DNA from: Spirochaetaceae bacterium
Lineage (GTDB): Bacteria; Spirochaetota; Spirochaetia; DSM-27196; SKKC01
DNA length: 64,000 nt
Direction: 5' to 3'
Assembly: GCA_007694005.1 (NCBI GenBank)
Contig: RECN01000102.1
Span: 1 to 64,000, forward strand
This document shows, piece after piece, positions 1 through 64,000 of the stretch (its first letter is position 1; each line of letters starts with the position of its first letter). The translations under genes were made by a program, and so were the position numbers. Below the pieces are notes generated by a model, which saw only the letters and a list, made by a program, of their open reading frames with translations, searched no databases and was not told the DNA's origin.

Positions 1-92
1 TCTGGCAAACGACCGGAAAAATTCCTTCAAACGCCGCATTGAGTACCAACGAAGCCCGGCAGAAGCCGATCGGTAGATACGACCCGCGTATC

Positions 93-131
93 GACTTCAC
101 AAAACGTGAAGTCGGTTTCACGTTTCGTGAA
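93..131. promoter_or_regulatory. Tandem TTCAC-N5-GTGAA palindromes, probable activator sites
   Basis: Two copies of TTCAC-N5-GTGAA lie at 96-110 and 117-131. The first extends to 8-bp arms (GACTTCAC/GTGAAGTC, 93-113). Their centres are 21 bp apart, about two helical turns, so both would lie on one face of the DNA. They sit roughly 140-160 bp upstream of the likely transcription start of the enhancer-binding-protein gene, the usual distance for sigma-54 upstream activating sequences. Inference: self-binding sites of the regulator encoded at 277. Confidence 0.55.
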
Positions 132-239
132 GTACCGGGGCCGCAACCGCGGACCCTTAGCGGATTCTGAGAGCTGCAACGGCTGGCACACCCGTTAAAT
201 TGCGGGTAAGATCGGAAAATACACCTGATGCTTTGCGAC

Positions 240-255
240 TGGCACGTCTTTTGTT
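240..255 (+). promoter_or_regulatory. Candidate sigma-54 (-24/-12) promoter
   Basis: TGGCAC at 240-245 and TTGTT at 251-255 give a perfect -24 half and a -12 half with GT in place of the usual GC, at the correct GG-N10 spacing. The predicted start (about 265) leaves a short leader before the ATG at 277, with a G-rich ribosome-binding site (GGGGG). The paired palindromes upstream support the call; the imperfect -12 weakens it. Confidence 0.45.
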
Positions 256-276
256 ATCCATTTCCCGGGGGCGCCA

Positions 277-1668
277 ATGGACACAATACTGCTCGTCGAT
301 GATGATGAGAAAGTTCTCATAAGCCAGAAAGACCTTCTGAATCTCCACGGGTTCCGACGAATCATGGTTTCGCAGACGGCAGCTGAAGCGCGGCGGATTC
401 TCGACGACAACGATATCGCTCTTGCCATCATCGACCTTACCCTGCACGAGGAATCCGGTATCGAGCTCCTGCGGTGGATCAGAGGCAATTCCACAGACAC
501 CGTTGTCCTTGTGGTAACGGGGGCATCCGATGTGTCGATCGCTGTTGAGTGCATGAGGTCGGGGGCGTACGATTTTCTGATCAAAGGCAGCGATACCGGA
601 CGGCTTCCGAGCACCGTGTCCAATGCGATTGCACATCGGCGCGCAACCATGGAGAACGCACATCTGCGCAACGCACTCTCGCGGGCAGAGCCGGATCATC
701 CGGAAGTATTCCACGAGTTCATCAGCACGAATCCGGTTATCCGACGGATATTCGTGTACATCGAAGCCGTGGCTCGAACACCTGATCCGATACTGATTAC
801 CGGTGAGACAGGAGTAGGCAAGGAACTCATAGCCCGGGCAGTCCACCGGGCGAGTGGCCTTCGCGGTGACTTTGTCGCCGTAAATCTTGGCGGACTCGAC
901 GACGAAACCGTCTCCGACACGCTGTTCGGACACGTGAAGGGAGCATTCACGAGCGCGTCGGGAGCGAGAGATGGACTGATACGGAAAGCGGCCGGAGGAA
1001 CGCTCTTTCTGGATGAGTTTGCCGAAATCAGCGCAGAAACGCAGGTAAAGTTGCTGCGCCTCATCGATGCGGGTGAGTTTATGCCTCTGGGAAGTGATGC
1101 GGTACACCAGTCGCAGGCGCGTCTGGTATTCGCCACAAACCGGGATCTGCAGCACGAGGTAGAACAGGGCGTTTTTCGCAAGGACCTGTTCTTTCGTATA
1201 ACGAGTCACTGGGTGACCATTCCGCCGCTACGCGAGCGCCCCGAAGATGTACGACCGTTGCTTGAGCATCTCATGAAACGCCACGCCACCCGCCTGTACA
1301 CCGAACCGATTGCGGTTCCGGAAGACATGGTGGAAATGCTCGGCACTCAGACCTTTGCTGGTAACGTCCGGGAACTCGAACAGATCGTCGTCAATGCACT
1401 CATACACGGCAGCTGGAACACGGAGGGGTTTCGCTCGTCGATTTCCTCCGGCGACACCCGAATTGGAGACGCTGACATCAACGAGCACCAGATTGCGTTT
1501 GGAGCAACCCTGCCGACCCCCGCGCAAGCCGTCGAGGCAGTGCTGCGAGAGGCCGACCGACGGTTCCCGAATAACCGGAGTCGCGCCGCTGCGGAGATTG
1601 GCCTGACGCCTCAGGCCTTTGCAAACCGATGGAAGCGCATGGATCATCCCGATCCGGGTTCCCGCTGA
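277..1668 (+). CDS. Sigma-54-dependent response regulator (NtrC-type)
   Basis: This 463-residue protein has the standard three-part layout. The receiver (1-120) carries the acidic pocket D8-D10, phosphoacceptor D53, T81 and K103. The AAA+ sigma-54 activation domain (about 145-375) has Walker A GETGVGKE, the sigma-54 contact loop as GAFTSA rather than GAFTGA, and Walker B with LFLDEF. A Fis-like helix-turn-helix closes the C-terminus (about 430-458, RAAAEIGLTP). It should activate sigma-54 promoters after phosphorylation by a kinase not seen in the window. The G-to-S change in the contact loop lies in the residue set that touches sigma-54; some natural activators vary here, so activity cannot be ruled out. 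Targets are unknown, but palindromes upstream suggest autoregulation. Confidence 0.93.
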   Translation: MDTILLVDDDEKVLISQKDLLNLHGFRRIMVSQTAAEARRILDDNDIALAIIDLTLHEESGIELLRWIRGNSTDTVVLVVTGASDVSIAVECMRSGAYDFLIKGSDTGRLPSTVSNAIAHRRATMENAHLRNALSRAEPDHPEVFHEFISTNPVIRRIFVYIEAVARTPDPILITGETGVGKELIARAVHRASGLRGDFVAVNLGGLDDETVSDTLFGHVKGAFTSASGARDGLIRKAAGGTLFLDEFAEISAETQVKLLRLIDAGEFMPLGSDAVHQSQARLVFATNRDLQHEVEQGVFRKDLFFRITSHWVTIPPLRERPEDVRPLLEHLMKRHATRLYTEPIAVPEDMVEMLGTQTFAGNVRELEQIVVNALIHGSWNTEGFRSSISSGDTRIGDADINEHQIAFGATLPTPAQAVEAVLREADRRFPNNRSRAAAEIGLTPQAFANRWKRMDHPDPGSR

Positions 1669-1699
1669 CGCGGGTTCACGTCGGGTAATGAACGCTCGT

Positions 1700-3049
1700 C
1701 TACGAGCGATCCCGGAACGAGGGACTGGCTGAGCGGCTTCCCGTCCTGGCCCGGTTTCTGTTGTTGTTTCGACCCTTGTACGGTGTATGTCCGCCGTTAC
1801 CACCGCCACCTTTTGGTCGACCACGGCCGGATGAGTGATCACCCCGGCGCTCTGCAGGGGGGTCGACGTGATAGGGATGCTCCCGGTCGACGGTAATCTT
1901 CATACCGGTGAGTTTCTCCACTGCCCGAAGCGACTGTATTTCCTCTGGTGCACAGAACGAGATTGCAGAGCCTGTTGCTCCGGCGCGCCCGGTTCTGCCT
2001 ATGCGGTGGACATAGGTTTCCGCGTCGGCGACTGCAGGCATTTCAAGATTGATGACGTGAGAAATATCATCGACGTCCAACCCTCGGGCGGCAACGTCAG
2101 TCGCGGTGAGAACGTGAACTTTCCCTGAGCGAAAGCCTTCAAGCGCCCGCTTTCGTTGTGACTGCGTGCGATCTCCGTGTATGGAATCGCTTTTGATTCC
2201 CTCCTTGGAGAGAATCTTCGCGAGGCGTGCGGCCTTGTGTTTGGTCCGTGTGAACACGAGTACCCGAAACATTCCCCGGTCCTCGATCAGCTGCTTCAGC
2301 AGTGAGATTTTGGAAGTCGCTTCGACGAACAGAACCGACTGCTCGATTCCAATTACCGTCAGATCTCCTGACTGACACTGTACCCGTTCAGGCCTGGTCT
2401 GAATCTGTGCAGCGAGTCGCTCAATCTCGGGAGGCATGGTCGCCGAAAACAGCACGGTCTGACGAACGGAAGCGGTCATACCCGATATTCTGCGTACGTC
2501 CGGCAGGAAGCCCATATCGAGCATGCGATCGGCTTCGTCGAGCACCAGGTATCGAACCTGTGACAGGTCAATTGCCCGGTCCTGAATGAAATCAAGAAGT
2601 CGGCCGGGAGTAGCGATGAGCATGTCAGGCTGACGCGAAAGCTCGCGAGCCTGCACGTGCTTCGATGCGCCGCCGAACACGACCGCCGACGTCACGCTGG
2701 AGTGCTTTCCATAGGTAGCGACGCTGGCAAAGATCTGTTCGGCAAGTTCACGCGTGGGAGCGATTATCAGCGCTCTCGGTTGTGCCTGACGTCGATCGCC
2801 CTTTCTGCTTGCCTTTACCCCGTCGTGTGCGGTCTGACGTCCGTCGCTTGAGAGAATTTGAATAATCGGGAGCACAAACGATGCGGTCTTTCCACCACCG
2901 GTTTGCGCTGTAGCGAGTATGTCCCGGCCTGAAAGCAGGAAGGGAATGGTACGGGTCTGTACTTCAGTCGGCGCGCCGTAACCGCAGGCCTCGACTGACG
3001 ACAGTATATCCCGGCTGAGGCCGAGATCAGAGAACAAAGTGTCTGACAT
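1700..3049 (-). CDS. rhlE: DEAD-box ATP-dependent RNA helicase, RhlE-like
   Basis: This 449-residue protein shows the DEAD-box motifs in order: a Q motif near residues 5-30, Walker A as AQTGGGKT (48-55; the middle residue is usually S or T), PTRELAEQ, TPGRLLD, DEAD, SAT, and in the second RecA domain TDVAARGLD and HRIGRTGRAG. The last 60 residues are a basic, Gly/Arg/Asn-rich tail of the kind that binds RNA nonspecifically in RhlE and related helicases. It would unwind short RNA duplexes during rRNA maturation or mRNA decay, often at low temperature. It has AAAGGA as ribosome-binding site and a leader of about 75 nt. It converges on the response regulator, with 31 bp between stops. Confidence 0.92.
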   Translation of the reverse strand: MSDTLFSDLGLSRDILSSVEACGYGAPTEVQTRTIPFLLSGRDILATAQTGGGKTASFVLPIIQILSSDGRQTAHDGVKASRKGDRRQAQPRALIIAPTRELAEQIFASVATYGKHSSVTSAVVFGGASKHVQARELSRQPDMLIATPGRLLDFIQDRAIDLSQVRYLVLDEADRMLDMGFLPDVRRISGMTASVRQTVLFSATMPPEIERLAAQIQTRPERVQCQSGDLTVIGIEQSVLFVEATSKISLLKQLIEDRGMFRVLVFTRTKHKAARLAKILSKEGIKSDSIHGDRTQSQRKRALEGFRSGKVHVLTATDVAARGLDVDDISHVINLEMPAVADAETYVHRIGRTGRAGATGSAISFCAPEEIQSLRAVEKLTGMKITVDREHPYHVDPPAERRGDHSSGRGRPKGGGGNGGHTPYKGRNNNRNRARTGSRSASPSFRDRS

Positions 3050-3124
3050 AGATATCCTTTGAGGGAGTGTGAAAACGCACTTCCTCGTCAGGAGTAACTC
3101 TCAAACGGAGTGCGTAGCGGATTA

Positions 3125-3142
3125 GTACTTAATATAAAGTAC
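3125..3142 (-). promoter_or_regulatory. Inverted repeat with -10-like core upstream of rhlE
   Basis: GTACTT-N6-AAGTAC forms a perfect 6-bp-arm palindrome whose centre (3131-3136) reads TATATT on the minus strand, a good -10 element for rhlE. No convincing -35 lies 16-18 bp upstream, so activator dependence or a weak promoter is possible. The leader downstream can form an imperfect hairpin around the GAAGTGCG sequence near 3085. Confidence 0.35.
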
Positions 3143-3158
3143 GCATTGGCCGCCAGTG

Positions 3159-3836
3159 TCAAGCGCCCCGGCGACGACGGTAGGTTCGACCCTTGTGTTC
3201 TGCGAGGGCGGCCGCCTCGTCGGTTGCGCGTCTGACCTGCTCGAGCAGCTCGGCCTCACGGGACCGATAATCAGGGGGAATCACAATCGGCTCGCCGAAA
3301 TGCAGATGCAGTCTCGCAAACGGAAGCGGAATCTGGTAGTTGTCCCACCGCTTGCGAAACGTAATCGAGTGGCTGAACCATGCCCCGGCGGGAACGATGA
3401 CGTTACCGCTTTTTCCTGCAATGTGAATAATACCGGGTTTCGGAACACGCGCCGGCCCGAGCGGACCGTCCATTGCTATAGTCCCGTCATGGCCTTTCTT
3501 GAGATATCGAATAAATCCGAGCACCCCCCGGGCACTCTTTTTTGGCCTGTTCCTGGAGCTGATGCGAAAATCCATGAACCCGAAATGGTTCAGGATGTAT
3601 GCCAGCACGTCACCTCGCCAGGAGTCTTCGACCAGCGCTGATCCGCCCTTGTGACGATACCAGTAGATGCCGACAACGGAATACTCATGCCAGACCCCGA
3701 AGATAACCCGGGTCCCCTGTCGGCGATATCGCCTGAAGCGATCGATGGGATCGTCGATGATGCGTATGGAAGCACCGATCAGTCTGTACATGGACAGTAC
3801 GACTGAGCGGATGAGTACGGTGAGTAACCAGACCAT
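3159..3836 (-). CDS. DUF374 lysophospholipid acyltransferase-like protein (copy 1)
   Basis: This 225-residue protein begins with a hydrophobic segment (about 3-25) and continues as a single DUF374 domain, a branch of the PlsC/LPLAT superfamily that includes lipid A acyltransferase relatives. The family hallmarks WHEYSVVG (near 48-55) and DGPLGPAR (near 122-129) are present. The C-terminus is Arg-rich. A membrane-bound acyl transfer to a lipid or lipid-A-like acceptor is the family expectation; the substrate is not predictable. It is a close tandem paralogue of the gene at 3886-4560, 49 bp away on the same strand, so the pair arose by duplication and is probably co-transcribed. Confidence 0.8.
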   Translation of the reverse strand: MVWLLTVLIRSVVLSMYRLIGASIRIIDDPIDRFRRYRRQGTRVIFGVWHEYSVVGIYWYRHKGGSALVEDSWRGDVLAYILNHFGFMDFRISSRNRPKKSARGVLGFIRYLKKGHDGTIAMDGPLGPARVPKPGIIHIAGKSGNVIVPAGAWFSHSITFRKRWDNYQIPLPFARLHLHFGEPIVIPPDYRSREAELLEQVRRATDEAAALAEHKGRTYRRRRGA

Positions 3837-3885
3837 TGTGGGAACTATATTAGAGTTTCGTGAGTTCGCTCAAGCAGCCTGCCCT

Positions 3886-4560
3886 CTAGGCCCGCCGTCT
3901 TTTCCAGTAGGTCTTCGCAGCGCGTTTTGCCCGTTCTTCGGCCTCGTTTGTAGCCGAGTCCAGTTGCTCAAGCAGCTCTTGTTCGCGCGACCGGTAGTCT
4001 GACGGCACTTCGATCGGATCACCAAGGACGATATGCAGACGACCGAAGGGGATGGGTATGCGGTAGTCGTCCCATCTTCCACGTACCTTCAGCGAATGAC
4101 TGAAATATGCCCCGACAGGTACAATCAGATGCCCCGTTTTCGCGGCAATCTGCAGGATGCCGGGCTTACCCCGTCGTGCCGGACCGAAGGGTCCGTCAAC
4201 GGTTATGCTTCCGTCGTGTCCGTCCCGGAGATACTTCACAAACCCGAGTATGCCCTGAGCCTTATTCAACGGCCTCTTCTCATCCCGGGCGCGAAAATCC
4301 TGTGTGCCAAAGTGGCGAAGGACGTTTCCGAGAACATCTCCCTTCCAGGAGTTCGCAACCAGAGCCGACCCGTGCCTGTGCCTGTACCAGAATATCCCGA
4401 CGACCGAGTACTCGTGCCACAGCGCAAAGATCACGCGCCGGCCCTGGCGATGATACTTACGCACCTCGCGTATGGGATTGTCGACAATCCGTACCGTGTT
4501 TCCTATCGTCCTGTATACGGCAATAAGAAACAGACGCGTAATAATACTGAAAACACGCAT
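3886..4560 (-). CDS. DUF374 lysophospholipid acyltransferase-like protein (copy 2)
   Basis: This is the first gene of the DUF374 pair. The open frame extends upstream to 4659, but the ATG at 4560 is preferred because from there the protein (224 residues) aligns end to end with its neighbour, starting with the hydrophobic anchor; the extra 33 upstream residues have no counterpart. WHEYSVVG, DGPFGPAR and a long SDYRSRE-type stretch match copy 1. The same catalytic expectation applies. The two copies differ throughout the middle, so this is an old duplication rather than a recent repeat. It diverges from the cation ATPase at 4684. Confidence 0.78.
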   Translation of the reverse strand: MRVFSIITRLFLIAVYRTIGNTVRIVDNPIREVRKYHRQGRRVIFALWHEYSVVGIFWYRHRHGSALVANSWKGDVLGNVLRHFGTQDFRARDEKRPLNKAQGILGFVKYLRDGHDGSITVDGPFGPARRGKPGILQIAAKTGHLIVPVGAYFSHSLKVRGRWDDYRIPIPFGRLHIVLGDPIEVPSDYRSREQELLEQLDSATNEAEERAKRAAKTYWKRRRA

Positions 4561-4683
4561 GATCGGTCCGTCATGCTGTGGGCCTGGTTTTCGCGATCTC
4601 AAAATCAGCTCCAGATTATGGAATAATCTTCTGTATATCCGTATGGTAATAGGGAACACTGGGAATATCTATAGGGTGTATCT

Positions 4684-7380
4684 ATGAACACGGTATGGCA
4701 CACGCAAAATATCGACGCGATTATCGAAAACCTGGAGAGTGACCGGGAATCCGGCGTCTCACAAAAGGTTGCAGAGACGCGGCTTGAGGAGTTCGGCCTT
4801 AACAGACTGCCGGATAAGCAGAAACGCGGCCCCCTGTCACGCTTCTTTTCACAGTTCCATAACGTGCTGATCTACCTTCTGATTGCAGCAGCTGTCATAG
4901 CCGGGTTTCTCGGCGAGTGGATGGAGGCCATCGTGATCTTAACGGTCGTGCTGATCAACGTGACCGTCAGCTTCATACAGGAAGGCAAGGCCGAGAAAGC
5001 ACTCGAGAGTATCAAGGGCATGCTTTCGCTCGAGGCAAACGTCATTCGCGACGGAGAACGTGAGACCGTGGACGCAGAGCAGCTCGTTCCGGGTGACCTC
5101 GTGAACATAAAGTCAGGTGACCGTATTCCTGCGGACATCCGTTTTATCAGGGTCAAGAGTCTTCGCATCGAAGAAGCTGCGCTCACCGGAGAATCCGAGG
5201 GAGTAGAGAAGCAGACAGATCCTGTTGATGAAGACGCTGCCCTCGGCGACCGTACCTGCCTCGGGTTTTCCGGGACTACCGTGACCTACGGCGAAGCGCA
5301 GGGCATCGTCGTAGCTACCGGTGCCGACACGGAAATCGGGAAAATCAACACCATGATCTCTGAAGCGGCGGAACGGACTACACCGCTTATTCAGAAGATC
5401 GACCGCTTCGGAACCATACTCTCGGTCGTAATTCTGGCCCTGGCCGGCGGATTCTTTGCATTCGGCTACCTCGTTCAGGACTTCGCGCTTGAAGAGATGT
5501 TTCTCGCGGCCATCAGTATCGTCGTCGCATCGATTCCCGAAGGCTTGCCCGCGATTCTGACTATCACCCTCGCGCTCGGTGTACAGCGCATGGCACGCCG
5601 GAATGCAATCATCCGCAAACTCCCTGCGGTTGAAACACTCGGATCAGTCAGTGTCATCTGCTCGGATAAAACCGGAACGCTCACGCGCAACGAAATGACC
5701 GTGGTTACCGTACAGACAGCAGGCGGCGAGTTCGACGTCAGCGGTACGGGGTACGAGCCGAAAGGGCGCATTGCTCCGTCCAATCAGGATGGCGCTTCCG
5801 ATTCCGACGCTGACACGCAACTCCCGGCAGCCGTGTCGGAACTGCTGCGATGCGGAAAGGCCTGCAACGACAGCTCGATCACGCAGAATGAGGAAGACGC
5901 GTGGGAAGTTGACGGCGCACCGACCGAAGGAGCGCTCATTACCCTCGCGCACAAGGGAAGCCTGGGCGACTGGGAGCCTGAACGCCGCGACTCCGTCCCC
6001 TTCGAGTCGGAGCACAAGTACATGGCGACCCTCAATAAGACCGAAGACGGAACGAAGATCTACCTGAAGGGCGCTCCCGAGCGGATACTCGAACGCTGCT
6101 CACAGCAGATGGACGAATCCGGCACAAGCGACCTGGATATCGACGCCTGGAAAAAACGGGTCGACGAAGTTGCCGGCCGTGGCGAGCGTGTCCTCGCACT
6201 CGCCGTACGGGAAGAGTCCTCTTCAACCGGCAGTATTGAACACGAGGACCTCAAGGAAGGGTTTACCTTCCTCGGACTCGTCGGAATCATCGACCCGCCG
6301 CGCGACGAGGTCGTGCAGGCCATTACTGAATGCCACGAGGCAGGCATCCGCGTTATCATGATTACCGGTGATCACTCGATAACGGCCGGAGCAATAGCGG
6401 AGAAACTCGGCATTGAGAGCGAGGTCGAACCGGTGGTCGGCGCGAGCATCGAATCCATGGATGATGATGATCTGCTCAAGGCGGTACAGAATCACAGCGT
6501 GTTCGCGCGTACAAGCCCGGAGCACAAGCTGCGCCTCGTAAAAGCCCTGCAGGAACACGGGAACCTCGTCGCGATGACCGGCGATGGTGTCAATGACGCG
6601 CCCGCGCTGAAAAACTCCGACATCGGAATCGCCATGGGTATCAAGGGAACGGAAGTAACAAAAGAAGCCGCGGAAATGGTACTCGCCGATGACAACTTCG
6701 CAACGATCGTGCACGCCGTCGAGGAAGGCCGCACGATCTACGACAACATTCGCAAGACCATTCTTTATCTGCTCCCGGCAAACGGTGCGGAGGCTGCGGT
6801 GATTATCGTCGCCCTCCTCCTCGGCCTGACACTTCCGATCAGTCCGGTACAGATCCTGTGGGTCAACATGGTCTCGGCTGTAACGCTCGCCCTCGCGCTG
6901 ACCGTTGAGCCGATGGAGCGGAAGGTCATGCAGCGGCCACCCCGGGCTCCGGACGAGCCTATACTCGGTGCAGGCTTCTTCAGACGGGTCGTCTTCGTGT
7001 CCATCATCAGCGGAGGACTGACCTTTGCCGCATTCGCGCTCCTGTACGAGTCGGGAATGGAAGGGACCGACCTTGCGGTAGCGCGTACGACAGCAGTGAA
7101 TATGCTCGTGGTCGCTCACACCTTCTATCTGTTTACGTGCCGGAAACTGTACGAGTCGAGCATCAGCAGGCGGCTCTTCGAAAACCGGCTTGCGCTCGGC
7201 CTCACCGGTGTGCTCATTCTGCTGCAGCTCGGATTCACCTACCTTCCGTTCATGAACACGCTCTTCGGCACCGCGCCCGTTCCGGCTGCATACTGGGCAC
7301 TTATCGCCGCAGCAGGCCTTGGGGCATTTCTGCTGATCGAGCTTGAGAAAGGAATCAGCCGCGCATTCGGAAGCAACTGA
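4684..7380 (+). CDS. P2-type cation-transporting ATPase
   Basis: This is a full-length P-type pump of 898 residues. It has the N-terminal cation-ATPase domain, actuator TGES (168-171), PEGLP in TM4, phosphorylation site D328 in DKTGT, and the hinge motif GDGVND (633-638). About ten membrane segments are visible, four of them after the hinge. In TM5 the SERCA-type N and E ligands are kept (NGAE). In TM6 the site reads LWVNMVSA, so Asn is present but the Asp that helps form Ca2+ site II in SERCA is replaced by Ala. This suggests one ion site or a specificity other than classical Ca2+; the ion (Ca2+, Na+/K+ or other) cannot be fixed. It is a single-gene unit, convergent with the small gene at 7390. 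Confidence 0.9.
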   Translation: MNTVWHTQNIDAIIENLESDRESGVSQKVAETRLEEFGLNRLPDKQKRGPLSRFFSQFHNVLIYLLIAAAVIAGFLGEWMEAIVILTVVLINVTVSFIQEGKAEKALESIKGMLSLEANVIRDGERETVDAEQLVPGDLVNIKSGDRIPADIRFIRVKSLRIEEAALTGESEGVEKQTDPVDEDAALGDRTCLGFSGTTVTYGEAQGIVVATGADTEIGKINTMISEAAERTTPLIQKIDRFGTILSVVILALAGGFFAFGYLVQDFALEEMFLAAISIVVASIPEGLPAILTITLALGVQRMARRNAIIRKLPAVETLGSVSVICSDKTGTLTRNEMTVVTVQTAGGEFDVSGTGYEPKGRIAPSNQDGASDSDADTQLPAAVSELLRCGKACNDSSITQNEEDAWEVDGAPTEGALITLAHKGSLGDWEPERRDSVPFESEHKYMATLNKTEDGTKIYLKGAPERILERCSQQMDESGTSDLDIDAWKKRVDEVAGRGERVLALAVREESSSTGSIEHEDLKEGFTFLGLVGIIDPPRDEVVQAITECHEAGIRVIMITGDHSITAGAIAEKLGIESEVEPVVGASIESMDDDDLLKAVQNHSVFARTSPEHKLRLVKALQEHGNLVAMTGDGVNDAPALKNSDIGIAMGIKGTEVTKEAAEMVLADDNFATIVHAVEEGRTIYDNIRKTILYLLPANGAEAAVIIVALLLGLTLPISPVQILWVNMVSAVTLALALTVEPMERKVMQRPPRAPDEPILGAGFFRRVVFVSIISGGLTFAAFALLYESGMEGTDLAVARTTAVNMLVVAHTFYLFTCRKLYESSISRRLFENRLALGLTGVLILLQLGFTYLPFMNTLFGTAPVPAAYWALIAAAGLGAFLLIELEKGISRAFGSN

Positions 7381-7389
7381 CCGCCCTGG

Positions 7390-7608
7390 TCACGATCGGT
7401 CTGTCAGCATTCGAACCCGCGTCACAACGCCCTGTCCGAACACGCTCACCCCGCTGTTGAGGACTATCAGACCGAGCGTTCCCATCCAGAACCAGTCCCC
7501 GACCGATTCGGCACCCTGTTTCAGTATGATTGCTTCACCGGTGATGCTCACTCCGGCACCGATCAGAATAAGCCCACCTATTGAAAACAGTAACCACTTT
7601 GCTGTCAT
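7390..7608 (-). CDS. Small two-helix membrane protein, unknown function
   Basis: This 72-residue protein is mostly two hydrophobic segments (about 5-28 and 40-62) separated by a short acidic turn, with a basic C-terminus. No family is recognised. Its ATG overlaps the sulfatase stop (ATGA), so translation is probably coupled. It ends the long minus-strand gene row that starts with rnfB. Confidence 0.55.
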   Translation of the reverse strand: MTAKWLLFSIGGLILIGAGVSITGEAIILKQGAESVGDWFWMGTLGLIVLNSGVSVFGQGVVTRVRMLTDRS

Positions 7609-9005
7609 ACGCTCTCTACTCCCTGTGTTTCGCGCCAGGCTTCCACCTCGTTGTGCGACCTCAATTCGGCTACCCGCAGCCCCGACTGCGGAGAGTCAGC
7701 CGCACAGGCGAAGGCCTGCTCAAGCGCCTGGTCGAGTATCTGTACGATACCGGCGTTTTCGGCCCGCTCCAGTACGTTATCCTGTTCACGCGGGTCACGG
7801 TCAAGGTCGTACAGCTCGTCGTTTCCTCTGCCGTGCCGCCGGATCAGCTTGTGCGTTCGCGAACGGATCATGCGGAGATCTCCGTACTCGCCAGCCTGAA
7901 ACTCCTTCCAGGACGGGGGAGCTCCACCGCCGACCAGCATCGCTACGGCGCTTCGGCCCGGAAAGACGCGATCTCCGGGCGGAGTAGCTCCGGCGAGCTC
8001 ACACAGGGTCTGAAAGAGGTCTGTGTGGTCCATAAACTCGGCCCGAACCTGACCCGACGCCAGACCACGCCAGCCGGAGAAGATCATGGGGATGCGGATC
8101 GACTCTTCGAGCATGTTCAGAGGTCGCGTGGCGTTTCCTTTCCCGAACAGGCCATGGTGTCCGGCGTTCAGTCCATGATCTGAAGTATACACGATCAGCG
8201 TATTCTCGAGTTCCCCGCGCTGCTCGAGCGAGTCCACCAGACGTCCGACCGATTCGTCGATCTCGCTTACCGCGGCGTAGTACTGAGCCTGGAGCTCGCG
8301 CCGATCCGGCTGCCGGGCGTAGCGACCTTCGCCGGCCAGCGAACCGGCGTCATAGTGCTCGCCTGCCGGGATGTCTTCAAAGGTGCTTAGCCGGTACGCG
8401 TCGACGAGACGTTCAGGATGATGTTCGTAGGGAGAATGTGTTGCCACCGGACCGACGAAGGCAAAGAAGGGCCTCCGATCGGGATCATCGGTCTCGAGAA
8501 ACCGCAACGCAGCCCGCGTCGTCGTATCGGTCTGATATCCCCACTCTTCGTGAACAGAGCCGTTATGATCGTAGCGTTGCAGCCCCGCGTGCGGACCGGT
8601 ACGCCGCCCGATGCAGAACCAGTCTTCGAATCCGGAGCGCGGTGTCTCGGGCATTCCGCAATGCCATTTACCGAAGAAACCACAGCGGTACCCGGCCTGT
8701 GCGAGGATCTCCCCGAGGAAGACTTCACCTTCGAGCCAGGGTGGGTCACGATACGCTCCGCTTCCGAGATAGTCATGCATACCGTGCTGCGACGGATACC
8801 GTCCGGTCCAGAAACACGCCCGTGCGGGCGAGCACACCGGGGTCACCGTCATTGCGTTCGCCATGCGAACACCGCGTTCTGCAAGCCAGTCGATTGTCGG
8901 ACTGCGTATTTCACGGTTCCCGTAGCAGCCGGATGCCCATTGGGCGTGATCGTCCGCCATTATGACGAGAACGTTCGGCCGCGATCGGGAGTCTGCTCCT
9001 GCCAC
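7605..9005 (-). CDS. Sulfatase (formylglycine-dependent, Cys-type)
   Basis: This 466-residue protein is an arylsulfatase-family hydrolase. The core CSPAR (C58-R62), which becomes formylglycine, is followed by WTGRYPSQHG as in active sulfatases. Metal ligands D18-D19 sit in the N-terminal strand, and the TSDHG motif (near residue 290) supplies the second half of the calcium site. There is no signal peptide, so it is predicted cytoplasmic, which is unusual for polysaccharide sulfatases and argues for a small or imported substrate. The start is GTG, directly after the stop of the preceding gene with no gap. Maturation needs a formylglycine-generating enzyme, which is not in the window. Confidence 0.9.
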   Translation of the reverse strand: MAGADSRSRPNVLVIMADDHAQWASGCYGNREIRSPTIDWLAERGVRMANAMTVTPVCSPARACFWTGRYPSQHGMHDYLGSGAYRDPPWLEGEVFLGEILAQAGYRCGFFGKWHCGMPETPRSGFEDWFCIGRRTGPHAGLQRYDHNGSVHEEWGYQTDTTTRAALRFLETDDPDRRPFFAFVGPVATHSPYEHHPERLVDAYRLSTFEDIPAGEHYDAGSLAGEGRYARQPDRRELQAQYYAAVSEIDESVGRLVDSLEQRGELENTLIVYTSDHGLNAGHHGLFGKGNATRPLNMLEESIRIPMIFSGWRGLASGQVRAEFMDHTDLFQTLCELAGATPPGDRVFPGRSAVAMLVGGGAPPSWKEFQAGEYGDLRMIRSRTHKLIRRHGRGNDELYDLDRDPREQDNVLERAENAGIVQILDQALEQAFACAADSPQSGLRVAELRSHNEVEAWRETQGVESV

Positions 9006-9596
9006 CTATCGTCTGCGCCTCATGAACATATGGACGAGCGACAGAACGATCCCGAGCATACCGGATCTGCGTCCGTAGCGCCGTCGGCCGAAACCGCGGC
9101 CGACTCTGATGCCATTCGGGCCAATTCTGACCCCGCCGCGACCCATGCGGCCACGGGCCGCGCGTCTGGCCATAGAGCCCATGCCGACTGCTGCGAACAT
9201 ACCGCCGGCGCCAGTGAAGCCGCCAAACGCGGATTCACCAGAGCCTGGCGTTCGTTCGCCTTCCGCTTCGGCGGTTTCGGGCAGCTCTTCGCGCTCGAAC
9301 GAGTACCGCTGTTTCCAGGAGAAATCTCCGCGAAGCGCTTCGTCAAAGACCCGCGCGACTTCGGCGTTGGGCATGGAATCTGCCGTGCAGGTATACATGC
9401 CCGTCGCATCCGCATACTGGAACCAGAGTTTACCGTATTCACCGGTCGTCTGCAGAATGTCACCACCCGGGATTGTAAGGATACAGTGTTCGAGATCCTG
9501 ACCAACCCGTTCAACAATAGACCGTACATCGTCTTCACTCGGCTGACGAATCGTCGGACCGGAAGAAGGCTCAATAGCGTAGGTCTGATCGCTCAT
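9006..9596 (-). CDS. Unknown protein with Gly/Arg-rich linker and C-terminal hydrophobic helix
   Basis: This 196-residue protein is not recognised. Residues 1-105 look like a small folded domain, predicted alpha/beta from the alternation of hydrophobic residues. Residues 106-170 are very rich in Gly, Met and Arg. A short hydrophobic helix near 176-190 is flanked by Arg runs, giving a possible tail anchor. The ribosome-binding site AGGAGG lies 6 nt before ATG. It sits 34 bp after the flavoprotein gene and abuts the sulfatase, so it belongs to the same transcript. The codon pattern and strong ribosome-binding site make it a real gene. Confidence 0.65.
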   Translation of the reverse strand: MSDQTYAIEPSSGPTIRQPSEDDVRSIVERVGQDLEHCILTIPGGDILQTTGEYGKLWFQYADATGMYTCTADSMPNAEVARVFDEALRGDFSWKQRYSFEREELPETAEAEGERTPGSGESAFGGFTGAGGMFAAVGMGSMARRAARGRMGRGGVRIGPNGIRVGRGFGRRRYGRRSGMLGIVLSLVHMFMRRRR

Positions 9597-9630
9597 GGAA
9601 CACCTCCTGGGGCTCTATTGTCCCACGGCT

Positions 9631-10491
9631 TCAATCGTAGAGCAACGTTGACCAGCGATGACTCTGTATAAGTTCCTGCTTTTTCTGCTGCCAGGCTTCT
9701 TCCGAACCAGCCATGCCCGAGATCACCGCGTCGAGTTTCTTCTCGAGCGATGAAAGACCGGCGACATAAATGTAGGTCTTCGGATCCTCTATGAGTGACC
9801 AGACTTCCTTCGCGTTTTCCTTGATCGCTGTTTCGATATCCGGTTCGGAGTCCAGGTGTGGCCTGCTGCTGAGCGCTTCGAAAGCCTTGAAGGTCTCCTG
9901 ATCGTAATAATTGGCAAGGTCGTTCTTCTTGTCGTTCATGTAGAGCAGCTCCATACCGGTGCGGGCTCCGTAGAACAGCCTGACCTGGCCCTTCCATTCC
10001 TTCTTTTCGCCGTAAATATGCTTCATGAAGGCCCGGAACGGCGCAATACCCGTACCGACACCAATCATGAGAATATTGCAGGTGTTATCGCGCGGTGCCT
10101 GAAACTGCCGTCCGTAGGGACCCGCGATCCTGATCTCGTCGCCGGGACCCCGGTCGCAGAGAAAGTTCGACGCAACTCCAGGGTACCGTTCTCCGGAAAT
10201 CTCGTCGATGTAGAAACACCGGCGCACCGCAATCGCGATTTCGGCAAGATCATCGTTTTCGCCTTCCCGGGCATTCGCAATCGAATAGAGCCGGAAATGG
10301 TTTTCGTTCCCGAAGTCTTTCGGCGCCGGAGCGAGCACGCCAATGCTCTGCCCCTCGACATAGCTGAAGGTCGCATCGGGTATGTTCAGTACGATATGAC
10401 GCACTTCTTCCGCGCCGGGCGGGGTAATGCGTTCGCTGGTCTTTACCGTTGCTACATATGGATGACTGATATCGTATTCTGTTGTTTTCAT
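9631..10491 (-). CDS. Plant-type ferredoxin-NADP(+) reductase-like flavoprotein
   Basis: This 286-residue protein has the FNR fold. The FAD-binding strand carries RLYSIAN (near 87-93), with the downstream loop GVASNFLCD. The nucleotide-binding domain starts with GVGTGIAPFRAFM (near 143-155), and a YVAGL strand precedes the C-terminus. Such enzymes pass electrons between reduced ferredoxin or flavodoxin and NADP(H). Placed at the end of the rnf/pyruvate:ferredoxin oxidoreductase operon, it would be a second outlet for reduced ferredoxin, making NADPH while Rnf makes NADH. That role is inference from context. It overlaps the Cys-rich gene by ATGA and has a GGAGA ribosome-binding site. Confidence 0.85.
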   Translation of the reverse strand: MKTTEYDISHPYVATVKTSERITPPGAEEVRHIVLNIPDATFSYVEGQSIGVLAPAPKDFGNENHFRLYSIANAREGENDDLAEIAIAVRRCFYIDEISGERYPGVASNFLCDRGPGDEIRIAGPYGRQFQAPRDNTCNILMIGVGTGIAPFRAFMKHIYGEKKEWKGQVRLFYGARTGMELLYMNDKKNDLANYYDQETFKAFEALSSRPHLDSEPDIETAIKENAKEVWSLIEDPKTYIYVAGLSSLEKKLDAVISGMAGSEEAWQQKKQELIQSHRWSTLLYD

Positions 10492-10685
10492 GTGTGTTCT
10501 CCTCTATCCCTGTCGTTTGATGTGTCACAGCTGCACGCCATCCCACAGCCCATGCACTCCCGTGCAGGACCGTACTCCGGATGCCGTGCGGCGTATTGTC
10601 GGTACCAGTGCTGCACTCCTACCCAACCGAGTAGTACGGCGAGTATCAGTCCGGTTCCTATCGCGTAATGTGTTAAAAAATCCAT
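10488..10685 (-). CDS. Small Cys-rich membrane protein of the rnf operon
   Basis: This 65-residue protein has one N-terminal membrane helix (about 5-25). Near residues 44-53 there is a compact cysteine cluster, CMGCGMACSC, followed by a charged tail. It starts 1 bp after rnfA and overlaps the flavoprotein by ATGA, so it is embedded in the operon. The layout (single helix plus Cys cluster) resembles NqrM, the small DUF539 protein needed to mature the Rnf relative Na+-NQR. A metal-delivery or maturation role in the Rnf complex is a plausible inference, not shown by sequence alone. Confidence 0.6.
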   Translation of the reverse strand: MDFLTHYAIGTGLILAVLLGWVGVQHWYRQYAARHPEYGPARECMGCGMACSCDTSNDRDRGEHT

Positions 10686-10686
10686 G

Positions 10687-11268
10687 TCAGCTCCCGAGGC
10701 CTGCGAAGCCCATAAAGGTCAGTGAAAGGAGCCCGGCGAGCATGAATGAGATGGCTGCGGCGGTCGCCGAATCCGGCAGGTTCGCAAGCTGTAACTTCTC
10801 CCGAAGTCCGGCCATGAGTGTCAGCGCGAGTGTGAACCCGGCGCCTGCACCGAGACTGTAAATCAGGCTCTGCCCGAAGCTGTAATCGTTAAAGGTCTGA
10901 AACAGGGCCATGCCGAGAATTGCACAATTGGTCGTTATCAGAGGCAGATAGATCCCGAGCATGCGGAAGAGCGTCGGGCTGAATTTCTTGATGATCATTT
11001 CAACGAGCTGCACCGCCGACGCGATTACCGCGATGTAACTGATCAGTCGCAGGTACTCGATGCCGAAGCGAACAAGCACGGTGTTTATCGCGTAGGCACA
11101 GACCGACGCGACGAACATGACCACTATGACAGCTATGCCCATTGGAACCGCAGTCTCCAGCTTCTGCGAGACACCGACAAAGGGACAGAGTCCGAGAAAC
11201 AGTGCGAGGACAAAGTTATTGATAAGAAACGCGTTTAAGAAAATGAACGAGAGTGAGTCAGGCTGCAT
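10687..11268 (-). CDS. rnfA: Rnf complex membrane subunit RnfA
   Basis: This 193-residue, six-helix membrane protein belongs to the RnfA/NqrE family. It shows the conserved early helix NNFVLALFLGLCPFVGVS (about 16-33) with its buried cysteine, and the second half-repeat with TTNCAILG (about 104-111), whose cysteine pairs with the first to hold the intramembrane iron centre. Rnf couples electron flow from ferredoxin to NAD+ with ion export. A strong AGGAGGGG ribosome-binding site precedes ATG, and the gene overlaps rnfE by 11 bp. Length is normal for the family. Confidence 0.95.
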   Translation of the reverse strand: MQPDSLSFIFLNAFLINNFVLALFLGLCPFVGVSQKLETAVPMGIAVIVVMFVASVCAYAINTVLVRFGIEYLRLISYIAVIASAVQLVEMIIKKFSPTLFRMLGIYLPLITTNCAILGMALFQTFNDYSFGQSLIYSLGAGAGFTLALTLMAGLREKLQLANLPDSATAAAISFMLAGLLSLTFMGFAGLGS

Positions 11269-11917
11269 GTGCCCCTCCTGCTATGTGTCCGGTGTTCGCA
11301 GCCCGGCGGCGCTCGATGTACGAAAAGAGCAGCAGCCAGAGCGACAGGACGATAAAACCACCTGGCGGTAGAATGAAAATGGCCCAGGTCTGAAAACTTG
11401 CCCCGAAGAGCGACACTCCAAAAAACGTGCCGAAGCCGAGTATTTCGCGTATCGATCCGACCATGAACAGCGCGAGCGTGAAGCCGGCTCCGGTACCGAG
11501 TGCGTTTACCATAGCCTTCGGAAGCCGGTTCTTTGATGCGTGTGCCTCGCAGCGTCCAAGAATCATGCAGTTTACGACTATGAGCTGAATGAATGCACCG
11601 AGTGCGTTGTACAGCTCGAGACTGATCGCATGAATCGCGTAGTCGACCACCGTCACAAAGGTCGCAATAATGATGATGTACGAGGCTATGCGCACCTGTT
11701 TCGGAATCGCGTTGCGCAGAAGCGAAATCAGAAACGTAGAACCAAGCAGCACGAAGGCACTCGCGAGACCCATCGCAAGCGAGTTTACCGCCGTGTTGCT
11801 GACCGCCAGGGACGGACAGAGACCGAGCAGGGTAATGAAGACCGGGTTCTCGCGCCAGACCCCCGAGGTGAGGTTATCGAAGCGCGGCGTGTCTCCACCG
11901 TTTGATACAGGTGCCAT
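11258..11917 (-). CDS. rnfE: Rnf complex membrane subunit RnfE
   Basis: This 219-residue protein is the RnfE/NqrD homologue, evolutionarily paired with RnfA by internal pseudo-symmetry. Motifs include FITLLGLCPSLAVSN (about 27-41) and VNCMILGRCEAHA (about 113-125), each with the conserved cysteine that ligates the shared iron centre. Six membrane helices are predicted. Its ATG overlaps the rnfG stop (TGATG). Confidence 0.95.
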   Translation of the reverse strand: MAPVSNGGDTPRFDNLTSGVWRENPVFITLLGLCPSLAVSNTAVNSLAMGLASAFVLLGSTFLISLLRNAIPKQVRIASYIIIIATFVTVVDYAIHAISLELYNALGAFIQLIVVNCMILGRCEAHASKNRLPKAMVNALGTGAGFTLALFMVGSIREILGFGTFFGVSLFGASFQTWAIFILPPGGFIVLSLWLLLFSYIERRRAANTGHIAGGAHAA

Positions 11918-12597
11918 CAGTTTCTCTCCTCAGTCAACAGCTGCGCGTGCTCGCGTATCACCGGAATCATGCGAGACGCGCTTTCCCGCAGAGCCCGACC
12001 GACGGCCTGCGAACTGACTGTCGCACCGGCTATCCCGTCTATCTCCCAGGGTTCGGCCCCCTCGCCGGGACCGACGGTCCGAATCGGGTTTGCCAGATCG
12101 GTACCCGCGTCGTTCAACCGGACGTCAAGACACTCAAAATTGGCGAGGAAAGCCGGATCGCTTCCGATTTTTTCTCCGAGTCCCGGCGTTTCTGAACTCT
12201 GCAGCACCGTAAAGCCGATGATGCACTCATCTTCCAGGGAATACCCGTACAGGACCCGGACGTTGTCTGCGTAGCCGCGGGCAGAGCCCTCCATGGCCAC
12301 GCCGATGAGATCGCCGTCTTCGTCGTAGCCAGCGTACACGTTGGCGCGATCACCTTCGTCGTCGGACAGCGCTGAGAGGGAATCTCCCTCCACGAGGAAG
12401 TTTGCCCGTTCAACTGCTCCGGGCAGCACTTCGAACACGGCGCGTTCGAGCGCCAGCCGGTGATTCCGTGCTATCGGTTCGAGCGTAATCTGATAGGCAA
12501 ACACCACAGTCACCCCTGACAGCATTGCGATCAGGGCAAGAGTGAGAACGAGACGGATCGGTGAGGGCATCGGTGGTGGTGTCGGTTGCTGACTCAT
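11917..12597 (-). CDS. rnfG: Rnf complex FMN-binding subunit RnfG
   Basis: Starting at the ATG at 12597 (GGAGGG at good distance; the GTG three codons earlier lies too close to it), the protein is 226 residues. A single N-terminal helix (about 14-35) anchors a soluble FMN domain on the outer face of the inner membrane. The covalent flavinylation motif appears as AGATVSS (near 194-200), where family members carry an S/D-GAT core and FMN attaches to Thr. The attaching enzyme ApbE is not in the window. One base separates it from rnfD. Confidence 0.92.
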   Translation of the reverse strand: MSQQPTPPPMPSPIRLVLTLALIAMLSGVTVVFAYQITLEPIARNHRLALERAVFEVLPGAVERANFLVEGDSLSALSDDEGDRANVYAGYDEDGDLIGVAMEGSARGYADNVRVLYGYSLEDECIIGFTVLQSSETPGLGEKIGSDPAFLANFECLDVRLNDAGTDLANPIRTVGPGEGAEPWEIDGIAGATVSSQAVGRALRESASRMIPVIREHAQLLTEERN

Positions 12598-12598
12598 G

Positions 12599-13672
12599 CT
12601 ATGCACCCTCCTTTGCCTGTTTTCGACTCTTGCGAACCGCGCCGTAGGTCTTCGGTTGCGTGACCCGACTGATCAGCGGCGAAGCAGCGTTTCCAAGCAG
12701 TATCGCGTACATGACTCCCTCCGGCAGTCCGCCGAACAGGCGTATGACAACGACCATTATTCCTATGAATATCCCGTACACCCAGACCCCGAGTCGCGTC
12801 TCCGGACTGCTGACCATGTCGGTAGCCATGAACACGGCACCGAGCATGAGGCTTCCTGCGCCGAGCATAAAGATCGGGTCGGGATACTGTGACGGATTGA
12901 TCAGATGGAACAGCCATGAAAAGAGTGCGGCCGTCACAAGTATGCTGAAGGTGATCCGCCAGTTCATCATCTTTCTGACAGCCAGATACAGCCCGCAGAC
13001 CAGAATCAGAACAGCCGCCGTCTCTCCGGTAGACCCGGCAATCGTGCCGAACAGGAGCTGAGACGCCTCGGTGCCTATCTGCTCGGATTTCATGAGCTGT
13101 AGCGGTGTAGCGCCGGTCCAGCCGTCGGGGGCGACGTTTGACAGCCAGCCCTGAAGACTTCCCGGTTCCAGGAAAGGAATCGTGAGGCTCGTTGGAATGA
13201 ACTCGACGAAGCGCCCTGGAAGTTGAGCCGGGGTCCAGGTTGTCATAGGCAGCGTAAAGGCCACCTGTGAAAACGCGCGTCCCACGAGGGCCGGGTTAAA
13301 GACGTTGTACCCGAGTCCGCCGAAAAAAATCTTGCCGAGCGCGACGGATATGAAGCTGGTTACCGCAGCCATCCACAGCGGAAGCGCCGGAGGGAGGATC
13401 AGGGCTACGAGTATGCCAGTGATTACGACACTCCAGTCTCCGACGGTCGTCGGCTTCTTTACGAGCACACAGTAGACATGCTCGGTCAGAACGGCGACAC
13501 CCGTACAGACGACGATCAGCGCCAGCGCGCTGAGACCAAAGTTCCACACGGCGAAGGCACAGATCGGCAGAAGCGCGTAGACGACATTTCGCATAATGAC
13601 GTCTACGGTCTTCGGACTGCGAAGATGCGGAGACGTTCTCAGTTCGATTGATGCTGCTGCTGCCTGACTCAT
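12599..13672 (-). CDS. rnfD: Rnf complex membrane subunit RnfD
   Basis: The open frame reaches 13771, but the ATG at 13672 is chosen: it overlaps the rnfC stop by ATGA, and translation from it begins with the family-typical soluble start (SPHLRSP). The 357-residue protein has about nine membrane helices and the second covalent FMN site, TGATPLQL (near residue 186). RnfD and RnfG carry the membrane flavins that link the ferredoxin and NADH ends of the complex. Confidence 0.93.
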   Translation of the reverse strand: MSQAAAASIELRTSPHLRSPKTVDVIMRNVVYALLPICAFAVWNFGLSALALIVVCTGVAVLTEHVYCVLVKKPTTVGDWSVVITGILVALILPPALPLWMAAVTSFISVALGKIFFGGLGYNVFNPALVGRAFSQVAFTLPMTTWTPAQLPGRFVEFIPTSLTIPFLEPGSLQGWLSNVAPDGWTGATPLQLMKSEQIGTEASQLLFGTIAGSTGETAAVLILVCGLYLAVRKMMNWRITFSILVTAALFSWLFHLINPSQYPDPIFMLGAGSLMLGAVFMATDMVSSPETRLGVWVYGIFIGIMVVVIRLFGGLPEGVMYAILLGNAASPLISRVTQPKTYGAVRKSRKQAKEGA

Positions 13673-15036
13673 GGTGCTGCCGCCTTCATTTCCCGGTTCA
13701 TCTTCTTGGATACCCGGAAGTACTGCACCAGCGGTATTCCTGCCGGACAGACGTAACTGCAGCAGCCGCATTCAAAGCAGTCAAAGAGATGATACTTGTC
13801 CATTTCGAGGTACATGCGCTTCGCAGCAAGTTTGCCGAGCTGGGCGGGGTTCAGATGCATGGGACACGCATCGACACAGCTGCCGCAGGATATGCAGGGA
13901 AAGCGTTCGGAGAGCGTGTTTTCTTCGAACTGCTGCGGGGTCAGAACCAGAAACCCGCCACAACCCTTGGTAATCGGAACATCAAGGGACGAAACCGTGT
14001 CACCCATCATCGGGCCACCGGTAATGAGATGCTTCGCACTCCCCTCGTACCCGAGCTTTTTCATGATAAAGCGCAACGGCGTGCCTATCGGCACGATGTA
14101 ATTGCCCGGTTTGTCGACGCCGGGGCCGGTGATCGTGACTACCCGCTCAATGACGCCCTGCCCTTTGGGCAGGAGCTGACCGAGTTCTACCGTTGTCGCG
14201 ACGTTGAATACGGCAAGACCAACCGAAGACGGATACTGCCCCGACGGTATTTCCCGATTGACGAGCGCTTTCGCGAGCATCTTCTCGGCACCCTGCGGAT
14301 ATTTCGTCCGGACGACCTGCACGGTAATGGTTCCGTCTGCCGGGAGTACCTTCCGTATCGCCTCGGCGGACTCAATCTTGTTGTCCTCGGTGCCGATGAT
14401 TGCACGCGGTGCGCCGAGGATTTTCATGAGTATCTTCGTGCCTTCAACCAGATCAGCTGCCTGATCGATCATGAGTCGCTGGTCTGTGGTCAGGTAGGGC
14501 TCGCACTCGCAGCCGTTAATAAGTACGGTGTCGATCACGTGCCCTTCGGGCGGCGACAGTTTTACGTGGGTCGGAAAGGCCGCGCCTCCAAGCCCGACAA
14601 GACCCGAGTCCTGCACAGCCTGTATCAGCTCCTGCTTCGACATGGCCTCAATGTCCCGGTCCTGTCCGTAGAGAACTTCCTGTGTCTCGCCCGGATAGAC
14701 CTGTATGACCATCGCCTCTTTTCTCGGACCCTTGGAGGTCGGCACCAGATCGATACGCTTTACGACCCCGGTCGCGGGTGCGTGCAGAGGCGCAGAAACG
14801 AAGCCGTCGGCGCGCGCAATAGGCTCCCCGCGAACGACCTCCTGGCCGGGTTTGACCAGGGGGACAGCCGGCTTGCCCGCGTGCTGCGAAAGCAGCACGT
14901 AGAGCTCGCTCGGAAAGGGAAGCCGTTCGATAGGCTTGTGTTCGGTGTAGTGCTTGTTCTCGGCCGGGTGTATCCCCTGGGAAAAACTCTTACGGAAGAT
15001 ACTCAACGGCCGGAACGTATGTGCGGTGCTGCTCAT
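13669..15036 (-). CDS. rnfC: Rnf complex NADH-side subunit RnfC
   Basis: This 455-residue soluble subunit has a biotinyl/lipoyl-like N-terminal fold, a flavin/NADH-binding region with GLVGLGGAAFPTHVKL (about 155-170), and two C-terminal [4Fe-4S] motifs: CISCGSCVDACP (near 375) and CFECGCCSYVCP (near 414). It docks on the membrane subunits and exchanges electrons with NAD(H). This is the short form of RnfC; there is no long Ala/Lys-rich C-terminal repeat as in gammaproteobacteria. It follows the pyruvate oxidoreductase gene by 7 bp. Confidence 0.94.
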   Translation of the reverse strand: MSSTAHTFRPLSIFRKSFSQGIHPAENKHYTEHKPIERLPFPSELYVLLSQHAGKPAVPLVKPGQEVVRGEPIARADGFVSAPLHAPATGVVKRIDLVPTSKGPRKEAMVIQVYPGETQEVLYGQDRDIEAMSKQELIQAVQDSGLVGLGGAAFPTHVKLSPPEGHVIDTVLINGCECEPYLTTDQRLMIDQAADLVEGTKILMKILGAPRAIIGTEDNKIESAEAIRKVLPADGTITVQVVRTKYPQGAEKMLAKALVNREIPSGQYPSSVGLAVFNVATTVELGQLLPKGQGVIERVVTITGPGVDKPGNYIVPIGTPLRFIMKKLGYEGSAKHLITGGPMMGDTVSSLDVPITKGCGGFLVLTPQQFEENTLSERFPCISCGSCVDACPMHLNPAQLGKLAAKRMYLEMDKYHLFDCFECGCCSYVCPAGIPLVQYFRVSKKMNREMKAAAP

Positions 15037-15043
15037 TGTAATC

Positions 15044-18000
15044 CTATTGGTACTTCTCGGCGCGCTTCACCCACTTGTCTATGTCCTTCTCGTTCAGATT
15101 GAACGGAGTGCCGGGATGTATGCACCGTCCCGTGCATTTCTCGGCGGACCGCACGATGTCCTTAAACGGTCCTCCCTTCGGATCCTTCACGTAGGCCTTC
15201 TTCTCGTCGTCGTAGGCAAAAATCTTCGGATTGATGTTGATGCACTCGTCACAGGAGGTACATTCGGGTCGGTCAATCCAGACGGGCTCGTAGCCTTCCG
15301 GTGCCGGTCCGCCGCCTCCGCTGGACGCGGGCATTCCACCGAGGTTTTCGGTCAGTGCGAGGGCACTGGCGTCTCCGCCGAGCATCTGCATGAGTCCGGC
15401 TGCGAGCTTCTGAGCCGTTTCGGCACGGACCTGATCGGCGATCTGTTCGGGATCGACACGGTCGGCAAGGCCTGCAAGCGACTTGAGCGTTCGCCAGAAA
15501 TCGCGGCGCTCTTCAGTTGATGCGACGAGCTCGGATGATACGAGTACCCGAATCAGACGGTTCTTCTTGTCGACCGCCCACACGTAGGGATACAGATCCT
15601 CACGCTCATCCGCCTCGAGATCGATGAAGTCAACGAGCGGCACCATGTTGTCATTCCAGGTATCGCGCGGGGCGACACGGAAATGCTTCCGGAACCGACC
15701 TTCGCCGACGGCGAAGTCCGCAAAGGTCATGGGCAGTTCCATGCTCTGCTTGTTCCCGTCTTCGTCCTGATACTCGAGGTTATAGACCGGCCAGTCCTCG
15801 TCCACGTCCGGGTTGCCGTCAAGATTCAGGCAATCTTCCCAGGATGTTCCGTTCGCAGGATTGAAGGTAAGAATGGGATAGGCCCGTGACTCGAGTGCCA
15901 GCTTGCTTCGTGAGTAGGTCGCGTCATCCGCCACTCCGTGCTCCGGCTGACAGACCGCGTAGACATTAAAGAGTGCCGGTCGTCGCGCGTTCAGCCCGTC
16001 GATGAATCCTTCGATCATGTGCGTGTAGTTCGAGACATTAGACTGATGGACAAAGGCGGTCCGGTGCGCCGCGGCAATGAGACTGATCTCCTTACGGGAT
16101 TCGGTCTTACCATGCCACGCCTTTCCGTACGGCGCCATGTCGGAAACCTGACCCATGAACCCTGAGGTACACGCCTGGCCACCGGTATTCGAGTACACCT
16201 GGGTGTCGAGTATGAGCACCTTGACCGGTCGGCCGGCCATGAGCGCGCGGGAGAGGTTCTGGAAGCCAATGTCGTACATGGCTCCGTCTCCACCGACTGC
16301 AACTACGGGCGGACAGAGAAGGTATTCTTCGTCTGTGAACTTGTTCCAGTTGAAGTAGGTCAGGGACTCGTCGATTGTCTCGTAGCTTTCCTTTCCTTCC
16401 AGTTCCGCCTCGGCCTTCCTGATCGCCTTGAAGCCGTCGGCCATTTTGACCATGTGGCCCTCAAAGACACCGAGCGTGACCGATGGCGCATCCTGGAACA
16501 GGTGGTTGGCCCAGGGGAAGGGATAGGGGTTGTAGGGGAAGCTTGACCCGTAGACCGAGCTGCACCCTGTGGAGTTTATGAATCCGAGATTCGCTCGACC
16601 GTTCTTCGTGGTTCCAACCTCGTAGCTCCACTTCAGGTCTTTGAGCTTCTGAATGACACCCGTCACCCATTCGAGCCACTCCTGGTCGATCGGGTCGCCT
16701 GCGCTACCCTTGTCGAGTTCACCCGCGAGGGCCGAGAGGTTCAGATCGCTGTCACGGTGTGAACGCAAGACCTGCTGAATACGGGCGATATCGCCAATGT
16801 CAACGGACGCAGACAGCTTCGTGCGGACGTGCTGTTCGAGTTTATCGATGAGGTCGCCAAGGTACGTTACGTGCTCCTTGACCCGTTTCTGCATAAGCGT
16901 CGTGATCGTTGCGGTAAAGATATGAAGGGTCGATTTCTCGCCACACCCGGTACACGCGCCGTCGCCACAGACCATGGACTGGTAGGCCGTCTTGTCCATA
17001 AGCAGGGTCTCAAGCGCACCGATTTTTTCGTTTATGTCGTCTATGCGCATAAACTCGGGCTTGGTGGTCGGCAGATCCTTCCAGAAATCCCAGTCCTTGC
17101 GAAGTACGTCGACGCTTTCCGGTGTCTGGTCGACCATGCGAAGTGCGTCGTCGTCACAGACATCCACGCAGAGCTTACAGCCTTTGCAGGTATCCGGGTT
17201 TATCGTGATTGCGAACAGGCCACCGCTTCCGGCCTCCTGCTTCTCTTTCTGATTGTAGTAGGGTTTGGTCAGGGCGAACTTGAAGTTCCCCATTGTCTCT
17301 TTCAGAAGGGCGAACTCCTGCTCAACGTCCGCACGCTCGGCCTGCTCGGTCTCGGCAATAGTATCTGCGATCGCCTTGTGTACGAGCGGCATGACATCCA
17401 CTGCACTGCCGTTTGCACCTTCGGTTGATCCGCGCATCTTTTTCTCGACCGTGCGAACCGCGCGGCGAAGATGCTTTGTCTCGGTACCAGCGCGCTCAAC
17501 ACGAGCAATCGCCGTTTCGAAGGCGTCGCCTATGCTCAGGGCAAGACCCGGGATGGCGCTGTCGGGGCAGACCGTGAAACAGTCGCTGCACGCGGTACAG
17601 TTCTCCGGTATCCACTCAGGGTGCTGGAATCGGATGTTCGTCATATCGCGGAACACACCGGTAGATGCCGGAATAAGGCTCATGGCGTTGAAGGCATCGG
17701 CGAGGTTGTCGTTCGGTCTGCCGCCGAGGTAGAAGGACCCGGTCTGCTCCCAGAACCTGTGTATGTCGGTTTTGGGATCATCGCTGACCGGCATGTTCTT
17801 GAGCATGACCGGAAGCGACGGGGTCTTCTTGGCGTCGACACGATCGCGGGTAATCTCCTTCTCGGTGATTTCCCTGACTTCGTCGAATCCACGGCGGACA
17901 ACACGCAGGTTGTCCTCGACAACCCGGGCACCCTTACCGCCGAACTTCTTGTCGAGCTGGCTTCGAATTGCTTCAAACAGCGTCTGTTCGTTGAAGTTGC

Positions 18001-19966
18001 TCTTGCTCATGAGCGGTGACGCAGCGAAGAAGGCTCCCTGGAAGGCGTTGCCCTGCATGCGCAACTCGAGTTCCACATCGCTCGCCTCTTCCCTGGCGAC
18101 CTTGAATGCGTCGAGGAAGAAGATCTTTATGTCGTTCTCGATGATGAACTTCTGTTTTGTCGGAGGAATGGTCTTCCACACGGCCTGCGCGTCTTCGAGC
18201 TCACTCTGTATGATGAACACACCACCCTTCTTGAGACCGAGCAGCGGGTTGGAATGGCTGAACACGTTCGGATCCGGTGAGAGCACCACGTCAACGAAGT
18301 TATACTCACAGTTGATGCGAATGGGCTCCGGAGCCGCTGACATGTAGTAAGTCGTCGGCTGACCTTTCTTCTCTGAACCGTATTTCGGGTTCGCCTTGAT
18401 GTCGTATCCAAGAAGGTCGTACAGCGTGATCGCGAGGTTCTTGCCGGTGGTAATTGCACCCCAGCCTCCGACCGAGTGCATGCGCACCGTGATCGATCCT
18501 TCGGGCAGCAGATTCGGGTTTTCGCTTCCCCGGACACTGAGCTCGGCGATGTTCGGATAGGCTTCGAGAATCTGCTTCTTGTAGATTTCCTGTTTCGGAG
18601 TAAAGGGGTGTTCGTGTACGAAATCAATAGAGAGATAGAAGAACTTCTTCCGTGCTCCGTCGGGGAGCATGTTCTCGACTGCACCGACGATGCCCTCGGG
18701 TTGAAGGTCCCGGCTTCCCATACCGAAGGAACCTGAGTACAGGGGCGAAGCATCGGTCATCTTTGCGTAGGTTTCGTAGCCTGCGTAGGGCACTTTCGCG
18801 TTCTTGCCACCCGCAGCGGCACCGTTCTCGAGACACTTGCTGACGGTTGCTCGAATCTCGCGCATCATCGGAAGGTCTTCGGCGAGTGGCTGGTCAAGGC
18901 GTTCGAGTACGGTGACTCCCTTGCGACCCTTCAGGAGCTTTCCGATCAGATCGCTCGGAAAGGGGCGCCACATGACAAGGTTGATGACTCCAACCTTGAT
19001 TCCGCGGGTTTCACGGAGATAGTCGGCAACCGCCTCGGCGGTCCCGATCACGCTACCCTGCCCCATAATGATGTATTCCGCATCGTCGCAGCGGTAGGTC
19101 ATGACCCGCTCGTAACGACGTCCGGTCAGTTCGGCGTATTCGGCCATGCACTGTTCGGTGAGGTCCTTGATGTGATCAAAGAAATACGGGCGCTGCGCAG
19201 CGACAGACTGCATGTACGCGTCCTGGTTCTGCACGCCACCGGCGAGCACGGCGTTATCGACGTCCCAGAGAATGGGCACGCGGCGGCGTTTCTCACCGTA
19301 GGCGATGCGCTGGCCCGGAGTTGGGCAGTCGATCATGTCTTCGGGTTTCCCAAGAAACTCCGCAATCAGTTCGCGTTCCGGAATGCGAAGTGTCTCAATC
19401 AGGTGGGTGGTAAGAAATCCATCCTGCCCGACAGCGCCCGGAGTCAGAGACAACTCGGCAATCTTGCGGGAAATGATGTTCAGGTCGGCTGCACCCTGTG
19501 CGTCTTTCGCCATGACCTGAAAAAACCCGGTGTCGTCCATGAGGTGATAGTCATCATGACCTGCGTGTACGTTCAGCGTTGACTTCGTGATTGCACGGCA
19601 GCCCACGTTCAGAATGTAGGGGAGGCGCTTACCGACCGCCGGGTACAGCGACTCGTGCATGTACGCTATTCCCTGACCGGAAGAGAAGTTACTGGCTCTG
19701 AGGCCACTCATGGACATACCGGCTGTAACGGCTGCGGCAGCGTGTTCACCTTCCGGCTCCACGAAAATCAGCGGCCGGCCCGAGATATTGATGTGTCCGG
19801 CGGCAGTCGCCTCTGCCCAGTACTCACCCATCTGGGTGGACGGCGTGATGGGATACGCGCCGGCGGCGTCGCTTGACTCACGCTCACACATAATGACGGC
19901 GGTATTGCCGTCAACTGCATCGGGAAGACCGGGATATTTCGCCGTAACGTCTTTCTTCTTGCTCAT
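15044..19966 (-). CDS. nifJ: Pyruvate:ferredoxin oxidoreductase, extended single-chain form
   Basis: Pyruvate + CoA is converted to acetyl-CoA + CO2 + reduced ferredoxin. The protein is about 1640 residues, against about 1170-1200 for common NifJ. Order: pyruvate domain with AYPITPST (near 37-44); gamma domain (about 490-680); first cluster motif CTACSDCFTVCP (near 790); an insert of about 120 residues; second motif CKGCKLCVDVC (near 927); the proximal-cluster motif CTGCGE (near 1005); the TPP-binding GDGAMYD; and an extra C-terminal ferredoxin-like domain (CTSCDEC, last 70 residues). The ATG at 19966 has AAGGAAG ahead of it and is preferred to the in-frame GTG at 19996. Its position between rnfB and rnfC suggests direct feeding of Rnf. 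Confidence 0.93.
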   Translation of the reverse strand: MSKKKDVTAKYPGLPDAVDGNTAVIMCERESSDAAGAYPITPSTQMGEYWAEATAAGHINISGRPLIFVEPEGEHAAAAVTAGMSMSGLRASNFSSGQGIAYMHESLYPAVGKRLPYILNVGCRAITKSTLNVHAGHDDYHLMDDTGFFQVMAKDAQGAADLNIISRKIAELSLTPGAVGQDGFLTTHLIETLRIPERELIAEFLGKPEDMIDCPTPGQRIAYGEKRRRVPILWDVDNAVLAGGVQNQDAYMQSVAAQRPYFFDHIKDLTEQCMAEYAELTGRRYERVMTYRCDDAEYIIMGQGSVIGTAEAVADYLRETRGIKVGVINLVMWRPFPSDLIGKLLKGRKGVTVLERLDQPLAEDLPMMREIRATVSKCLENGAAAGGKNAKVPYAGYETYAKMTDASPLYSGSFGMGSRDLQPEGIVGAVENMLPDGARKKFFYLSIDFVHEHPFTPKQEIYKKQILEAYPNIAELSVRGSENPNLLPEGSITVRMHSVGGWGAITTGKNLAITLYDLLGYDIKANPKYGSEKKGQPTTYYMSAAPEPIRINCEYNFVDVVLSPDPNVFSHSNPLLGLKKGGVFIIQSELEDAQAVWKTIPPTKQKFIIENDIKIFFLDAFKVAREEASDVELELRMQGNAFQGAFFAASPLMSKSNFNEQTLFEAIRSQLDKKFGGKGARVVEDNLRVVRRGFDEVREITEKEITRDRVDAKKTPSLPVMLKNMPVSDDPKTDIHRFWEQTGSFYLGGRPNDNLADAFNAMSLIPASTGVFRDMTNIRFQHPEWIPENCTACSDCFTVCPDSAIPGLALSIGDAFETAIARVERAGTETKHLRRAVRTVEKKMRGSTEGANGSAVDVMPLVHKAIADTIAETEQAERADVEQEFALLKETMGNFKFALTKPYYNQKEKQEAGSGGLFAITINPDTCKGCKLCVDVCDDDALRMVDQTPESVDVLRKDWDFWKDLPTTKPEFMRIDDINEKIGALETLLMDKTAYQSMVCGDGACTGCGEKSTLHIFTATITTLMQKRVKEHVTYLGDLIDKLEQHVRTKLSASVDIGDIARIQQVLRSHRDSDLNLSALAGELDKGSAGDPIDQEWLEWVTGVIQKLKDLKWSYEVGTTKNGRANLGFINSTGCSSVYGSSFPYNPYPFPWANHLFQDAPSVTLGVFEGHMVKMADGFKAIRKAEAELEGKESYETIDESLTYFNWNKFTDEEYLLCPPVVAVGGDGAMYDIGFQNLSRALMAGRPVKVLILDTQVYSNTGGQACTSGFMGQVSDMAPYGKAWHGKTESRKEISLIAAAHRTAFVHQSNVSNYTHMIEGFIDGLNARRPALFNVYAVCQPEHGVADDATYSRSKLALESRAYPILTFNPANGTSWEDCLNLDGNPDVDEDWPVYNLEYQDEDGNKQSMELPMTFADFAVGEGRFRKHFRVAPRDTWNDNMVPLVDFIDLEADEREDLYPYVWAVDKKNRLIRVLVSSELVASTEERRDFWRTLKSLAGLADRVDPEQIADQVRAETAQKLAAGLMQMLGGDASALALTENLGGMPASSGGGGPAPEGYEPVWIDRPECTSCDECININPKIFAYDDEKKAYVKDPKGGPFKDIVRSAEKCTGRCIHPGTPFNLNEKDIDKWVKRAEKYQ

Positions 19967-19992
19967 TGCTTCTTCCTTATCCTGATTCTCTA

Positions 19993-20865
19993 TCACTCAC
20001 CCTGAATGGGCAGTGCGCTTTTTCGTACTATTTTTTTGGCGGCGGCGCCTTTGATTATCTTGTCTTTTTCAAGCCAGACGATTGCACCCGTCGGGCAGCG
20101 TTCGGTTGGCATCGGTGTGGCGAGCTCGTTCTTCGTGTAATCGACCACCGGAAGATTGTTGTGCATGCGGATCAGACCACCCGGAGCGTCCACCGCACAG
20201 CGCTCACAGGCGTTGCACGCGACTTCACAGACGTCGAGGGCTCTGTCCCCTTCTTCGAGGTTCTTGCAGGCAACCCAGAGCTTGTGACTCACAGGGTGAA
20301 GACTGAAGAGATCCAGCGGACACGCGACTACGCAGTCGTTACACGCGGTGCACTTGTCGACGTCCACAACCGGAAGGCCGTACTCGTTCATGTGTATCGC
20401 GTCGAAGGTACACGACACCTCGCAGTCTCCAAGACCAAGGCATCCCCACGCACAGGCTTTACCGCCACCGCCCGATACCACTGCCGCGGTACACGAGCTC
20501 ATGCCTTCGTAGCGGGCGCGCATCTTCGCAACGTGCTTTCCGCCCGCGCAGGCGAGTCTGGCTACGATTTTTTCCTGTGTTCCTGCGTCGACTCCGAGAT
20601 GTTCGGCGATTCCCTGATTGGCTTCGGCGGTATTGACGGTGCACTTTGACGGAGGTGCATCCCCCTTTACCACCGCTTCGGCGAAGGCTCGACAGCCCGC
20701 ATATCCACACGCGCCGCAGTTTACGGACGGGAGCATCTCTTCGACTTCTTCGATGCGGGGATCCTCGTAGACGTACAGTCGCCGGACCGCTATGGCGATG
20801 ACAAAGGCGAGGACACCGCCGAGGGCAACCATGAACAGGACAGGAGTCAGCAAGCTAGCAGCCAC
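19993..20865 (-). CDS. rnfB: Rnf complex ferredoxin-side subunit RnfB
   Basis: This 290-residue iron-sulfur protein starts at GTG after GGGAGG. An N-terminal helix (about 5-28) is followed by the Fe-S domain with NCGACGYAGC (near 49-58), a second Cys set (CAWGC...C...C near 137-152), ferredoxin motifs CTACNDCVVACP (near 172-183) and CEVACNAC (near 213), and a last CPTGAI. RnfB takes electrons from ferredoxin. In most genomes rnfB sits after rnfA or before rnfC; here it leads the operon and is split from rnfCDGEA by the pyruvate oxidoreductase gene. Confidence 0.94.
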   Translation of the reverse strand: MAASLLTPVLFMVALGGVLAFVIAIAVRRLYVYEDPRIEEVEEMLPSVNCGACGYAGCRAFAEAVVKGDAPPSKCTVNTAEANQGIAEHLGVDAGTQEKIVARLACAGGKHVAKMRARYEGMSSCTAAVVSGGGGKACAWGCLGLGDCEVSCTFDAIHMNEYGLPVVDVDKCTACNDCVVACPLDLFSLHPVSHKLWVACKNLEEGDRALDVCEVACNACERCAVDAPGGLIRMHNNLPVVDYTKNELATPMPTERCPTGAIVWLEKDKIIKGAAAKKIVRKSALPIQGE

Positions 20866-21018
20866 GGATGCCTCCCGATCGTTGATATTACATTTGAAGG
20901 AATTCGTTCGCAGTTCACGGACTCAATACTCCGACAAGTTCAATTCGAAGTAAACCGTGTAAACTGCCACGCTCAGCAAGATTTGCCACTAAACGAGAAT
21001 TCTAATTCTGTACGTGAA

Positions 21019-21024
21019 ATTATA
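21019..21024 (-). promoter_or_regulatory. rnfB: Candidate -10 element of the rnf operon
   Basis: The minus strand reads TATAAT here, 154 bp upstream of the rnfB start. No good -35 is seen at 16-18 bp. A direct repeat GTGAAAT (21014-21020 and 21027-21033) flanks and touches the -10, which could be an activator or repressor site. The remaining region between rnfB and icd (20866-21113) has no other recognisable element apart from the hairpin at 21046-21082. Confidence 0.35.
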
Positions 21025-21045
21025 TTGTGAAATCAGGCTTTTTGT

Positions 21046-21082
21046 TGTGATGCATAGATCTTTAATAAAGCTATGCATCACA
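21046..21082. repeat. Perfect 12-bp inverted repeat between icd and rnfB
   Basis: TGTGATGCATAG and CTATGCATCACA form a perfect 12-bp stem with a 13-nt AT-rich loop, 32 bp past the icd stop. It could end icd transcription, but no U-run follows on the minus strand. It could equally be a protein-binding site upstream of the rnf promoter. Confidence 0.6.
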
Positions 21083-21113
21083 TTTAAAACGTTACGGTGT
21101 GCTCGGGCCCTGC

Positions 21114-23333
21114 TCAGCGAGCATCAATGATTGCATTGAGCGTCGGACTCGGCCGCATGGCTGCGCCTGCTTTCGCATCGTCGGGATGGAAATACCCGCC
21201 AAGATCAACCGGCTTTCCCTGCGCTGCTGTCAGTTCATGCAGGATATCTTCGCTCGACGAGGCGAGTTGCGCTGCAAGATCCGTGTATACCTTCTTCAGG
21301 GACGGGTCCTGAGCCTGCTCGGCCAGCGCCATACTCCAGTACAGCGCGAGGTGAAAGTGACTCCCCCTGTTATCGAGCTCTCCAACCTTGCGTTTCGGCG
21401 ACTTCCCGTTCTTCAGAAGCTCGGCGGTGGCGCTGTCGAGTGTCGTTCCGAGGAGCGCTGCCCCCGCGTTGTCGAAGGTTTTTGCGAGATGCTCAAGCGA
21501 TACCGCGAGAGCCAGAAACTCTCCGAGAGAATCCCAGCGTAAGTGGCCTTCCCGTACCATCTGCTGCACATGCTTGGGTGCGGATCCTCCCGCCCCGGTC
21601 TCAAAGAGCCCACCTCCGTTCATGAGCGGAACTATAGAGAGCATTTTGGCGCTCGTGCCCAGTTCGAGAATAGGAAACAGGTCGGTCAGATAATCGCGCA
21701 ATACGTTGCCGGTCACTGATACCGTGTCGAGTCCCTGCCGGATCCGGTCAACCGAAAACTGCGTTGCCTCTGCAGGAGGCATGATCAATATCTCAAGGCC
21801 GTCGGTGTCGTGTTCAGGCAGATACCGCTCGACCTTGCGAATCAGCTCGGCATCGTGTGCACGGTGTGAGTCAAGCCAGAACACCGCCGGAGCCCCGGTC
21901 GCGCGGGCCCGCTCAACGGCCAGTCTGACCCAGTCGCGTACCGGCGCATCCTTGACCTGACACATGCGAAAAATGTCACCTTCCTCGACGGAGCGGGAAA
22001 GTATGACCTCCTCAGAGTCGAGCACCACTTCCACCGTCCCCGCTACACTGACTTCAAAGGTCTTGTCGTGTGATCCGTATTCCTCGGCCTTCTGTGCCAT
22101 GAGTCCGACATTCGACACGCTCCCCATGGTGACCGGGTCATAGGCACCGTGCTTCCTGCAGTCGTCCATGACCACCTGATACACGCCGGCGTACGATCGA
22201 TCGGGAATGAGATACTTTGTGTCCTGTGCTGACCCGTCCGGCGCCCAGCTCTTACCGCCATTTCTGATAGCCGCGGGCATGGTCGCATCGATGATAAAGT
22301 CGCTTGGCACGTGGAAATTCGTGATCCCGCGGTCGGAGTCAACCATAGAAACCGCAGGCCCCTTCTGGAAACACGCGCTTATATCGTCGCGTATCGCCTG
22401 CTGATCCTGCAAGGGCAGCTGCTCTATGCGCGCGTACAGGTCTCCGAGGCCATTGTTCGGGTGTACACCGAGCCTGCTGAACGCCTCCGCATGCTTCTCG
22501 AACACATCTGAAAAAAACACCGATACCACGTGACCGAAGATGATGGGGTCTGAGACTTTCATCATGGTCGCCTTGAGATGAACCGAAAACAGTATGCCCT
22601 TATCCTTTGCATCCTGTATCTCGCGGGCGACGCTCGCGCGAAGCTCTTTGCGACTCAGAACCGCCGCGTCAATGATTTCGCCGGTCTGTAACGGGAGTTC
22701 CTGTTTCAGGACCTGTACCGTTCCGTCAGCAGCCCGATGGCGTATCGTAGCGACCGTATCCCGGTCTATCGTCGCCGACCGCTCGGTCTCGAAGTAGTCT
22801 CCCCGATTCATGCTGGCAACGTGTGACCTGGACTCCGGACTCCACGGCTCCATGGAATGAGGAAACATGCGTGCAAACTCCTTGACTGCCTTCGGCGCCC
22901 GGCGATCGGAGTTTCCCTCTCTGAGGACCGGATTCACCGCGCTTCCTTTCACACGATCGTAGCGTGTTCGTGCGTCACGCTCGGCGTCCGACGCAGGTGC
23001 GTCCGGGTAATCGGGGACCGGATAGCCCTGTTCCTGAAGCTCGGTGATAGCCGCGCGGAGCTGTGGAAGCGATGCGCTGATATTCGGAAGTTTAATGATG
23101 TTTGCATCCGGCTCGCTTACGAGGCTGCCGAGCTCCGAAAGGTCGTCGGGGACGCGTTGCTCTTCGGAGAGGAGCTCGGGAAACTGAGCCAGAATACGCC
23201 CGGCGAGCGACACGTCGCGGGTCTCAACCCGTATTCCGGCGGGCTTCACAAAGCGCTGAATGATGGGAAGCAGGGAATACGTGGCAAGAGCCGGCGCTTC
23301 GTCTGTTTTGGTGTAAATGATTGCCTGTTTCAT
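21114..23333 (-). CDS. icd: Monomeric NADP-dependent isocitrate dehydrogenase
   Basis: The protein is 739 residues from the ATG at 23333, the normal size for monomeric IDH (about 740); the open frame upstream to 23453 adds an unrelated Cys-rich leader and is rejected. The start ([20 protein letters not shown]) and the long stretches around SLAYEP-like and [17 protein letters not shown]-type segments match this family, which is unrelated in sequence to the dimeric enzyme. It converts isocitrate + NADP+ to 2-oxoglutarate + CO2 + NADPH. It is single and diverges from the M3 peptidase; a stem-loop follows it. Confidence 0.92.
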
Positions 23334-23413
23334 GATGGGAAGATCATAACAGATAATGGCAGTATTGTTTATCGATTGTTTTTCGAAACCGCTTGCATGT
23401 ACTATCAGAAGCC

Positions 23414-25459
23414 ATGAGCAACAACCCATTACTGAAACCCTGGAACAATCCACACGGTCTCCCGCCGTTTTCCGAGACCCAACCTGAGCACTTTCGAGAG
23501 GCGATGGAAACGGGCATGCAGGAGCATCTGAAAGAAATCGACCTCATTGCCACAAACCCCGCCCCGGCGGACTTCGAGAACACCTTCGCCGTGTTCGACC
23601 GAAGCGGAGACCTGCTCAACCGCGTCGCACATATGTTTTTCAATCTCTGCTCGTCGGAGACCAGTTCTGAGCTGCAGGAGGTCGAACGCGCCCTTGCACC
23701 GAAACTGGCCGCACACGAAAGCAGCATCTACATGCACGAAGGCCTGTTCGCGCGGGTACGGCAGATACACGAGAAGCGGACAGCACTCGGGTTGTCCGAT
23801 GAGCAGCTGAGACTCGTCGAACGGGTTCATCTGCGGTTTGTCCGTTCCGGCGCCGAGCTGACCGGCGAAGACCGCGCACGCTTCGCCGCAATCAACGAAG
23901 AGCTCGCGTCGCTGTACACCTCGTTTTCTCAGGCAGTACTCGCGGATGAAGCGGCCTGGAGCCTTCGCCTCGAAACCGACGATGACCGGGCGGGCCTGCC
24001 GGACTTCGTGCTTGAAGCAGCCGGGGAAGTGGCGCGTGAGCGCGACTCGGAAGGATACATGATCAGCCTGTCTCCCTCGATCGTCGACCCCTTTCTGACC
24101 TACTCCACCCGACGCGATCTCCGGGAAGAGGTCTGGCGGGCCTTCAAGGCCCGGGGCGAGGCGAATCCAGACCACGACACCAGGCCTGTGGCGTCACGCA
24201 TCGTCAAATTGCGGGCGGAACTCGCCTCGTTGCTCGGAGCCCCCGATTACGCGACCTTCGAGCTCGAAGATCGCATGGCGAAAACGCCTCAGGCGGTCAT
24301 GCAGCTTCTCGAAGAAGTATGGGAGCGGGCGAGGAAGCGTGTTGCCGAAGAACAGTCCGTCCTGGAAGACGAAGCCTCACGCGAAAACGCCGCGCTGCCG
24401 CTGCAACCCTGGGACTGGGAGTTCTGGACCGATCGCGTGCGAACGCGGAAGTACCAGCTCGACGACGCGGTACTCAAGCCTTACTTCCAACTCGATCGCA
24501 TGCTCGAGGCCATGTTTGACTGCGCGCATCGCCTCTACGGCATCCGCTTCGAGGAAGTGTCCGGCCTCGATCTGTACCACCCCGACGTGCGGGCTTTCGA
24601 GGTGCGGGACGCCGACAGCGGTGCACTCACAGGCCTGTTTCTCAGCGATAATTTCGCACGCGCGAGCAAGCGCGGTGGCGCGTGGATGAGCATCTACCGG
24701 TCACAGTCGGGAAACCGTCCCGATGGCTACGGCTACCCCATAGTCGTGAACAACAACAACTTCGCGAAGGCGCCCAAGGGCAGACCGACCCTCCTGAGCT
24801 TTGACAACGTCCGCACCCTCTTTCACGAGTTCGGACACGCCCTGCACGGCCTGCTCTCAAACGTGACCTATGAGACGCTTTCGGGTACAAGCGTCCTCCG
24901 CGACTTCGTTGAACTGCCTTCGCAGATTCACGAGAACTGGGCTCTTGAACCCGAGACGCTGCAGAAACACGCCCTGCACGCCACGACTGGCGAACCCATC
25001 CCGGATGAGCTGATCGAACGCATCCGCGCGAACAGCACCTTCAACCAGGGCTACATGACGACCTCGTACACCTCATGTGCGCTCATCGACATGAAACTGC
25101 ACAGTATCGCGAATCCCGGCGACATCGATATTGCCGCCTTCGAGGCAGAGGCATGCCGGGAACTCGGTGTCCCTGAGGTCGTCGGCATGCGGCACCGCCT
25201 GCCACACTTTCTGCATCTGTTTGCGGGGGACGGATACTCAGCCGGCTACTACGTGTATATGTGGGCGGAGGTACTCGAGGCGGATGCCTTTGAGGCCTTT
25301 ACTGAAACCGGCGATGCGTTCAACGGAGAAGTCGCACAGCGCTTCCGGAAACACGTGCTTTCCGCCGGCGATTCACGCGACCCGCAGGAAGCCTACCGTG
25401 CCTTCCGCGGACACGATCCAAAGCCCGAGGCGATGATGCGCAAACGCGGACTGCTGTAG
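23414..25459 (+). CDS. dcp: M3-family dipeptidyl carboxypeptidase (Dcp-like)
   Basis: The ATG at 23414 gives 681 residues, equal to E. coli Dcp; the ATG at 23393 adds seven unlikely residues. The zinc site HEFGH (near 473-477) with the downstream Glu in [10 protein letters not shown] is intact. Dcp-like rather than oligopeptidase-A-like features include [16 protein letters not shown] after the zinc motif and a final RGL. It removes C-terminal dipeptides from short peptides; there is no signal peptide, so it acts in the cytoplasm. Confidence 0.9.
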
Positions 25460-25530
25460 AGGCGCACGGCAATACGGCGGCAGCGGACTGCACTTGTCCC
25501 GGCTGATCCAGAGGGATACCTTTAAAATGG

Positions 25531-28500
25531 ATGCCTCAGACCAGCCGCCGCCGAACCATCATCATTATTCTGGCCATTTTTGCAGTATTGGCCGGTTCTC
25601 TGTTCACCTCCGCGGTACAGACCGCAATAGCGCAACGAGTTGTCGCGCACATCACTGCCCGGGCCGACATGAGCGCGGATATATCCGGCGTCCGGGTCAG
25701 GCCGAACGGTCGGATCACACTCGACGAAGCTGTCCTCTACGACTCACAGGGTCGGGAAGCGGTCCGCACAGCGCGTGTGTCAGTGAGTCTGTCTCTCCGG
25801 GGCCTGCTGTTACGGAGTCTGGTGATCGAGAACGTGTCGGTAGAGCAGCTGTCCATCACGCTCACCGACTCCATTACCGAAGACCTCGGTGCGCTGCGAC
25901 CGGAGGACAGGGAGCCGGGCGACTGGACGGTCACAGTGGATACGCTCAGCGTGGCGTCTTTCACCGCACACGACATAGCTGATCTGAGCATACCGGAGCT
26001 GCGTGCGCACGCGTCTGGTGTTCGCTTTGCCGACGGCCTTTTCACGACTGAGAACGCAGGAATCGAGAGCGAGCACGATACGCTCTCGCTCAGCGGACAG
26101 GCGCAGTTCCCCGATACTGATTTCGAGCTCGATCTGTCCTTTACCCTGAGCAGACAGACTATTGCCGACCTCGGGCCTGAGATCTCCACGAGGCTGGCAG
26201 CGGCCGGTTCAGTCAGCGGGGAGTTGCGTGCACGCGGAAACGAGGCCGAAATCTCCATCGTTCACGCTTCGCTTCTGGCCGATGAAGGTTTCTCGCTTGA
26301 AGCATCGGGTACCGCCGGGGTCGAGGAAGTCGAGCTGTCCCTGGCGATAGAGTCGCTCGAAATCGAGACACGCTTCTTACAGACCTTCGCTCCAGCACTC
26401 GCGGTCAACGGCCTTCCGGACCGTACGCGGGCATCGGGCACTCTCACCGCCTCACCTCAGGCGGCCGGGCTCTCGCTCGATATCGAGACAGAGGTCGTGT
26501 CGGGGGACATCCGCGTACGCCTTGAGATGCTTGAGACCGGTGAGGCTGGCGCCGAAATCAGGGTCGCAACGGACCGCGACATCCCCTCACTGAACGCATC
26601 TCTGAGAATCACCGGTGTGTTCGCCGAGTCCCTTCTCGAACTCCACGAGCCTGAACACGCCGTCGTCTCGGGACAGGTCTCGCTGGCCGGGTACCTTGAG
26701 GGTGAGTTCACCCTGCGCGCAGCCGGACCGGCGATCGCTGCCCGCGTTGAGGCTGGTCCGGTTCCCGATCTGCTGACCGAGCTGTTTCCCGCGCTACCCG
26801 CCGTATCCGAACTGCAGGCAGACCTGGTGGTCTCTCCGGATGAGGTTACGCTGGATCTGCACGTGTCCTCCGTGGTCGGTGACGGGTATGAGCTCCTTGC
26901 ACTGCGTATTGAAGCCGAGGGAAGGCCGGATGCATTCACGTACCGTGTTTCGGTGGACGAAGTCGCACTTGCAAACGCTCGCGTGTATGAGGTCACATCG
27001 ACCGGACAACTTGATTCGGGCGAGCTCGTCGTTGCGGTTTCCACAGAAGACCTCGTCGGAAACAGTCTGTTGACGACAGAACTGGCCGTCGCCATCGGTG
27101 ACGGCGAGTTCACCGTGTCCTTTACCGAAGCAGGACTCACCGTCCGGGATCAGCGATGGACGGTCCCCGAAACGAACCAGATTTTTGTCTCACGGGAGTC
27201 CGTTCGCGTACGCGACATGATCCTCGAGCAGGATGATGCGCGAATCCGCATTGATGCCGGGGACGATGGAAACCGTGTGATACTGATGGTCGAAGGTTTC
27301 TCGCTGTCACGACAGATCCCCGTAGAACTCGATTTTGACCTTCAGGGGATCGTTGACGCGAACTTCGAAATCGAGCTGCAGCCGGATCTCACCGGAGACT
27401 TCGAAGTTCGCATCCGCGATCTCGGACTTGCCGACCTGCCGCCCGGGCGTCTACTCGTCACAGGCAGCATCGGCGAGATCCTTGCTGCCGATATTCTGTT
27501 CGAACAGGATACCGGGCAGATTACCAGCTCGATACAGTTTGATACGGCTCGTGAGGACATCGAGATTCTCATCGACATTGAATCCGTGGATCTGAGTCTG
27601 CTTGCGGGTATCATCCCCCAGGAAATAGAAGAAGCGTCAGGACGGGTAAACGGCTCGATCGCGATACGGGGCAGTGTTCTCGACCCGGAGTTTTCGGGAT
27701 CACTCACGCTCGACAACGCTTCGATCCGCCCTTCCAGACTCGGCGTAACGTACCGGCTTGAAGCGGAGGAACTGAGTGTGGAAGGAACCCTCCTTCAGGT
27801 AGCAGGCCTGTCGGTTCAGGATGAAACCGGAGGGAGCGCCGAACTGTCGGGAACCGTACTGCTCGACCTTTCGACCGATGACATCATCTATGATCTGAGC
27901 GTACGGGCTGAGAACCTGACCGTTCTCGATACAGGCGCAGCGATGAACCCTGACCTGTATGGCACTGTCAGCATCGGAGCAAATCTGCGTCTGTCTGGAA
28001 GCCTGGCTGAACCGGTGCTCTCGGGTGAACTCCGGGTGGAGGAAGGAACGGAGATGACGATACAGCTACCACGGCGGGGGCTGCAACGCGGACGGGGGGC
28101 AGGGATCGTGCGCTTTCAGGGCGAGACAGCCGAAGCCTTCATGCAGGACGATACCGAACCTCTTGTGCAGGGTATCGATCTGACGGGGTCTCTCTCGGTA
28201 GCTCCGGACGCGAACGTAAACATCATCATCGATCCCCGGACCGGTGACCAGTTACAGCTCCAGGGCGGCGGGGACTTCAGCATAGGAATAGATCCCAGCG
28301 GTACCGTGGACCTCTCGGGCGTCTACACAGTAGAACGCGGCCAGTACGAGCTCCAGTTCCTTGGTCTGGTCGAGCGCTCCTTCGACATACGACCTGGAGG
28401 AACGATCACCTGGTCTGGAGCCTTTGAGGATGCTGACCTTGATCTGGCAGCCGAGTACTCGATACGAACATCGCCCGCCCCTCTCCTGAACACCGGGGGA

Positions 28501-29178
28501 GAGTCGGTACCGGCAGGGAATCTGACCTTCCTTGTTGTGCTCGAACTTGATGGAACCCTTCTTGAGCCGGACGTCCGGCTTTCCCTGGATATGCCTGAGG
28601 AACAGCGAAGCGCCCTTGGTGGACGACCCTACACGGCACTTCAGAACATCAACCTGCAGGAGAGTCAGCGAAACACGCAGGCTTTTGCGCTGGTGGTGCT
28701 GAATCAGTTTTTTCAGGATGATGTAACGGCCTTTGACGAGGCTGCAGTGTTTACTGCGGGAACACGTGGCAGTGTCAGTGAGCTCCTGACCTATCAGCTG
28801 AACATCCTGTCACAGCGGGTCCTTCCGGGCCTTGATCTTGCCTTTGACGTTGACTCCTTCGAGGAGGTTACGGAAGAAGGCCCGGAAGGCAGAACCGAAG
28901 TCCAGGTACAGGTGAGTCAGCAGCTGTTCGATGATCAGCTGATTGTCCGCTTCGGTGGACAGCTTGACGTTGAACGAGCCGGCGCCGGTGAGGCGGAAGC
29001 TGCCGATATCGGTACATCCGCGTCAGTCGAGTATGCCCTGACCGAGGACGGACGGTTCCGCATTCGCGCCTTCTTCGACCGGAGTCCCGGTGCTGATGAT
29101 GCGGGAACGGTCACCGGAATTTCGTTCATCTTCGGCAGGGACTTCGATCCATTCGACAATGCGGAGTCAGATGAATGA
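25531..29178 (+). CDS. tamB: TamB-like inner-membrane protein (AsmA-like/DUF490)
   Basis: This 1215-residue protein has one N-terminal signal anchor (about 9-31), then a very long repetitive stretch of short beta-strands (alternating hydrophobic residues), and the C-terminal TamB domain (about 900-1215) with Gly- and Asp-rich turns. TamB spans the periplasm as a hydrophobic groove that moves phospholipids or helps insert outer-membrane proteins together with an Omp85 partner. That partner follows directly with an ATGA overlap. Length and layout match the family. It implies a two-membrane envelope. Confidence 0.9.
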   Translation: MPQTSRRRTIIIILAIFAVLAGSLFTSAVQTAIAQRVVAHITARADMSADISGVRVRPNGRITLDEAVLYDSQGREAVRTARVSVSLSLRGLLLRSLVIENVSVEQLSITLTDSITEDLGALRPEDREPGDWTVTVDTLSVASFTAHDIADLSIPELRAHASGVRFADGLFTTENAGIESEHDTLSLSGQAQFPDTDFELDLSFTLSRQTIADLGPEISTRLAAAGSVSGELRARGNEAEISIVHASLLADEGFSLEASGTAGVEEVELSLAIESLEIETRFLQTFAPALAVNGLPDRTRASGTLTASPQAAGLSLDIETEVVSGDIRVRLEMLETGEAGAEIRVATDRDIPSLNASLRITGVFAESLLELHEPEHAVVSGQVSLAGYLEGEFTLRAAGPAIAARVEAGPVPDLLTELFPALPAVSELQADLVVSPDEVTLDLHVSSVVGDGYELLALRIEAEGRPDAFTYRVSVDEVALANARVYEVTSTGQLDSGELVVAVSTEDLVGNSLLTTELAVAIGDGEFTVSFTEAGLTVRDQRWTVPETNQIFVSRESVRVRDMILEQDDARIRIDAGDDGNRVILMVEGFSLSRQIPVELDFDLQGIVDANFEIELQPDLTGDFEVRIRDLGLADLPPGRLLVTGSIGEILAADILFEQDTGQITSSIQFDTAREDIEILIDIESVDLSLLAGIIPQEIEEASGRVNGSIAIRGSVLDPEFSGSLTLDNASIRPSRLGVTYRLEAEELSVEGTLLQVAGLSVQDETGGSAELSGTVLLDLSTDDIIYDLSVRAENLTVLDTGAAMNPDLYGTVSIGANLRLSGSLAEPVLSGELRVEEGTEMTIQLPRRGLQRGRGAGIVRFQGETAEAFMQDDTEPLVQGIDLTGSLSVAPDANVNIIIDPRTGDQLQLQGGGDFSIGIDPSGTVDLSGVYTVERGQYELQFLGLVERSFDIRPGGTITWSGAFEDADLDLAAEYSIRTSPAPLLNTGGESVPAGNLTFLVVLELDGTLLEPDVRLSLDMPEEQRSALGGRPYTALQNINLQESQRNTQAFALVVLNQFFQDDVTAFDEAAVFTAGTRGSVSELLTYQLNILSQRVLPGLDLAFDVDSFEEVTEEGPEGRTEVQVQVSQQLFDDQLIVRFGGQLDVERAGAGEAEAADIGTSASVEYALTEDGRFRIRAFFDRSPGADDAGTVTGISFIFGRDFDPFDNAESDE

Positions 29179-31340
29179 GGTGCATTCTGTATACACGACG
29201 AACGCTGTTGATCGGACTTCTTGCCCTGCTGACACTCGGATGTGCTACGGCTCAACTCGATGACGGGGAGTATCTCTATACCGGCGGCTCTGTTCAGATC
29301 AGTGGTGAGGACGAAGCGATTCAGGGAAGACGCTCGCTCGAACGGTCAGTCGAATCAAGCCTGACACCACAGCCGAACACGAGCATTCTGGGGATACGGC
29401 CGGGACTCTGGGTATACGGGGTAACCGAGGGCGCTGAAGATACGCTTCTCAGGGGATGGATACGGGAACGCTTCGGCGAGTCCCCGGTTCTGTTCGACGA
29501 GGAGATTCCTGCACAGACCGTCCCCGCGATCGAAGACACGCTGTTTAATCGTGGATTCTTTGACGCCGATGTATCCTGGGACGTCGAGCACGCACGGAGA
29601 ACGGCCTCGGTGCACTACACGGTGCTCACGCGTCCGGCGTGGACCATACGCTCGATTGACTTCCCCGACGAAGCCACCGATACCCTGACGCAGGCGATTA
29701 TGGACTCCTCCGGGGCGACTCTGGTAGAAACCGGTGTACCCTACAGACTCGACACCCTTATTTCCGAGCGCGAACGCATTGACAGGCACCTGCGTGAACG
29801 CGGATTTTTTGCCTTCAACCCTGCATACATCGTCTTCGACGCAGAACTCGACGAGCAGGACCGCAGCGTTTCACTGACCGTCGCCATTGAAGCCCCGGAA
29901 GAAGCGCGCATAGCCTACGAGATCGGTTCCATCGCTATCTATGCCGACTACGCGCCAGACCGGACCCTTCCGGATGAAGCGTCGGCTGAGCCGGCCGAAG
30001 ACATACGGTACTTCGAGGAGCACCCCCGCTTCGACCCGGAACGCATCCTCGGCGCGCTTCTGTTTCGGCCCGGAGACATTCATGACCGACGGGCCCATAT
30101 CGCGTCGCTGTCACGACTCAACAGCATGGACTCGTTTCGCTTCGTAAACATCCGCTACCAGCCGGACCCCGATACAGGCCTGCTTCACACTGAGGTGCTC
30201 CTGACTCCACTCGCACAGCGAAATGTTGAAGGCGAACTGAGCGCTGTCCAGCGCTTCGACGGATTTGCCGGTCCCGCGTTTCGTGTCGGTTACACCGATC
30301 GAAATCTGTATGGCGGCGGCGAACAGCTGAACCTGGGGCTCGGCGCATCACTGGAGACGCGCATCACCGGCGGCAGCTTTCGATTTGAGGGCTACGAGAT
30401 CGAAATGGACGGCTCAATACGGTTTCCACGGAGCGTCGGGCCACTGACAGCTCTCGGAGTCATAAGCCCCTACGGAAGCGGCAGTCAGCTTCCACGAAGC
30501 AGCATGCGATTCGCCGTACGCCGACGGGAACGCTTCGAAGGTGACCGTGTGGAGGAAGCGTCTACCGGCCTTGTCTACGAATGGCCCGGAACTGTGTCAC
30601 AGGAGTGGCGTCCCGTGGAACTCACGGTCATCCGCAGGGACGAGGACGAAGGAGTCAACCAGCTGCTCCTGGAGAGCATCTGGCGGGCAGACACCAGCGA
30701 CACCATAGCCACGACCGACATGCAGTACCGCCTGGCTGCCGACGCGGTCGCCGGGACTGAGGTGTTTGAATCTACGACCTTCGTTCGTCTCGATACTGAC
30801 TCGAGGCTCTTCGTTCCCGTCGTCGCCGACTCGCTTCTTGCCCTTCGCACACGAATCGGGGCCGGTCGGGCCGGAGGTGCTGAGTCCCGCCTTCCGGATG
30901 CGCGACGCTTCATTGTAGGCGGAAGCACGGGACTGCGGGGCTTCGCTCCCGCATCCTTTGGCCCCGGAACCATTTCCCCGGAGGACACTGACGACGCATC
31001 GGGCGATATCAGGTTTGAAAGCTCCGTAGAGTACCGCTTCGGGATTGCCGGCTGGGTGAAGGGTGCCGTCTTTGCCGACGCGGGAAACACGTGGACGGCA
31101 ACCGGTCCGGAACGACTTCGCAGCGCGGGACAGCTCTTTTCTGAGAGCGCCGTGAACGCGGGGGCAGGCCTCAGAGTGGATCCCGGGGTACTCGTGGTCC
31201 GTTTCGATCTTGGTATACCGCTGCGAAAGCCCTGGCGGGACGCAGGTGACCGATGGATGACAGACGGCTGGGACATCGGTAACCGCGACTGGCGCCGCGA
31301 AAACCTCATCATCAATCTGGCAATAGGCTACCCGTTCTGA
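29175..31340 (+). CDS. Lipidated Omp85/TamA-like outer-membrane protein
   Basis: This 721-residue protein has a signal peptide ending in a lipobox-like LTLGC (C23), POTRA-like repeats (about 35-370), and a C-terminal 16-strand-type barrel. The barrel contains the Omp85 family motif LRGF in GGSTGLRGFAP (near 580-590), and the chain ends in Phe, as expected for barrel insertion. It is the probable partner of TamB, with which it overlaps. A lipid-anchored TamA relative is the arrangement called TamL in Bacteroidota. The lipobox is loose (T-L-G-C), so lipidation is likely rather than certain. Its 3' end overlaps the opposing ammonia-lyase gene by 29 bp. Confidence 0.85.
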   Translation: MRCILYTRRTLLIGLLALLTLGCATAQLDDGEYLYTGGSVQISGEDEAIQGRRSLERSVESSLTPQPNTSILGIRPGLWVYGVTEGAEDTLLRGWIRERFGESPVLFDEEIPAQTVPAIEDTLFNRGFFDADVSWDVEHARRTASVHYTVLTRPAWTIRSIDFPDEATDTLTQAIMDSSGATLVETGVPYRLDTLISERERIDRHLRERGFFAFNPAYIVFDAELDEQDRSVSLTVAIEAPEEARIAYEIGSIAIYADYAPDRTLPDEASAEPAEDIRYFEEHPRFDPERILGALLFRPGDIHDRRAHIASLSRLNSMDSFRFVNIRYQPDPDTGLLHTEVLLTPLAQRNVEGELSAVQRFDGFAGPAFRVGYTDRNLYGGGEQLNLGLGASLETRITGGSFRFEGYEIEMDGSIRFPRSVGPLTALGVISPYGSGSQLPRSSMRFAVRRRERFEGDRVEEASTGLVYEWPGTVSQEWRPVELTVIRRDEDEGVNQLLLESIWRADTSDTIATTDMQYRLAADAVAGTEVFESTTFVRLDTDSRLFVPVVADSLLALRTRIGAGRAGGAESRLPDARRFIVGGSTGLRGFAPASFGPGTISPEDTDDASGDIRFESSVEYRFGIAGWVKGAVFADAGNTWTATGPERLRSAGQLFSESAVNAGAGLRVDPGVLVVRFDLGIPLRKPWRDAGDRWMTDGWDIGNRDWRRENLIINLAIGYPF

Positions 31341-32856
31341 TCACTTCAGCCAGCGCAGCTGCATCCTCGTCGAGCGGCCTGTCGTGCGACAGCGGCTCTG
31401 AGTAGCAGCGTATCGCGTCGTACAGACGCCGAAGCGACGGACCGGCCCGATCGATGCCGTAGCAGTCGCACCCGGCGGCAATGACAAGACACTGCATGGC
31501 AAGTTGCCGGACAAACAGATCAACCGACTCCCGAAGGCGCCGTGCTGCAATGGTCCCCATAGATACGATGTCCTGGTTCATGGACTCCGTCGGCCGTGTG
31601 TGCGGAGCCACCGGAGCACTGAGGTGCGCGATTTCGGCGGCCAGAGCCGACACGGTAATACCCAGCGCTTTCAGCCCATGGTTTCCGGAAGCGCGATATT
31701 CGTCGGCGAGAAGGTTCGACGGAAGACCGCTGCGCCGGGAGTCGAGCAGAAGCAGACATTGTTTATCGATGAGCTCACCGACGGTTGCAAGGGCATTACG
31801 CAGCGTATCGGCGGCTATCACGACCTGTCCTCCGTAGAAGTGACCGGCGAAATAGACGGCTTCCTGCTCCGCGTCGAACAGCGGGTTATCGTTGCTGCTG
31901 TTCAGTTCCACGGTGATCCACTGTCGGCAGACCGCGAGCACGTCTCTGGCCGGTCCGATAACGTGCGGAGCACAGCGGATGCTGTACGGCGCCTGAATCC
32001 GGTACGGCAGCGTCACGGGTGCGTCAGAAAAGCTGTCGGGCCCAGGGAGCACAGGATTCCCTTCAGGCGACGTCGGAATGAAGCGGTACATGAGGTCTGC
32101 GGTTTCGCCCTGTCCGGAATGCGGCTTCATGGCGTGCACCGCGGGGGCAAAGGCTTCAGGATCACTCCCGGTAAGCTCAGCTGCCGCCGCAGAGAGCATG
32201 GTCGCGAGGTCGATACAGATCTCGAGCGCGTGTATCGATCGGGCTGCAAGGGCGGTCATGACACTCGTTCCGTTCATGATGGCGAGTCCTTCCTTGGCTG
32301 CAAGGGTCAGCGGGGGAACACCGAGCTTTGACAGCGCCGATGATGCCTGCATCCGGGCTCCGCGCAGCAGAACCTCCCGCTCACCGCACAGTGCGGCAGC
32401 GACGTAGGAAAGCGGTGTCAGATCACCGGATGCACCGACTGATCCCTGCTCGGGGATGAGCGGAAGACAGTCCTCGTTCAGAAACAGAATCAACTGATCG
32501 ATCAGCTCTTCGCGAACCGCCGACGCCCCCCGGACAAGCGCATTCAGACGAACGATCAGAATAGCCCGGGTCTCTGCCGGAGAGAACGGCGGGCCGGTGC
32601 CTATGCCGTGATACTGCACAAGGTTCTGCTGAAGCTGTGCAGCCGCGTCCGGATCGACAGCAGTATCGACCGAGTCGCCGAAACCGGTCGTAATTCCATA
32701 GAGAACCCGTCGCCTCTGCATCATCTGTTCGAGCAGATACCTCGACTGCCTGCACCGCTCCCGGGCAGTTTTTTCGACAGAAACCTGCAGGGGAACGCTA
32801 CAGGAAGCAACATCACCACAGGTGAGATCATGACCATTCAGTTCAAGGGTATTCAC
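31312..32856 (-). CDS. tal: Tyrosine ammonia-lyase-like enzyme (MIO family)
   Basis: This 514-residue member of the histidine/phenylalanine/tyrosine ammonia-lyase family has the MIO-forming Ala142-Ser143-Gly144 in GSVGASGDLTPLS and catalytic Y53 in YGITTGFG. Two positions argue against a plain histidase. The selectivity pair is Tyr82-His83, where histidases have Ser-His. The distal motif reads NQDIVSMG, the Asn-Gln form found in tyrosine and phenylalanine lyases instead of the Glu form of histidases. Divergence from pyp and a coumarate ligase strongly suggests tyrosine is converted to p-coumarate for the PYP chromophore. The start is GTG with a weak ribosome-binding site; no other hut gene is present. 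Confidence 0.85.
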   Translation of the reverse strand: MNTLELNGHDLTCGDVASCSVPLQVSVEKTARERCRQSRYLLEQMMQRRRVLYGITTGFGDSVDTAVDPDAAAQLQQNLVQYHGIGTGPPFSPAETRAILIVRLNALVRGASAVREELIDQLILFLNEDCLPLIPEQGSVGASGDLTPLSYVAAALCGEREVLLRGARMQASSALSKLGVPPLTLAAKEGLAIMNGTSVMTALAARSIHALEICIDLATMLSAAAAELTGSDPEAFAPAVHAMKPHSGQGETADLMYRFIPTSPEGNPVLPGPDSFSDAPVTLPYRIQAPYSIRCAPHVIGPARDVLAVCRQWITVELNSSNDNPLFDAEQEAVYFAGHFYGGQVVIAADTLRNALATVGELIDKQCLLLLDSRRSGLPSNLLADEYRASGNHGLKALGITVSALAAEIAHLSAPVAPHTRPTESMNQDIVSMGTIAARRLRESVDLFVRQLAMQCLVIAAGCDCYGIDRAGPSLRRLYDAIRCYSEPLSHDRPLDEDAAALAEVIRTGSLLPD

Positions 32857-32886
32857 AGGCCGAACCGTAGCACAGTTGCTCCTGAT

Positions 32887-32915
32887 TTGCCTCTACACAA
32901 GCGGGTGATTATATT
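32887..32915 (+). promoter_or_regulatory. pyp: pyp promoter (sigma-70 type)
   Basis: TTGCCT (32887-32892), a 17-bp spacer and TATATT (32910-32915) form a good housekeeping-type promoter, giving a leader of about 45 nt with GAGG 5 nt before the pyp ATG. A GGCGG-N7-CCGCC inverted repeat at 32931-32947 lies in that leader and could be an operator or a small RNA hairpin. Confidence 0.6.
32908..32913 (-). promoter_or_regulatory. -10 element of the ammonia-lyase gene, overlapping the pyp -10
   Basis: On the minus strand these bases read TATAAT, a perfect -10 that shares four bases with the pyp -10 on the other strand. No clear -35 is seen. The two promoters cannot both be occupied at once, so the divergent genes may compete or share one regulator. 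Confidence 0.45.
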
Positions 32916-32966
32916 TCCAATTACACATACGGCGGGCCTGTACCGCCTGTAAGACACGAGGTATAT

Positions 32967-33344
32967 ATGGAAATTGCAAAATTCGGCGCCGAAGACATTG
33001 AGAATACGCTCTCAAAAATGAACAGCAAAGAAATCGACGGACTTGCGTTCGGTGCGATACAGCTCGATGCTGGCGGTAAGATCATCTCCTACAATCAGAC
33101 CGAAGGCGATATTACCGGCCGAAAACCCGAAGACGTGATCGGAAAGAACTTCTTTACCGAAGTCGCTCCCTGCACGAACAGGCCGGAGTTTTACGGAAAG
33201 TTCAAGGACGGAGTGGCAGGCGGCAATCTGAACGCCCTGTTCGAGTACGTATTCGACTACAAGATGGCACCGACCAAGGTGAAAGTTCACATGAAAAAGG
33301 CGATGAGCGGTGACACCTACTACATCTTCGTGAAGCGGCTCTAA
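32967..33344 (+). CDS. pyp: Photoactive yellow protein (PYP)
   Basis: This is a blue-light photoreceptor, a 125-residue PAS-fold protein that carries p-coumarate as a thioester. It matches the length and, as I remember that sequence, about 70 percent of the residues of Halorhodospira halophila PYP. All chromophore-pocket residues are in register: Y42, E46, T50, R52 and the attachment site C69 (VAPCT), with F62, F96 and M100. The tryptophan usually at position 119 is Tyr here, so the protein has no Trp. An N-terminal cap (1-25) is present. It has a GAGG ribosome-binding site, its own terminator, and genes for chromophore synthesis on both sides. No output domain is fused, so it signals by protein contact. 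Confidence 0.97.
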
Positions 33345-33362
33345 TAGAGCACGACACCCGAC

Positions 33363-33395
33363 GCCCCGGTGTTCAGCTACCGGGGCTTTTTTTTT
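33363..33395 (+). terminator. Intrinsic terminator after pyp
   Basis: GCCCCGGT and ACCGGGGC form a perfect 8-bp GC-rich stem with an 8-nt loop, followed by nine T. It starts 18 bp after the pyp stop. It should end most pyp transcripts before the ligase gene, giving more photoreceptor mRNA than enzyme mRNA. Confidence 0.92.
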
Positions 33396-33433
33396 GAGCA
33401 GAAAGCGGGTATGTACAGACACGGGAATGCGCC

Positions 33434-34747
33434 ATGAAAATACACAGTCACGACACCCTGACACGGGTTCTACGGGATCTTGTTTCCGACGAGCTCGGAC
33501 GACTGCGCCACACCGATCCCGTTGCCGTCGCCCAGACCCTGAAGAACGATGAACGTCTCGGACCCGACGGTTTCGGCATGGATTCTTTCGAGTTCATGAC
33601 GATATCAGCCATGGTCGGCCGCATGTTTCATCTCTACGATCTCGGAGCCGAAGACTACCTTCTGTCAAGGCCTACTGTTACGGGCTGGAGGAATCTTATT
33701 CTGGAGCTATCGGAAACGGACGCTGATACAGGCGCAGACGCGGGCACGAGTCTGGCCGGTCCGGCGCACCACGTAAGCTTTCTGAGCTCGGGCAGCACCG
33801 GCGAGCGGACTCCGGTTGAACATAGCCGACCGCTGCTGGTCGAGGAAATGCAGTTTTTTCAGAACCTGCTCGGTGCACCATCGCGCATTTTCGTAACCGT
33901 GCCGACGCATCACATCTACGGGTATCTGTTCGGAGCCCTGCTTCCGGATCTGTACTTCGGCGTACATGACGATGCTCTTGATGTTGCCGAAAGGCGGATC
34001 GTACCGCTGCGCGGACCAGCGCTGTCGCGCCCGCGTACAGCCTACCGGCGAAGTGGTACACCGGCACCTGGAACCGGGGACCTTCTGATCGCCTTCCCCG
34101 ATGCCCTCGCACGACTCCTGCAGGCAGGCGTGCTGCCCTGCCCGGGTTTGACCGTCGTGACCTCGACCGCGCCGTGCCCGCCGGAACTCGCTTCACGCAT
34201 CCGTGCCGGTGGAAGCCGACTCGTCGAAGTATACGGCTCGAGCGAAACCTCAGGGATAGGATTTCGAGACGCTGATGACAGCCCCTACACGCTCCTGCCG
34301 TACTGGAATCGCGACGGTGATGCGCTGTGGCGTTCGACGGGACAGGAAACGCGCGGCGGAACACCCGATCTGCGCGTCGAGCTTCCCGACTGGGTCGAGT
34401 GGTTTGACGACAGCACCTTCCTGCCGCTGCGCCGCCGTGACGGTGCCGTAATGGTCGGCGGACGGAACGTGTTCCCGCGCAGCGTGGAATCTGTAATACG
34501 CGAGATCGACGGCGTAGCCGAGGTTGCCGTGCGACTCGACGCGACCGACGACGGTGCGCGTCTGAAAGCCTTCGTCGTTCCGGTCATAGCCGGAGACACA
34601 GACAGCCAGAGCTACCACACGCTTGAAACGCGTATCCGAAGCACGCTCTCAGGCAGGCTTCAGTCGGCCGAACAACCTGCAGTCTACACCTTCGGCCCGG
34701 CACTCCCCCGCAACAGCATGGGAAAACTCAGCGACTGGGACTCATAA
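33434..34747 (+). CDS. pcl: p-Coumarate-activating ligase (ANL family) with carrier-like N-terminus
   Basis: This 437-residue adenylate-forming enzyme is the expected p-hydroxycinnamate:CoA ligase of the PYP module. The ANL motifs are SSGSTGERTP (118-127; the usual Lys of this loop is absent), YGSSET, the hinge region RRRDGAVMVGG and the C-terminal catalytic Lys in MGKL (K431). Residues 1-95 precede the ANL core and look like an acyl-carrier domain: GMDSFEFM (48-55) matches the carrier serine motif, followed by a helix and a PTV turn. Whether Ser51 is modified is unknown. The activated coumarate would then be passed to Cys69 of PYP. It lies beyond the pyp terminator and converges on addA with 13 bp between. 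Confidence 0.85.
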   Translation: MKIHSHDTLTRVLRDLVSDELGRLRHTDPVAVAQTLKNDERLGPDGFGMDSFEFMTISAMVGRMFHLYDLGAEDYLLSRPTVTGWRNLILELSETDADTGADAGTSLAGPAHHVSFLSSGSTGERTPVEHSRPLLVEEMQFFQNLLGAPSRIFVTVPTHHIYGYLFGALLPDLYFGVHDDALDVAERRIVPLRGPALSRPRTAYRRSGTPAPGTGDLLIAFPDALARLLQAGVLPCPGLTVVTSTAPCPPELASRIRAGGSRLVEVYGSSETSGIGFRDADDSPYTLLPYWNRDGDALWRSTGQETRGGTPDLRVELPDWVEWFDDSTFLPLRRRDGAVMVGGRNVFPRSVESVIREIDGVAEVAVRLDATDDGARLKAFVVPVIAGDTDSQSYHTLETRIRSTLSGRLQSAEQPAVYTFGPALPRNSMGKLSDWDS

Positions 34748-34760
34748 AGTCTCAGAGTCC

Positions 34761-37700
34761 TTACACAATCAAGGTCTCGTACCCGGCTGTCCCTACCGCT
34801 TCGGAGCGAACGGTTTTCATGTCGCGAAGGTAGAGCGTGTCGACAACGACCGTCTCGCGGGCGAACAGCGAGGACGCAGCGCGTCTGTACATGTCCATCT
34901 GATACCGGTATCCGTCGGGCGTTCGGACCGCATCGGTCTTGAAGTCGATGACCTGTACGGACTCGCTGCCGACAATCGCAAGATCGATAACACCATTCAC
35001 GGTCAGCACGTGGGCACCAAGCCCGAGGGCCAGCACGAAGGGCAGTTCGGAATGGATCGCGGCCCCGGCCGGAACACTGACACCCGCCACTGCCTGTCGG
35101 GCGAGGCTGCGCGCCGAGGCGACGAGCTCGTCCCGGACATCGGGAGGAAAGAGGCGCTCCAGGTTGGGCGGCATACCCGCGGTGCGGCCGTCCAGCTCGG
35201 ATGCCGCGAACCAGTGAGTTACCGTCCCGAACGCTGCGTGGAGGCCGTAGCGGTCGAGGACGCTGTCTACCGGGAGGGCCGGGAGCTGCTCGGATGAGCG
35301 CGGTGTGCCATGAGACTGATGCGCCACCATCGCGTCGTTCAGGGCGACAACCGACCATTCGAGTCTGAGCGACGGACGCCTGCGCGGAGCTTGAGCGAGG
35401 CTCTTGCGCAGGCTCGTCGTATCGGGCGCAGCGTGCCGGCGTCCCATACCAAGACTCTGAATCAGGGTGTAGTCAGGGATTTCTCCAGACCTCACCAGCG
35501 GAGTACTGTCCGCAATGCTCGTTAGAGGCAGGAGTATCAGATCAAGAAACGACTTCTCCGTAGCGGGTTCGGGAGCCTTTTTCGGTGGTTTTTTCTTGAC
35601 CGCGGTGACGATGCAGATCTGCTCGGCACGGGTCATCGCCACGTACAGGAGCCGCCGCATTTCTGCGCGCTCCTGTAAGCGGTCCTCTTCCTTACCCTGC
35701 GTGTGAAACCAGTTTGCCCGCGAACCGGTGCGAACCGTGTCTGTCTGCGTTGACCCCGCCGCAATCGTCAGTCCGTACTCATCTGAGTCGTACAGGTACG
35801 CGGCGTTTCTCCCACGCGGTGGGCCCTGTTCAGCCGACGCGACAATGACGAATGGGAACTGCAAACCCTTCGACTTATGTACGGTCATGAGGTGAACACC
35901 CTGCGATCGCCGTCCGAGCACGGTCACATCCGAGAGGCGCTCGCCTTTGCCGAGATTGGGTCTCAGGGCATCAAGAAAAACCGCAAGATTATCCCGACCC
36001 GCCTGTTTCGAGTAGGCGATCAGGTAATCATAATACTCGAGATAGCTGTGGTTAGCCGGGTCGCTCAGATACTCGTAACGGTATCCATAGTCATACCAGA
36101 CGCGATGCAGAAGATCGGACGTCGGCTCGTATGCGGCCCGGTTTCGAAGATCCCTGTACAGGGCCTGCAGCTGCGTGTAACGGTTCTGATCGTCCCGAGT
36201 CATCTCCTCAACGCTCACCGCGTCAGAGAAGCACGGAACCTTCTGTCCGAGAAGATGAAACACTGCGTCGTCACTCATGCCGGAAAGCGGTGAGCGCAGA
36301 AGCGTCGCGAGGGCACGCCTGTCTTCGGGAAACAGGCACAGCTGAAGCAGCGAGTACAGATCGTTGGCGAGCGCTTCGAGATAGATGCTCCGCACCGACT
36401 CGGTCCGATAGGGAACATCAAGCCTCCTGAGCATCTGTTCGAAGGTCTGCTGATGTGACGTGGCTCTCAGAAGGATCGCAAAGTCATCGTAGCGGGCGGG
36501 CCGCTGGCCGCCTGTTCCGTCGTGTACGGTCAGCGTGGCGTCGCGAACCGCCTTCGCTATGTAGTCGGCGACAAACAGCGCTTCCGCATCGGTGTCCGGG
36601 ATCAGGTCCGGTCCCGCGGCGGTATCCCCGTTTTCGCGTTCATGTTTCAGATAGAGCTGCAGAACCGGAGCGCTGGTGTCGGACACACCTCCCCGATCTT
36701 TCAGCGGGGTGAACCCGGCCTCGTAGGCTTCGGAGCCGGTCCCGAATACGGCCGGGAAGATCGCATTGAACACCGAGATAAGCGCAGGATCACTGCGGTA
36801 GTTGGTCGCGAGGGTACGTCTGCTTCCACCGGCGGCTGAAAGCGAGTCCGAGAGTGTCTTGAATACCCGGACATCCGCACCGCGGAACCGGTAGATACTC
36901 TGCTTCTCGTCTCCGACGTAAAACAGATCCGCCGGGTGATCGGTATCGTTCGCACCTGCGATGAGTTCTATGAACTCCTTCTGCTCTTCGTTGTTATCCT
37001 GAAACTCATCGATCATGATGTGACTGATCGCTGTATGATAATAGCGACGGATTTCGGTCTGTTCGCGCAGAACGCGCAGGGCCAGCGAAAAAACGTCGGC
37101 AAAACCGAGAACGGCTGCATCCTGCTTCGCGGCAATAACCCGATCCTGGAACTCCTGAAGAAGCTCGTACACCCTGGTGATTTCGTCTGCCGACATCTGC
37201 GTCTGAATGATCTCGACGGCCGAATCGGATGCCGGTTTGATCGCATCTACACAGGAGGCAAGGACTTCGTAGTCTCCCTTGCGTGAACGGCTTTTACCGA
37301 TTTTGCGAACCCGATGCAGAAGCGGGAGCAGTTCGCCGGGCTGCCGGTCAAGCAGGGGCAGGCAGGCTTCTGCGGTCTGTCGTGCGTCGGTTACCAGTTT
37401 ACCGGTATCGGTCGTCTCGCTCAGCATCAGCAGCTCGGAGTCCAGCAGATTCAGAAGCCTCGGCAGCTCTCCGGCGAGCGCGGTCTGCTGACGTTTCCAG
37501 ACGCCCGTGAAGTCATAGGGATCGCCGGGTTTCATGTAGTTCTTTGCTATCGGTACGAGAAGCTGCTCCCACAGAGCCTCGATCCCATACTCCGAAGTCA
37601 TCCAGGCCATAGTCGGCTCGGCGGTCTTTCTCAGAATGAACTCAAGGGCTTCCCGTCGACACAGCTCCGAGTACGCGTCTTCGTCGGTCACGAAGGTCGG

Positions 37701-38042
37701 AGGCAGACCGTAGCCTGCACACCCGGCTCGCGCGACTTCAGATGCGAAACTGTCGAGCGTTGAAATGCGCGCGGAATCGAACTCCTGCAGCGCTTTTCGG
37801 AACAGTGGATTTTCACCCTGCCGCGAACGCAGCAGCGCAAAAATGCGGCTGTGCATCTCTGCGGCCGCTTTGCGGGTGAAGGTCAGCGTAAGTATGCCCT
37901 GGACCTCGGCTTCTCCCGAGGCGATCAGTGACAGATACCGTTCCGCAAGTACGGTTGTCTTCCCGGAACCGGCACCCGCAGCGACCACGCTTGTTCCCCG
38001 GACACGAACTGCCGATAGTTGATCGTCGTCGAGTGATTTCAT
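34761..38042 (-). CDS. addA: AddA-type ATP-dependent helicase/nuclease (UvrD/RecB family)
   Basis: This 1093-residue protein processes double-strand breaks for recombination, together with AddB. An SF1 helicase has Walker A AAGAGSGKTT (21-30), Walker B with DEFQDNN, GDEKQSIYRFRGAD, VHKSKGLQF and the final MTRAEQ motif. A RecB-type PD-(D/E)XK nuclease follows at the C-terminus (IDFKTD and YRYQMDMYRRA, about 1030-1060). Gene order (addB then addA, ATGA overlap) fits the AddAB complex rather than RecBCD: no RecC- or RecD-like gene is nearby. Confidence 0.9.
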   Translation of the reverse strand: MKSLDDDQLSAVRVRGTSVVAAGAGSGKTTVLAERYLSLIASGEAEVQGILTLTFTRKAAAEMHSRIFALLRSRQGENPLFRKALQEFDSARISTLDSFASEVARAGCAGYGLPPTFVTDEDAYSELCRREALEFILRKTAEPTMAWMTSEYGIEALWEQLLVPIAKNYMKPGDPYDFTGVWKRQQTALAGELPRLLNLLDSELLMLSETTDTGKLVTDARQTAEACLPLLDRQPGELLPLLHRVRKIGKSRSRKGDYEVLASCVDAIKPASDSAVEIIQTQMSADEITRVYELLQEFQDRVIAAKQDAAVLGFADVFSLALRVLREQTEIRRYYHTAISHIMIDEFQDNNEEQKEFIELIAGANDTDHPADLFYVGDEKQSIYRFRGADVRVFKTLSDSLSAAGGSRRTLATNYRSDPALISVFNAIFPAVFGTGSEAYEAGFTPLKDRGGVSDTSAPVLQLYLKHERENGDTAAGPDLIPDTDAEALFVADYIAKAVRDATLTVHDGTGGQRPARYDDFAILLRATSHQQTFEQMLRRLDVPYRTESVRSIYLEALANDLYSLLQLCLFPEDRRALATLLRSPLSGMSDDAVFHLLGQKVPCFSDAVSVEEMTRDDQNRYTQLQALYRDLRNRAAYEPTSDLLHRVWYDYGYRYEYLSDPANHSYLEYYDYLIAYSKQAGRDNLAVFLDALRPNLGKGERLSDVTVLGRRSQGVHLMTVHKSKGLQFPFVIVASAEQGPPRGRNAAYLYDSDEYGLTIAAGSTQTDTVRTGSRANWFHTQGKEEDRLQERAEMRRLLYVAMTRAEQICIVTAVKKKPPKKAPEPATEKSFLDLILLPLTSIADSTPLVRSGEIPDYTLIQSLGMGRRHAAPDTTSLRKSLAQAPRRRPSLRLEWSVVALNDAMVAHQSHGTPRSSEQLPALPVDSVLDRYGLHAAFGTVTHWFAASELDGRTAGMPPNLERLFPPDVRDELVASARSLARQAVAGVSVPAGAAIHSELPFVLALGLGAHVLTVNGVIDLAIVGSESVQVIDFKTDAVRTPDGYRYQMDMYRRAASSLFARETVVVDTLYLRDMKTVRSEAVGTAGYETLIV

Positions 38043-40774
38043 GCTTCGTCCCCGGAGGTCGACGTCCTGTGAGCGAACTTACCCCTGCAGATCTCGCGTG
38101 TTGGACAATCGTCGCAGCCACGGTCACCGCCGGGGCAATGGAAGTCCAGCCTGGTCAGCGCCTCCGCCAGGTTCTCGAGTCCCGCTTCAAGATCCGTACG
38201 GTAGTCGGGCCAGTCGGTCTCATCGATGACGGCCTTTTCACTGCCGAAGACGGTTCGCTTTTCGGTCTTCGCGTTCTCAAAGGATACGTAGTGGGCTTCT
38301 GAGATGCTCTGCCCCTGCGCCTCGAACATGAGACGGTAGAGCGGGATCTGCGTCCGTTCGCCGCGCTCGATCTCGTTTTTTTGTGGAATGCTGTTCTTCT
38401 TGTAGTCGATGAGGGCAAAGCCTCCCGGGCCAATCGCATGGAGTGCATCAACGCGACCCCGCACTTGCACACGGTCTGATACGTTCATACTCAGGCTGCG
38501 CTCGGACTCATAGGGCATCGCCTCGGGAAGCAGGGCCGCCTCCGTCTGAATCGCGTGCATGACCGCCCGGACAAACTTCGGCACGAGGAGTTGCAGGAAC
38601 ACCTGCGGTACCGGGCTCTCCTTCAGTGCGCGGCCTCGTATGTAGCTTCGCACGTGCTCCTCGAGAGCCTGCTCGGAGACGTAGTCGTTCCACCGTCCAA
38701 GGGCCGTGCATCCTGCTTTCCTGATCTGCCTGTGTGCCCACTCAATGGCCTCGTGTTCCAGCGAGCCGAAGGAAAGCGGATCACTTCCCTGCATCTGGGA
38801 GTACGCGGCGTCGATCCCGACGTACTGTGCGAGCATGGTTCCAAAGGGTTGAGCACGCAGCGCATCTACGGCACCAGCGGAGACACGAATCTGTTCGTTC
38901 TCATCGGTGAGCAGCGGTACAAGCACGGCGGCGGCTCGCGACCCCGGCTCGACGGGCTGCTGCCGGTAGTCGGGACCCGCAACACGGGGTCTCGCCTGCC
39001 AGGCTGCAAAGCCTGCTGCTTGCGGTTCATACCATCCCGCCTCGGGAGCTGCCGCCTGCCCTCTCCAGCATGCAACTTCGTGATCGTACAGTCCGGCGCC
39101 GTCAGTGGAAGACTCCACGACCGTGACCGGTGGCGCAAGGCTTACGCCGCCCGGGGTCTGTACGCTGTAGCTCAGGCGGACATCCCGACCACCTGAGGCA
39201 TAGGCACGGAGGAAAAACTCGGTCAGGTCGTGATCCGGCAGCCCGATCTGATCGCGCTCGTGCACCTGCAGAAAGGGGGAGACGGAGAGCGAAGCGGCTA
39301 TGGCGCGTCGTCCGAGCCCCATCACGAAGTGATGATCAGGGAGCATCCCCGCGCTGACCCGATACGGATACACGGCGACGCCAGCCTTGTCGGCGGGTCG
39401 TACGTACACAACATCAGCGAGCGACGCCAGAAATACCGCAAAGGGTTTTTCTACGCGCAGGCCGGTCTGTCGTTCGGCATCTATCCATTCTCCGAGCACC
39501 GTCAGACATCGCTGAAACACCGGTTCGATCTCGGGACCGAAACCATCCGGATCGACGAGCGATCCGATCAGATGGGCGTAGAGATTCTTTCTGACGTCAG
39601 CAAAACTCGGAGAATGAACGACTGCTTCCAGCCCGGTTCGCACCGACTCAAACAGCCTGGAGAGTTCGCCCAACGGCCACCCTGCGTCTTCCGCCGTCTC
39701 CCGAAATCGACGACTTCCGCCCCCGTCGAAGGCTGCCTTCCACGCATCGAAGCGCTGTGTCGACAGACATCCGTGCTCGACGCCGAATCGGGAAAGCAGC
39801 TGCATGGCCTCTGGTTCAAACCAGGGAATGGTCGGCATGCGAAAAAGGCGGGTACAGGCATCCACCGCAAAGCGTCGTTCGACAACCTCAGCGATCCCGC
39901 CGAAGATGGATCCGGCTGCGTGGTCGGCAAGGCTGCGCCCCGCTCGCATACCCAGCGAGAGCCCGCGTCGACGCGCCTCCCGTTCGAGTTCGTCACGACT
40001 GGAATCCAGATCCGCAACGGTCAGAACGATGCGATCGACAGGCGATCCCGACTCAAGGACCGCCTCAACCTGATCGAGGATGGCTCTGATTTCGACCAGG
40101 GTATCCTGATATTCGACAACTTCGATGCTCTCAGGCTCTGCCGGACCGGTAAAACAGCCAAACACGTCCACGTCATCCGAGGAAGTGACTGCCCCGGAAA
40201 ACTCCGGCCAGTCCTCCAGAAGTTCGGGAAAAAACACCACATAACGCGTCCCGCCGGTCCTGACCTCGGCAGGAGCCCACGCTGGCTCGAAAAGCCCGTA
40301 GGTATCCAGGAAGTGCTCGTATCGTCGGACAAGTTCGGCCAGATCGTGTTTGAGTTGCTCCTGCAGCCCCGCGAATCCGGGTGACGACACAAGAGCGGGA
40401 AGCCCCGGAAGGCCCCGGGTGATGACCGGTGCGAACCGCATCGAGTGGTCTGCGTGCCCGGGTGGTACGATGCGCTGCAGCCAGACCTCAGTTCTGTTTT
40501 CGGTCAGACAGGCATGCACGAAGAGCGCGCGTATTCGCCGGTTTACGGGCCTGCGCGCAGCCTCAGAACGCGTCGTCAGTTCCTTGAAGGTGTCCCAGGA
40601 TATAAAGCGGTCGGCCGGCAGCGCTGCGCACTGCTCACCCTCGGTAGCGGCTGCGCGCCGACGGGCAGTGTCCCCGCGCCAGAATGAAACGGTCACCTCG
40701 GCGGGAAACACGCAGATGCCCGCCGCCGACAGCGTCTCGTCTATCGTGCGCCGTATGTCTGAAGCCGTGTCCAT
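38039..40774 (-). CDS. addB: AddB-like helicase-nuclease subunit
   Basis: This 911-residue protein has a poorly conserved helicase-like body and a C-terminal PD-(D/E)XK nuclease: GRVDALHAIG and LIDYKKN (near 800-830), then a QIPLYRLMFE helix. The last 35 residues hold CPGGDRGCDDCPTREIC, the Fe-S cluster cysteines that staple the AddB nuclease domain. No intact Walker A is seen, so the ATPase site is probably lost, as in RecC-like members. It overlaps addA (ATGA) and the upstream Dabb gene (TGATG), so these three form one operon. Confidence 0.85.
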   Translation of the reverse strand: MDTASDIRRTIDETLSAAGICVFPAEVTVSFWRGDTARRRAAATEGEQCAALPADRFISWDTFKELTTRSEAARRPVNRRIRALFVHACLTENRTEVWLQRIVPPGHADHSMRFAPVITRGLPGLPALVSSPGFAGLQEQLKHDLAELVRRYEHFLDTYGLFEPAWAPAEVRTGGTRYVVFFPELLEDWPEFSGAVTSSDDVDVFGCFTGPAEPESIEVVEYQDTLVEIRAILDQVEAVLESGSPVDRIVLTVADLDSSRDELEREARRRGLSLGMRAGRSLADHAAGSIFGGIAEVVERRFAVDACTRLFRMPTIPWFEPEAMQLLSRFGVEHGCLSTQRFDAWKAAFDGGGSRRFRETAEDAGWPLGELSRLFESVRTGLEAVVHSPSFADVRKNLYAHLIGSLVDPDGFGPEIEPVFQRCLTVLGEWIDAERQTGLRVEKPFAVFLASLADVVYVRPADKAGVAVYPYRVSAGMLPDHHFVMGLGRRAIAASLSVSPFLQVHERDQIGLPDHDLTEFFLRAYASGGRDVRLSYSVQTPGGVSLAPPVTVVESSTDGAGLYDHEVACWRGQAAAPEAGWYEPQAAGFAAWQARPRVAGPDYRQQPVEPGSRAAAVLVPLLTDENEQIRVSAGAVDALRAQPFGTMLAQYVGIDAAYSQMQGSDPLSFGSLEHEAIEWAHRQIRKAGCTALGRWNDYVSEQALEEHVRSYIRGRALKESPVPQVFLQLLVPKFVRAVMHAIQTEAALLPEAMPYESERSLSMNVSDRVQVRGRVDALHAIGPGGFALIDYKKNSIPQKNEIERGERTQIPLYRLMFEAQGQSISEAHYVSFENAKTEKRTVFGSEKAVIDETDWPDYRTDLEAGLENLAEALTRLDFHCPGGDRGCDDCPTREICRGKFAHRTSTSGDEA

Positions 40775-41073
40775 CAGGACTCGAAGTCAACTACGGCGCG
40801 AAAGGAGGTGTGCTCACCAACCCAGGACGCGACCTCCTTGTGCACCGGATCGATGCGGTAGCGTTCAAGCTGTTCCATATCGGAGTGCCGGGTAATTAGG
40901 ACCACGTCACAGGCAGCCGCCCCGTCTATCGCGTTGAGACCGACCTCAAGCGAAATGAAGTGCGGAACGGCGCCGTACATAGTCTCAAGCCGTGACTTGA
41001 GGGCTTTTGCCGCTTCCTGCTTCCCCGAAAAACCATCTTCCCTGACTGTCCACATGACAACGTGTGTAACCAC
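40774..41073 (-). CDS. Dabb (stress-responsive A/B barrel) domain protein
   Basis: This 99-residue protein starts with the family pattern VTHVVMWTVRE and shows the dimeric ferredoxin-like fold pattern (HFISLEVGLN, CDVVLITRHSDMEQLERYRIDPVH, and a final FRAVVDFES strand). Dabb proteins are small cytoplasmic dimers; some are enzymes, and most are of unknown role. It leads the addBA operon, probably as a passenger. Confidence 0.85.
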   Translation of the reverse strand: MVTHVVMWTVREDGFSGKQEAAKALKSRLETMYGAVPHFISLEVGLNAIDGAAACDVVLITRHSDMEQLERYRIDPVHKEVASWVGEHTSFRAVVDFES

Positions 41074-41189
41074 TGCAACCTCCCGTTTGAATACCGCATA
41101 GTAGCATGAGAACAGAGCATCCTAAAGTCATAGACCCTCCCGTGCCGACAATAAGGATTGTAGAGGACTATCCTACAGGAGTATGAGCC

Positions 41190-41441
41190 ATGAAAGCGTT
41201 TCGCATACAGGGAGCAAAGCATTTCGACGACGTACTGTACGTTCAACACGAGACCGGGAACGATATACAGCTCATCCGACGGCAGCGAAACGCCTGGGGT
41301 GAGTTTGACCAGCCACTGACGCTGACACGGGCCATGTTTGACCTGTGTCTTCGCACCGGCTATCTGACCGCTGTAGACATAGCACCACCGACCGGTGAAG
41401 CAGAGCGCAGGCGAACAGCACCAGCTCGAATGGTGGTCTAG
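41190..41441 (+). CDS. Unknown 83-residue protein
   Basis: No family recognised. The sequence is balanced in charge, with aromatic residues spaced through a probable beta-rich region (1-45), then a helix near 45-58 and an Arg-rich tail. ACAGGAG lies 9 nt before ATG. It diverges from the Dabb gene and converges on the GH65 gene (9 bp between stops). Confidence 0.6.
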   Translation: MKAFRIQGAKHFDDVLYVQHETGNDIQLIRRQRNAWGEFDQPLTLTRAMFDLCLRTGYLTAVDIAPPTGEAERRRTAPARMVV

Positions 41442-41450
41442 GACACGAGC

Positions 41451-43772
41451 CTATAGCTCTACCGTCTCACCGGGTGCAACGGAGTGCCTCTCGCCCCGGA
41501 CGCACACCGGTACGGCTTCGGTATTCGCCGGATCTGCCTGCAGTCGCACGTTGCTTCTTCCAATCTCAATTCTCAGATCGTTCTGACGGAAGGTCATCAG
41601 GAACTCGACCCGGTTCCATTGCGGAGGCATGTTCGGGTCCAGGTATACGCCGTCCTGATGCACCCGGGCACCGGCGAAACCAGAGACAACGATCTGCCAG
41701 GCAGCACCGCTTGCGGCAGTATGAATCCCGCCGATAAACGTACCTCCGCTGACTGCCTTGTTCGCGTTAAACAGATCGACCGTACACGATCGCATGAAGT
41801 ACTCATAGGCCTGGTCCATACGACCGATCCACGAGGCGACCATCGAATACACCGACAGGCTCAATGAACTGCCGTGTTGCGCGCGAGGCTCATAATACGC
41901 GTAGTTAGCCTTCATTACGTCCCGCTCGTACGCGTCCGGGTGAAGGGCGAACAGTTGTATGACATCGGCCTGTTTTGCAACCTGCGTGTGGACGGCTACC
42001 CCGTTGGGCCAGCCCCAGTACTCGCCGGGATCGAGAAGCCGGGACTCGAGCTCTTCAGGTCGAAGGTCTTCAAGCTCGAAAAATCGGTCGAACTGCGGGA
42101 TCACCCTATCCTCTTCGCGCGGTACGGGAATGTATATCTTCTCAAGCACCCGCTGCCAGTGCTCGGGCTCATCGTCGGAGAGCCGGATCTTCCGCTTCAG
42201 AGTCGCAAGCCCCTCCGGCGCGCGTTCAGCCAGGAGCTGATAGATCTGTAGGGCGCGCCGAAAGCTGTACTGCGCCTGATAGTTCGTGAACAGATTATTA
42301 TCGACATTTTCGTGATACTCGTCAGGGCCAAGCAGACGTATGTACTCGTACCGGTCACGGGCAGGATTGTAAAACGCCCTGATCCAGAGAAAGCGGGCGA
42401 TCTCGAACATCATCTCCGCGCCGTGGTCCAGGAGAAAATCAAAGTCACCGGTCGCCTGATAGTACTTCCAGATCGTGAACGCGATATCGGGACTGACGTG
42501 TATCTGCCAGTCGTTGAAGTGGTTTCGTATCTTCCGACCCGTCAGGACATCCTTGAAGAAAAACGACGGACATATCTCCTCGCCCGTATCCGCACTGACC
42601 CAGGCATAAAACGCACCTCCGTAGCCTAAATCCTCTGCCTTCTTACGCGCACCGTTGAGAGTCCGGTAGCGATACACCAGAATACGCCGTGCGATCTCCG
42701 GTTCGGTGTACATGAAGACCGGCAGGTTGAAGATTTCCTGATCCCAGAACGCGGCTCCCTGATATGCCTGGCAGCTGAGACCCCGGGCACCAATGGGCAG
42801 GTGATCGGTGTGCGCAGGGGTTGCGATGGCGTTCTGATACAGACAATAGCGAAGAACCGTCTGAGCCGCAGGGTCACCGTCTATAGAAACGTGGCAGCGG
42901 TTCCATCTGTCGTCCCAGACGGCCTTGTGTGACACGAGCAGGGCCTCATAGCCGGTTTCTACCGCCTTCTCGAGCGACGCGAGCGCTGCCCTCCGGGGCT
43001 CACCGGTATCGTTCCCGCTGTACACGGTCATATACTGGTTGAAAGAGATTCGCTGCCCGGACTCGAGATCGAAATCGTAAACCAGATAGCACGCATTCTT
43101 CTCCATACGACTGGAGGTTCGTGAAGGCTGCACGCCGGTCATGACGACCGTCGCTGCCACCGTAAGCGGGACGCCTTTTTCCTGTGTCACACAGTCGAAG
43201 TAGAGGCTGCCATCCTGCTCACCGCATTCGCGATCGGAAAAGTGTTCGCCGTTGAGACTCCAGATGTCACCGTCTATTCCGGCTGTGAAACGGACCTTCA
43301 TGTCACTGTGTGCATATAGACTATAGGTCTGACAGAGCAGATGAAGATCAGTGTACGATGCGAATCGGGCATCCCGTATTGAGACTTCGATTTCGTTCCC
43401 GCGGCCCCATTCGACCGACCGACGCTGGACACCGTAGCGGACGTTCAGAGAACGCTCATAGGAAAATGTATTTCCCTCGAACAGCGAGACTGGCGAACGG
43501 TCGGAGACGATATCGACCAGCTCAGCCTCCGCGAACAGTCCGTTGGGAACCGTGCACAGCTCGGTCCACTTACCGTCCGCGTTGTCGTAGGTGTCGGAAA
43601 CTACACAACCGACGTATTCAGCTTTCCGCCACTCCGGAAATGTACCTCGATATCCGAGGTATCCGTTTCCCGTCATGAAATTACTGCCGTTCGTGACCAG
43701 CTGCCCGGTCTCAAAACGTTGCTCAATTATGTCCCAACCACTCTCGGTAGCGAGATTATCCCGCAACTGCAT
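41451..43772 (-). CDS. Glycoside hydrolase family 65 disaccharide phosphorylase
   Basis: This 773-residue protein matches GH65 (maltose, trehalose or kojibiose phosphorylase family). Domains: N-terminal beta-sandwich (1-270), (alpha/alpha)6 barrel with FWDQEIF and the general acid E485 in GPDEYHEN, and a C-terminal beta domain. It would split an alpha-linked glucose disaccharide with phosphate to beta-glucose-1-phosphate and glucose. The specific linkage cannot be read from the sequence, and no beta-phosphoglucomutase gene adjoins it. AAGGAG lies 6 nt before ATG. Its promoter overlaps a palindrome shared with the gene at 63235, suggesting repression by a sugar-responsive regulator. Confidence 0.9.
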   Translation of the reverse strand: MQLRDNLATESGWDIIEQRFETGQLVTNGSNFMTGNGYLGYRGTFPEWRKAEYVGCVVSDTYDNADGKWTELCTVPNGLFAEAELVDIVSDRSPVSLFEGNTFSYERSLNVRYGVQRRSVEWGRGNEIEVSIRDARFASYTDLHLLCQTYSLYAHSDMKVRFTAGIDGDIWSLNGEHFSDRECGEQDGSLYFDCVTQEKGVPLTVAATVVMTGVQPSRTSSRMEKNACYLVYDFDLESGQRISFNQYMTVYSGNDTGEPRRAALASLEKAVETGYEALLVSHKAVWDDRWNRCHVSIDGDPAAQTVLRYCLYQNAIATPAHTDHLPIGARGLSCQAYQGAAFWDQEIFNLPVFMYTEPEIARRILVYRYRTLNGARKKAEDLGYGGAFYAWVSADTGEEICPSFFFKDVLTGRKIRNHFNDWQIHVSPDIAFTIWKYYQATGDFDFLLDHGAEMMFEIARFLWIRAFYNPARDRYEYIRLLGPDEYHENVDNNLFTNYQAQYSFRRALQIYQLLAERAPEGLATLKRKIRLSDDEPEHWQRVLEKIYIPVPREEDRVIPQFDRFFELEDLRPEELESRLLDPGEYWGWPNGVAVHTQVAKQADVIQLFALHPDAYERDVMKANYAYYEPRAQHGSSLSLSVYSMVASWIGRMDQAYEYFMRSCTVDLFNANKAVSGGTFIGGIHTAASGAAWQIVVSGFAGARVHQDGVYLDPNMPPQWNRVEFLMTFRQNDLRIEIGRSNVRLQADPANTEAVPVCVRGERHSVAPGETVEL

Positions 43773-43805
43773 GAAGCGCTCCTTGTGTTTATTGAAACTA
43801 TGCCG

Positions 43806-43816
43806 CGTTACTAACG
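43806..43816. promoter_or_regulatory. Palindromic operator CGTTACTAACG at the GH65 start site
   Basis: CGTTA-C-TAACG is a perfect palindrome lying at the predicted transcription start of the GH65 gene. The 14-bp context CCGCGTTACTAACG (43803-43816) recurs exactly at 63204-63217. The size and position fit a LacI/GalR-like repressor site; this is inference. Confidence 0.65.
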
Positions 43817-43820
43817 TCTA

Positions 43821-43849
43821 ATTATAAACGGGAAGCGTGGAGCTCACAA
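43821..43849 (-). promoter_or_regulatory. GH65 gene promoter
   Basis: On the minus strand TTGTGA, a 17-bp spacer and a perfect TATAAT (43821-43826) form a strong sigma-70-type promoter. Its start site would fall within the palindrome at 43806-43816, leaving a leader of about 42 nt. Confidence 0.7.
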
Positions 43850-44120
43850 GAAACCGTTCGCCTTCAGTCGTTAATCCGACCGTTCGTTCTAAATGATTTG
43901 ACATTCGTTCATGTTTCACATAGTCTATAAGACATCAAAATAAGGGAGGAATGCGCCATCGCGACTTCCCTTGCGTGGTCCGCTGTGTTTTCCACCAGAT
44001 TCCGCAGGAGACCACCAGCCTGCCGGCCACCCCGATCTGTTCACCGCGTTCCGGTGGTCCGGGGAGGCCGTGCGGCATCCAGATTGCATGCCCGGCGATA
44101 TGATCCTCGAGCAGGAATAG
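43850..44120 (+). other. Non-coding stretch with an orphan promoter and ribosome-binding site
   Basis: TTGACA at 43898-43903 is followed at 17 bp by a weak -10 (TAGTCT) and, from about 43943, by AAGGGAGG just before an ATG at 43951. The reading frame from that ATG is about 50 codons of atypical composition and the spacing is too short, so a protein is doubtful. A leader or small RNA running towards the tRNA is possible. Longer frames on both strands across 43935-44153 look like noise. Confidence 0.3.
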
Positions 44121-44150
44121 TTGACAGGAGCTCGAGCATTGCACTACAGT
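44121..44150 (+). promoter_or_regulatory. Promoter of tRNA-Ala
   Basis: A perfect TTGACA (44121-44126), an 18-bp spacer and TACAGT (44145-44150) place the transcription start a few bases before the mature tRNA 5' end at 44165. The gene at 44272 may be read through from it. Confidence 0.65.
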
Positions 44151-44164
44151 CACACAGAACGTCC

Positions 44165-44238
44165 GGGGGTGTAGCTCAGTTGGCTAGAGTACGTGAATGG
44201 CATTCACGGGGTCACGGGTTCGAATCCCGTCACCTCCA
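44165..44238 (+). tRNA. tRNA-Ala (anticodon GGC)
   Basis: A full cloverleaf can be drawn: 7-bp acceptor stem, D stem GCTC/GAGT, anticodon stem CGTGA/TCACG with loop ATGGCAT (anticodon GGC at 44199-44201), T stem ACGGG/CCCGT with loop TTCGAAT, discriminator A. The acceptor contains the G3-U70 wobble pair that identifies alanine tRNAs. CCA is not encoded. Confidence 0.95.
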
Positions 44239-44271
44239 GTCGTCCAACTTTTAAGGAAACCAAAGGTCGCT

Positions 44272-45930
44272 ATGGCCGGAACATCCGGACCCTCACGAAA
44301 TGCAGGTTCCTCACCAGATGTCGATCCCGATCTCGCGGATCTCCTGGGAGCAAGTGAATCCACTCCCGATTTCAACGAGCTTTTTGATACTGGAGAAACA
44401 CAGAAAAAGTCTGACGCTGCCAGATCGGACGACCAGCCGCTCGGAAGTACCGAAAAGCGCTTCGAAAAAATCGAGCCCGCATTCGGCGATCCACACGAGT
44501 TTTTTTCATCCGCAAACTACTACAAGCAGATCCTTACCGGCGAAGGCGATATTTCGAAAAGAATTCACGGCTTGCTCGGAAGCTTTCTGAAGGCTGAAGA
44601 TCCGCAGGATCGCAGTATGTACCGGGGCAAGCTTGGCCCGGCGATCTGGGAACTCGTGTCAGGGATTGCCACACAGGCTGGATCACACCTCGGTCTGGAA
44701 AAACGGCTCTTCCAGCGTTTCCATCTGCTTCTACCGACCATGATCAACCCTGATCAGCGTGAACTGCTTGCCCGTGTTCCTGTAAAAAACAGGACCGGCG
44801 AACCCGTTTTTTATGTGGATGAATGGCTCGAGCAGGTTGGAAGCGGTCGGGTGAATCAAAGCGCGACCGACGAGACCAAGCTCCATGCCCGCTCGCAGAA
44901 CGAGAAACTCAACTCCCGTCTCGAGAAGACCCGTGGGCGGCGACAGGCACAGGAACAGCTCATACGAAACAAGCTCGAGGAGCTTCGGTCGAACGAGCAG
45001 CGACTGACCCAGCTGGTCCGGGAGATCACGACACACGAAACGCGTTCCGACATGGAGGACCTCATCCTGCCCTACACGGACGCGCAGAAGTCCAATTTTT
45101 CCGACGTGTCGTCGATCATGCGACGCATGAGCAATCTCGGCAGGGAACTTGAACGTGACTATCGGGATCTTGACTCACTGCTCGACGAACTCAAGGAGCT
45201 TTCGGAGCAGAGCGAGGACAGCGAAGACGTGTTTGAGAGTATGGACACCAAAGCCGCTGCGGCGGAAGTCGGTACGGTACGGCAGATGGCGAAGCTCTGC
45301 GTCGGCCGACAGGGCAATCATTTTCCACTCGTCTATAAGCAGTACTTCAAGGCAAGCAGCTTTGATATTGGTACCCGGGAAAATGTCATTAACATTCTCG
45401 CCGACGTCGAACGCCTTGATCCCGAACTGTTTCACAGGACATTCAAGCAGCAGACAAACCGCATCATACCCAATGTAATTCTGATTCCCTGTTACGGAGA
45501 TACCGGCGTGTGCTGGGAACCGTTCGAGCGCCTGAACCGCGCGACAAGTCGCGGACGTCTGGCGATACCCATGTACCCCAAGGACCTCAAAGTTGCCGTA
45601 ATCACTGCCTGTGCAGATCTACGCTGGCAGGTTGCAAAGGAGAAGGCCGCCCACTACTGGATGGAGGAAGGCCTGACCGGCTGGTATTATCAGTGGTTCA
45701 GCGAACACAAAATGAAAGGGGACGTGAAAGACAAGTTCATCGAAGATTACGTCCTGTGGATCAGCAAGGAGAGTGAGGGCACACAGAAACTCGACCGGGA
45801 AGTCCGGTCAATATTCTGGCGCTACATCCCCTTCCCCCAGGACCTTCGGGATACTCTCAAGAACCGGGGATTCGTGTACCAGGAGCTGTACAAGAAGGAT
45901 CAGAACCGGGCGATTTCCGACGGTTATTGA
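44272..45930 (+). CDS. Large coiled-coil protein of unknown function
   Basis: The ATG at 44272 (AAAGG 7 nt upstream) is chosen; the frame runs on into the tRNA but those codons cannot be coding. The product is 552 residues: an acidic, disordered N-terminus (1-70), a helical region (75-190), a charged coiled coil (about 200-320), and a compact C-terminal domain (350-552) rich in Trp, Tyr and Cys (CYGDTGVCWEPF, YVLWISKES). No enzyme motif or membrane segment is seen, so a cytoplasmic structural or scaffold role is likely. I do not recognise the family. Confidence 0.75.
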   Translation: MAGTSGPSRNAGSSPDVDPDLADLLGASESTPDFNELFDTGETQKKSDAARSDDQPLGSTEKRFEKIEPAFGDPHEFFSSANYYKQILTGEGDISKRIHGLLGSFLKAEDPQDRSMYRGKLGPAIWELVSGIATQAGSHLGLEKRLFQRFHLLLPTMINPDQRELLARVPVKNRTGEPVFYVDEWLEQVGSGRVNQSATDETKLHARSQNEKLNSRLEKTRGRRQAQEQLIRNKLEELRSNEQRLTQLVREITTHETRSDMEDLILPYTDAQKSNFSDVSSIMRRMSNLGRELERDYRDLDSLLDELKELSEQSEDSEDVFESMDTKAAAAEVGTVRQMAKLCVGRQGNHFPLVYKQYFKASSFDIGTRENVINILADVERLDPELFHRTFKQQTNRIIPNVILIPCYGDTGVCWEPFERLNRATSRGRLAIPMYPKDLKVAVITACADLRWQVAKEKAAHYWMEEGLTGWYYQWFSEHKMKGDVKDKFIEDYVLWISKESEGTQKLDREVRSIFWRYIPFPQDLRDTLKNRGFVYQELYKKDQNRAISDGY

Positions 45931-45931
45931 G

Positions 45932-46228
45932 TTAATCCACGCGCTTCCGCGGCGGCACCTTCCTGCTCCGAAAGATCGGCTCGAAGTACTTCTCAAGGTC
46001 GAACTTCTTCGACAGCAATTTCACTGCGTAATGGTACAGCACATAGGTCACGACGATGGTCGCGAGAAACACCAGGGCGACAGCCAGGGTTCCGAACTCA
46101 GGAGACATGGTCGGCGGAGCAATGGCGGACAGGATCACGAGAAGCACCGTAAAGACGATACCCATAACCAGAACATTCAGCACCGTAGCGCCGAGCACAA
46201 AGAGTATTGTATTAACCTTCTTGTTCAT
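45932..46228 (-). CDS. Small inner-membrane protein downstream of lspA
   Basis: From the ATG at 46228 (AGAAGG 8 nt before) the protein is 98 residues, with two membrane helices (about 8-32 and 45-68) and a strongly basic tail. Its start lies inside the lspA 3' end (17-bp overlap), so it is translationally coupled to lspA. Function unknown. Confidence 0.6.
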   Translation of the reverse strand: MNKKVNTILFVLGATVLNVLVMGIVFTVLLVILSAIAPPTMSPEFGTLAVALVFLATIVVTYVLYHYAVKLLSKKFDLEKYFEPIFRSRKVPPRKRVD

Positions 46229-46802
46229 CCGAAACACCTTCTGTTGACGAGCGAGTCGCGTGTTGATTCCGTCGGTTTTTCGTCTCGAATACGATCGTAC
46301 TCACGACAAAGCCTATCCCGCACACGACGACCGCTGCATCGGCAACGTTGAATGTGGGCCAGCGTTCCATGCCGAAGAGGCCGAAAAACGCGACATCGAT
46401 GAAGTCTACCACACCTTCCGGACGAATAAAACGGTCGACGAGGTTCCCGAGACCACCTCCGAGCACACCAGCGAGCATCCAGGTCTGCACGACATTCAGT
46501 TCAGCCGACCGCCAGTAATAGACGCCGACACCGATGATGACCGCGGCTGGAAGCAGCATGAAGACTATGCCACGCCAGGGTTCGGGAATGCCGTATCCGA
46601 GTGAAAACGCAACCGCCGGATTTCTCGTGTGTATGATGCGGATAAGACCGTCAAACCAGCGTAGCCCGACTGTATAGATCGGAATGCGCGCGACAACTAT
46701 GGCCTTCGTAAGCTGATCAAGAACGATAACGACTGCCGCGAGGCTGAGCGCATCAATCCTGCATCGGGCCGATCGAAAGGGAAAATCTGTCATATCTGTC
46801 AA
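46212..46802 (-). CDS. lspA: Lipoprotein signal peptidase (signal peptidase II)
   Basis: This 196-residue protein has four membrane helices and both catalytic aspartates in their motifs: GGGLGNLVDRF (near 115-125) and FNVADAAVV (near 150-158). It cleaves signal peptides from prolipoproteins after lipidation, which fits the lipoproteins in this window (the Omp85 protein and the CapA-like protein) and Lnt at 55203. It overlaps the NIF3 gene by ATGA. A Ser/Thr/Glu-rich C-terminal tail of about 25 residues is longer than usual. Confidence 0.93.
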   Translation of the reverse strand: MTDMTDFPFRSARCRIDALSLAAVVIVLDQLTKAIVVARIPIYTVGLRWFDGLIRIIHTRNPAVAFSLGYGIPEPWRGIVFMLLPAAVIIGVGVYYWRSAELNVVQTWMLAGVLGGGLGNLVDRFIRPEGVVDFIDVAFFGLFGMERWPTFNVADAAVVVCGIGFVVSTIVFETKNRRNQHATRSSTEGVSDEQEG

Positions 46803-47563
46803 AGTCCTGTAGGTACATCGATGAACGTGGTTTCAACCTCAGGATACTCGCCGGAAAGCTTTTCCGCCAGTGCTTTCACCCCCCAGATTTCTGTCAGATA
46901 GTGCCCGCCGAAAACGACCGAGATCTCTGATTCGAGCGCCTTGTGATACATTGTGTGCTCCGCGTCGCCGGTAATAAACAGGTCAAGACCATTCGAGACC
47001 GCCTCGTCGAGCGAACTGCCTCCACCCCCACTGACCAGGCCAACGGTCTGTATCTGCGTAGCGCCGAAAGGAAGTATGCCCAGGGGAGCATCGACCCCGC
47101 CGAAAAGCCGGGTGACAAGCGCTTCAATCGAAAGAGGAGCGGCCAGACTCCCCATGCAGCCGATATCCCTGCCGCGGAAACGGCCGAAGGGCTGCAGATC
47201 AGCAAGTCCGAGCGCCCGTGCCATCTGTGCGTTATTGCCGTAAACCATGTGCTGATCAAGCGGTAGATGAATCGCGTATAAGCCCATGTCGTGCTCAATG
47301 AGATGTCGCAGGCGGGAGTAATGAGCATCGCGTACCGCCTGTTCGCGTCCCCAGAAGATCCCGTGGTGGACAAGCAGAAGATCCGCGTTCCAGACCGTTG
47401 CCCGATGAAAGGTCTCAAGACAGGCATCCACGGCAAACGCAACGCGTTGCACCTCAGGGTTTCGGCGAGCAACCTGTAGACCGTTCAGGGAAGGATCCAC
47501 CGACTCGAAGTCATCGATGGGAAGAAAAGATCGAAACCATGTATCAAGCGTTTCCAGTCGCAT
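46799..47563 (-). CDS. NIF3/YbgI family metal-binding protein
   Basis: This 254-residue NIF3-family protein has SLNGLQV, LLVHHGIFW (near 64-72), LPLDQH and the C-terminal GDAEHTMYH motif, which together make the dinuclear metal site of the family. It is often annotated as GTP cyclohydrolase 1 type 2, but the physiological role is not settled. It starts the nif3-lspA-small membrane protein operon and diverges from the Lon-like gene. Confidence 0.88.
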   Translation of the reverse strand: MRLETLDTWFRSFLPIDDFESVDPSLNGLQVARRNPEVQRVAFAVDACLETFHRATVWNADLLLVHHGIFWGREQAVRDAHYSRLRHLIEHDMGLYAIHLPLDQHMVYGNNAQMARALGLADLQPFGRFRGRDIGCMGSLAAPLSIEALVTRLFGGVDAPLGILPFGATQIQTVGLVSGGGGSSLDEAVSNGLDLFITGDAEHTMYHKALESEISVVFGGHYLTEIWGVKALAEKLSGEYPEVETTFIDVPTGL

Positions 47564-47636
47564 ATCAGCTACTATCGGCCGTGAGCGCTGCGGAAATCAA
47601 GCGGTCACACAGTAGTCACGTGAGGCCCGCACAGCT

Positions 47637-50081
47637 ATGATGTCCGCTATGGGTCAGAACGAAAAGGTCTCATCCGGCGCATCGCACGCCGCCGCGTACC
47701 GACTCCCGTCGGAGCAGGTGCGCTTTACCATTTCCGAAGAAGAACTCGGGCCGATAAACGGTGAACAGCCGAGCTTCGACATTATCGGACAACCTCGAGC
47801 GATGCGCGCCCTCCGCATGGCCGTGCGCATTGGAGCAAAAGGCTACAACGTGTTTGCCACCGGCCCGGCGGGTACCGGCAAACGTACTGCAATCATGCGG
47901 GTCCTCGAGGAAGAAGCACGAGGCGTGGATCACCTCAGGGACATCGTGTATGTCTACGGTTTCGAGCAGGAAGAACGCCCGCCAGTACTCTGTTTCAAAC
48001 CGGGCGATGCTCGCGTCTTTCGAAACATGATCTCCGAACTCATGGTGAAACTGAAGGAACTCGTCCAGGAGCTGCTCGAGCGGCAGGCCTTCAAGACGGA
48101 GAAGGACCGCATCCTGCTCTCGACCGAAGGCTGGGAAAACCGGCTCGTCCGGGAGTTTGAGAGCCGCCTGAGTGAGGACGGGTTTGTCGTCGAACACGCC
48201 TCAGAAACAGAAGAGGGACTCGCCGAACTCTACCCCATAGTCGACGGCGATCCGGTGAGCTTCGAAGAGCTGCAGCGCATGCTGACAGCCGGTCGGCTTG
48301 ACGAAGCCGAGTGGAACGAGAAGCGGGAAAAGTACCATAAGTACATGGACGAGCTTCAGACAATCTACCAGAAGCTGCAGGTAAACCGGCAGAACATGGA
48401 GCAGTCACTCGACGAACTGACGCTTCAGACCATAGATCCCGACCTGAAAGAGGCATTTGCACCTCTGCGTGCGCGTTTTGAGGAAGCAGAGGTGCAGCGC
48501 TACCTGGACCGGCTGTTTGCCGATGTCAGGCTCAATCTACGCTACTTTCTGCCTGATGCACCTGCCAAGGATGAAGATGAGAACCCCGCCCTGTCGCGCT
48601 ACCACGTGAACATCGTGGTTGATCACGCTGAAACAGAAAAGGCACCGATCGTATTCGAGAGCAACCCCGACTACCCGACCCTTTTCGGGACGCAGGAACC
48701 GGTTCCCGAAGGATCACACGAGCACCGCAGTGGCTTTATGATGCTTAGAGCGGGTTCACTTCTTCGCGCAAACGGCGGGTATCTTGTTCTCAGAGCAGAA
48801 GATCTGCTCGAAGAAGAAGAAGCCTGGATAACCCTCAAGAGAGCCCTTCAGGACGGTGTCACCGAGATCAGGCCGACCCCCATGCCGTTTCAACCTTTCG
48901 GTGTGGGTCTTAAGCCCTGGCCCGTACCGCTGCAGGTAAAAGTGATCGTAATGGGTCCAGACTCCGTATACGACGTGCTGTATAACACCGACGAAGAGGT
49001 ACAGAAACTGTTCAAGGTTCCCGCGGAGTTCGACAGCTCCATGGACCGGACACCGGAATCGATCCGACAGTACACCCGCTTTCTGCAGCTTACCGTACGC
49101 GAAGAAGGCCTGCTTCCGCTCTCGCCGGGTGGTGTTGCAGCGATTGTCGAGCACGGCGTCAGGCTGACCGAGTTCCGCGCGAAGCTCACGACCCGGTTTT
49201 CGGCCATCGCCGACCTTCTCAGAGAAGCTGACTACTTCGCCCGAAGCCGGGACGGATCGGCAGAGATCGACCGCGAGGCGGTTGAGGCCGCTCTGAACGA
49301 GCGTAAGTTCCTGTACAGCCTGCCCGAAGAGAAGATCGATGAGCAGATCATCGGTCGCGAACTCCTGATCGAAGTCACCGGCAGCGCGGTCGGCCGGATC
49401 AACGGGCTCGCCATCCTCGACCGGGGCTATTACGCATTTGCCCGCCCCATGCTTATCACCGCGCGTTCGAGCGTCGGCGATGACGGCATTATCAACATAG
49501 AGCGGGAGAGCGGCCTGTCCGGCGAGATTCACGACAAAGGGGTCTACATCATCGAAGGTTTTCTGCGCTCCACCTACGCCAGGGATATACCCCTGTCGCT
49601 GCGCGCAAGCATTGCCTTCGAGCAGAGCTACATAGAAGTCGACGGTGACTCGGCCTCGAGCTCCGAGGTCTATGCACTGCTTTCATCAATTACCGACATA
49701 CCGCTTCGGCAGGACATTGCTGTGACCGGGTCGGTCAATCAGATGGGAGAGGTTCAACCCGTTGGTGGCATCAGCGAAAAAATCGAAGGGTTCTTCGAAG
49801 TGTGCAGCAGACTCGGTATGACCGGTGATCAGGGGGTCATTATACCGGCAGGCAATATTCCGAACCTGATCGTGTCGAGGGACGTGCAGAAGGCTGTAGA
49901 CACGGGACAGTTCCACATCTACGCGGTCCACACCATCGACGAGGGAATCAGCATCCTCACCGGGCTGTCGGCCGGCACGCGGACCGGGGACGGCAGCTTC
50001 CCTGCCGGTTCAGTCAACGCCCGCGTACAGGACAGCCTTCTTACCATGGCCAGACAGATGAAGTCTTTCTCGGATGACTAG
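47637..50081 (+). CDS. Lon-like AAA+ protease (LonH/YcbZ type)
   Basis: This 814-residue protein belongs to the Lon branch with the AAA_32 ATPase rather than classical Lon: no N-terminal LAN domain. Walker A is GPAGTGKRTA (near 79-88). A long helical insert (about 160-300) lies within the ATPase. The S16 protease has the Ser-Lys dyad in VDGDSASSSE and GGISEKIEGF (about 670-720). It should be an ATP-dependent cytoplasmic protease. Two in-frame ATGs occur at the start (47637 and 47640); a further Met follows at codon 5, and the exact start is uncertain. Confidence 0.88.
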   Translation: MMSAMGQNEKVSSGASHAAAYRLPSEQVRFTISEEELGPINGEQPSFDIIGQPRAMRALRMAVRIGAKGYNVFATGPAGTGKRTAIMRVLEEEARGVDHLRDIVYVYGFEQEERPPVLCFKPGDARVFRNMISELMVKLKELVQELLERQAFKTEKDRILLSTEGWENRLVREFESRLSEDGFVVEHASETEEGLAELYPIVDGDPVSFEELQRMLTAGRLDEAEWNEKREKYHKYMDELQTIYQKLQVNRQNMEQSLDELTLQTIDPDLKEAFAPLRARFEEAEVQRYLDRLFADVRLNLRYFLPDAPAKDEDENPALSRYHVNIVVDHAETEKAPIVFESNPDYPTLFGTQEPVPEGSHEHRSGFMMLRAGSLLRANGGYLVLRAEDLLEEEEAWITLKRALQDGVTEIRPTPMPFQPFGVGLKPWPVPLQVKVIVMGPDSVYDVLYNTDEEVQKLFKVPAEFDSSMDRTPESIRQYTRFLQLTVREEGLLPLSPGGVAAIVEHGVRLTEFRAKLTTRFSAIADLLREADYFARSRDGSAEIDREAVEAALNERKFLYSLPEEKIDEQIIGRELLIEVTGSAVGRINGLAILDRGYYAFARPMLITARSSVGDDGIINIERESGLSGEIHDKGVYIIEGFLRSTYARDIPLSLRASIAFEQSYIEVDGDSASSSEVYALLSSITDIPLRQDIAVTGSVNQMGEVQPVGGISEKIEGFFEVCSRLGMTGDQGVIIPAGNIPNLIVSRDVQKAVDTGQFHIYAVHTIDEGISILTGLSAGTRTGDGSFPAGSVNARVQDSLLTMARQMKSFSDD

Positions 50082-50106
50082 TTATACAGGTTTAATATTT
50101 CCACAC

Positions 50107-50134
50107 TTGACCTGAACGCGCTCGCGATTATTAT
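50107..50134 (+). promoter_or_regulatory. Promoter of the HDOD gene
   Basis: TTGACC (50107-50112), a 16-bp spacer and TATTAT (50129-50134) form a good sigma-70-type promoter 35 bp before the ATG at 50169, which has AAGGA as ribosome-binding site. Confidence 0.6.
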
Positions 50135-50168
50135 GTAAACAGCAGTAGCATAACAAAAAGGATGCCTC

Positions 50169-51671
50169 ATGGCCCAAAGCAAGATTGATCCGGCGAAAGT
50201 GCAGCAGGCCGCACGCAGTGCGATTCCGCTGACTATCAAGAGTTACAAACTTCCACACGAGACTGAAGCACAGCTTGAAGAAGTGCTCGCCATCTTTTTG
50301 AAGGAGATCGGTCAGGAAGGCTTGCGCGATGCTTTAGGCTACTGTCTGCGCGAACTCGCGGTAAACGCAAAGAAAGCGAACACGAAACGCGTCTACTTCC
50401 AGCAGAAAGGTCTCAACATCGACGATGCTTCGGATTATCGGTCGGGAATGACCGGTTTCAAGGAAGACACCCTCAGTGACATAGACACGTACCTTGAACT
50501 GCAACGCCAGGCAGGGCTGTACGTCAAGGTCATTTTTCACTACAAGAGCCGGGTTCTGAACCTGTACGTCGCAAACAACGCGACGATAACCAGGAAGGAG
50601 CAGATGAGGGTCTACGACAGAATCGCGCGCAGTCGTGCCTTTAACAGTCTTGAGGAAGCGCTGACGAGCGTACTCGACGATTCGGAAGGCGCGGGTCTCG
50701 GTATTGTCATTATGGTGCTCATGCTCAAGAAAATGGGCTTGAGCGAAGATGCCTTTGACATCGACGTGAAAAACGGAGAGACCGTCGCACGTGTTCGCAT
50801 TCCGATGAGTGAAGTGCACGCCGAAGCGCTCGATACGGTATCACAGGAACTCGCGCGCCACATAGACAGCCTGCCCCGCTTCCCGGAAAACATCATGCAG
50901 CTTCAGAAGCTCATTGAAGACCCGGACTCGAATCTCAGCGAAATCAGCACGCAGATCTCGACCGACCCCTCACTGACCGCGGATCTCCTGAAGGTCGTAA
51001 ACTCCGCTCAGTTCATGCTCCCGAAAAAAGTAGACAGCATCACCGAGGCGGTGAAGCTCGTAGGAATGCGCGGATTGCGCAATCTTCTCTTCTCCTACGG
51101 AACGCAGAAAGTACTCGGTAACGAGACGGGCGAGACCCGCGCACTGTGGGCTCACTCCTACCGGACCGGATTCTACGCGTATTATCTGGCCAGAAACGTA
51201 TTGAAGAACCGCGACATCCTCGACGACGTATACGCAGGCGGCATCCTGCACGACATGGGGAAGATCATCTTTGCGAACGTTCACCCGGAGCTGATCGATA
51301 GAATCGAACAGTTCTGCCGCGATAAGGACATACACACCGACCTTTTCGAGGATCTTGCAAGCGGCATGAATCACGCTGAAATTGGCGGACTCGTTGCCGA
51401 ACGATGGAACTTTCCCGAGGCACTCATACAGGCCATCAGGTATCATCACGATCCCGTGAGTTGTGACCCGGTATACGCTGAGGTTGTTCGATCCGTATAC
51501 CTCGCAAACGCACTGTGTGACCGTCATTCGGACGGCATAACGCTTGATCACATCGATCCGGGAACACGCGAGCTGTACCGGCTGAGCAGCAACGAGCTTC
51601 TTCTGAAGATGAAGGAACGCCTGACGGACGCATTCATTCGCGAAACGAGAAAACAGGACCGGCTTGAGTAA
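50169..51671 (+). CDS. HDOD-domain signalling protein with N-terminal GHKL-like domain
   Basis: This 500-residue protein has two parts. Residues 40-215 resemble a histidine-kinase-type ATPase: an N-box-like ELAVNAKKAN (62-71) and a glycine-rich EGAGLGIVIMVLMLKKMG (173-190). The D-box equivalent is degenerate and no phospho-acceptor His domain is present, so ATP binding is possible but kinase activity is unlikely. Residues 225-430 form an HDOD domain with ILHDMGK (361-365) and a second RYHHDP motif. HDOD proteins act in bacterial signalling, often with second messengers or motility control. It stands alone behind its own promoter. Confidence 0.82.
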   Translation: MAQSKIDPAKVQQAARSAIPLTIKSYKLPHETEAQLEEVLAIFLKEIGQEGLRDALGYCLRELAVNAKKANTKRVYFQQKGLNIDDASDYRSGMTGFKEDTLSDIDTYLELQRQAGLYVKVIFHYKSRVLNLYVANNATITRKEQMRVYDRIARSRAFNSLEEALTSVLDDSEGAGLGIVIMVLMLKKMGLSEDAFDIDVKNGETVARVRIPMSEVHAEALDTVSQELARHIDSLPRFPENIMQLQKLIEDPDSNLSEISTQISTDPSLTADLLKVVNSAQFMLPKKVDSITEAVKLVGMRGLRNLLFSYGTQKVLGNETGETRALWAHSYRTGFYAYYLARNVLKNRDILDDVYAGGILHDMGKIIFANVHPELIDRIEQFCRDKDIHTDLFEDLASGMNHAEIGGLVAERWNFPEALIQAIRYHHDPVSCDPVYAEVVRSVYLANALCDRHSDGITLDHIDPGTRELYRLSSNELLLKMKERLTDAFIRETRKQDRLE

Positions 51672-51686
51672 GAGCGAAATGGTTTT

Positions 51687-51728
51687 TTGACCTCGGCATC
51701 TGTTGTATATATAATTTAATATATACAA
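51687..51728 (+). promoter_or_regulatory. Glutaredoxin promoter overlapped by a 26-bp palindrome
   Basis: TTGACC (51687-51692), a 17-bp spacer and a perfect TATAAT (51710-51715) make a strong promoter. A perfect inverted repeat (TTGTATATAT-N6-ATATATACAA, 51703-51728) covers the -10 and start site. A dimeric repressor, perhaps redox-responsive, is the simplest reading. Confidence 0.75.
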
Positions 51729-51746
51729 ACAAAAGCGAGGAAACGC

Positions 51747-51977
51747 ATGGCAGTCACGGTATACACAACACCATCCTGCACCTATTGCACGAAGGTAAAA
51801 AACTGGCTCCGCGAAAACGGTGTCAGGTTCAACGAGTACAACGTCGCTTCGGACCAGAGCCGAGCCGATGAGATGATGCGAAAAAGCGGCCAGATGGGTG
51901 TCCCGGTGGTCGATGTCAACGGAAAGATCATCATAGGTTTTCGTCAGGACGAAATACAGCGAGCCCTCAAGCGCTGA
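51747..51977 (+). CDS. Glutaredoxin-like protein (NrdH/YruB type)
   Basis: This 76-residue thioredoxin-fold protein has active site CTYC (11-14), the cis-Pro in VPVVDV (near 52-57) and the conserved GF near the C-terminus (IIIGFRQDEI). It reduces disulfides of small protein targets. The last codon is directly followed by the stop of the opposing methyltransferase gene, with no base between. A palindromic promoter precedes it. Confidence 0.9.
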   Translation: MAVTVYTTPSCTYCTKVKNWLRENGVRFNEYNVASDQSRADEMMRKSGQMGVPVVDVNGKIIIGFRQDEIQRALKR

Positions 51978-52847
51978 CTACCAGACCTCGCTGCGGCGAT
52001 CCTGTCGAGGAACGCATACACCGTGCTCGGCGAGCCGGACCGTCCACCAGCTCAGAACCGCTGTCAGCGCATTTGCGACATTCAGACTCTGCTTTGACCC
52101 ATACATCGGCAGGCTGACCAGACCGGCCGATGAGCGGGCGAGCTCCAGGGCGCGTTCCGACAGACCGAACTCTTCGTTCCCCACTAGAACGACACCACGA
52201 TCGGGAAACTCGAAGCGCTGCACAGGCACCCCTCCGGTCTCAAGCGCGAACACCGGCACCTCGGGCAGGTCCACCTCAAGGTCTACACTCCGCTGCACCG
52301 GCAACACGTACTCTGCACCCATAGACGCCCGAAGCAGCCGCGGGTGCGCCGGGTCCACGGTGGTACCCGCGAGTATACAGCGTTCCATTCCGAAGGCTTC
52401 GCTGCTGCGGATAATCGATCCCACGTTGTACGGGCTGCGAATGTCTTCTGCAAGAACGAGCGTGTCACGGAAGCAGCGTCCATTCGGGGAGTCTGCGGTT
52501 TCCGATCGATGAGGCGTGGTCGTGACGTCGGAGTCTCGAAGCCCGTAGTCCTCTACTATCGCGTGTTTCAACTCGTCCGCCGCGCGCAGTATCAACGATG
52601 CATCACCCGATTCGCTCAGCAGCCGCATGAGCCTGTCGGCAGAGCGATCTGCGTTCGGGGTGCCGGCAACATCCTTCCTGATAAGGCCGAGCAGTTCGTC
52701 GGTGCGCAGAGAACCAGTGGTAAGAACGATACTGCGAGGCTCAAAAGAGGCATCCGGACGGTGGGATCTGATGAATGTATCAAGAAGGCGCGCATACCAG
52801 CGAACCCGTCGGGAAGCTGGCTGCGCGGCGAGTTTTCGAATCGTCAA
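51978..52847 (-). CDS. TrmH/SpoU family RNA 2'-O-methyltransferase
   Basis: This 289-residue protein has an N-terminal helical region (1-120) and a C-terminal SPOUT domain with all three motifs: NVGSIIRSSEAFG (near 139-151), VLVGNEEFGLSE (near 222-233) and LPMYGSKQSLNVANA (near 249-263). It methylates a ribose 2'-OH in tRNA or rRNA using S-adenosylmethionine; the target nucleotide is not predictable. It is downstream of the ADH-like gene on the same strand (24 bp). Confidence 0.88.
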   Translation of the reverse strand: MTIRKLAAQPASRRVRWYARLLDTFIRSHRPDASFEPRSIVLTTGSLRTDELLGLIRKDVAGTPNADRSADRLMRLLSESGDASLILRAADELKHAIVEDYGLRDSDVTTTPHRSETADSPNGRCFRDTLVLAEDIRSPYNVGSIIRSSEAFGMERCILAGTTVDPAHPRLLRASMGAEYVLPVQRSVDLEVDLPEVPVFALETGGVPVQRFEFPDRGVVLVGNEEFGLSERALELARSSAGLVSLPMYGSKQSLNVANALTAVLSWWTVRLAEHGVCVPRQDRRSEVW

Positions 52848-52871
52848 AGAATACCCTGCCCGCAGGGGTCC

Positions 52872-54023
52872 CTACCAGGCCTGCTTCAGAATGTCGTAAA
52901 GCTCGTGTCCACCGACTGGTATAGGCAGAAAGCCCAGTGTCTCGAAGTCTGCAGCAGCATCAGCGACACGCGAAAGATCATCGAGCGAGAGATCGAGCTC
53001 CCGCAGGCGAGCCGGAAGGCCGGTCTTTGCCAGCAGTCGACGCGACACCACCGCGGCGGCGTTGTTTTTACGGTCGATCGCCTCATCGTGTTCACGATCC
53101 GCTCCGGCGAGAGCCTGTGCGATGCGACGGGACTTTTCCGGTCTTACGGAATCGAAATAGTCAAGAACGTAGGGGAGGAGTACGGTACCAACCCAGGATT
53201 TCGGGATGTCAAAATAGGAGTTCGCCGCGTACGCAATGGCTCCACCCGCTCCCTGCATGCTTGTGGCGAGTCCGAGTGCACACATGAAACTCGCTTCGGC
53301 TGCACGGGATCGTGGTCTGACGTCATCGGGGGCAGCCAGCACCTGATGCACACACTCCGCGAGAACTGCAATCGCGTTTACGAGCAGTGTGTCCGAGAAT
53401 GCGTTTGATCTCGTAGAAAGCATACCTTCCACACCGGCAAGGATCGTATCGATGAGAACCGCCGTATAGGACTTCGCGCTGAGTCCCGCAGCGAGCTTCG
53501 CGTCAAAAATCGCCAGTTTCATGAGATTTGGAGGCAACTTGACGACCCAGGGTTCACGACCGGAACTTCCGGTCACGACACAGTAGTCCTTGAACATAAG
53601 GTGATTTCGGCAGCTGGCAGGGACTTCCAGGTACGCGACGGGTCTGGCCGCGGCCCCGATCGCCATGGCTTCACGAACGGTGCCTGCCTGGCCACTGAAT
53701 GAAGCGACCACACGGGCAGCGGAAAGCACTCTCATTCCCCCGAGACCGATGACAAACTCGCAGCGTCCAGCTCGTGCCAGCCCGAGCGCGTGGTTGATCT
53801 GAGATGAATCACTCGAACCATCGAGCTCATCGAATACAATGACGTGTTTCCCGGTACGCTCAAGCTGTGTCACGACCCGGTCGACCGCACCAGTCTCTCT
53901 CACGACACTTTCGGTCAAAAGAACACACCTCGTTCCGTACTCAGCTGTTTCTGCTGCAATGCGGGCGACGGAATCGGTGCCGACAATTACCCTGCCGGGA
54001 ATGTCATAAACGAGATCGTGCAT
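52872..54023 (-). CDS. Iron-containing alcohol dehydrogenase fold protein, metal site lost
   Basis: This 383-residue protein aligns over its length with the group III (Fe-containing) ADH fold. Family signposts are kept, such as IPxSW-LLPYV (274-286) and the ID...EGMLSTRSNAFSD region (191-211). But the metal ligands are not. The first Asp is present (D192), while the His that follows four residues later is Ala196. The HxxxH pair near 261-265 is Gly261/Tyr265, and the PHG histidine is Lys275. The dinucleotide motif GGGS is GGMR (95-98). So a normal Fe/Zn alcohol dehydrogenase activity is unlikely. It may be a pseudoenzyme or have another activity. Confidence 0.75.
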   Translation of the reverse strand: MHDLVYDIPGRVIVGTDSVARIAAETAEYGTRCVLLTESVVRETGAVDRVVTQLERTGKHVIVFDELDGSSDSSQINHALGLARAGRCEFVIGLGGMRVLSAARVVASFSGQAGTVREAMAIGAAARPVAYLEVPASCRNHLMFKDYCVVTGSSGREPWVVKLPPNLMKLAIFDAKLAAGLSAKSYTAVLIDTILAGVEGMLSTRSNAFSDTLLVNAIAVLAECVHQVLAAPDDVRPRSRAAEASFMCALGLATSMQGAGGAIAYAANSYFDIPKSWVGTVLLPYVLDYFDSVRPEKSRRIAQALAGADREHDEAIDRKNNAAAVVSRRLLAKTGLPARLRELDLSLDDLSRVADAAADFETLGFLPIPVGGHELYDILKQAW

Positions 54024-54113
54024 TACACAGCCTCCATTGGCAAAATCGGTGAGAATGAGCGGCCATTACCGTAGAGCATACAGGATCGCAGGACGAAATC
54101 AAGTACATACACA

Positions 54114-54137
54114 AACGGACGCTCTCAAGCGTCCGTT
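54114..54137 (-). terminator. Terminator hairpin after flgM
   Basis: AACGGACGCT and AGCGTCCGTT form a perfect 10-bp stem with a 4-nt CTCA loop. On the minus strand it is followed by a T-rich run (TTTGTGT). It lies 43 bp past the flgM stop and would end flgM transcription before the ADH-like gene. Confidence 0.65.
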
Positions 54138-54179
54138 CTCTTCGATAATAATTACTGTTTCTGTCGGCTGGGTTTCGCG

Positions 54180-54467
54180 TCAGGATAATCCGAATACGTC
54201 CATGACCCGGTCGGCCACGGTATTTAGTACGGCGTCGTTCAGATAGGAAGGATCCTGAAGCTTTGCTTTGGCTTCCGCGATCCGGTCTGCACGCACGTCG
54301 TCGGTCGCTCGCACATCCTGCTGCAGTCTGTACACGTCCGCCTTGAGCCTTGCTTCATCAGAAAAAGCCACACTGTCGGATGGCGCAGACCGCTGTGGTT
54401 CCTGGGCTCGACCAGTGCGATTAACGGGTTGATTCGGTTGTATCGGGCCAATTCCTTCGATCGTCAT
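54180..54467 (-). CDS. flgM: FlgM-like anti-sigma-28 factor
   Basis: The ATG at 54467 gives 95 residues; the longer frame to 54566 would include the promoter. The N-terminal half is disordered and rich in Pro, Gln and Ser. The C-terminal half has the helix pattern of FlgM: ADVYRLQQDV, then VRADRIAEAKAKLQD and a final VADRVMDVFGL. FlgM holds sigma-28 inactive until the flagellar hook is complete, then is exported or otherwise released. The sigma-28-like promoter directly upstream supports the call strongly. Confidence 0.8.
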   Translation of the reverse strand: MTIEGIGPIQPNQPVNRTGRAQEPQRSAPSDSVAFSDEARLKADVYRLQQDVRATDDVRADRIAEAKAKLQDPSYLNDAVLNTVADRVMDVFGLS

Positions 54468-54491
54468 AAGACGCTGTTCCTTCCACTCAAT

Positions 54492-54519
54492 ATATCGACC
54501 ATAGATCCGGTAATCTTTA
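54492..54519 (-). promoter_or_regulatory. flgM: Sigma-28 (FliA) type promoter of flgM
   Basis: The minus strand reads TAAAGATT-N12-GTCGATAT, against the sigma-28 consensus TAAAGTTT-N11-GCCGATAA (7 of 8 and 6 of 8 matches). The start site would be about 20 nt before the flgM ATG. FlgM is a typical sigma-28 target, giving negative feedback. Confidence 0.7.
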
Positions 54520-54529
54520 CACCTATAGT

Positions 54530-55210
54530 CTAATGTATTCGTGCCGCCCGTACAAGGACAGCGCACTCACCTTTGATCTGCGAACGGGAAGACAGGAGCT
54601 CGAGTACGTCTCGCACATTTCCCGCCACTATCTCCTCAAAGGCCTTCGTCATTTCCCTCCCGATTACAACGTCGGCTTCAGGAGATACATCGGCAAGATC
54701 GCCCATCATCTTGATAATTCTGTGCGGTGACTCGTACACAACGAAGCTTTCTCCGCGCGCTACGAGCTCAGAAAGCCGTTTCTTCCGTTTTCCTGACTTG
54801 GGGCTCAGAAATCCGTCAAACAGAACAGTCCGGCCAACCGGCCCGGCGACACTCACGAGCGCGGTAAGAGCAGACACACCGGGGACGGGGACGATTCTGT
54901 GCCCCGCCTGTCGACAGGCTTCTACCAGGGCTGCTCCGGGATCGCTGACGCCCGGCGTACCGGCGTCGGTGACCAGCGACACCCGCTCCAGGTCACCGAT
55001 GCGCCTGACCAGAGAGGCCACCGCCTGAGCATCACTGTGGGCGTGGAATGCCGCGGTCTGTACGTGGATGTCGAAATGTGACAGGAGCTTTCGCGTGTGT
55101 CGTGTGTCTTCGCAGACAACAAGATCGCTTTCGCGTAGCGTCCGAAGCCCTCGCAGCGTCATATCGTCAAGATTGCCGATCGGCGTCGCGACGACATAGA
55201 GTTCAGCCAT
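54530..55210 (-). CDS. rsmI: 16S rRNA 2'-O-methyltransferase RsmI
   Basis: From the ATG at 55210 (GGAGG 5 nt before) the protein is 226 residues. It has the tetrapyrrole-methylase fold of RsmI: LYVVATPIGNLDDMT (4-18), EDTRHTRKLL, VTDAGTPGVSDPG and YESPHRI. It methylates the ribose of C1402 in 16S rRNA. The usual C-terminal extension of longer RsmI forms is absent. The first 8 bp overlap the end of lnt. Confidence 0.93.
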   Translation of the reverse strand: MAELYVVATPIGNLDDMTLRGLRTLRESDLVVCEDTRHTRKLLSHFDIHVQTAAFHAHSDAQAVASLVRRIGDLERVSLVTDAGTPGVSDPGAALVEACRQAGHRIVPVPGVSALTALVSVAGPVGRTVLFDGFLSPKSGKRKKRLSELVARGESFVVYESPHRIIKMMGDLADVSPEADVVIGREMTKAFEEIVAGNVRDVLELLSSRSQIKGECAVLVRAARIH

Positions 55211-57383
55211 GGTACCTCCGACGCGCACGGCGAAGACGGAGACCCTGATACGGAAGCGCGATGACCAGGAAAAAGCCCGTAACAAGGCCGGAAAGCAGGG
55301 GAAACCAGTCCCCGAGACGGGTATAGACGGTCGTCGGCAACTCGGTCGCGATTGGAACATCGCGTACCATGTACGCTTCCTCGAAGTACGGAAGCGTCTC
55401 AAGAATCCGGCCGTAGGGATCAACGTGGGCGGTAAGGCCACTCGCCGTCGAGCGCAACAGCTGTCGTCGATTTTCAACGGCACGGAACATGCCTCCGGCG
55501 AAGTGCTGTTTGGCCTGCACCTCGGTCAGTGACCAGTAATCGTTCGTCAGGTTCAGGATGACCTCTGCCCCGGCAAGAACGAACTGCCGTACCTCGTTCG
55601 GAAACACATCTTCAAAGCAGATCGGTGTGGAGAATCGAAAAAGCGGATGCTCGAACACGGTACGTTCGCGCCCGGGCTCCCAGAGGTTGATGTCGAAGGT
55701 CTGAAGTAGCTCGTAGACCTCCGGAAGGATGTCGCGATAGGGAAAGTACTCGGTGAACGGGACAAGCTTGATCTTCCGGTAGGTCTCCCGGCGCTCACCG
55801 GTATCGCTGAAAAGCACCGCAGCGTTGAAGCTGTTGCGGCTCAGTTCCCGTCTTCTCAAGTCACGTACGACCTCGTAATCGTCGTTCCCGGTAAGCAGCC
55901 AGGTGCCGATAGACCGCTGCCAGGCGAGAAAATCATTCACGATAGGCGTCAAAGCACCGGGAGGATCCTCAGCTGCCCAGCGGCGGATGTTCGGTACAAA
56001 CGCTGTCTCCGACCAGGCGATGATATCCGGGTCCTCCCGCAGACTCTCACGGGTGAGTCGCTGAAGAATCGAGAGCGTCTGTCGATACTGCGCCTGCCGT
56101 GGGTCGGTGTTCTGCTGAATCAGGGCAACCCGTACGCTCCGCTCCGGTTCTTCGGCATGGTCGGCATAGACGAGAACCACGTGACCGACAAACCACACCA
56201 CAAGAGCAAGGGTAATACCGGCGGTGGCGGGAGCCATCCCGTGTACCATGCCCCGGCGGTCCAGTCTCGCGTCTCTCGTCCCTCTCGCGCCTCTCGTTCC
56301 GGAAAGCGGGTGCCGCCCCTCGGACCAGCCGGTGAGGCGGCGAAGACTTTCTGCCAGACCGGCATTCACCAGAAGCACGACGAAGCTCACACCCCATACG
56401 CCGGTAAGCGATGCGAGCTGTATGAGAGCGGTGTTGGCGTACTGTGAGTGCGCCGTCAGTACCCAGGGGTAGCCGAGAAAACCCGATGAGCGGAGAAACT
56501 CGAAAAGCGTCCAGGAAAACGGCAGAATCAGTAGCGACCACCCGGGAAAACGACGCAGGAGCACAGTGGTCGGAAGCATGTAGAGGACGTAGAACCCGAA
56601 AAAAAGCACAACGGCAAACTGCAGGGATACGAGATTGAACGTCGAAAGCCAGTAGTTCGACAGGAGCGTGACAAGCGTACCGAAGATCACACCGTAGAAG
56701 GCTCCGCGGAGCCGCTCGTGCACCTGCAGAACCAGGAACAGTGGCACAAGGGCGAACCAGGCAAACAGCGGCTGCCCTTCGAGATGCTGGCCGTTCGGGA
56801 ATGCAAGTACCTGAAGAATGACTGCGCATCCGACCAGAAGCAGACTCCACGTGGCAACACGCGACTTCGGACCCGGCCAGGAGGCTGCCACCAGTCGGGA
56901 ATACAGGAGGCGCGGCACGACGTAGCAGATTACGTTCACGACGAGGAAGGGCAGGAAACGCAGCAGGGTAACGGCGCGTTCGGTTTCGGTATCGAGCGCA
57001 AGCCGGAGAACACCGGTATCCTCGATAAAACGGTCCACGTAATCCATGTTCGCATTCAGAGCGTAGAAGTATGCGAACAGATAGAAGATTACCGTGAAGG
57101 ACAGGAGCAGCTCCGGCACAAAGAGCGCCCGCTTCAGACGTTTCCGTGAAAACCCCGGCGGAGTCAGCAGCATGACGCAGCCCCAGATCAGGTGCAGGAC
57201 CAGGAGCAGAAGGACCGGAATATCGGCCGGACCGCTGCCGTCAACGGGAACCGGTCCCGCGACAGAGAAGAACAGGGCGACAGCGCCTGCAGCCAGGTAC
57301 AGAACCGCAGCGATCCGTGCTGCTGTACGGCCCACGTATGCATCAATCGGCATGATATGGTAGCCTACACCAGCGAAGGTCAT
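55203..57383 (-). CDS. lnt: Apolipoprotein N-acyltransferase, long form
   Basis: The protein has 726 residues, about 200 more than usual. Lnt adds the third acyl chain to mature lipoproteins. The C-terminal nitrilase-like domain has the Glu-Lys-Cys triad in WSETAF, KIKLVPFTEYFP and CFEDVF (about residues 470-620). The core membrane part includes FEFLRSSGFLGYPWVL. The extra N-terminal 190 residues hold about five more membrane helices. Either the ATG at 57383 or that at 57353 may be the start. Together with LspA it shows full diderm-style lipoprotein maturation. Confidence 0.9.
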   Translation of the reverse strand: MTFAGVGYHIMPIDAYVGRTAARIAAVLYLAAGAVALFFSVAGPVPVDGSGPADIPVLLLLVLHLIWGCVMLLTPPGFSRKRLKRALFVPELLLSFTVIFYLFAYFYALNANMDYVDRFIEDTGVLRLALDTETERAVTLLRFLPFLVVNVICYVVPRLLYSRLVAASWPGPKSRVATWSLLLVGCAVILQVLAFPNGQHLEGQPLFAWFALVPLFLVLQVHERLRGAFYGVIFGTLVTLLSNYWLSTFNLVSLQFAVVLFFGFYVLYMLPTTVLLRRFPGWSLLILPFSWTLFEFLRSSGFLGYPWVLTAHSQYANTALIQLASLTGVWGVSFVVLLVNAGLAESLRRLTGWSEGRHPLSGTRGARGTRDARLDRRGMVHGMAPATAGITLALVVWFVGHVVLVYADHAEEPERSVRVALIQQNTDPRQAQYRQTLSILQRLTRESLREDPDIIAWSETAFVPNIRRWAAEDPPGALTPIVNDFLAWQRSIGTWLLTGNDDYEVVRDLRRRELSRNSFNAAVLFSDTGERRETYRKIKLVPFTEYFPYRDILPEVYELLQTFDINLWEPGRERTVFEHPLFRFSTPICFEDVFPNEVRQFVLAGAEVILNLTNDYWSLTEVQAKQHFAGGMFRAVENRRQLLRSTASGLTAHVDPYGRILETLPYFEEAYMVRDVPIATELPTTVYTRLGDWFPLLSGLVTGFFLVIALPYQGLRLRRARRRYHG

Positions 57384-57403
57384 TATTCCACGGCCAGGAA
57401 GGC

Positions 57404-57433
57404 TTGACCTTTACCCTCCGGCATCGGTAGAAT
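57404..57433 (+). promoter_or_regulatory. Promoter of the rpmG-rpmB cluster
   Basis: TTGACC (57404-57409), an 18-bp spacer and TAGAAT (57428-57433) form a good sigma-70-type promoter. The -35 TTGACC is the same as in the HDOD and glutaredoxin promoters of this window. Confidence 0.55.
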
Positions 57434-57479
57434 CCTTATTCCTCGCATAATATGTGAAATAATTAACTGGAGGCGGAGT

Positions 57480-57650
57480 ATGCCCGGACAAATCTCCAAG
57501 AATGCACGCCGTGAAGGCGCCAAAGAACTCGTCAGCCGATGGGGTGGAAAAATCTCCATGAAGTCGGTTTTTGAGAACGGCAAGATCCGTCACTATGCGG
57601 TGTGCGACAAGACAGGAAAGGAAGCTCGCAGGCCCAAGGACCTCATGTAG
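57480..57650 (+). CDS. Small basic protein upstream of rpmG, unknown
   Basis: A 56-codon gene begins with ATG 57480 behind a strong GGAGGCGGAGT ribosome-binding site. The product is basic (many Lys/Arg), with a W-G-G turn near 21-23 and a single Cys. It ends 43 bp before rpmG and shares its promoter, so it may act with the ribosome. I do not recognise it. The clear ribosome-binding site and lack of any competing frame support it as real. Confidence 0.6.
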   Translation: MPGQISKNARREGAKELVSRWGGKISMKSVFENGKIRHYAVCDKTGKEARRPKDLM

Positions 57651-57693
57651 GCTCAGGCCCGGACACCGTACATAAGACGAAAGAGGTTGGTAT

Positions 57694-57864
57694 ATGGCAA
57701 AACCAAAAGGTGGATTCCAGAGAGTGCGGCTGAAAAGCACCGAAAGTCCGCACTGTTACTACACCGTAAAGAACAAGCGTAACACTCCCAACAAAATGGA
57801 GTTCATGAAGTATGACCCTGTTATACGGAAGCACGTTCTCTACAAGGAAACGGGGAAGGTATAA
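57694..57864 (+). CDS. rpmG: Ribosomal protein bL33
   Basis: A 56-residue bL33 of the large subunit: start RVRLKSTES, central [21 protein letters not shown], and basic end. It has a single Cys and lacks the two CxxC pairs of zinc-binding bL33, so it is the zinc-independent (C-) type. AGAGG precedes ATG. It is followed after 2 bp by rpmB. Confidence 0.95.
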
Positions 57865-57866
57865 GT

Positions 57867-58106
57867 ATGTCACGTGTATGCAAACTCACAGGAAAGAAGC
57901 CTCTCGCCGGGAACCGTGTTTCACACGCGAACAATAAAACCCGGCACATGCAGCGGCCGAATATTCAGAAGAAGAGTATTTTTGTCCCCGAACTTGGCCG
58001 ATCGGTTACCGTGCGTCTCTCGACACGCGCTCTTCGGACTGTCACGAAGAACGGTCTCATGCAGTACCTCAAGAAAGAGGGACTCAAGATCAAGGATATT
58101 CAGTAA
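57867..58106 (+). CDS. rpmB: Ribosomal protein bL28
   Basis: A 79-residue bL28: CKLTGKKPLAGNRVSHANNKT start and a SVTVRLSTRALRTV core. Only one Cys is present, so this too is the zinc-independent form. Both small-subunit-independent proteins of this pair are of the non-zinc type, which would keep ribosomes assembling when zinc is short. A strong terminator follows. Confidence 0.95.
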   Translation: MSRVCKLTGKKPLAGNRVSHANNKTRHMQRPNIQKKSIFVPELGRSVTVRLSTRALRTVTKNGLMQYLKKEGLKIKDIQ

Positions 58107-58131
58107 GCGTTTCTGTTACGCGTTCTGTAAA

Positions 58132-58161
58132 AGCCTGCACGCTTCGATGCAGGCTTTTTTT
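58132..58161 (+). terminator. Intrinsic terminator after rpmB
   Basis: AGCCTGCA and TGCAGGCT form a perfect 8-bp stem with an 8-nt loop, followed by a run of T. It lies 25 bp after the rpmB stop. Confidence 0.92.
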
Positions 58162-58173
58162 ATGCCCGCGTGA

Positions 58174-58545
58174 TCAGAATGTCTGCGCATCGACGGGAGC
58201 AGTATCGGCAGCTTGGCCCTCGACCCGGACAAAAACCCGGTTGGGCAGACAGGCGATCCACTCGCCAGCATTCGAGACCCAGCCGACACTGACGCAGATC
58301 TTGTCGCGACAGGGTGAATCTGGCACGCGAACCATGCCACCTGCAATCTCGATCTCGGTCTCGCCAATAGGACCTGAGACGGTGAATACGCGGTCTTCAT
58401 TCAAGTTGTAGAGGAAATCACGCCCATCAGCCTGCACACGTACTTCGCTTGATTCAACCGCACCGGTATAGGCCTGTACGATAAAAAAAACCACAACGGT
58501 TGCAGCTACCAGGAATGCAAGATAATCGAAAGGTTTGAATTTCAT
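58174..58545 (-). CDS. NusG domain II-like membrane-anchored protein
   Basis: From the ATG at 58545 the protein is 123 residues: an N-terminal membrane helix (about 7-27), then a soluble NusG-II-type domain with SPCRDKICVSVGWVSNAGEWIACLPNR near its end. The Cys residues and the CLPN motif are typical. The frame can also begin at a GTG at 58602, where AAGGG precedes. Proteins of this type are frequent in anaerobes and often lie by isoprenoid genes; the function is unknown. Here it diverges from an isoprenoid kinase-like gene. Confidence 0.75.
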   Translation of the reverse strand: MKFKPFDYLAFLVAATVVVFFIVQAYTGAVESSEVRVQADGRDFLYNLNEDRVFTVSGPIGETEIEIAGGMVRVPDSPCRDKICVSVGWVSNAGEWIACLPNRVFVRVEGQAADTAPVDAQTF

Positions 58546-58655
58546 GATCGGAGCCGCGTTACTGTATCGCAGCAGGAAACCGGACTGCAAGTGCATCGTC
58601 ACCTGAGCCCTTCGGTGATTTGACAGAAGCAGCTGTTCTGAGGAATCTTTCGGAC

Positions 58656-60179
58656 ATGTCGGTGATAGATGTTACAGGGATTGTACTCGGCTTCGTGTTT
58701 CTGTTCGCCATACTCGGGGTTGCCGGTGCCCTGCGCTCCCGGGCGGGACTCGACGTCTTCGTGACGAGAAAAATAGTTCACATCAGCGTTGCACACTGGT
58801 GGCTGATCGCGCTTGCGTTTCACGAAACACTCGCTCCCGCACTCGTGGGACCGATCGTCTTCACCGTTCTCAACTACATAAGCTATCGCAAGAGCCTGTT
58901 CCCTGCTCTTGAGTACCGGGACAAAACGGCGAACCTCGGCACCGTGTATTTTCCGATCTCGCTCATTGTACTGGTCGGGCTGAGCTTCGGGGGCTACGTA
59001 CCGATGGCGGCCGCAAGCATCGGCGTCTTTGTCCTGGGCTATGGTGACGGTCTTGCCGCCCTCATCGGCCGAACATACGGCAGGCGAACCTTTACCATCT
59101 TCCGGAACACAAAGAGCTACCTTGGATCGGCAACGATGTTCATCGTCGCGTCACTGATATCCCTGTTAATCGGCCTGCGCCTGCACGGTGGTAGCGCAGC
59201 ACTGCAGGATCTCGTAATCGCCGCGGTGATCATAGGAACCGCGGCCATGTTACTGGAAATGTTTACACCCTACGGTGTGGACAACATTACCGTACCGATC
59301 GGCATTACCCTGCTCGCCACCCTGCTTCCCGTCACCCGTAGCGGTGCCATCGCGGTCATGTTGCCGGCAGTGGAACTGTCACTCCGGACGGGACTCCTTG
59401 CCCTCGGACTAAACGCGGTTGTCGCGCTACTCGCCTACCGAAAGAAGTCCGTTTCAGAAAGCGGAGCGCTTGCAGGTTTCACCGTCGGTACCGTGCTGTT
59501 CATGGCCTCAGCAGGCCTCTGGGGACTCCTGATGCTGTTTTTTCTCTCCTCCACGGTCATCGGAAAGCTCAAGCCGGACCGCAGAAAAGAGGCACAGGCA
59601 ATGGAAGCGAAGGGCTCACGGCGGGATGCCTGGCAGGTGTTTGCCAACGCTGGCGCCCCGACGATCGCAGCACTCATGTATCTGTTCGGCGGTGGTCAGG
59701 CCGCCGTGTTCGCCGCGATCGCCGGGCTCGCCGCGGCGACGGCGGACACCTGGTCAAGCGAAATCGGGGTTCTGAACCGGCGTGATCCCGTCTCCATCCT
59801 CACTCTTCGGCCGGTTCCTGCAGGCGTATCCGGCGGGGTCAGTGCCCTTGGCTTTCTCGCCGGTGTGTTCGGCGCGCTCGCTGTTGCGCTGGCAGGGATC
59901 CCTGTCGCGCAAAGCATGGGTCTGTCACCTGCGGGAGCAGTCTCACTGGCAATAACCGCATTCAGTCTGGGCACCTTCGGTACGGTGCTCGACAGTCTGC
60001 TCGGTGCCGGACTGCAGACGCGCTACCAGCGGCCCGACGGCAGTATCACCGAGCGCCCCCATGCGAATGACGGTTCGAAGTACATACGCATTCGGGGTGT
60101 ACCGGGGATCACAAATGATATGGTCAATTTTCTGACGACTGCGGCAGTAACGATCCTTGCGATCGTTCCGGCGCTATAG
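58656..60179 (+). CDS. Fused VTE5-like/VTE6-like isoprenoid kinase, membrane protein
   Basis: From the ATG at 58656 the protein is 507 residues with about twelve or more membrane segments; an upstream in-frame TTG (58620) is less likely. The N-terminal half (1-230) is a phytol/dolichol kinase-type CTP-dependent kinase: RKIVHISVAHWW and GYGDGLAALIGR...KSYLGSA. The C-terminal half (about 245-507) is DUF92, the family of VTE6, a phytyl-phosphate kinase: SGALAGFTVG and TADTWSSEIG. One chain would phosphorylate a free isoprenoid alcohol twice to a diphosphate. The natural substrate here is unknown. Confidence 0.82.
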   Translation: MSVIDVTGIVLGFVFLFAILGVAGALRSRAGLDVFVTRKIVHISVAHWWLIALAFHETLAPALVGPIVFTVLNYISYRKSLFPALEYRDKTANLGTVYFPISLIVLVGLSFGGYVPMAAASIGVFVLGYGDGLAALIGRTYGRRTFTIFRNTKSYLGSATMFIVASLISLLIGLRLHGGSAALQDLVIAAVIIGTAAMLLEMFTPYGVDNITVPIGITLLATLLPVTRSGAIAVMLPAVELSLRTGLLALGLNAVVALLAYRKKSVSESGALAGFTVGTVLFMASAGLWGLLMLFFLSSTVIGKLKPDRRKEAQAMEAKGSRRDAWQVFANAGAPTIAALMYLFGGGQAAVFAAIAGLAAATADTWSSEIGVLNRRDPVSILTLRPVPAGVSGGVSALGFLAGVFGALAVALAGIPVAQSMGLSPAGAVSLAITAFSLGTFGTVLDSLLGAGLQTRYQRPDGSITERPHANDGSKYIRIRGVPGITNDMVNFLTTAAVTILAIVPAL

Positions 60180-60186
60180 GGCCGAC

Positions 60187-60519
60187 TCAGGTTCGATATG
60201 GACTCGTCTCTTCGACCATCCACGAGAGATACGCCGGAAGCCCCGCCTCAACAGGTAAAACGAGAAGCTCGGGCACTTCGTAGGGGTGACGAAGCGTCAT
60301 AAGGCGTGTCAGGTCGTCTATGCGATCAGAGGTAGTCTTGCAGATCAGAAGCGATTCGCGCTCCGCCTGTACCTCACCGTCCCAGCGAAAGAAACTAAGG
60401 CCACCTGCAAACACCTGCACACAGGCGGCCAGGTGACCTTCAACGACTTCTTTCGCGAGTTCTTCGGCGATGCCCTCAGGCGCAGTGATAAGCACCACCT
60501 TCTGGGGCATCTGTGTCAT
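60187..60519 (-). CDS. cutA: CutA1 family protein
   Basis: A 110-residue CutA1-type trimer subunit: VVLITAPEG start, AACVQVF, SFFRWDGEVQAERESLLICKT and a Pro/Glu-rich VPELLVLPVEAGLPAYLSWM end. The family is linked with divalent-metal tolerance, but its role is not settled. It overlaps cheW by ATGA and would be co-translated with it. Confidence 0.92.
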   Translation of the reverse strand: MTQMPQKVVLITAPEGIAEELAKEVVEGHLAACVQVFAGGLSFFRWDGEVQAERESLLICKTTSDRIDDLTRLMTLRHPYEVPELLVLPVEAGLPAYLSWMVEETSPYRT

Positions 60520-61001
60520 GCAGTGTGCTCGGTAACCGTTGCCAGCTCTTCATCCTTGAAGATCCGGTCAATATCGAGAATGATGATGAATCGGTCCTCG
60601 AGTTTACCTATACCACGAATGAACTTGTTATCGATGGCAGTCCCGATATTCGGCGCCGGTTCGATCTGCTGGTCGTTCAGGCCGATCACTTCCTGTACCG
60701 AGTCTGCGAGGGTACCGATGACGACAACCTCACTGTCGATACCGACCTCCATGACGACGATCGACGTATCTATGGTCTGCTCGGTCTTACCCATATCAAA
60801 CTTCAAACGGAGATCAACTACAGGAACGACGCTGCCACGGAGATTAATGACGCCACGCATAAAATCATGCGTACGAGGCACTTTGGTAAGGTCGGTAAAC
60901 TCGAGTACCTCTTTTACCTTACCTACTTCTACTGCGTACTGTTCCCCGTCGAGGGTGAACGTTAAATACTGGTTGTCAGCTGTCTGAACCGTATCGCTCA
61001 T
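60516..61001 (-). CDS. cheW: Chemotaxis coupling protein CheW
   Basis: A 161-residue CheW: YLTFTLDGEQYAVEV (12-26), VINLRGSVVPVVDLR (near 51-65), and a final IILDIDRIF. It bridges chemoreceptors and the kinase CheA. AAGGAG lies 7 nt before ATG. The promoter TTTACG-N16-TATAAA at 61057-61084 on the minus strand fits a housekeeping start. A GCCGACAG near 61034 resembles a sigma-28 -10, but no matching -35 is spaced properly. With flgM it indicates a motile cell. Confidence 0.93.
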   Translation of the reverse strand: MSDTVQTADNQYLTFTLDGEQYAVEVGKVKEVLEFTDLTKVPRTHDFMRGVINLRGSVVPVVDLRLKFDMGKTEQTIDTSIVVMEVGIDSEVVVIGTLADSVQEVIGLNDQQIEPAPNIGTAIDNKFIRGIGKLEDRFIIILDIDRIFKDEELATVTEHTA

Positions 61002-61056
61002 AATTCGCTCCTTACCACCTGCATATATCTGTCGGCCTAAAAATGCTTATCTCCAA

Positions 61057-61084
61057 TTTATACATTAGTTCTGATGTTCGTAAA
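61057..61084 (-). promoter_or_regulatory. Candidate promoter of cheW-cutA
   Basis: Minus strand: TTTACG, 16-bp spacer, TATAAA (61057-61062), about 56 bp before the cheW ATG. Confidence 0.4.
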
Positions 61085-61105
61085 GGGTAAAAACTGTCTT
61101 CCGCT

Positions 61106-61963
61106 CTAATGTGATGGCTTTCCTGCGAGTTTCGACAGAAGACGGTCTCGAGCCCGGCCTTTTATCCCGAGACCGTCGGCCGCTTCTTCCGCGGTCTGCC
61201 CGGCGAGAATCAGTTGCAGTGCCTCGTACTCCTGTTGGCTGAAACTGACGCTACCGACCATATGCTGCTCAAATGCATCGGTGGCGATCGGGGCGACGGC
61301 CCTCGCACAATCGAGCATCGTCGTGGCGTAAGCCCGTATCTCGTACTGCGCGTGCGCATCGATGCGGAGCGACAGAAAGTGAAACAGATTATGCAGGTCG
61401 ATCTGCCAGTACCATTGCGTATAGAGGCTTAAGGGAAGGTTCACGCGCGCAAGTTCGCGCGCCACACCGGCATCGACACGCTCGACATAGGCCTTGTAGG
61501 AGCGCTCCTGTTCTTCAGCTAATGACACACGGAAGGCTTCGGCCGCCTGCCGGTCGAGCGGTTCGCTGCTTCTGCCCTGTTTGTTGTCGTCGCTTTGCGC
61601 TGCTACGTGTTCGTGGTCGGGCACGTAAAACTCATCTTCCATGATGCTGTATCGACCGCTGATCTCGTTCAGTCGGGCCGTCCGATGCCGCACCCACTGT
61701 CGGGCGACAAAAATGGGCATCTTGGTGTGGAAGGTCAGAATGACCTGCTCAAAAGGCGACGTGTGCCTGTTTCGCATGAGGTAATTGATGAGTCCCTTGT
61801 CCTCACGGAAGCTCTTGGTCCCGGCTCCATAACTGACTCTGGCCGACTGCACGATACGGTCATCACTGCCCATATAATCGACGAGCCGAACAAAACCCTT
61901 ATCGAGTACCTTCAATTCCCTGTCGAGAAGTTGTTCTGCCGCTTCTACTACACTATGTCCCAC
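61106..61963 (-). CDS. thyX: Flavin-dependent thymidylate synthase ThyX
   Basis: A 285-residue ThyX: the signature RHRT-x5-SGRYS (near 92-105) and LPLSLYTQWYWQIDLHNLFHFLSLR are intact. It makes dTMP from dUMP with FAD and NADPH and releases tetrahydrofolate without oxidising it, so the cell does not need DHFR for this step. A C-terminal extension of about 40 residues (SQQEYEALQLI onwards) looks like a small helix-turn-helix-like tail. It follows the CapA-like gene by 18 bp. Confidence 0.94.
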   Translation of the reverse strand: MGHSVVEAAEQLLDRELKVLDKGFVRLVDYMGSDDRIVQSARVSYGAGTKSFREDKGLINYLMRNRHTSPFEQVILTFHTKMPIFVARQWVRHRTARLNEISGRYSIMEDEFYVPDHEHVAAQSDDNKQGRSSEPLDRQAAEAFRVSLAEEQERSYKAYVERVDAGVARELARVNLPLSLYTQWYWQIDLHNLFHFLSLRIDAHAQYEIRAYATTMLDCARAVAPIATDAFEQHMVGSVSFSQQEYEALQLILAGQTAEEAADGLGIKGRARDRLLSKLAGKPSH

Positions 61964-61981
61964 CGCGTATCTCCTGTTTGC

Positions 61982-63133
61982 CTATTCGCGTGTGTTTGCC
62001 TGATCGCGTGCCCGTTCATGCAGAAGGTCAAAGTGACTGTTCCGTTCCGCCCTGATTCGGTAAAACTCGCGCCATTCATCCGAAAGTACTGCGTGTCCGG
62101 CGAGCCCGTCGAGAGGCCTGACGGATACGCCACCACCCGGGTCCTTGTAATGCGTGACCAGATCGGCCACAACCCGCTCGATTGCGACACCCGCCGCCGT
62201 TCCCCGCATGATAACCCGCACAACCGCGCTGTCACCAGTCGCTGCCCACGCAGCCTCAGCCCGATCGGGTCCGAGGGGCCATGTCTGGCCCGAAACGAAA
62301 TTACCGAGACTCGGCATGATCAGAGCCGGCCCGGCCCCGGTCCGTTCGTGCAGGAACCACTGCTGAAGCACGTGCGGATGATTCCCCCATACGATATCAG
62401 CCCCGGCATCCGCAGCGGCAGTCATGAACGACAGGGTTTCCCCATCGACATCCTGAAGATACTCGATACCGTCGTGCACGCTCAGAACGAACACGTCAAA
62501 ACCCTGCGTCAAGTGCGACAGGGACTCCATGAAGGCACCTGCAGCGTCCGCATTGCCCCGCGGCACGTAGTGTACGGCGTTACCGGCACTAGAATCGTTC
62601 AGAAGCCTCGTGAGCGCGAGAAAGCCGATCCTGAGCCCGGCATGGGGTAACACCGTAATCTCGAACCGGTCGTTCGCATAATCTTCATCATCAGCGTCGG
62701 AACGAAGCCCATTGAACCAGATATCATGTTCACGTGCAATCGTCTGCATGCTTGTTCCAGTAGCCCGCATACCAGCCTCGCCGAAGTCCGTACTGTGATT
62801 ATTGGCGAGACTGAATACACGAATACCGGCTTCGACTGCTGCCACCACGTAGGCGGGATGGACGTTGAACCGGGGATAGCTCGACTGCGGTCGGTCGGGG
62901 TCGACCACGAACTCAAGCTGCCCGAACACGAATTCCGCCTCGGTGAAGAGAGGAAGAACGTGCTCGTAGATCCGATCGTATCCGCGCATGTTGTAGTTCA
63001 CGTCGTGCGCCATGATGTCTCCGAGAAAGACCATTCGAAGCTCGGTCTCACCGGGAGATTCGGTGGAACACGCAGAGGAAACGAGGATGAGGATGATCAG
63101 CAGAACACCGGGCTTCGGCAGGAAGCGGATCAT
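61982..63133 (-). CDS. CapA-like lipoprotein (calcineurin-type hydrolase fold)
   Basis: From the ATG at 63133 the protein is 383 residues: a signal peptide with lipobox VSSAC (C22), then a CapA/PgsA-type domain with FLGDIMAHD (metal ligands), SLANNHSTDFG (near 108-118), SVHDGIEY and WGNHPHVLQ (near 247-255). In Bacillus such proteins act in poly-gamma-glutamate capsule formation; many relatives have other or unknown roles. No pgsB/pgsC genes are here, so a capsule role is not supported. A GTG three codons upstream overlaps the candidate -10, so the ATG is preferred even though GGAGG is very close to it. Confidence 0.85.
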   Translation of the reverse strand: MIRFLPKPGVLLIILILVSSACSTESPGETELRMVFLGDIMAHDVNYNMRGYDRIYEHVLPLFTEAEFVFGQLEFVVDPDRPQSSYPRFNVHPAYVVAAVEAGIRVFSLANNHSTDFGEAGMRATGTSMQTIAREHDIWFNGLRSDADDEDYANDRFEITVLPHAGLRIGFLALTRLLNDSSAGNAVHYVPRGNADAAGAFMESLSHLTQGFDVFVLSVHDGIEYLQDVDGETLSFMTAAADAGADIVWGNHPHVLQQWFLHERTGAGPALIMPSLGNFVSGQTWPLGPDRAEAAWAATGDSAVVRVIMRGTAAGVAIERVVADLVTHYKDPGGGVSVRPLDGLAGHAVLSDEWREFYRIRAERNSHFDLLHERARDQANTRE

Positions 63134-63206
63134 AACCTCCACAGTATACGCGCAGCAGCGGCACCTTGAAAGATAGCGAATCTCGGGTGAGGATGTGGTA
63201 TTACCG

Positions 63207-63217
63207 CGTTACTAACG
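63207..63217. promoter_or_regulatory. Palindromic operator CGTTACTAACG, second copy
   Basis: Identical to the site at 43806-43816, within the same 14-bp CCGCGTTACTAACG context (63204-63217). It lies 18 bp before the ATG at 63235, where a bound protein would block transcription or initiation. No strong promoter is seen upstream; TTGAAA at 63166 with a weak -10 is the best candidate. Confidence 0.6.
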
Positions 63218-63234
63218 GAAAAGGAGACCGTTCC

Positions 63235-64000
63235 ATGCAGGATACCGGCATACATCTCGATACTGCCCGAACTCGCACTCTGAGCACGCAGGCGCGTCGC
63301 CGCATGAAGTCTTTTCGATCGGCCGAATCTGCGGGTCGCACAAAGGCTGCCCGAAGCATCGCCCGCGAGATAGCATCCGACTTCCTCGGCGGCACGACAG
63401 CCGATGAAGGAGCACGGTTCGGATTCTGGATACCCGGATTGCAGGAGTTACTGAACCGTGGTGGCATATTTGAACTCGAACTGCTACTGATGCCCGACTC
63501 GGTCATGCCGGCAGATCTCTCGCATACGGAGGAGACCGAACTTCACCTGACGAGGCTGCGTGTACCGCTGGAGGCGGTTGATGAGCTGCTCGTGGCTCAT
63601 GTCCACGGGGTGCCGAGCGGAACACGGTCGACGATGGGCGCCCTCTACTGGCTACAGTATCAGAGCCACGAAGGAACGAACTACATCATACGCGATCCTC
63701 TCGCAGCGTCCATGCCATTTGGTATCTATGCTCCCGGCGAACTGTATGACATCGCTTCAATGCACACGAACCGGCGCGATACGGATATACTGCGCACCTA
63801 TGTGCGGGAAATACATCCCGACGCTTCGCTCAGAGCGAAAGACATCGGGTCAACGCTTGAGATACACGTCGGAACCGCGACTCAGGACGGCACGATCGCC
63901 GGCCTCACGCGGCTGTATCAGGGTATTGCGAAGAAGATTCGTGCTGCATTGAACGAGAATCAGGATGATCCGTATCGCACCCTCACGAATTTCGAGAAAG
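63235..64000 (+). CDS. Truncated gene, possible GH13-type glycosidase (N-terminal part)
   Basis: The frame opens with ATG 63235 after AAGGAGA and runs to the window edge without a stop (255 codons). The N-terminus is basic (1-45). Segments such as YIIRDPLAASMPFGIYAPGELYD (near 160-182) and the long helical tail resemble the N-terminal part of some alpha-amylase-family proteins, but no catalytic motif lies within the window. The operator shared with the GH65 phosphorylase supports a carbohydrate role. The family call is tentative. Confidence 0.5.
   Translation, partial: MQDTGIHLDTARTRTLSTQARRRMKSFRSAESAGRTKAARSIAREIASDFLGGTTADEGARFGFWIPGLQELLNRGGIFELELLLMPDSVMPADLSHTEETELHLTRLRVPLEAVDELLVAHVHGVPSGTRSTMGALYWLQYQSHEGTNYIIRDPLAASMPFGIYAPGELYDIASMHTNRRDTDILRTYVREIHPDASLRAKDIGSTLEIHVGTATQDGTIAGLTRLYQGIAKKIRAALNENQDDPYRTLTNFEK

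Follow-up and report, generated by a model that had tools for sequence, protein, structure and literature searches.

What is a gene for a pyruvate:ferredoxin oxidoreductase (POR) doing inside the gene set of the Rnf ion pump, and does its place there reflect a working connection between the two? The question is raised by a window of 64,000 nucleotides, the whole stretch of DNA analyzed here, which lies on contig C94 of a draft Spirochaetaceae genome (3.9 Mb in 204 contigs) and to which public loci from spirochaete metagenome-assembled genomes are near-identical. On its minus strand the genes rnfB, POR, rnfC, rnfD, rnfG, rnfE, rnfA and a ferredoxin-NADP reductase-like gene (FNR) form one collinear run (Table 1). 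A reading of the sequence alone had claimed that the oxidoreductase gene splits rnfB from rnfC, and all of the genes were indeed found, in that order and on that strand. The 7 bp gap that it gave between POR and rnfC was borne out, but its 27 bp between rnfB and POR is 26 bp; likewise, its label "pyruvate oxidoreductase" was right at the superfamily level but hid an unusual long form of the enzyme. The FNR gene falls within the interval that it described and was absent from its title.

Table 1. Features of the rnfB-POR-rnfCDGEA-FNR run, with positions in the window.
Feature	Position	Strand	Description
rnfB	19993..20865	-	290 aa; Rnf electron-input polyferredoxin subunit, first operon gene; NCBIfam TIGR01944, 76.8 bits (cut-off 68.7); Pfam FeS and Fer4_21
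POR	15044..19966	-	1640 aa; long 2-oxoacid (pyruvate):ferredoxin oxidoreductase, type I Rnf-POR; Pfam POR_N, PFOR_II, POR, TPP_enzyme_C, Fer4_13
Flexible tether in POR	15299..15394	-	approximately residues 1525-1556, before the ferredoxin domain; pLDDT < 50 in the model
C-terminal ferredoxin-I-type [4Fe-4S] domain of POR	15047..15298	-	approximately residues 1557-1640; Cys 1569, 1572, 1575 and 1611; Pfam Fer4_13
rnfC	13669..15036	-	455 aa; NADH/FMN and [4Fe-4S] subunit; TIGR01945, 493 bits
rnfD	12599..13672	-	about 357 aa from the likely ATG; TIGR01946, 290 bits
rnfG	11917..12606	-	229 aa; TIGR01947, 95.1 bits, just below the cut-off of 102; Pfam FMN_bind
rnfE	11258..11917	-	219 aa; TIGR01948, 222 bits
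rnfA	10687..11268	-	193 aa; TIGR01943, 233 bits
FNR	9631..10491	-	286 aa; ferredoxin-NADP reductase-like flavoprotein; NCBIfam PetH-type match

Homologues of six Rnf subunits (rnfA, B, C, D, G and E) are present in this one cluster, with rnfA, B, C, D and E exceeding their NCBIfam cut-offs and rnfG slightly under, and Rnf activity (ferredoxin:NAD+ oxidoreduction with Na+ or H+ transport) is predicted for it. The POR gene begins at an ATG with aaggaag 5' of it; the list of open reading frames also holds an alternative GTG start at 19996. The likely ATG of rnfD, at 13672, overlaps the rnfC stop by 4 bp, the coding regions of rnfG, rnfE and rnfA overlap or abut, and FNR follows rnfA after 195 bp. 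A scan of the operon found no promoter-like sites on its coding strand, and terminator-like sites were only as frequent as expected by chance. Judging from the spacing, rnfB-POR-rnfCDGEA would be carried on one transcript. The next gene upstream of rnfB, on the same strand, encodes a monomeric isocitrate dehydrogenase (IDH; 21114-23453), which we rejected as a member of the module, since among the fetched loci only those of the same genus have it there. Downstream of FNR, a 196-aa protein with an Arg/Gly-rich C-terminal half (9006-9596, minus strand) is also present in same-genus genomes; a Pfam search of this protein returned no match.

The POR has the features of the POR/OFOR superfamily: POR_N, PFOR_II, POR gamma and TPP domains, the catalytic residues and three [4Fe-4S] clusters. 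It fails the NifJ equivalog model TIGR02176, scoring 371 bits against a cut-off of 911, and, relative to spirochaete NifJ, contains inserts at approximately residues 866-899, 1019-1126 and 1384-1407 as well as an extra C-terminus from residue 1502. Its length, score and position in the tree led us to reject an ordinary NifJ that had slipped into an rnf operon. When 78 long PORs were aligned, the cysteines of the three clusters and the four cysteines of the C-terminal ferredoxin were 100% conserved, and the YPITPS Thr, the Glu, the RAI Arg, GDG..N and YSNTGGQ were retained in the displayed type I rows; conservation in the tether region (residues 1521-1560) was only 0.17. An AF2 model of residues 745-1640, built from 45 sequences, reached a mean pLDDT of 77 and a pTM of 0.76. 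Foldseek matched the body of this model to the PFOR structure 6CIN (1.8e-13), with low overall TM-scores that leave the placement of domains unsure, and its tail to Desulfovibrio africanus ferredoxin I (1fxr) with an rmsd of 0.7 Å over 58 columns and a target TM of 0.86. The conserved residues and the superfamily point to pyruvate as the probable substrate. This is the only POR-family gene found in the window's genome.

When GTDB genomes were scanned, 580 relatives were confirmed, and the best 80 were kept. These 80 span Spirochaetota, Kiritimatiellota, Verrucomicrobiota, Gamma- and Betaproteobacteria, Acidobacteriota, Hydrogenedentota, KSB1, Calditrichota and SAR324; Bryobacterales and Opitutales are also among the carriers. 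The sequence-only reading had staked itself on relatives keeping the gene order, and among the best 80 of 580 they do: at loci with enough flank, rnfB lies directly upstream of POR in 62 of 66, rnfC downstream in 68 of 68, and the full rnfCDGEA set is present in 56 of 59. On either side of the inserted POR the median gaps are 51 and 69 bp. Loci at which POR lacks rnfB directly upstream are L037, L043, L076 and L105. Some of rnfG, rnfE and rnfA are missing nearby in the POR-linked sets at L060, L072 and L109, and at L072 FNR directly follows rnfG. Because nearly all relatives keep the order, chance is excluded as its explanation. A spirochaete-specific operon was likewise rejected, the order being found in about ten phyla, and the survey within spirochaetes that had been suggested was the wrong frame: a query with the POR C-terminus matched 6 of 393 sampled Spirochaetota genomes, and the module occurs mainly in other phyla.

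To choose loci by RnfC instead of POR, the window RnfC was used as the query against 274 Gammaproteobacteria. A type I POR precedes all 13 of the close RnfC genes (at least 48%) with readable upstream DNA and none of the 11 ordinary ones (at most 44%) that could be read, which are preceded by rnfA/rnfB instead; three RnfC genes of intermediate identity turned out to be type II, described below. With this result (13/13 versus 0/11) we rejected the possibility that RnfC seemed linked to POR only through the selection of loci by POR. In a tree of 74 rows POR-linked RnfC is a single clade, which, with the split and type II forms included, is again one clade with support of 100/99 (37 rows); the window RnfC, with POR between its rnfB and rnfC, belongs to it. 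Loss of an RnfB cluster was considered as a mark of the POR-linked clade and rejected, as two ordinary RnfB also lack it. Distances between PORs correlate with those between concatenated Rnf proteins (r=0.905, a value reached in 0 of 999 permutations). Of 33 supported POR splits, the Rnf tree repeats 26 and conflicts with 7; POR and Rnf have been largely co-inherited. An order common to about ten phyla, with one origin, gives good support to the proposed connection of pyruvate oxidation and ferredoxin with Rnf.

Since the window copies nest among Kiritimatiellota in the trees, the block was probably acquired laterally by the window's family (f1). Five of the seven genomes of this family, at 2-20% divergence, contain the long POR, and the remaining two are 64-70% complete. 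A misbinned contig is unlikely in view of these five genomes and of ATPase and IDH flanks common to a same-genus genome. No NifJ-length POR was seen in the family, whereas other families of the same order have NifJ, which suggests that the long POR replaced NifJ there and supports pyruvate as its substrate.

Three variants separate the parts of this arrangement. In the split form, found in distant spirochaetes (L198-L200, L203 and L204), the POR between rnfB and rnfC has approximately 1515-1540 aa and no ferredoxin; a separate ferredoxin gene, 58-59% identical, is present in two of these loci: L200 has it between rnfA and FNR, L198 following KorAB. Type II, the sister lineage, has the layout KorA-KorB-p35-rnfB-pseudoPOR-[sucCD]-rnfCDGEA and occurs in Sedimenticola, Thiodiazotropha, Chromatiales and SAR324, and probably in Acidobacteria (loci L158, L192, L194-L196 and L235-L237). 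Its sucC and sucD lie between pseudoPOR and rnfC in three loci, in two of which malate dehydrogenase follows rnfA. In 10 of 10 pseudoPORs checked, YPITP, the proximal-cluster CxGCGE and YSNTGG are absent and the two CxxCxxCxxxC motifs of the domain-V clusters are retained; the neighboring KorAB is intact. Long open frames with a mean identity per domain of 0.29-0.51 across genera argue that the pseudoPORs are not decaying pseudogenes. The protein p35 resembles the C-terminal half of POR, lacking the TPP motif and keeping the ferredoxin cysteines, and looks like a POR-derived partner of KorAB. KorA-KorB-p35 clusters also occur at L201 and L202, where no Rnf was found in the fetched stretch and one has a long POR just upstream. 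Type II is probably a 2-oxoglutarate-Rnf module; its domain-V clusters seem to work for Rnf although catalysis takes place elsewhere. Finally, type III long PORs (L189 and L190; 1706-1710 aa) have intact active-site motifs, are not linked to Rnf and are followed by a 968-978 aa NfnA/NfnB-like fusion; the long fold therefore does not require Rnf. The window's genome also holds a second Rnf-like set (L149; G000:C93:5000-20000) with RnfC, a fused RnfD/FMN-binding protein and small membrane proteins resembling RnfE/RnfA; RnfB was not found in this stretch, and FMN-binding-like proteins are nearby.

On the simplest reading, which we consider likely, the locus encodes a specialized Rnf with a ferredoxin-reducing enzyme within the pump's own gene set, and this line of PORs has turned into a dedicated feeder of Rnf through its tethered ferredoxin. 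The POR would oxidize pyruvate to acetyl-CoA and CO2, and electrons would pass through the proximal and the two domain-V clusters to the ferredoxin domain, which could swing on its flexible linker and hand them to RnfB; from there they would cross the membrane within Rnf to reach RnfC and NAD+, a passage coupled to the pumping of Na+ or H+. The FNR probably passes electrons from the ferredoxin domain on to NADP(H), and as a side branch would draw on the same ferredoxin for NADPH. It follows rnfA in 35 of 56 testable relatives and is absent in 21 (best 80 of 580); its best NCBIfam matches are to cyanobacterial PetH-type FNR (1e-56) and BoxA (1e-47), all under full-length cut-offs, and in Pfam NAD_binding_1 is above the cut-off and FAD_binding_1 below. 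The genome has an acetate kinase, and a haem-copper oxidase (COX1) was not found in it, which favors the oxidative direction as the most likely in this spirochaete, with acetate, ATP, NADH and an ion gradient as its products. Given four E2-family matches, the genome may also encode a pyruvate dehydrogenase complex; with E2-type genes present, we rejected the argument that such a complex is absent and that POR must be the only route.

Functional coupling of POR and Rnf is well supported. The physical coupling that the sequence-only reading had suggested became likelier with the fused ferredoxin, the free-standing copy in the same operon of distant spirochaetes and the dead POR between rnfB and rnfC in the sister lineage, but contact itself stays putative. 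As that POR without an active site has kept both its electron-carrying clusters and its place, POR appears to be a permanent component of the supply of electrons to the pump. Its probable docking site is the cytoplasmic side of Rnf, close to RnfB/RnfC; this is the least certain step of the scheme. We give about even chances to the stronger form of this idea, a hard-wired 2-oxoacid oxidoreductase-Rnf supercomplex with POR as a structural subunit docked at RnfB/RnfC and feeding it by the tethered ferredoxin, in which the type II dead POR would relay electrons from KorAB (with sucCD) to Rnf.

A rival account is that a common use of ferredoxin has brought POR and Rnf into one operon, and that they are co-expressed and linked by diffusing ferredoxins without contact. 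Ordinary Rnf operates in this way; one ordinary locus, L114, has a NifJ approximately 3 kb downstream of rnfA and no insertion into the rnf set, type III PORs are paired with an NfnA/NfnB-like fusion without Rnf, and the POR-Rnf complex is putative. Co-expression alone, however, leaves unexplained the long-kept position of POR between rnfB and rnfC, the fusion of a tethered ferredoxin, and a non-catalytic type II POR with its wiring clusters kept, and we regard it as rather unlikely.

The direction and the substrate could also differ from those proposed. Thiothrix, Sedimenticola, Thiodiazotropha and Allochromatium, among the many carriers that are sulfur bacteria, are autotrophs, in which Rnf might run in reverse, reducing the ferredoxin domain at the expense of NADH and the ion gradient so that POR acts as a pyruvate synthase, fixing CO2 onto acetyl-CoA. 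Reverse operation of Rnf is known for nitrogenase, according to the excerpted text of a 2025 review (PMC12174285). The acetate kinase and the haem-copper oxidase not found in the window's genome fit fermentation instead, and Bryobacterales and Opitutales are among the carriers; we judge reversal improbable. Least probable of all is a 2-oxoacid other than pyruvate as the substrate, which would accord with the approximately 25% identity to characterized PFORs, the low TIGR02176 score and the many carriers that also have a NifJ-length POR, such that the long one need not be their pyruvate enzyme. Yet the Thr and Arg motifs of the PFOR substrate pocket (YPITPS, RAI) and YSNTGGQ are conserved, the long POR is the only POR found in family f1 while sister families have NifJ, and the 2-oxoglutarate role has an enzyme of its own in the type II module with KorAB, sucCD and mdh.

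In the usual picture, Rnf is fed by diffusing ferredoxin. If the preferred reading, a POR that feeds Rnf through its own tethered ferredoxin, is true, fewer low-potential electrons would be lost or react with oxygen along a direct line from TPP enzyme to pump, and pyruvate oxidation itself would be coupled to pumping, in a manner comparable to respiratory complexes. In type II, the pseudo-enzyme offers a natural experiment in which catalysis is set apart from wiring. Cultivated Thiothrix, Sedimenticola, Allochromatium and Kiritimatiellota B12222 contain the module, which makes it testable now, and it suggests what an Rnf cluster may do in purple sulfur bacteria; in one of these, A. vinosum, the role of three rnf clusters has been called entirely unclear (PMC3368242). 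The excerpted text of the 2025 RNF/NQR review makes no mention of a POR-containing rnf variant (PMC12174285). In the open PMC literature, where earlier accounts may have been missed, neither the long form nor the fused ferredoxin was found described, and the same holds for the cross-phylum clade and the pseudo-enzyme variant; within that literature these four are new, and a PFOR between rnfB and rnfC was already known from one genome.

That genome is of the Solemya velum symbiont, in which Dmytrenko et al. (2014) described a PFOR between rnfB2 and rnfC2 and proposed pyruvate as the electron donor of Rnf (PMC4287430). The arrangement of its rnf2 operon equals that of the window, but it concerns a single genome, and the long form, the fused ferredoxin, the phylum-wide spread and the pseudo-enzyme variant are undescribed in the available part of that account. 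With the Rnf complex in general (RnfABCDGE, ferredoxin:NAD+ oxidoreductase) the window shares all six subunits, in the order BCDGEA, which has been reported for rnf of Bacteroidetes/Chlorobi (PMC3534657); it differs in the POR gene between rnfB and rnfC, in an RnfC of a separate, well-supported clade and in the FNR gene that follows. The NifJ PFORs of Moorella (6CIN) and D. africanus (1B0P) have the same domain order, TPP motif, active-site Thr, Glu, Arg and Asn and three clusters, whereas the window POR is approximately 25% identical to these best solved PFORs, has 1640 rather than about 1200 aa, and adds helical inserts, a tethered ferredoxin domain and the link to Rnf. D. africanus ferredoxin I, a partner of that organism's PFOR, has the same single [4Fe-4S] fold, onto which the modeled POR tail superposes; in the window POR this domain is fused to the enzyme itself through a flexible linker.
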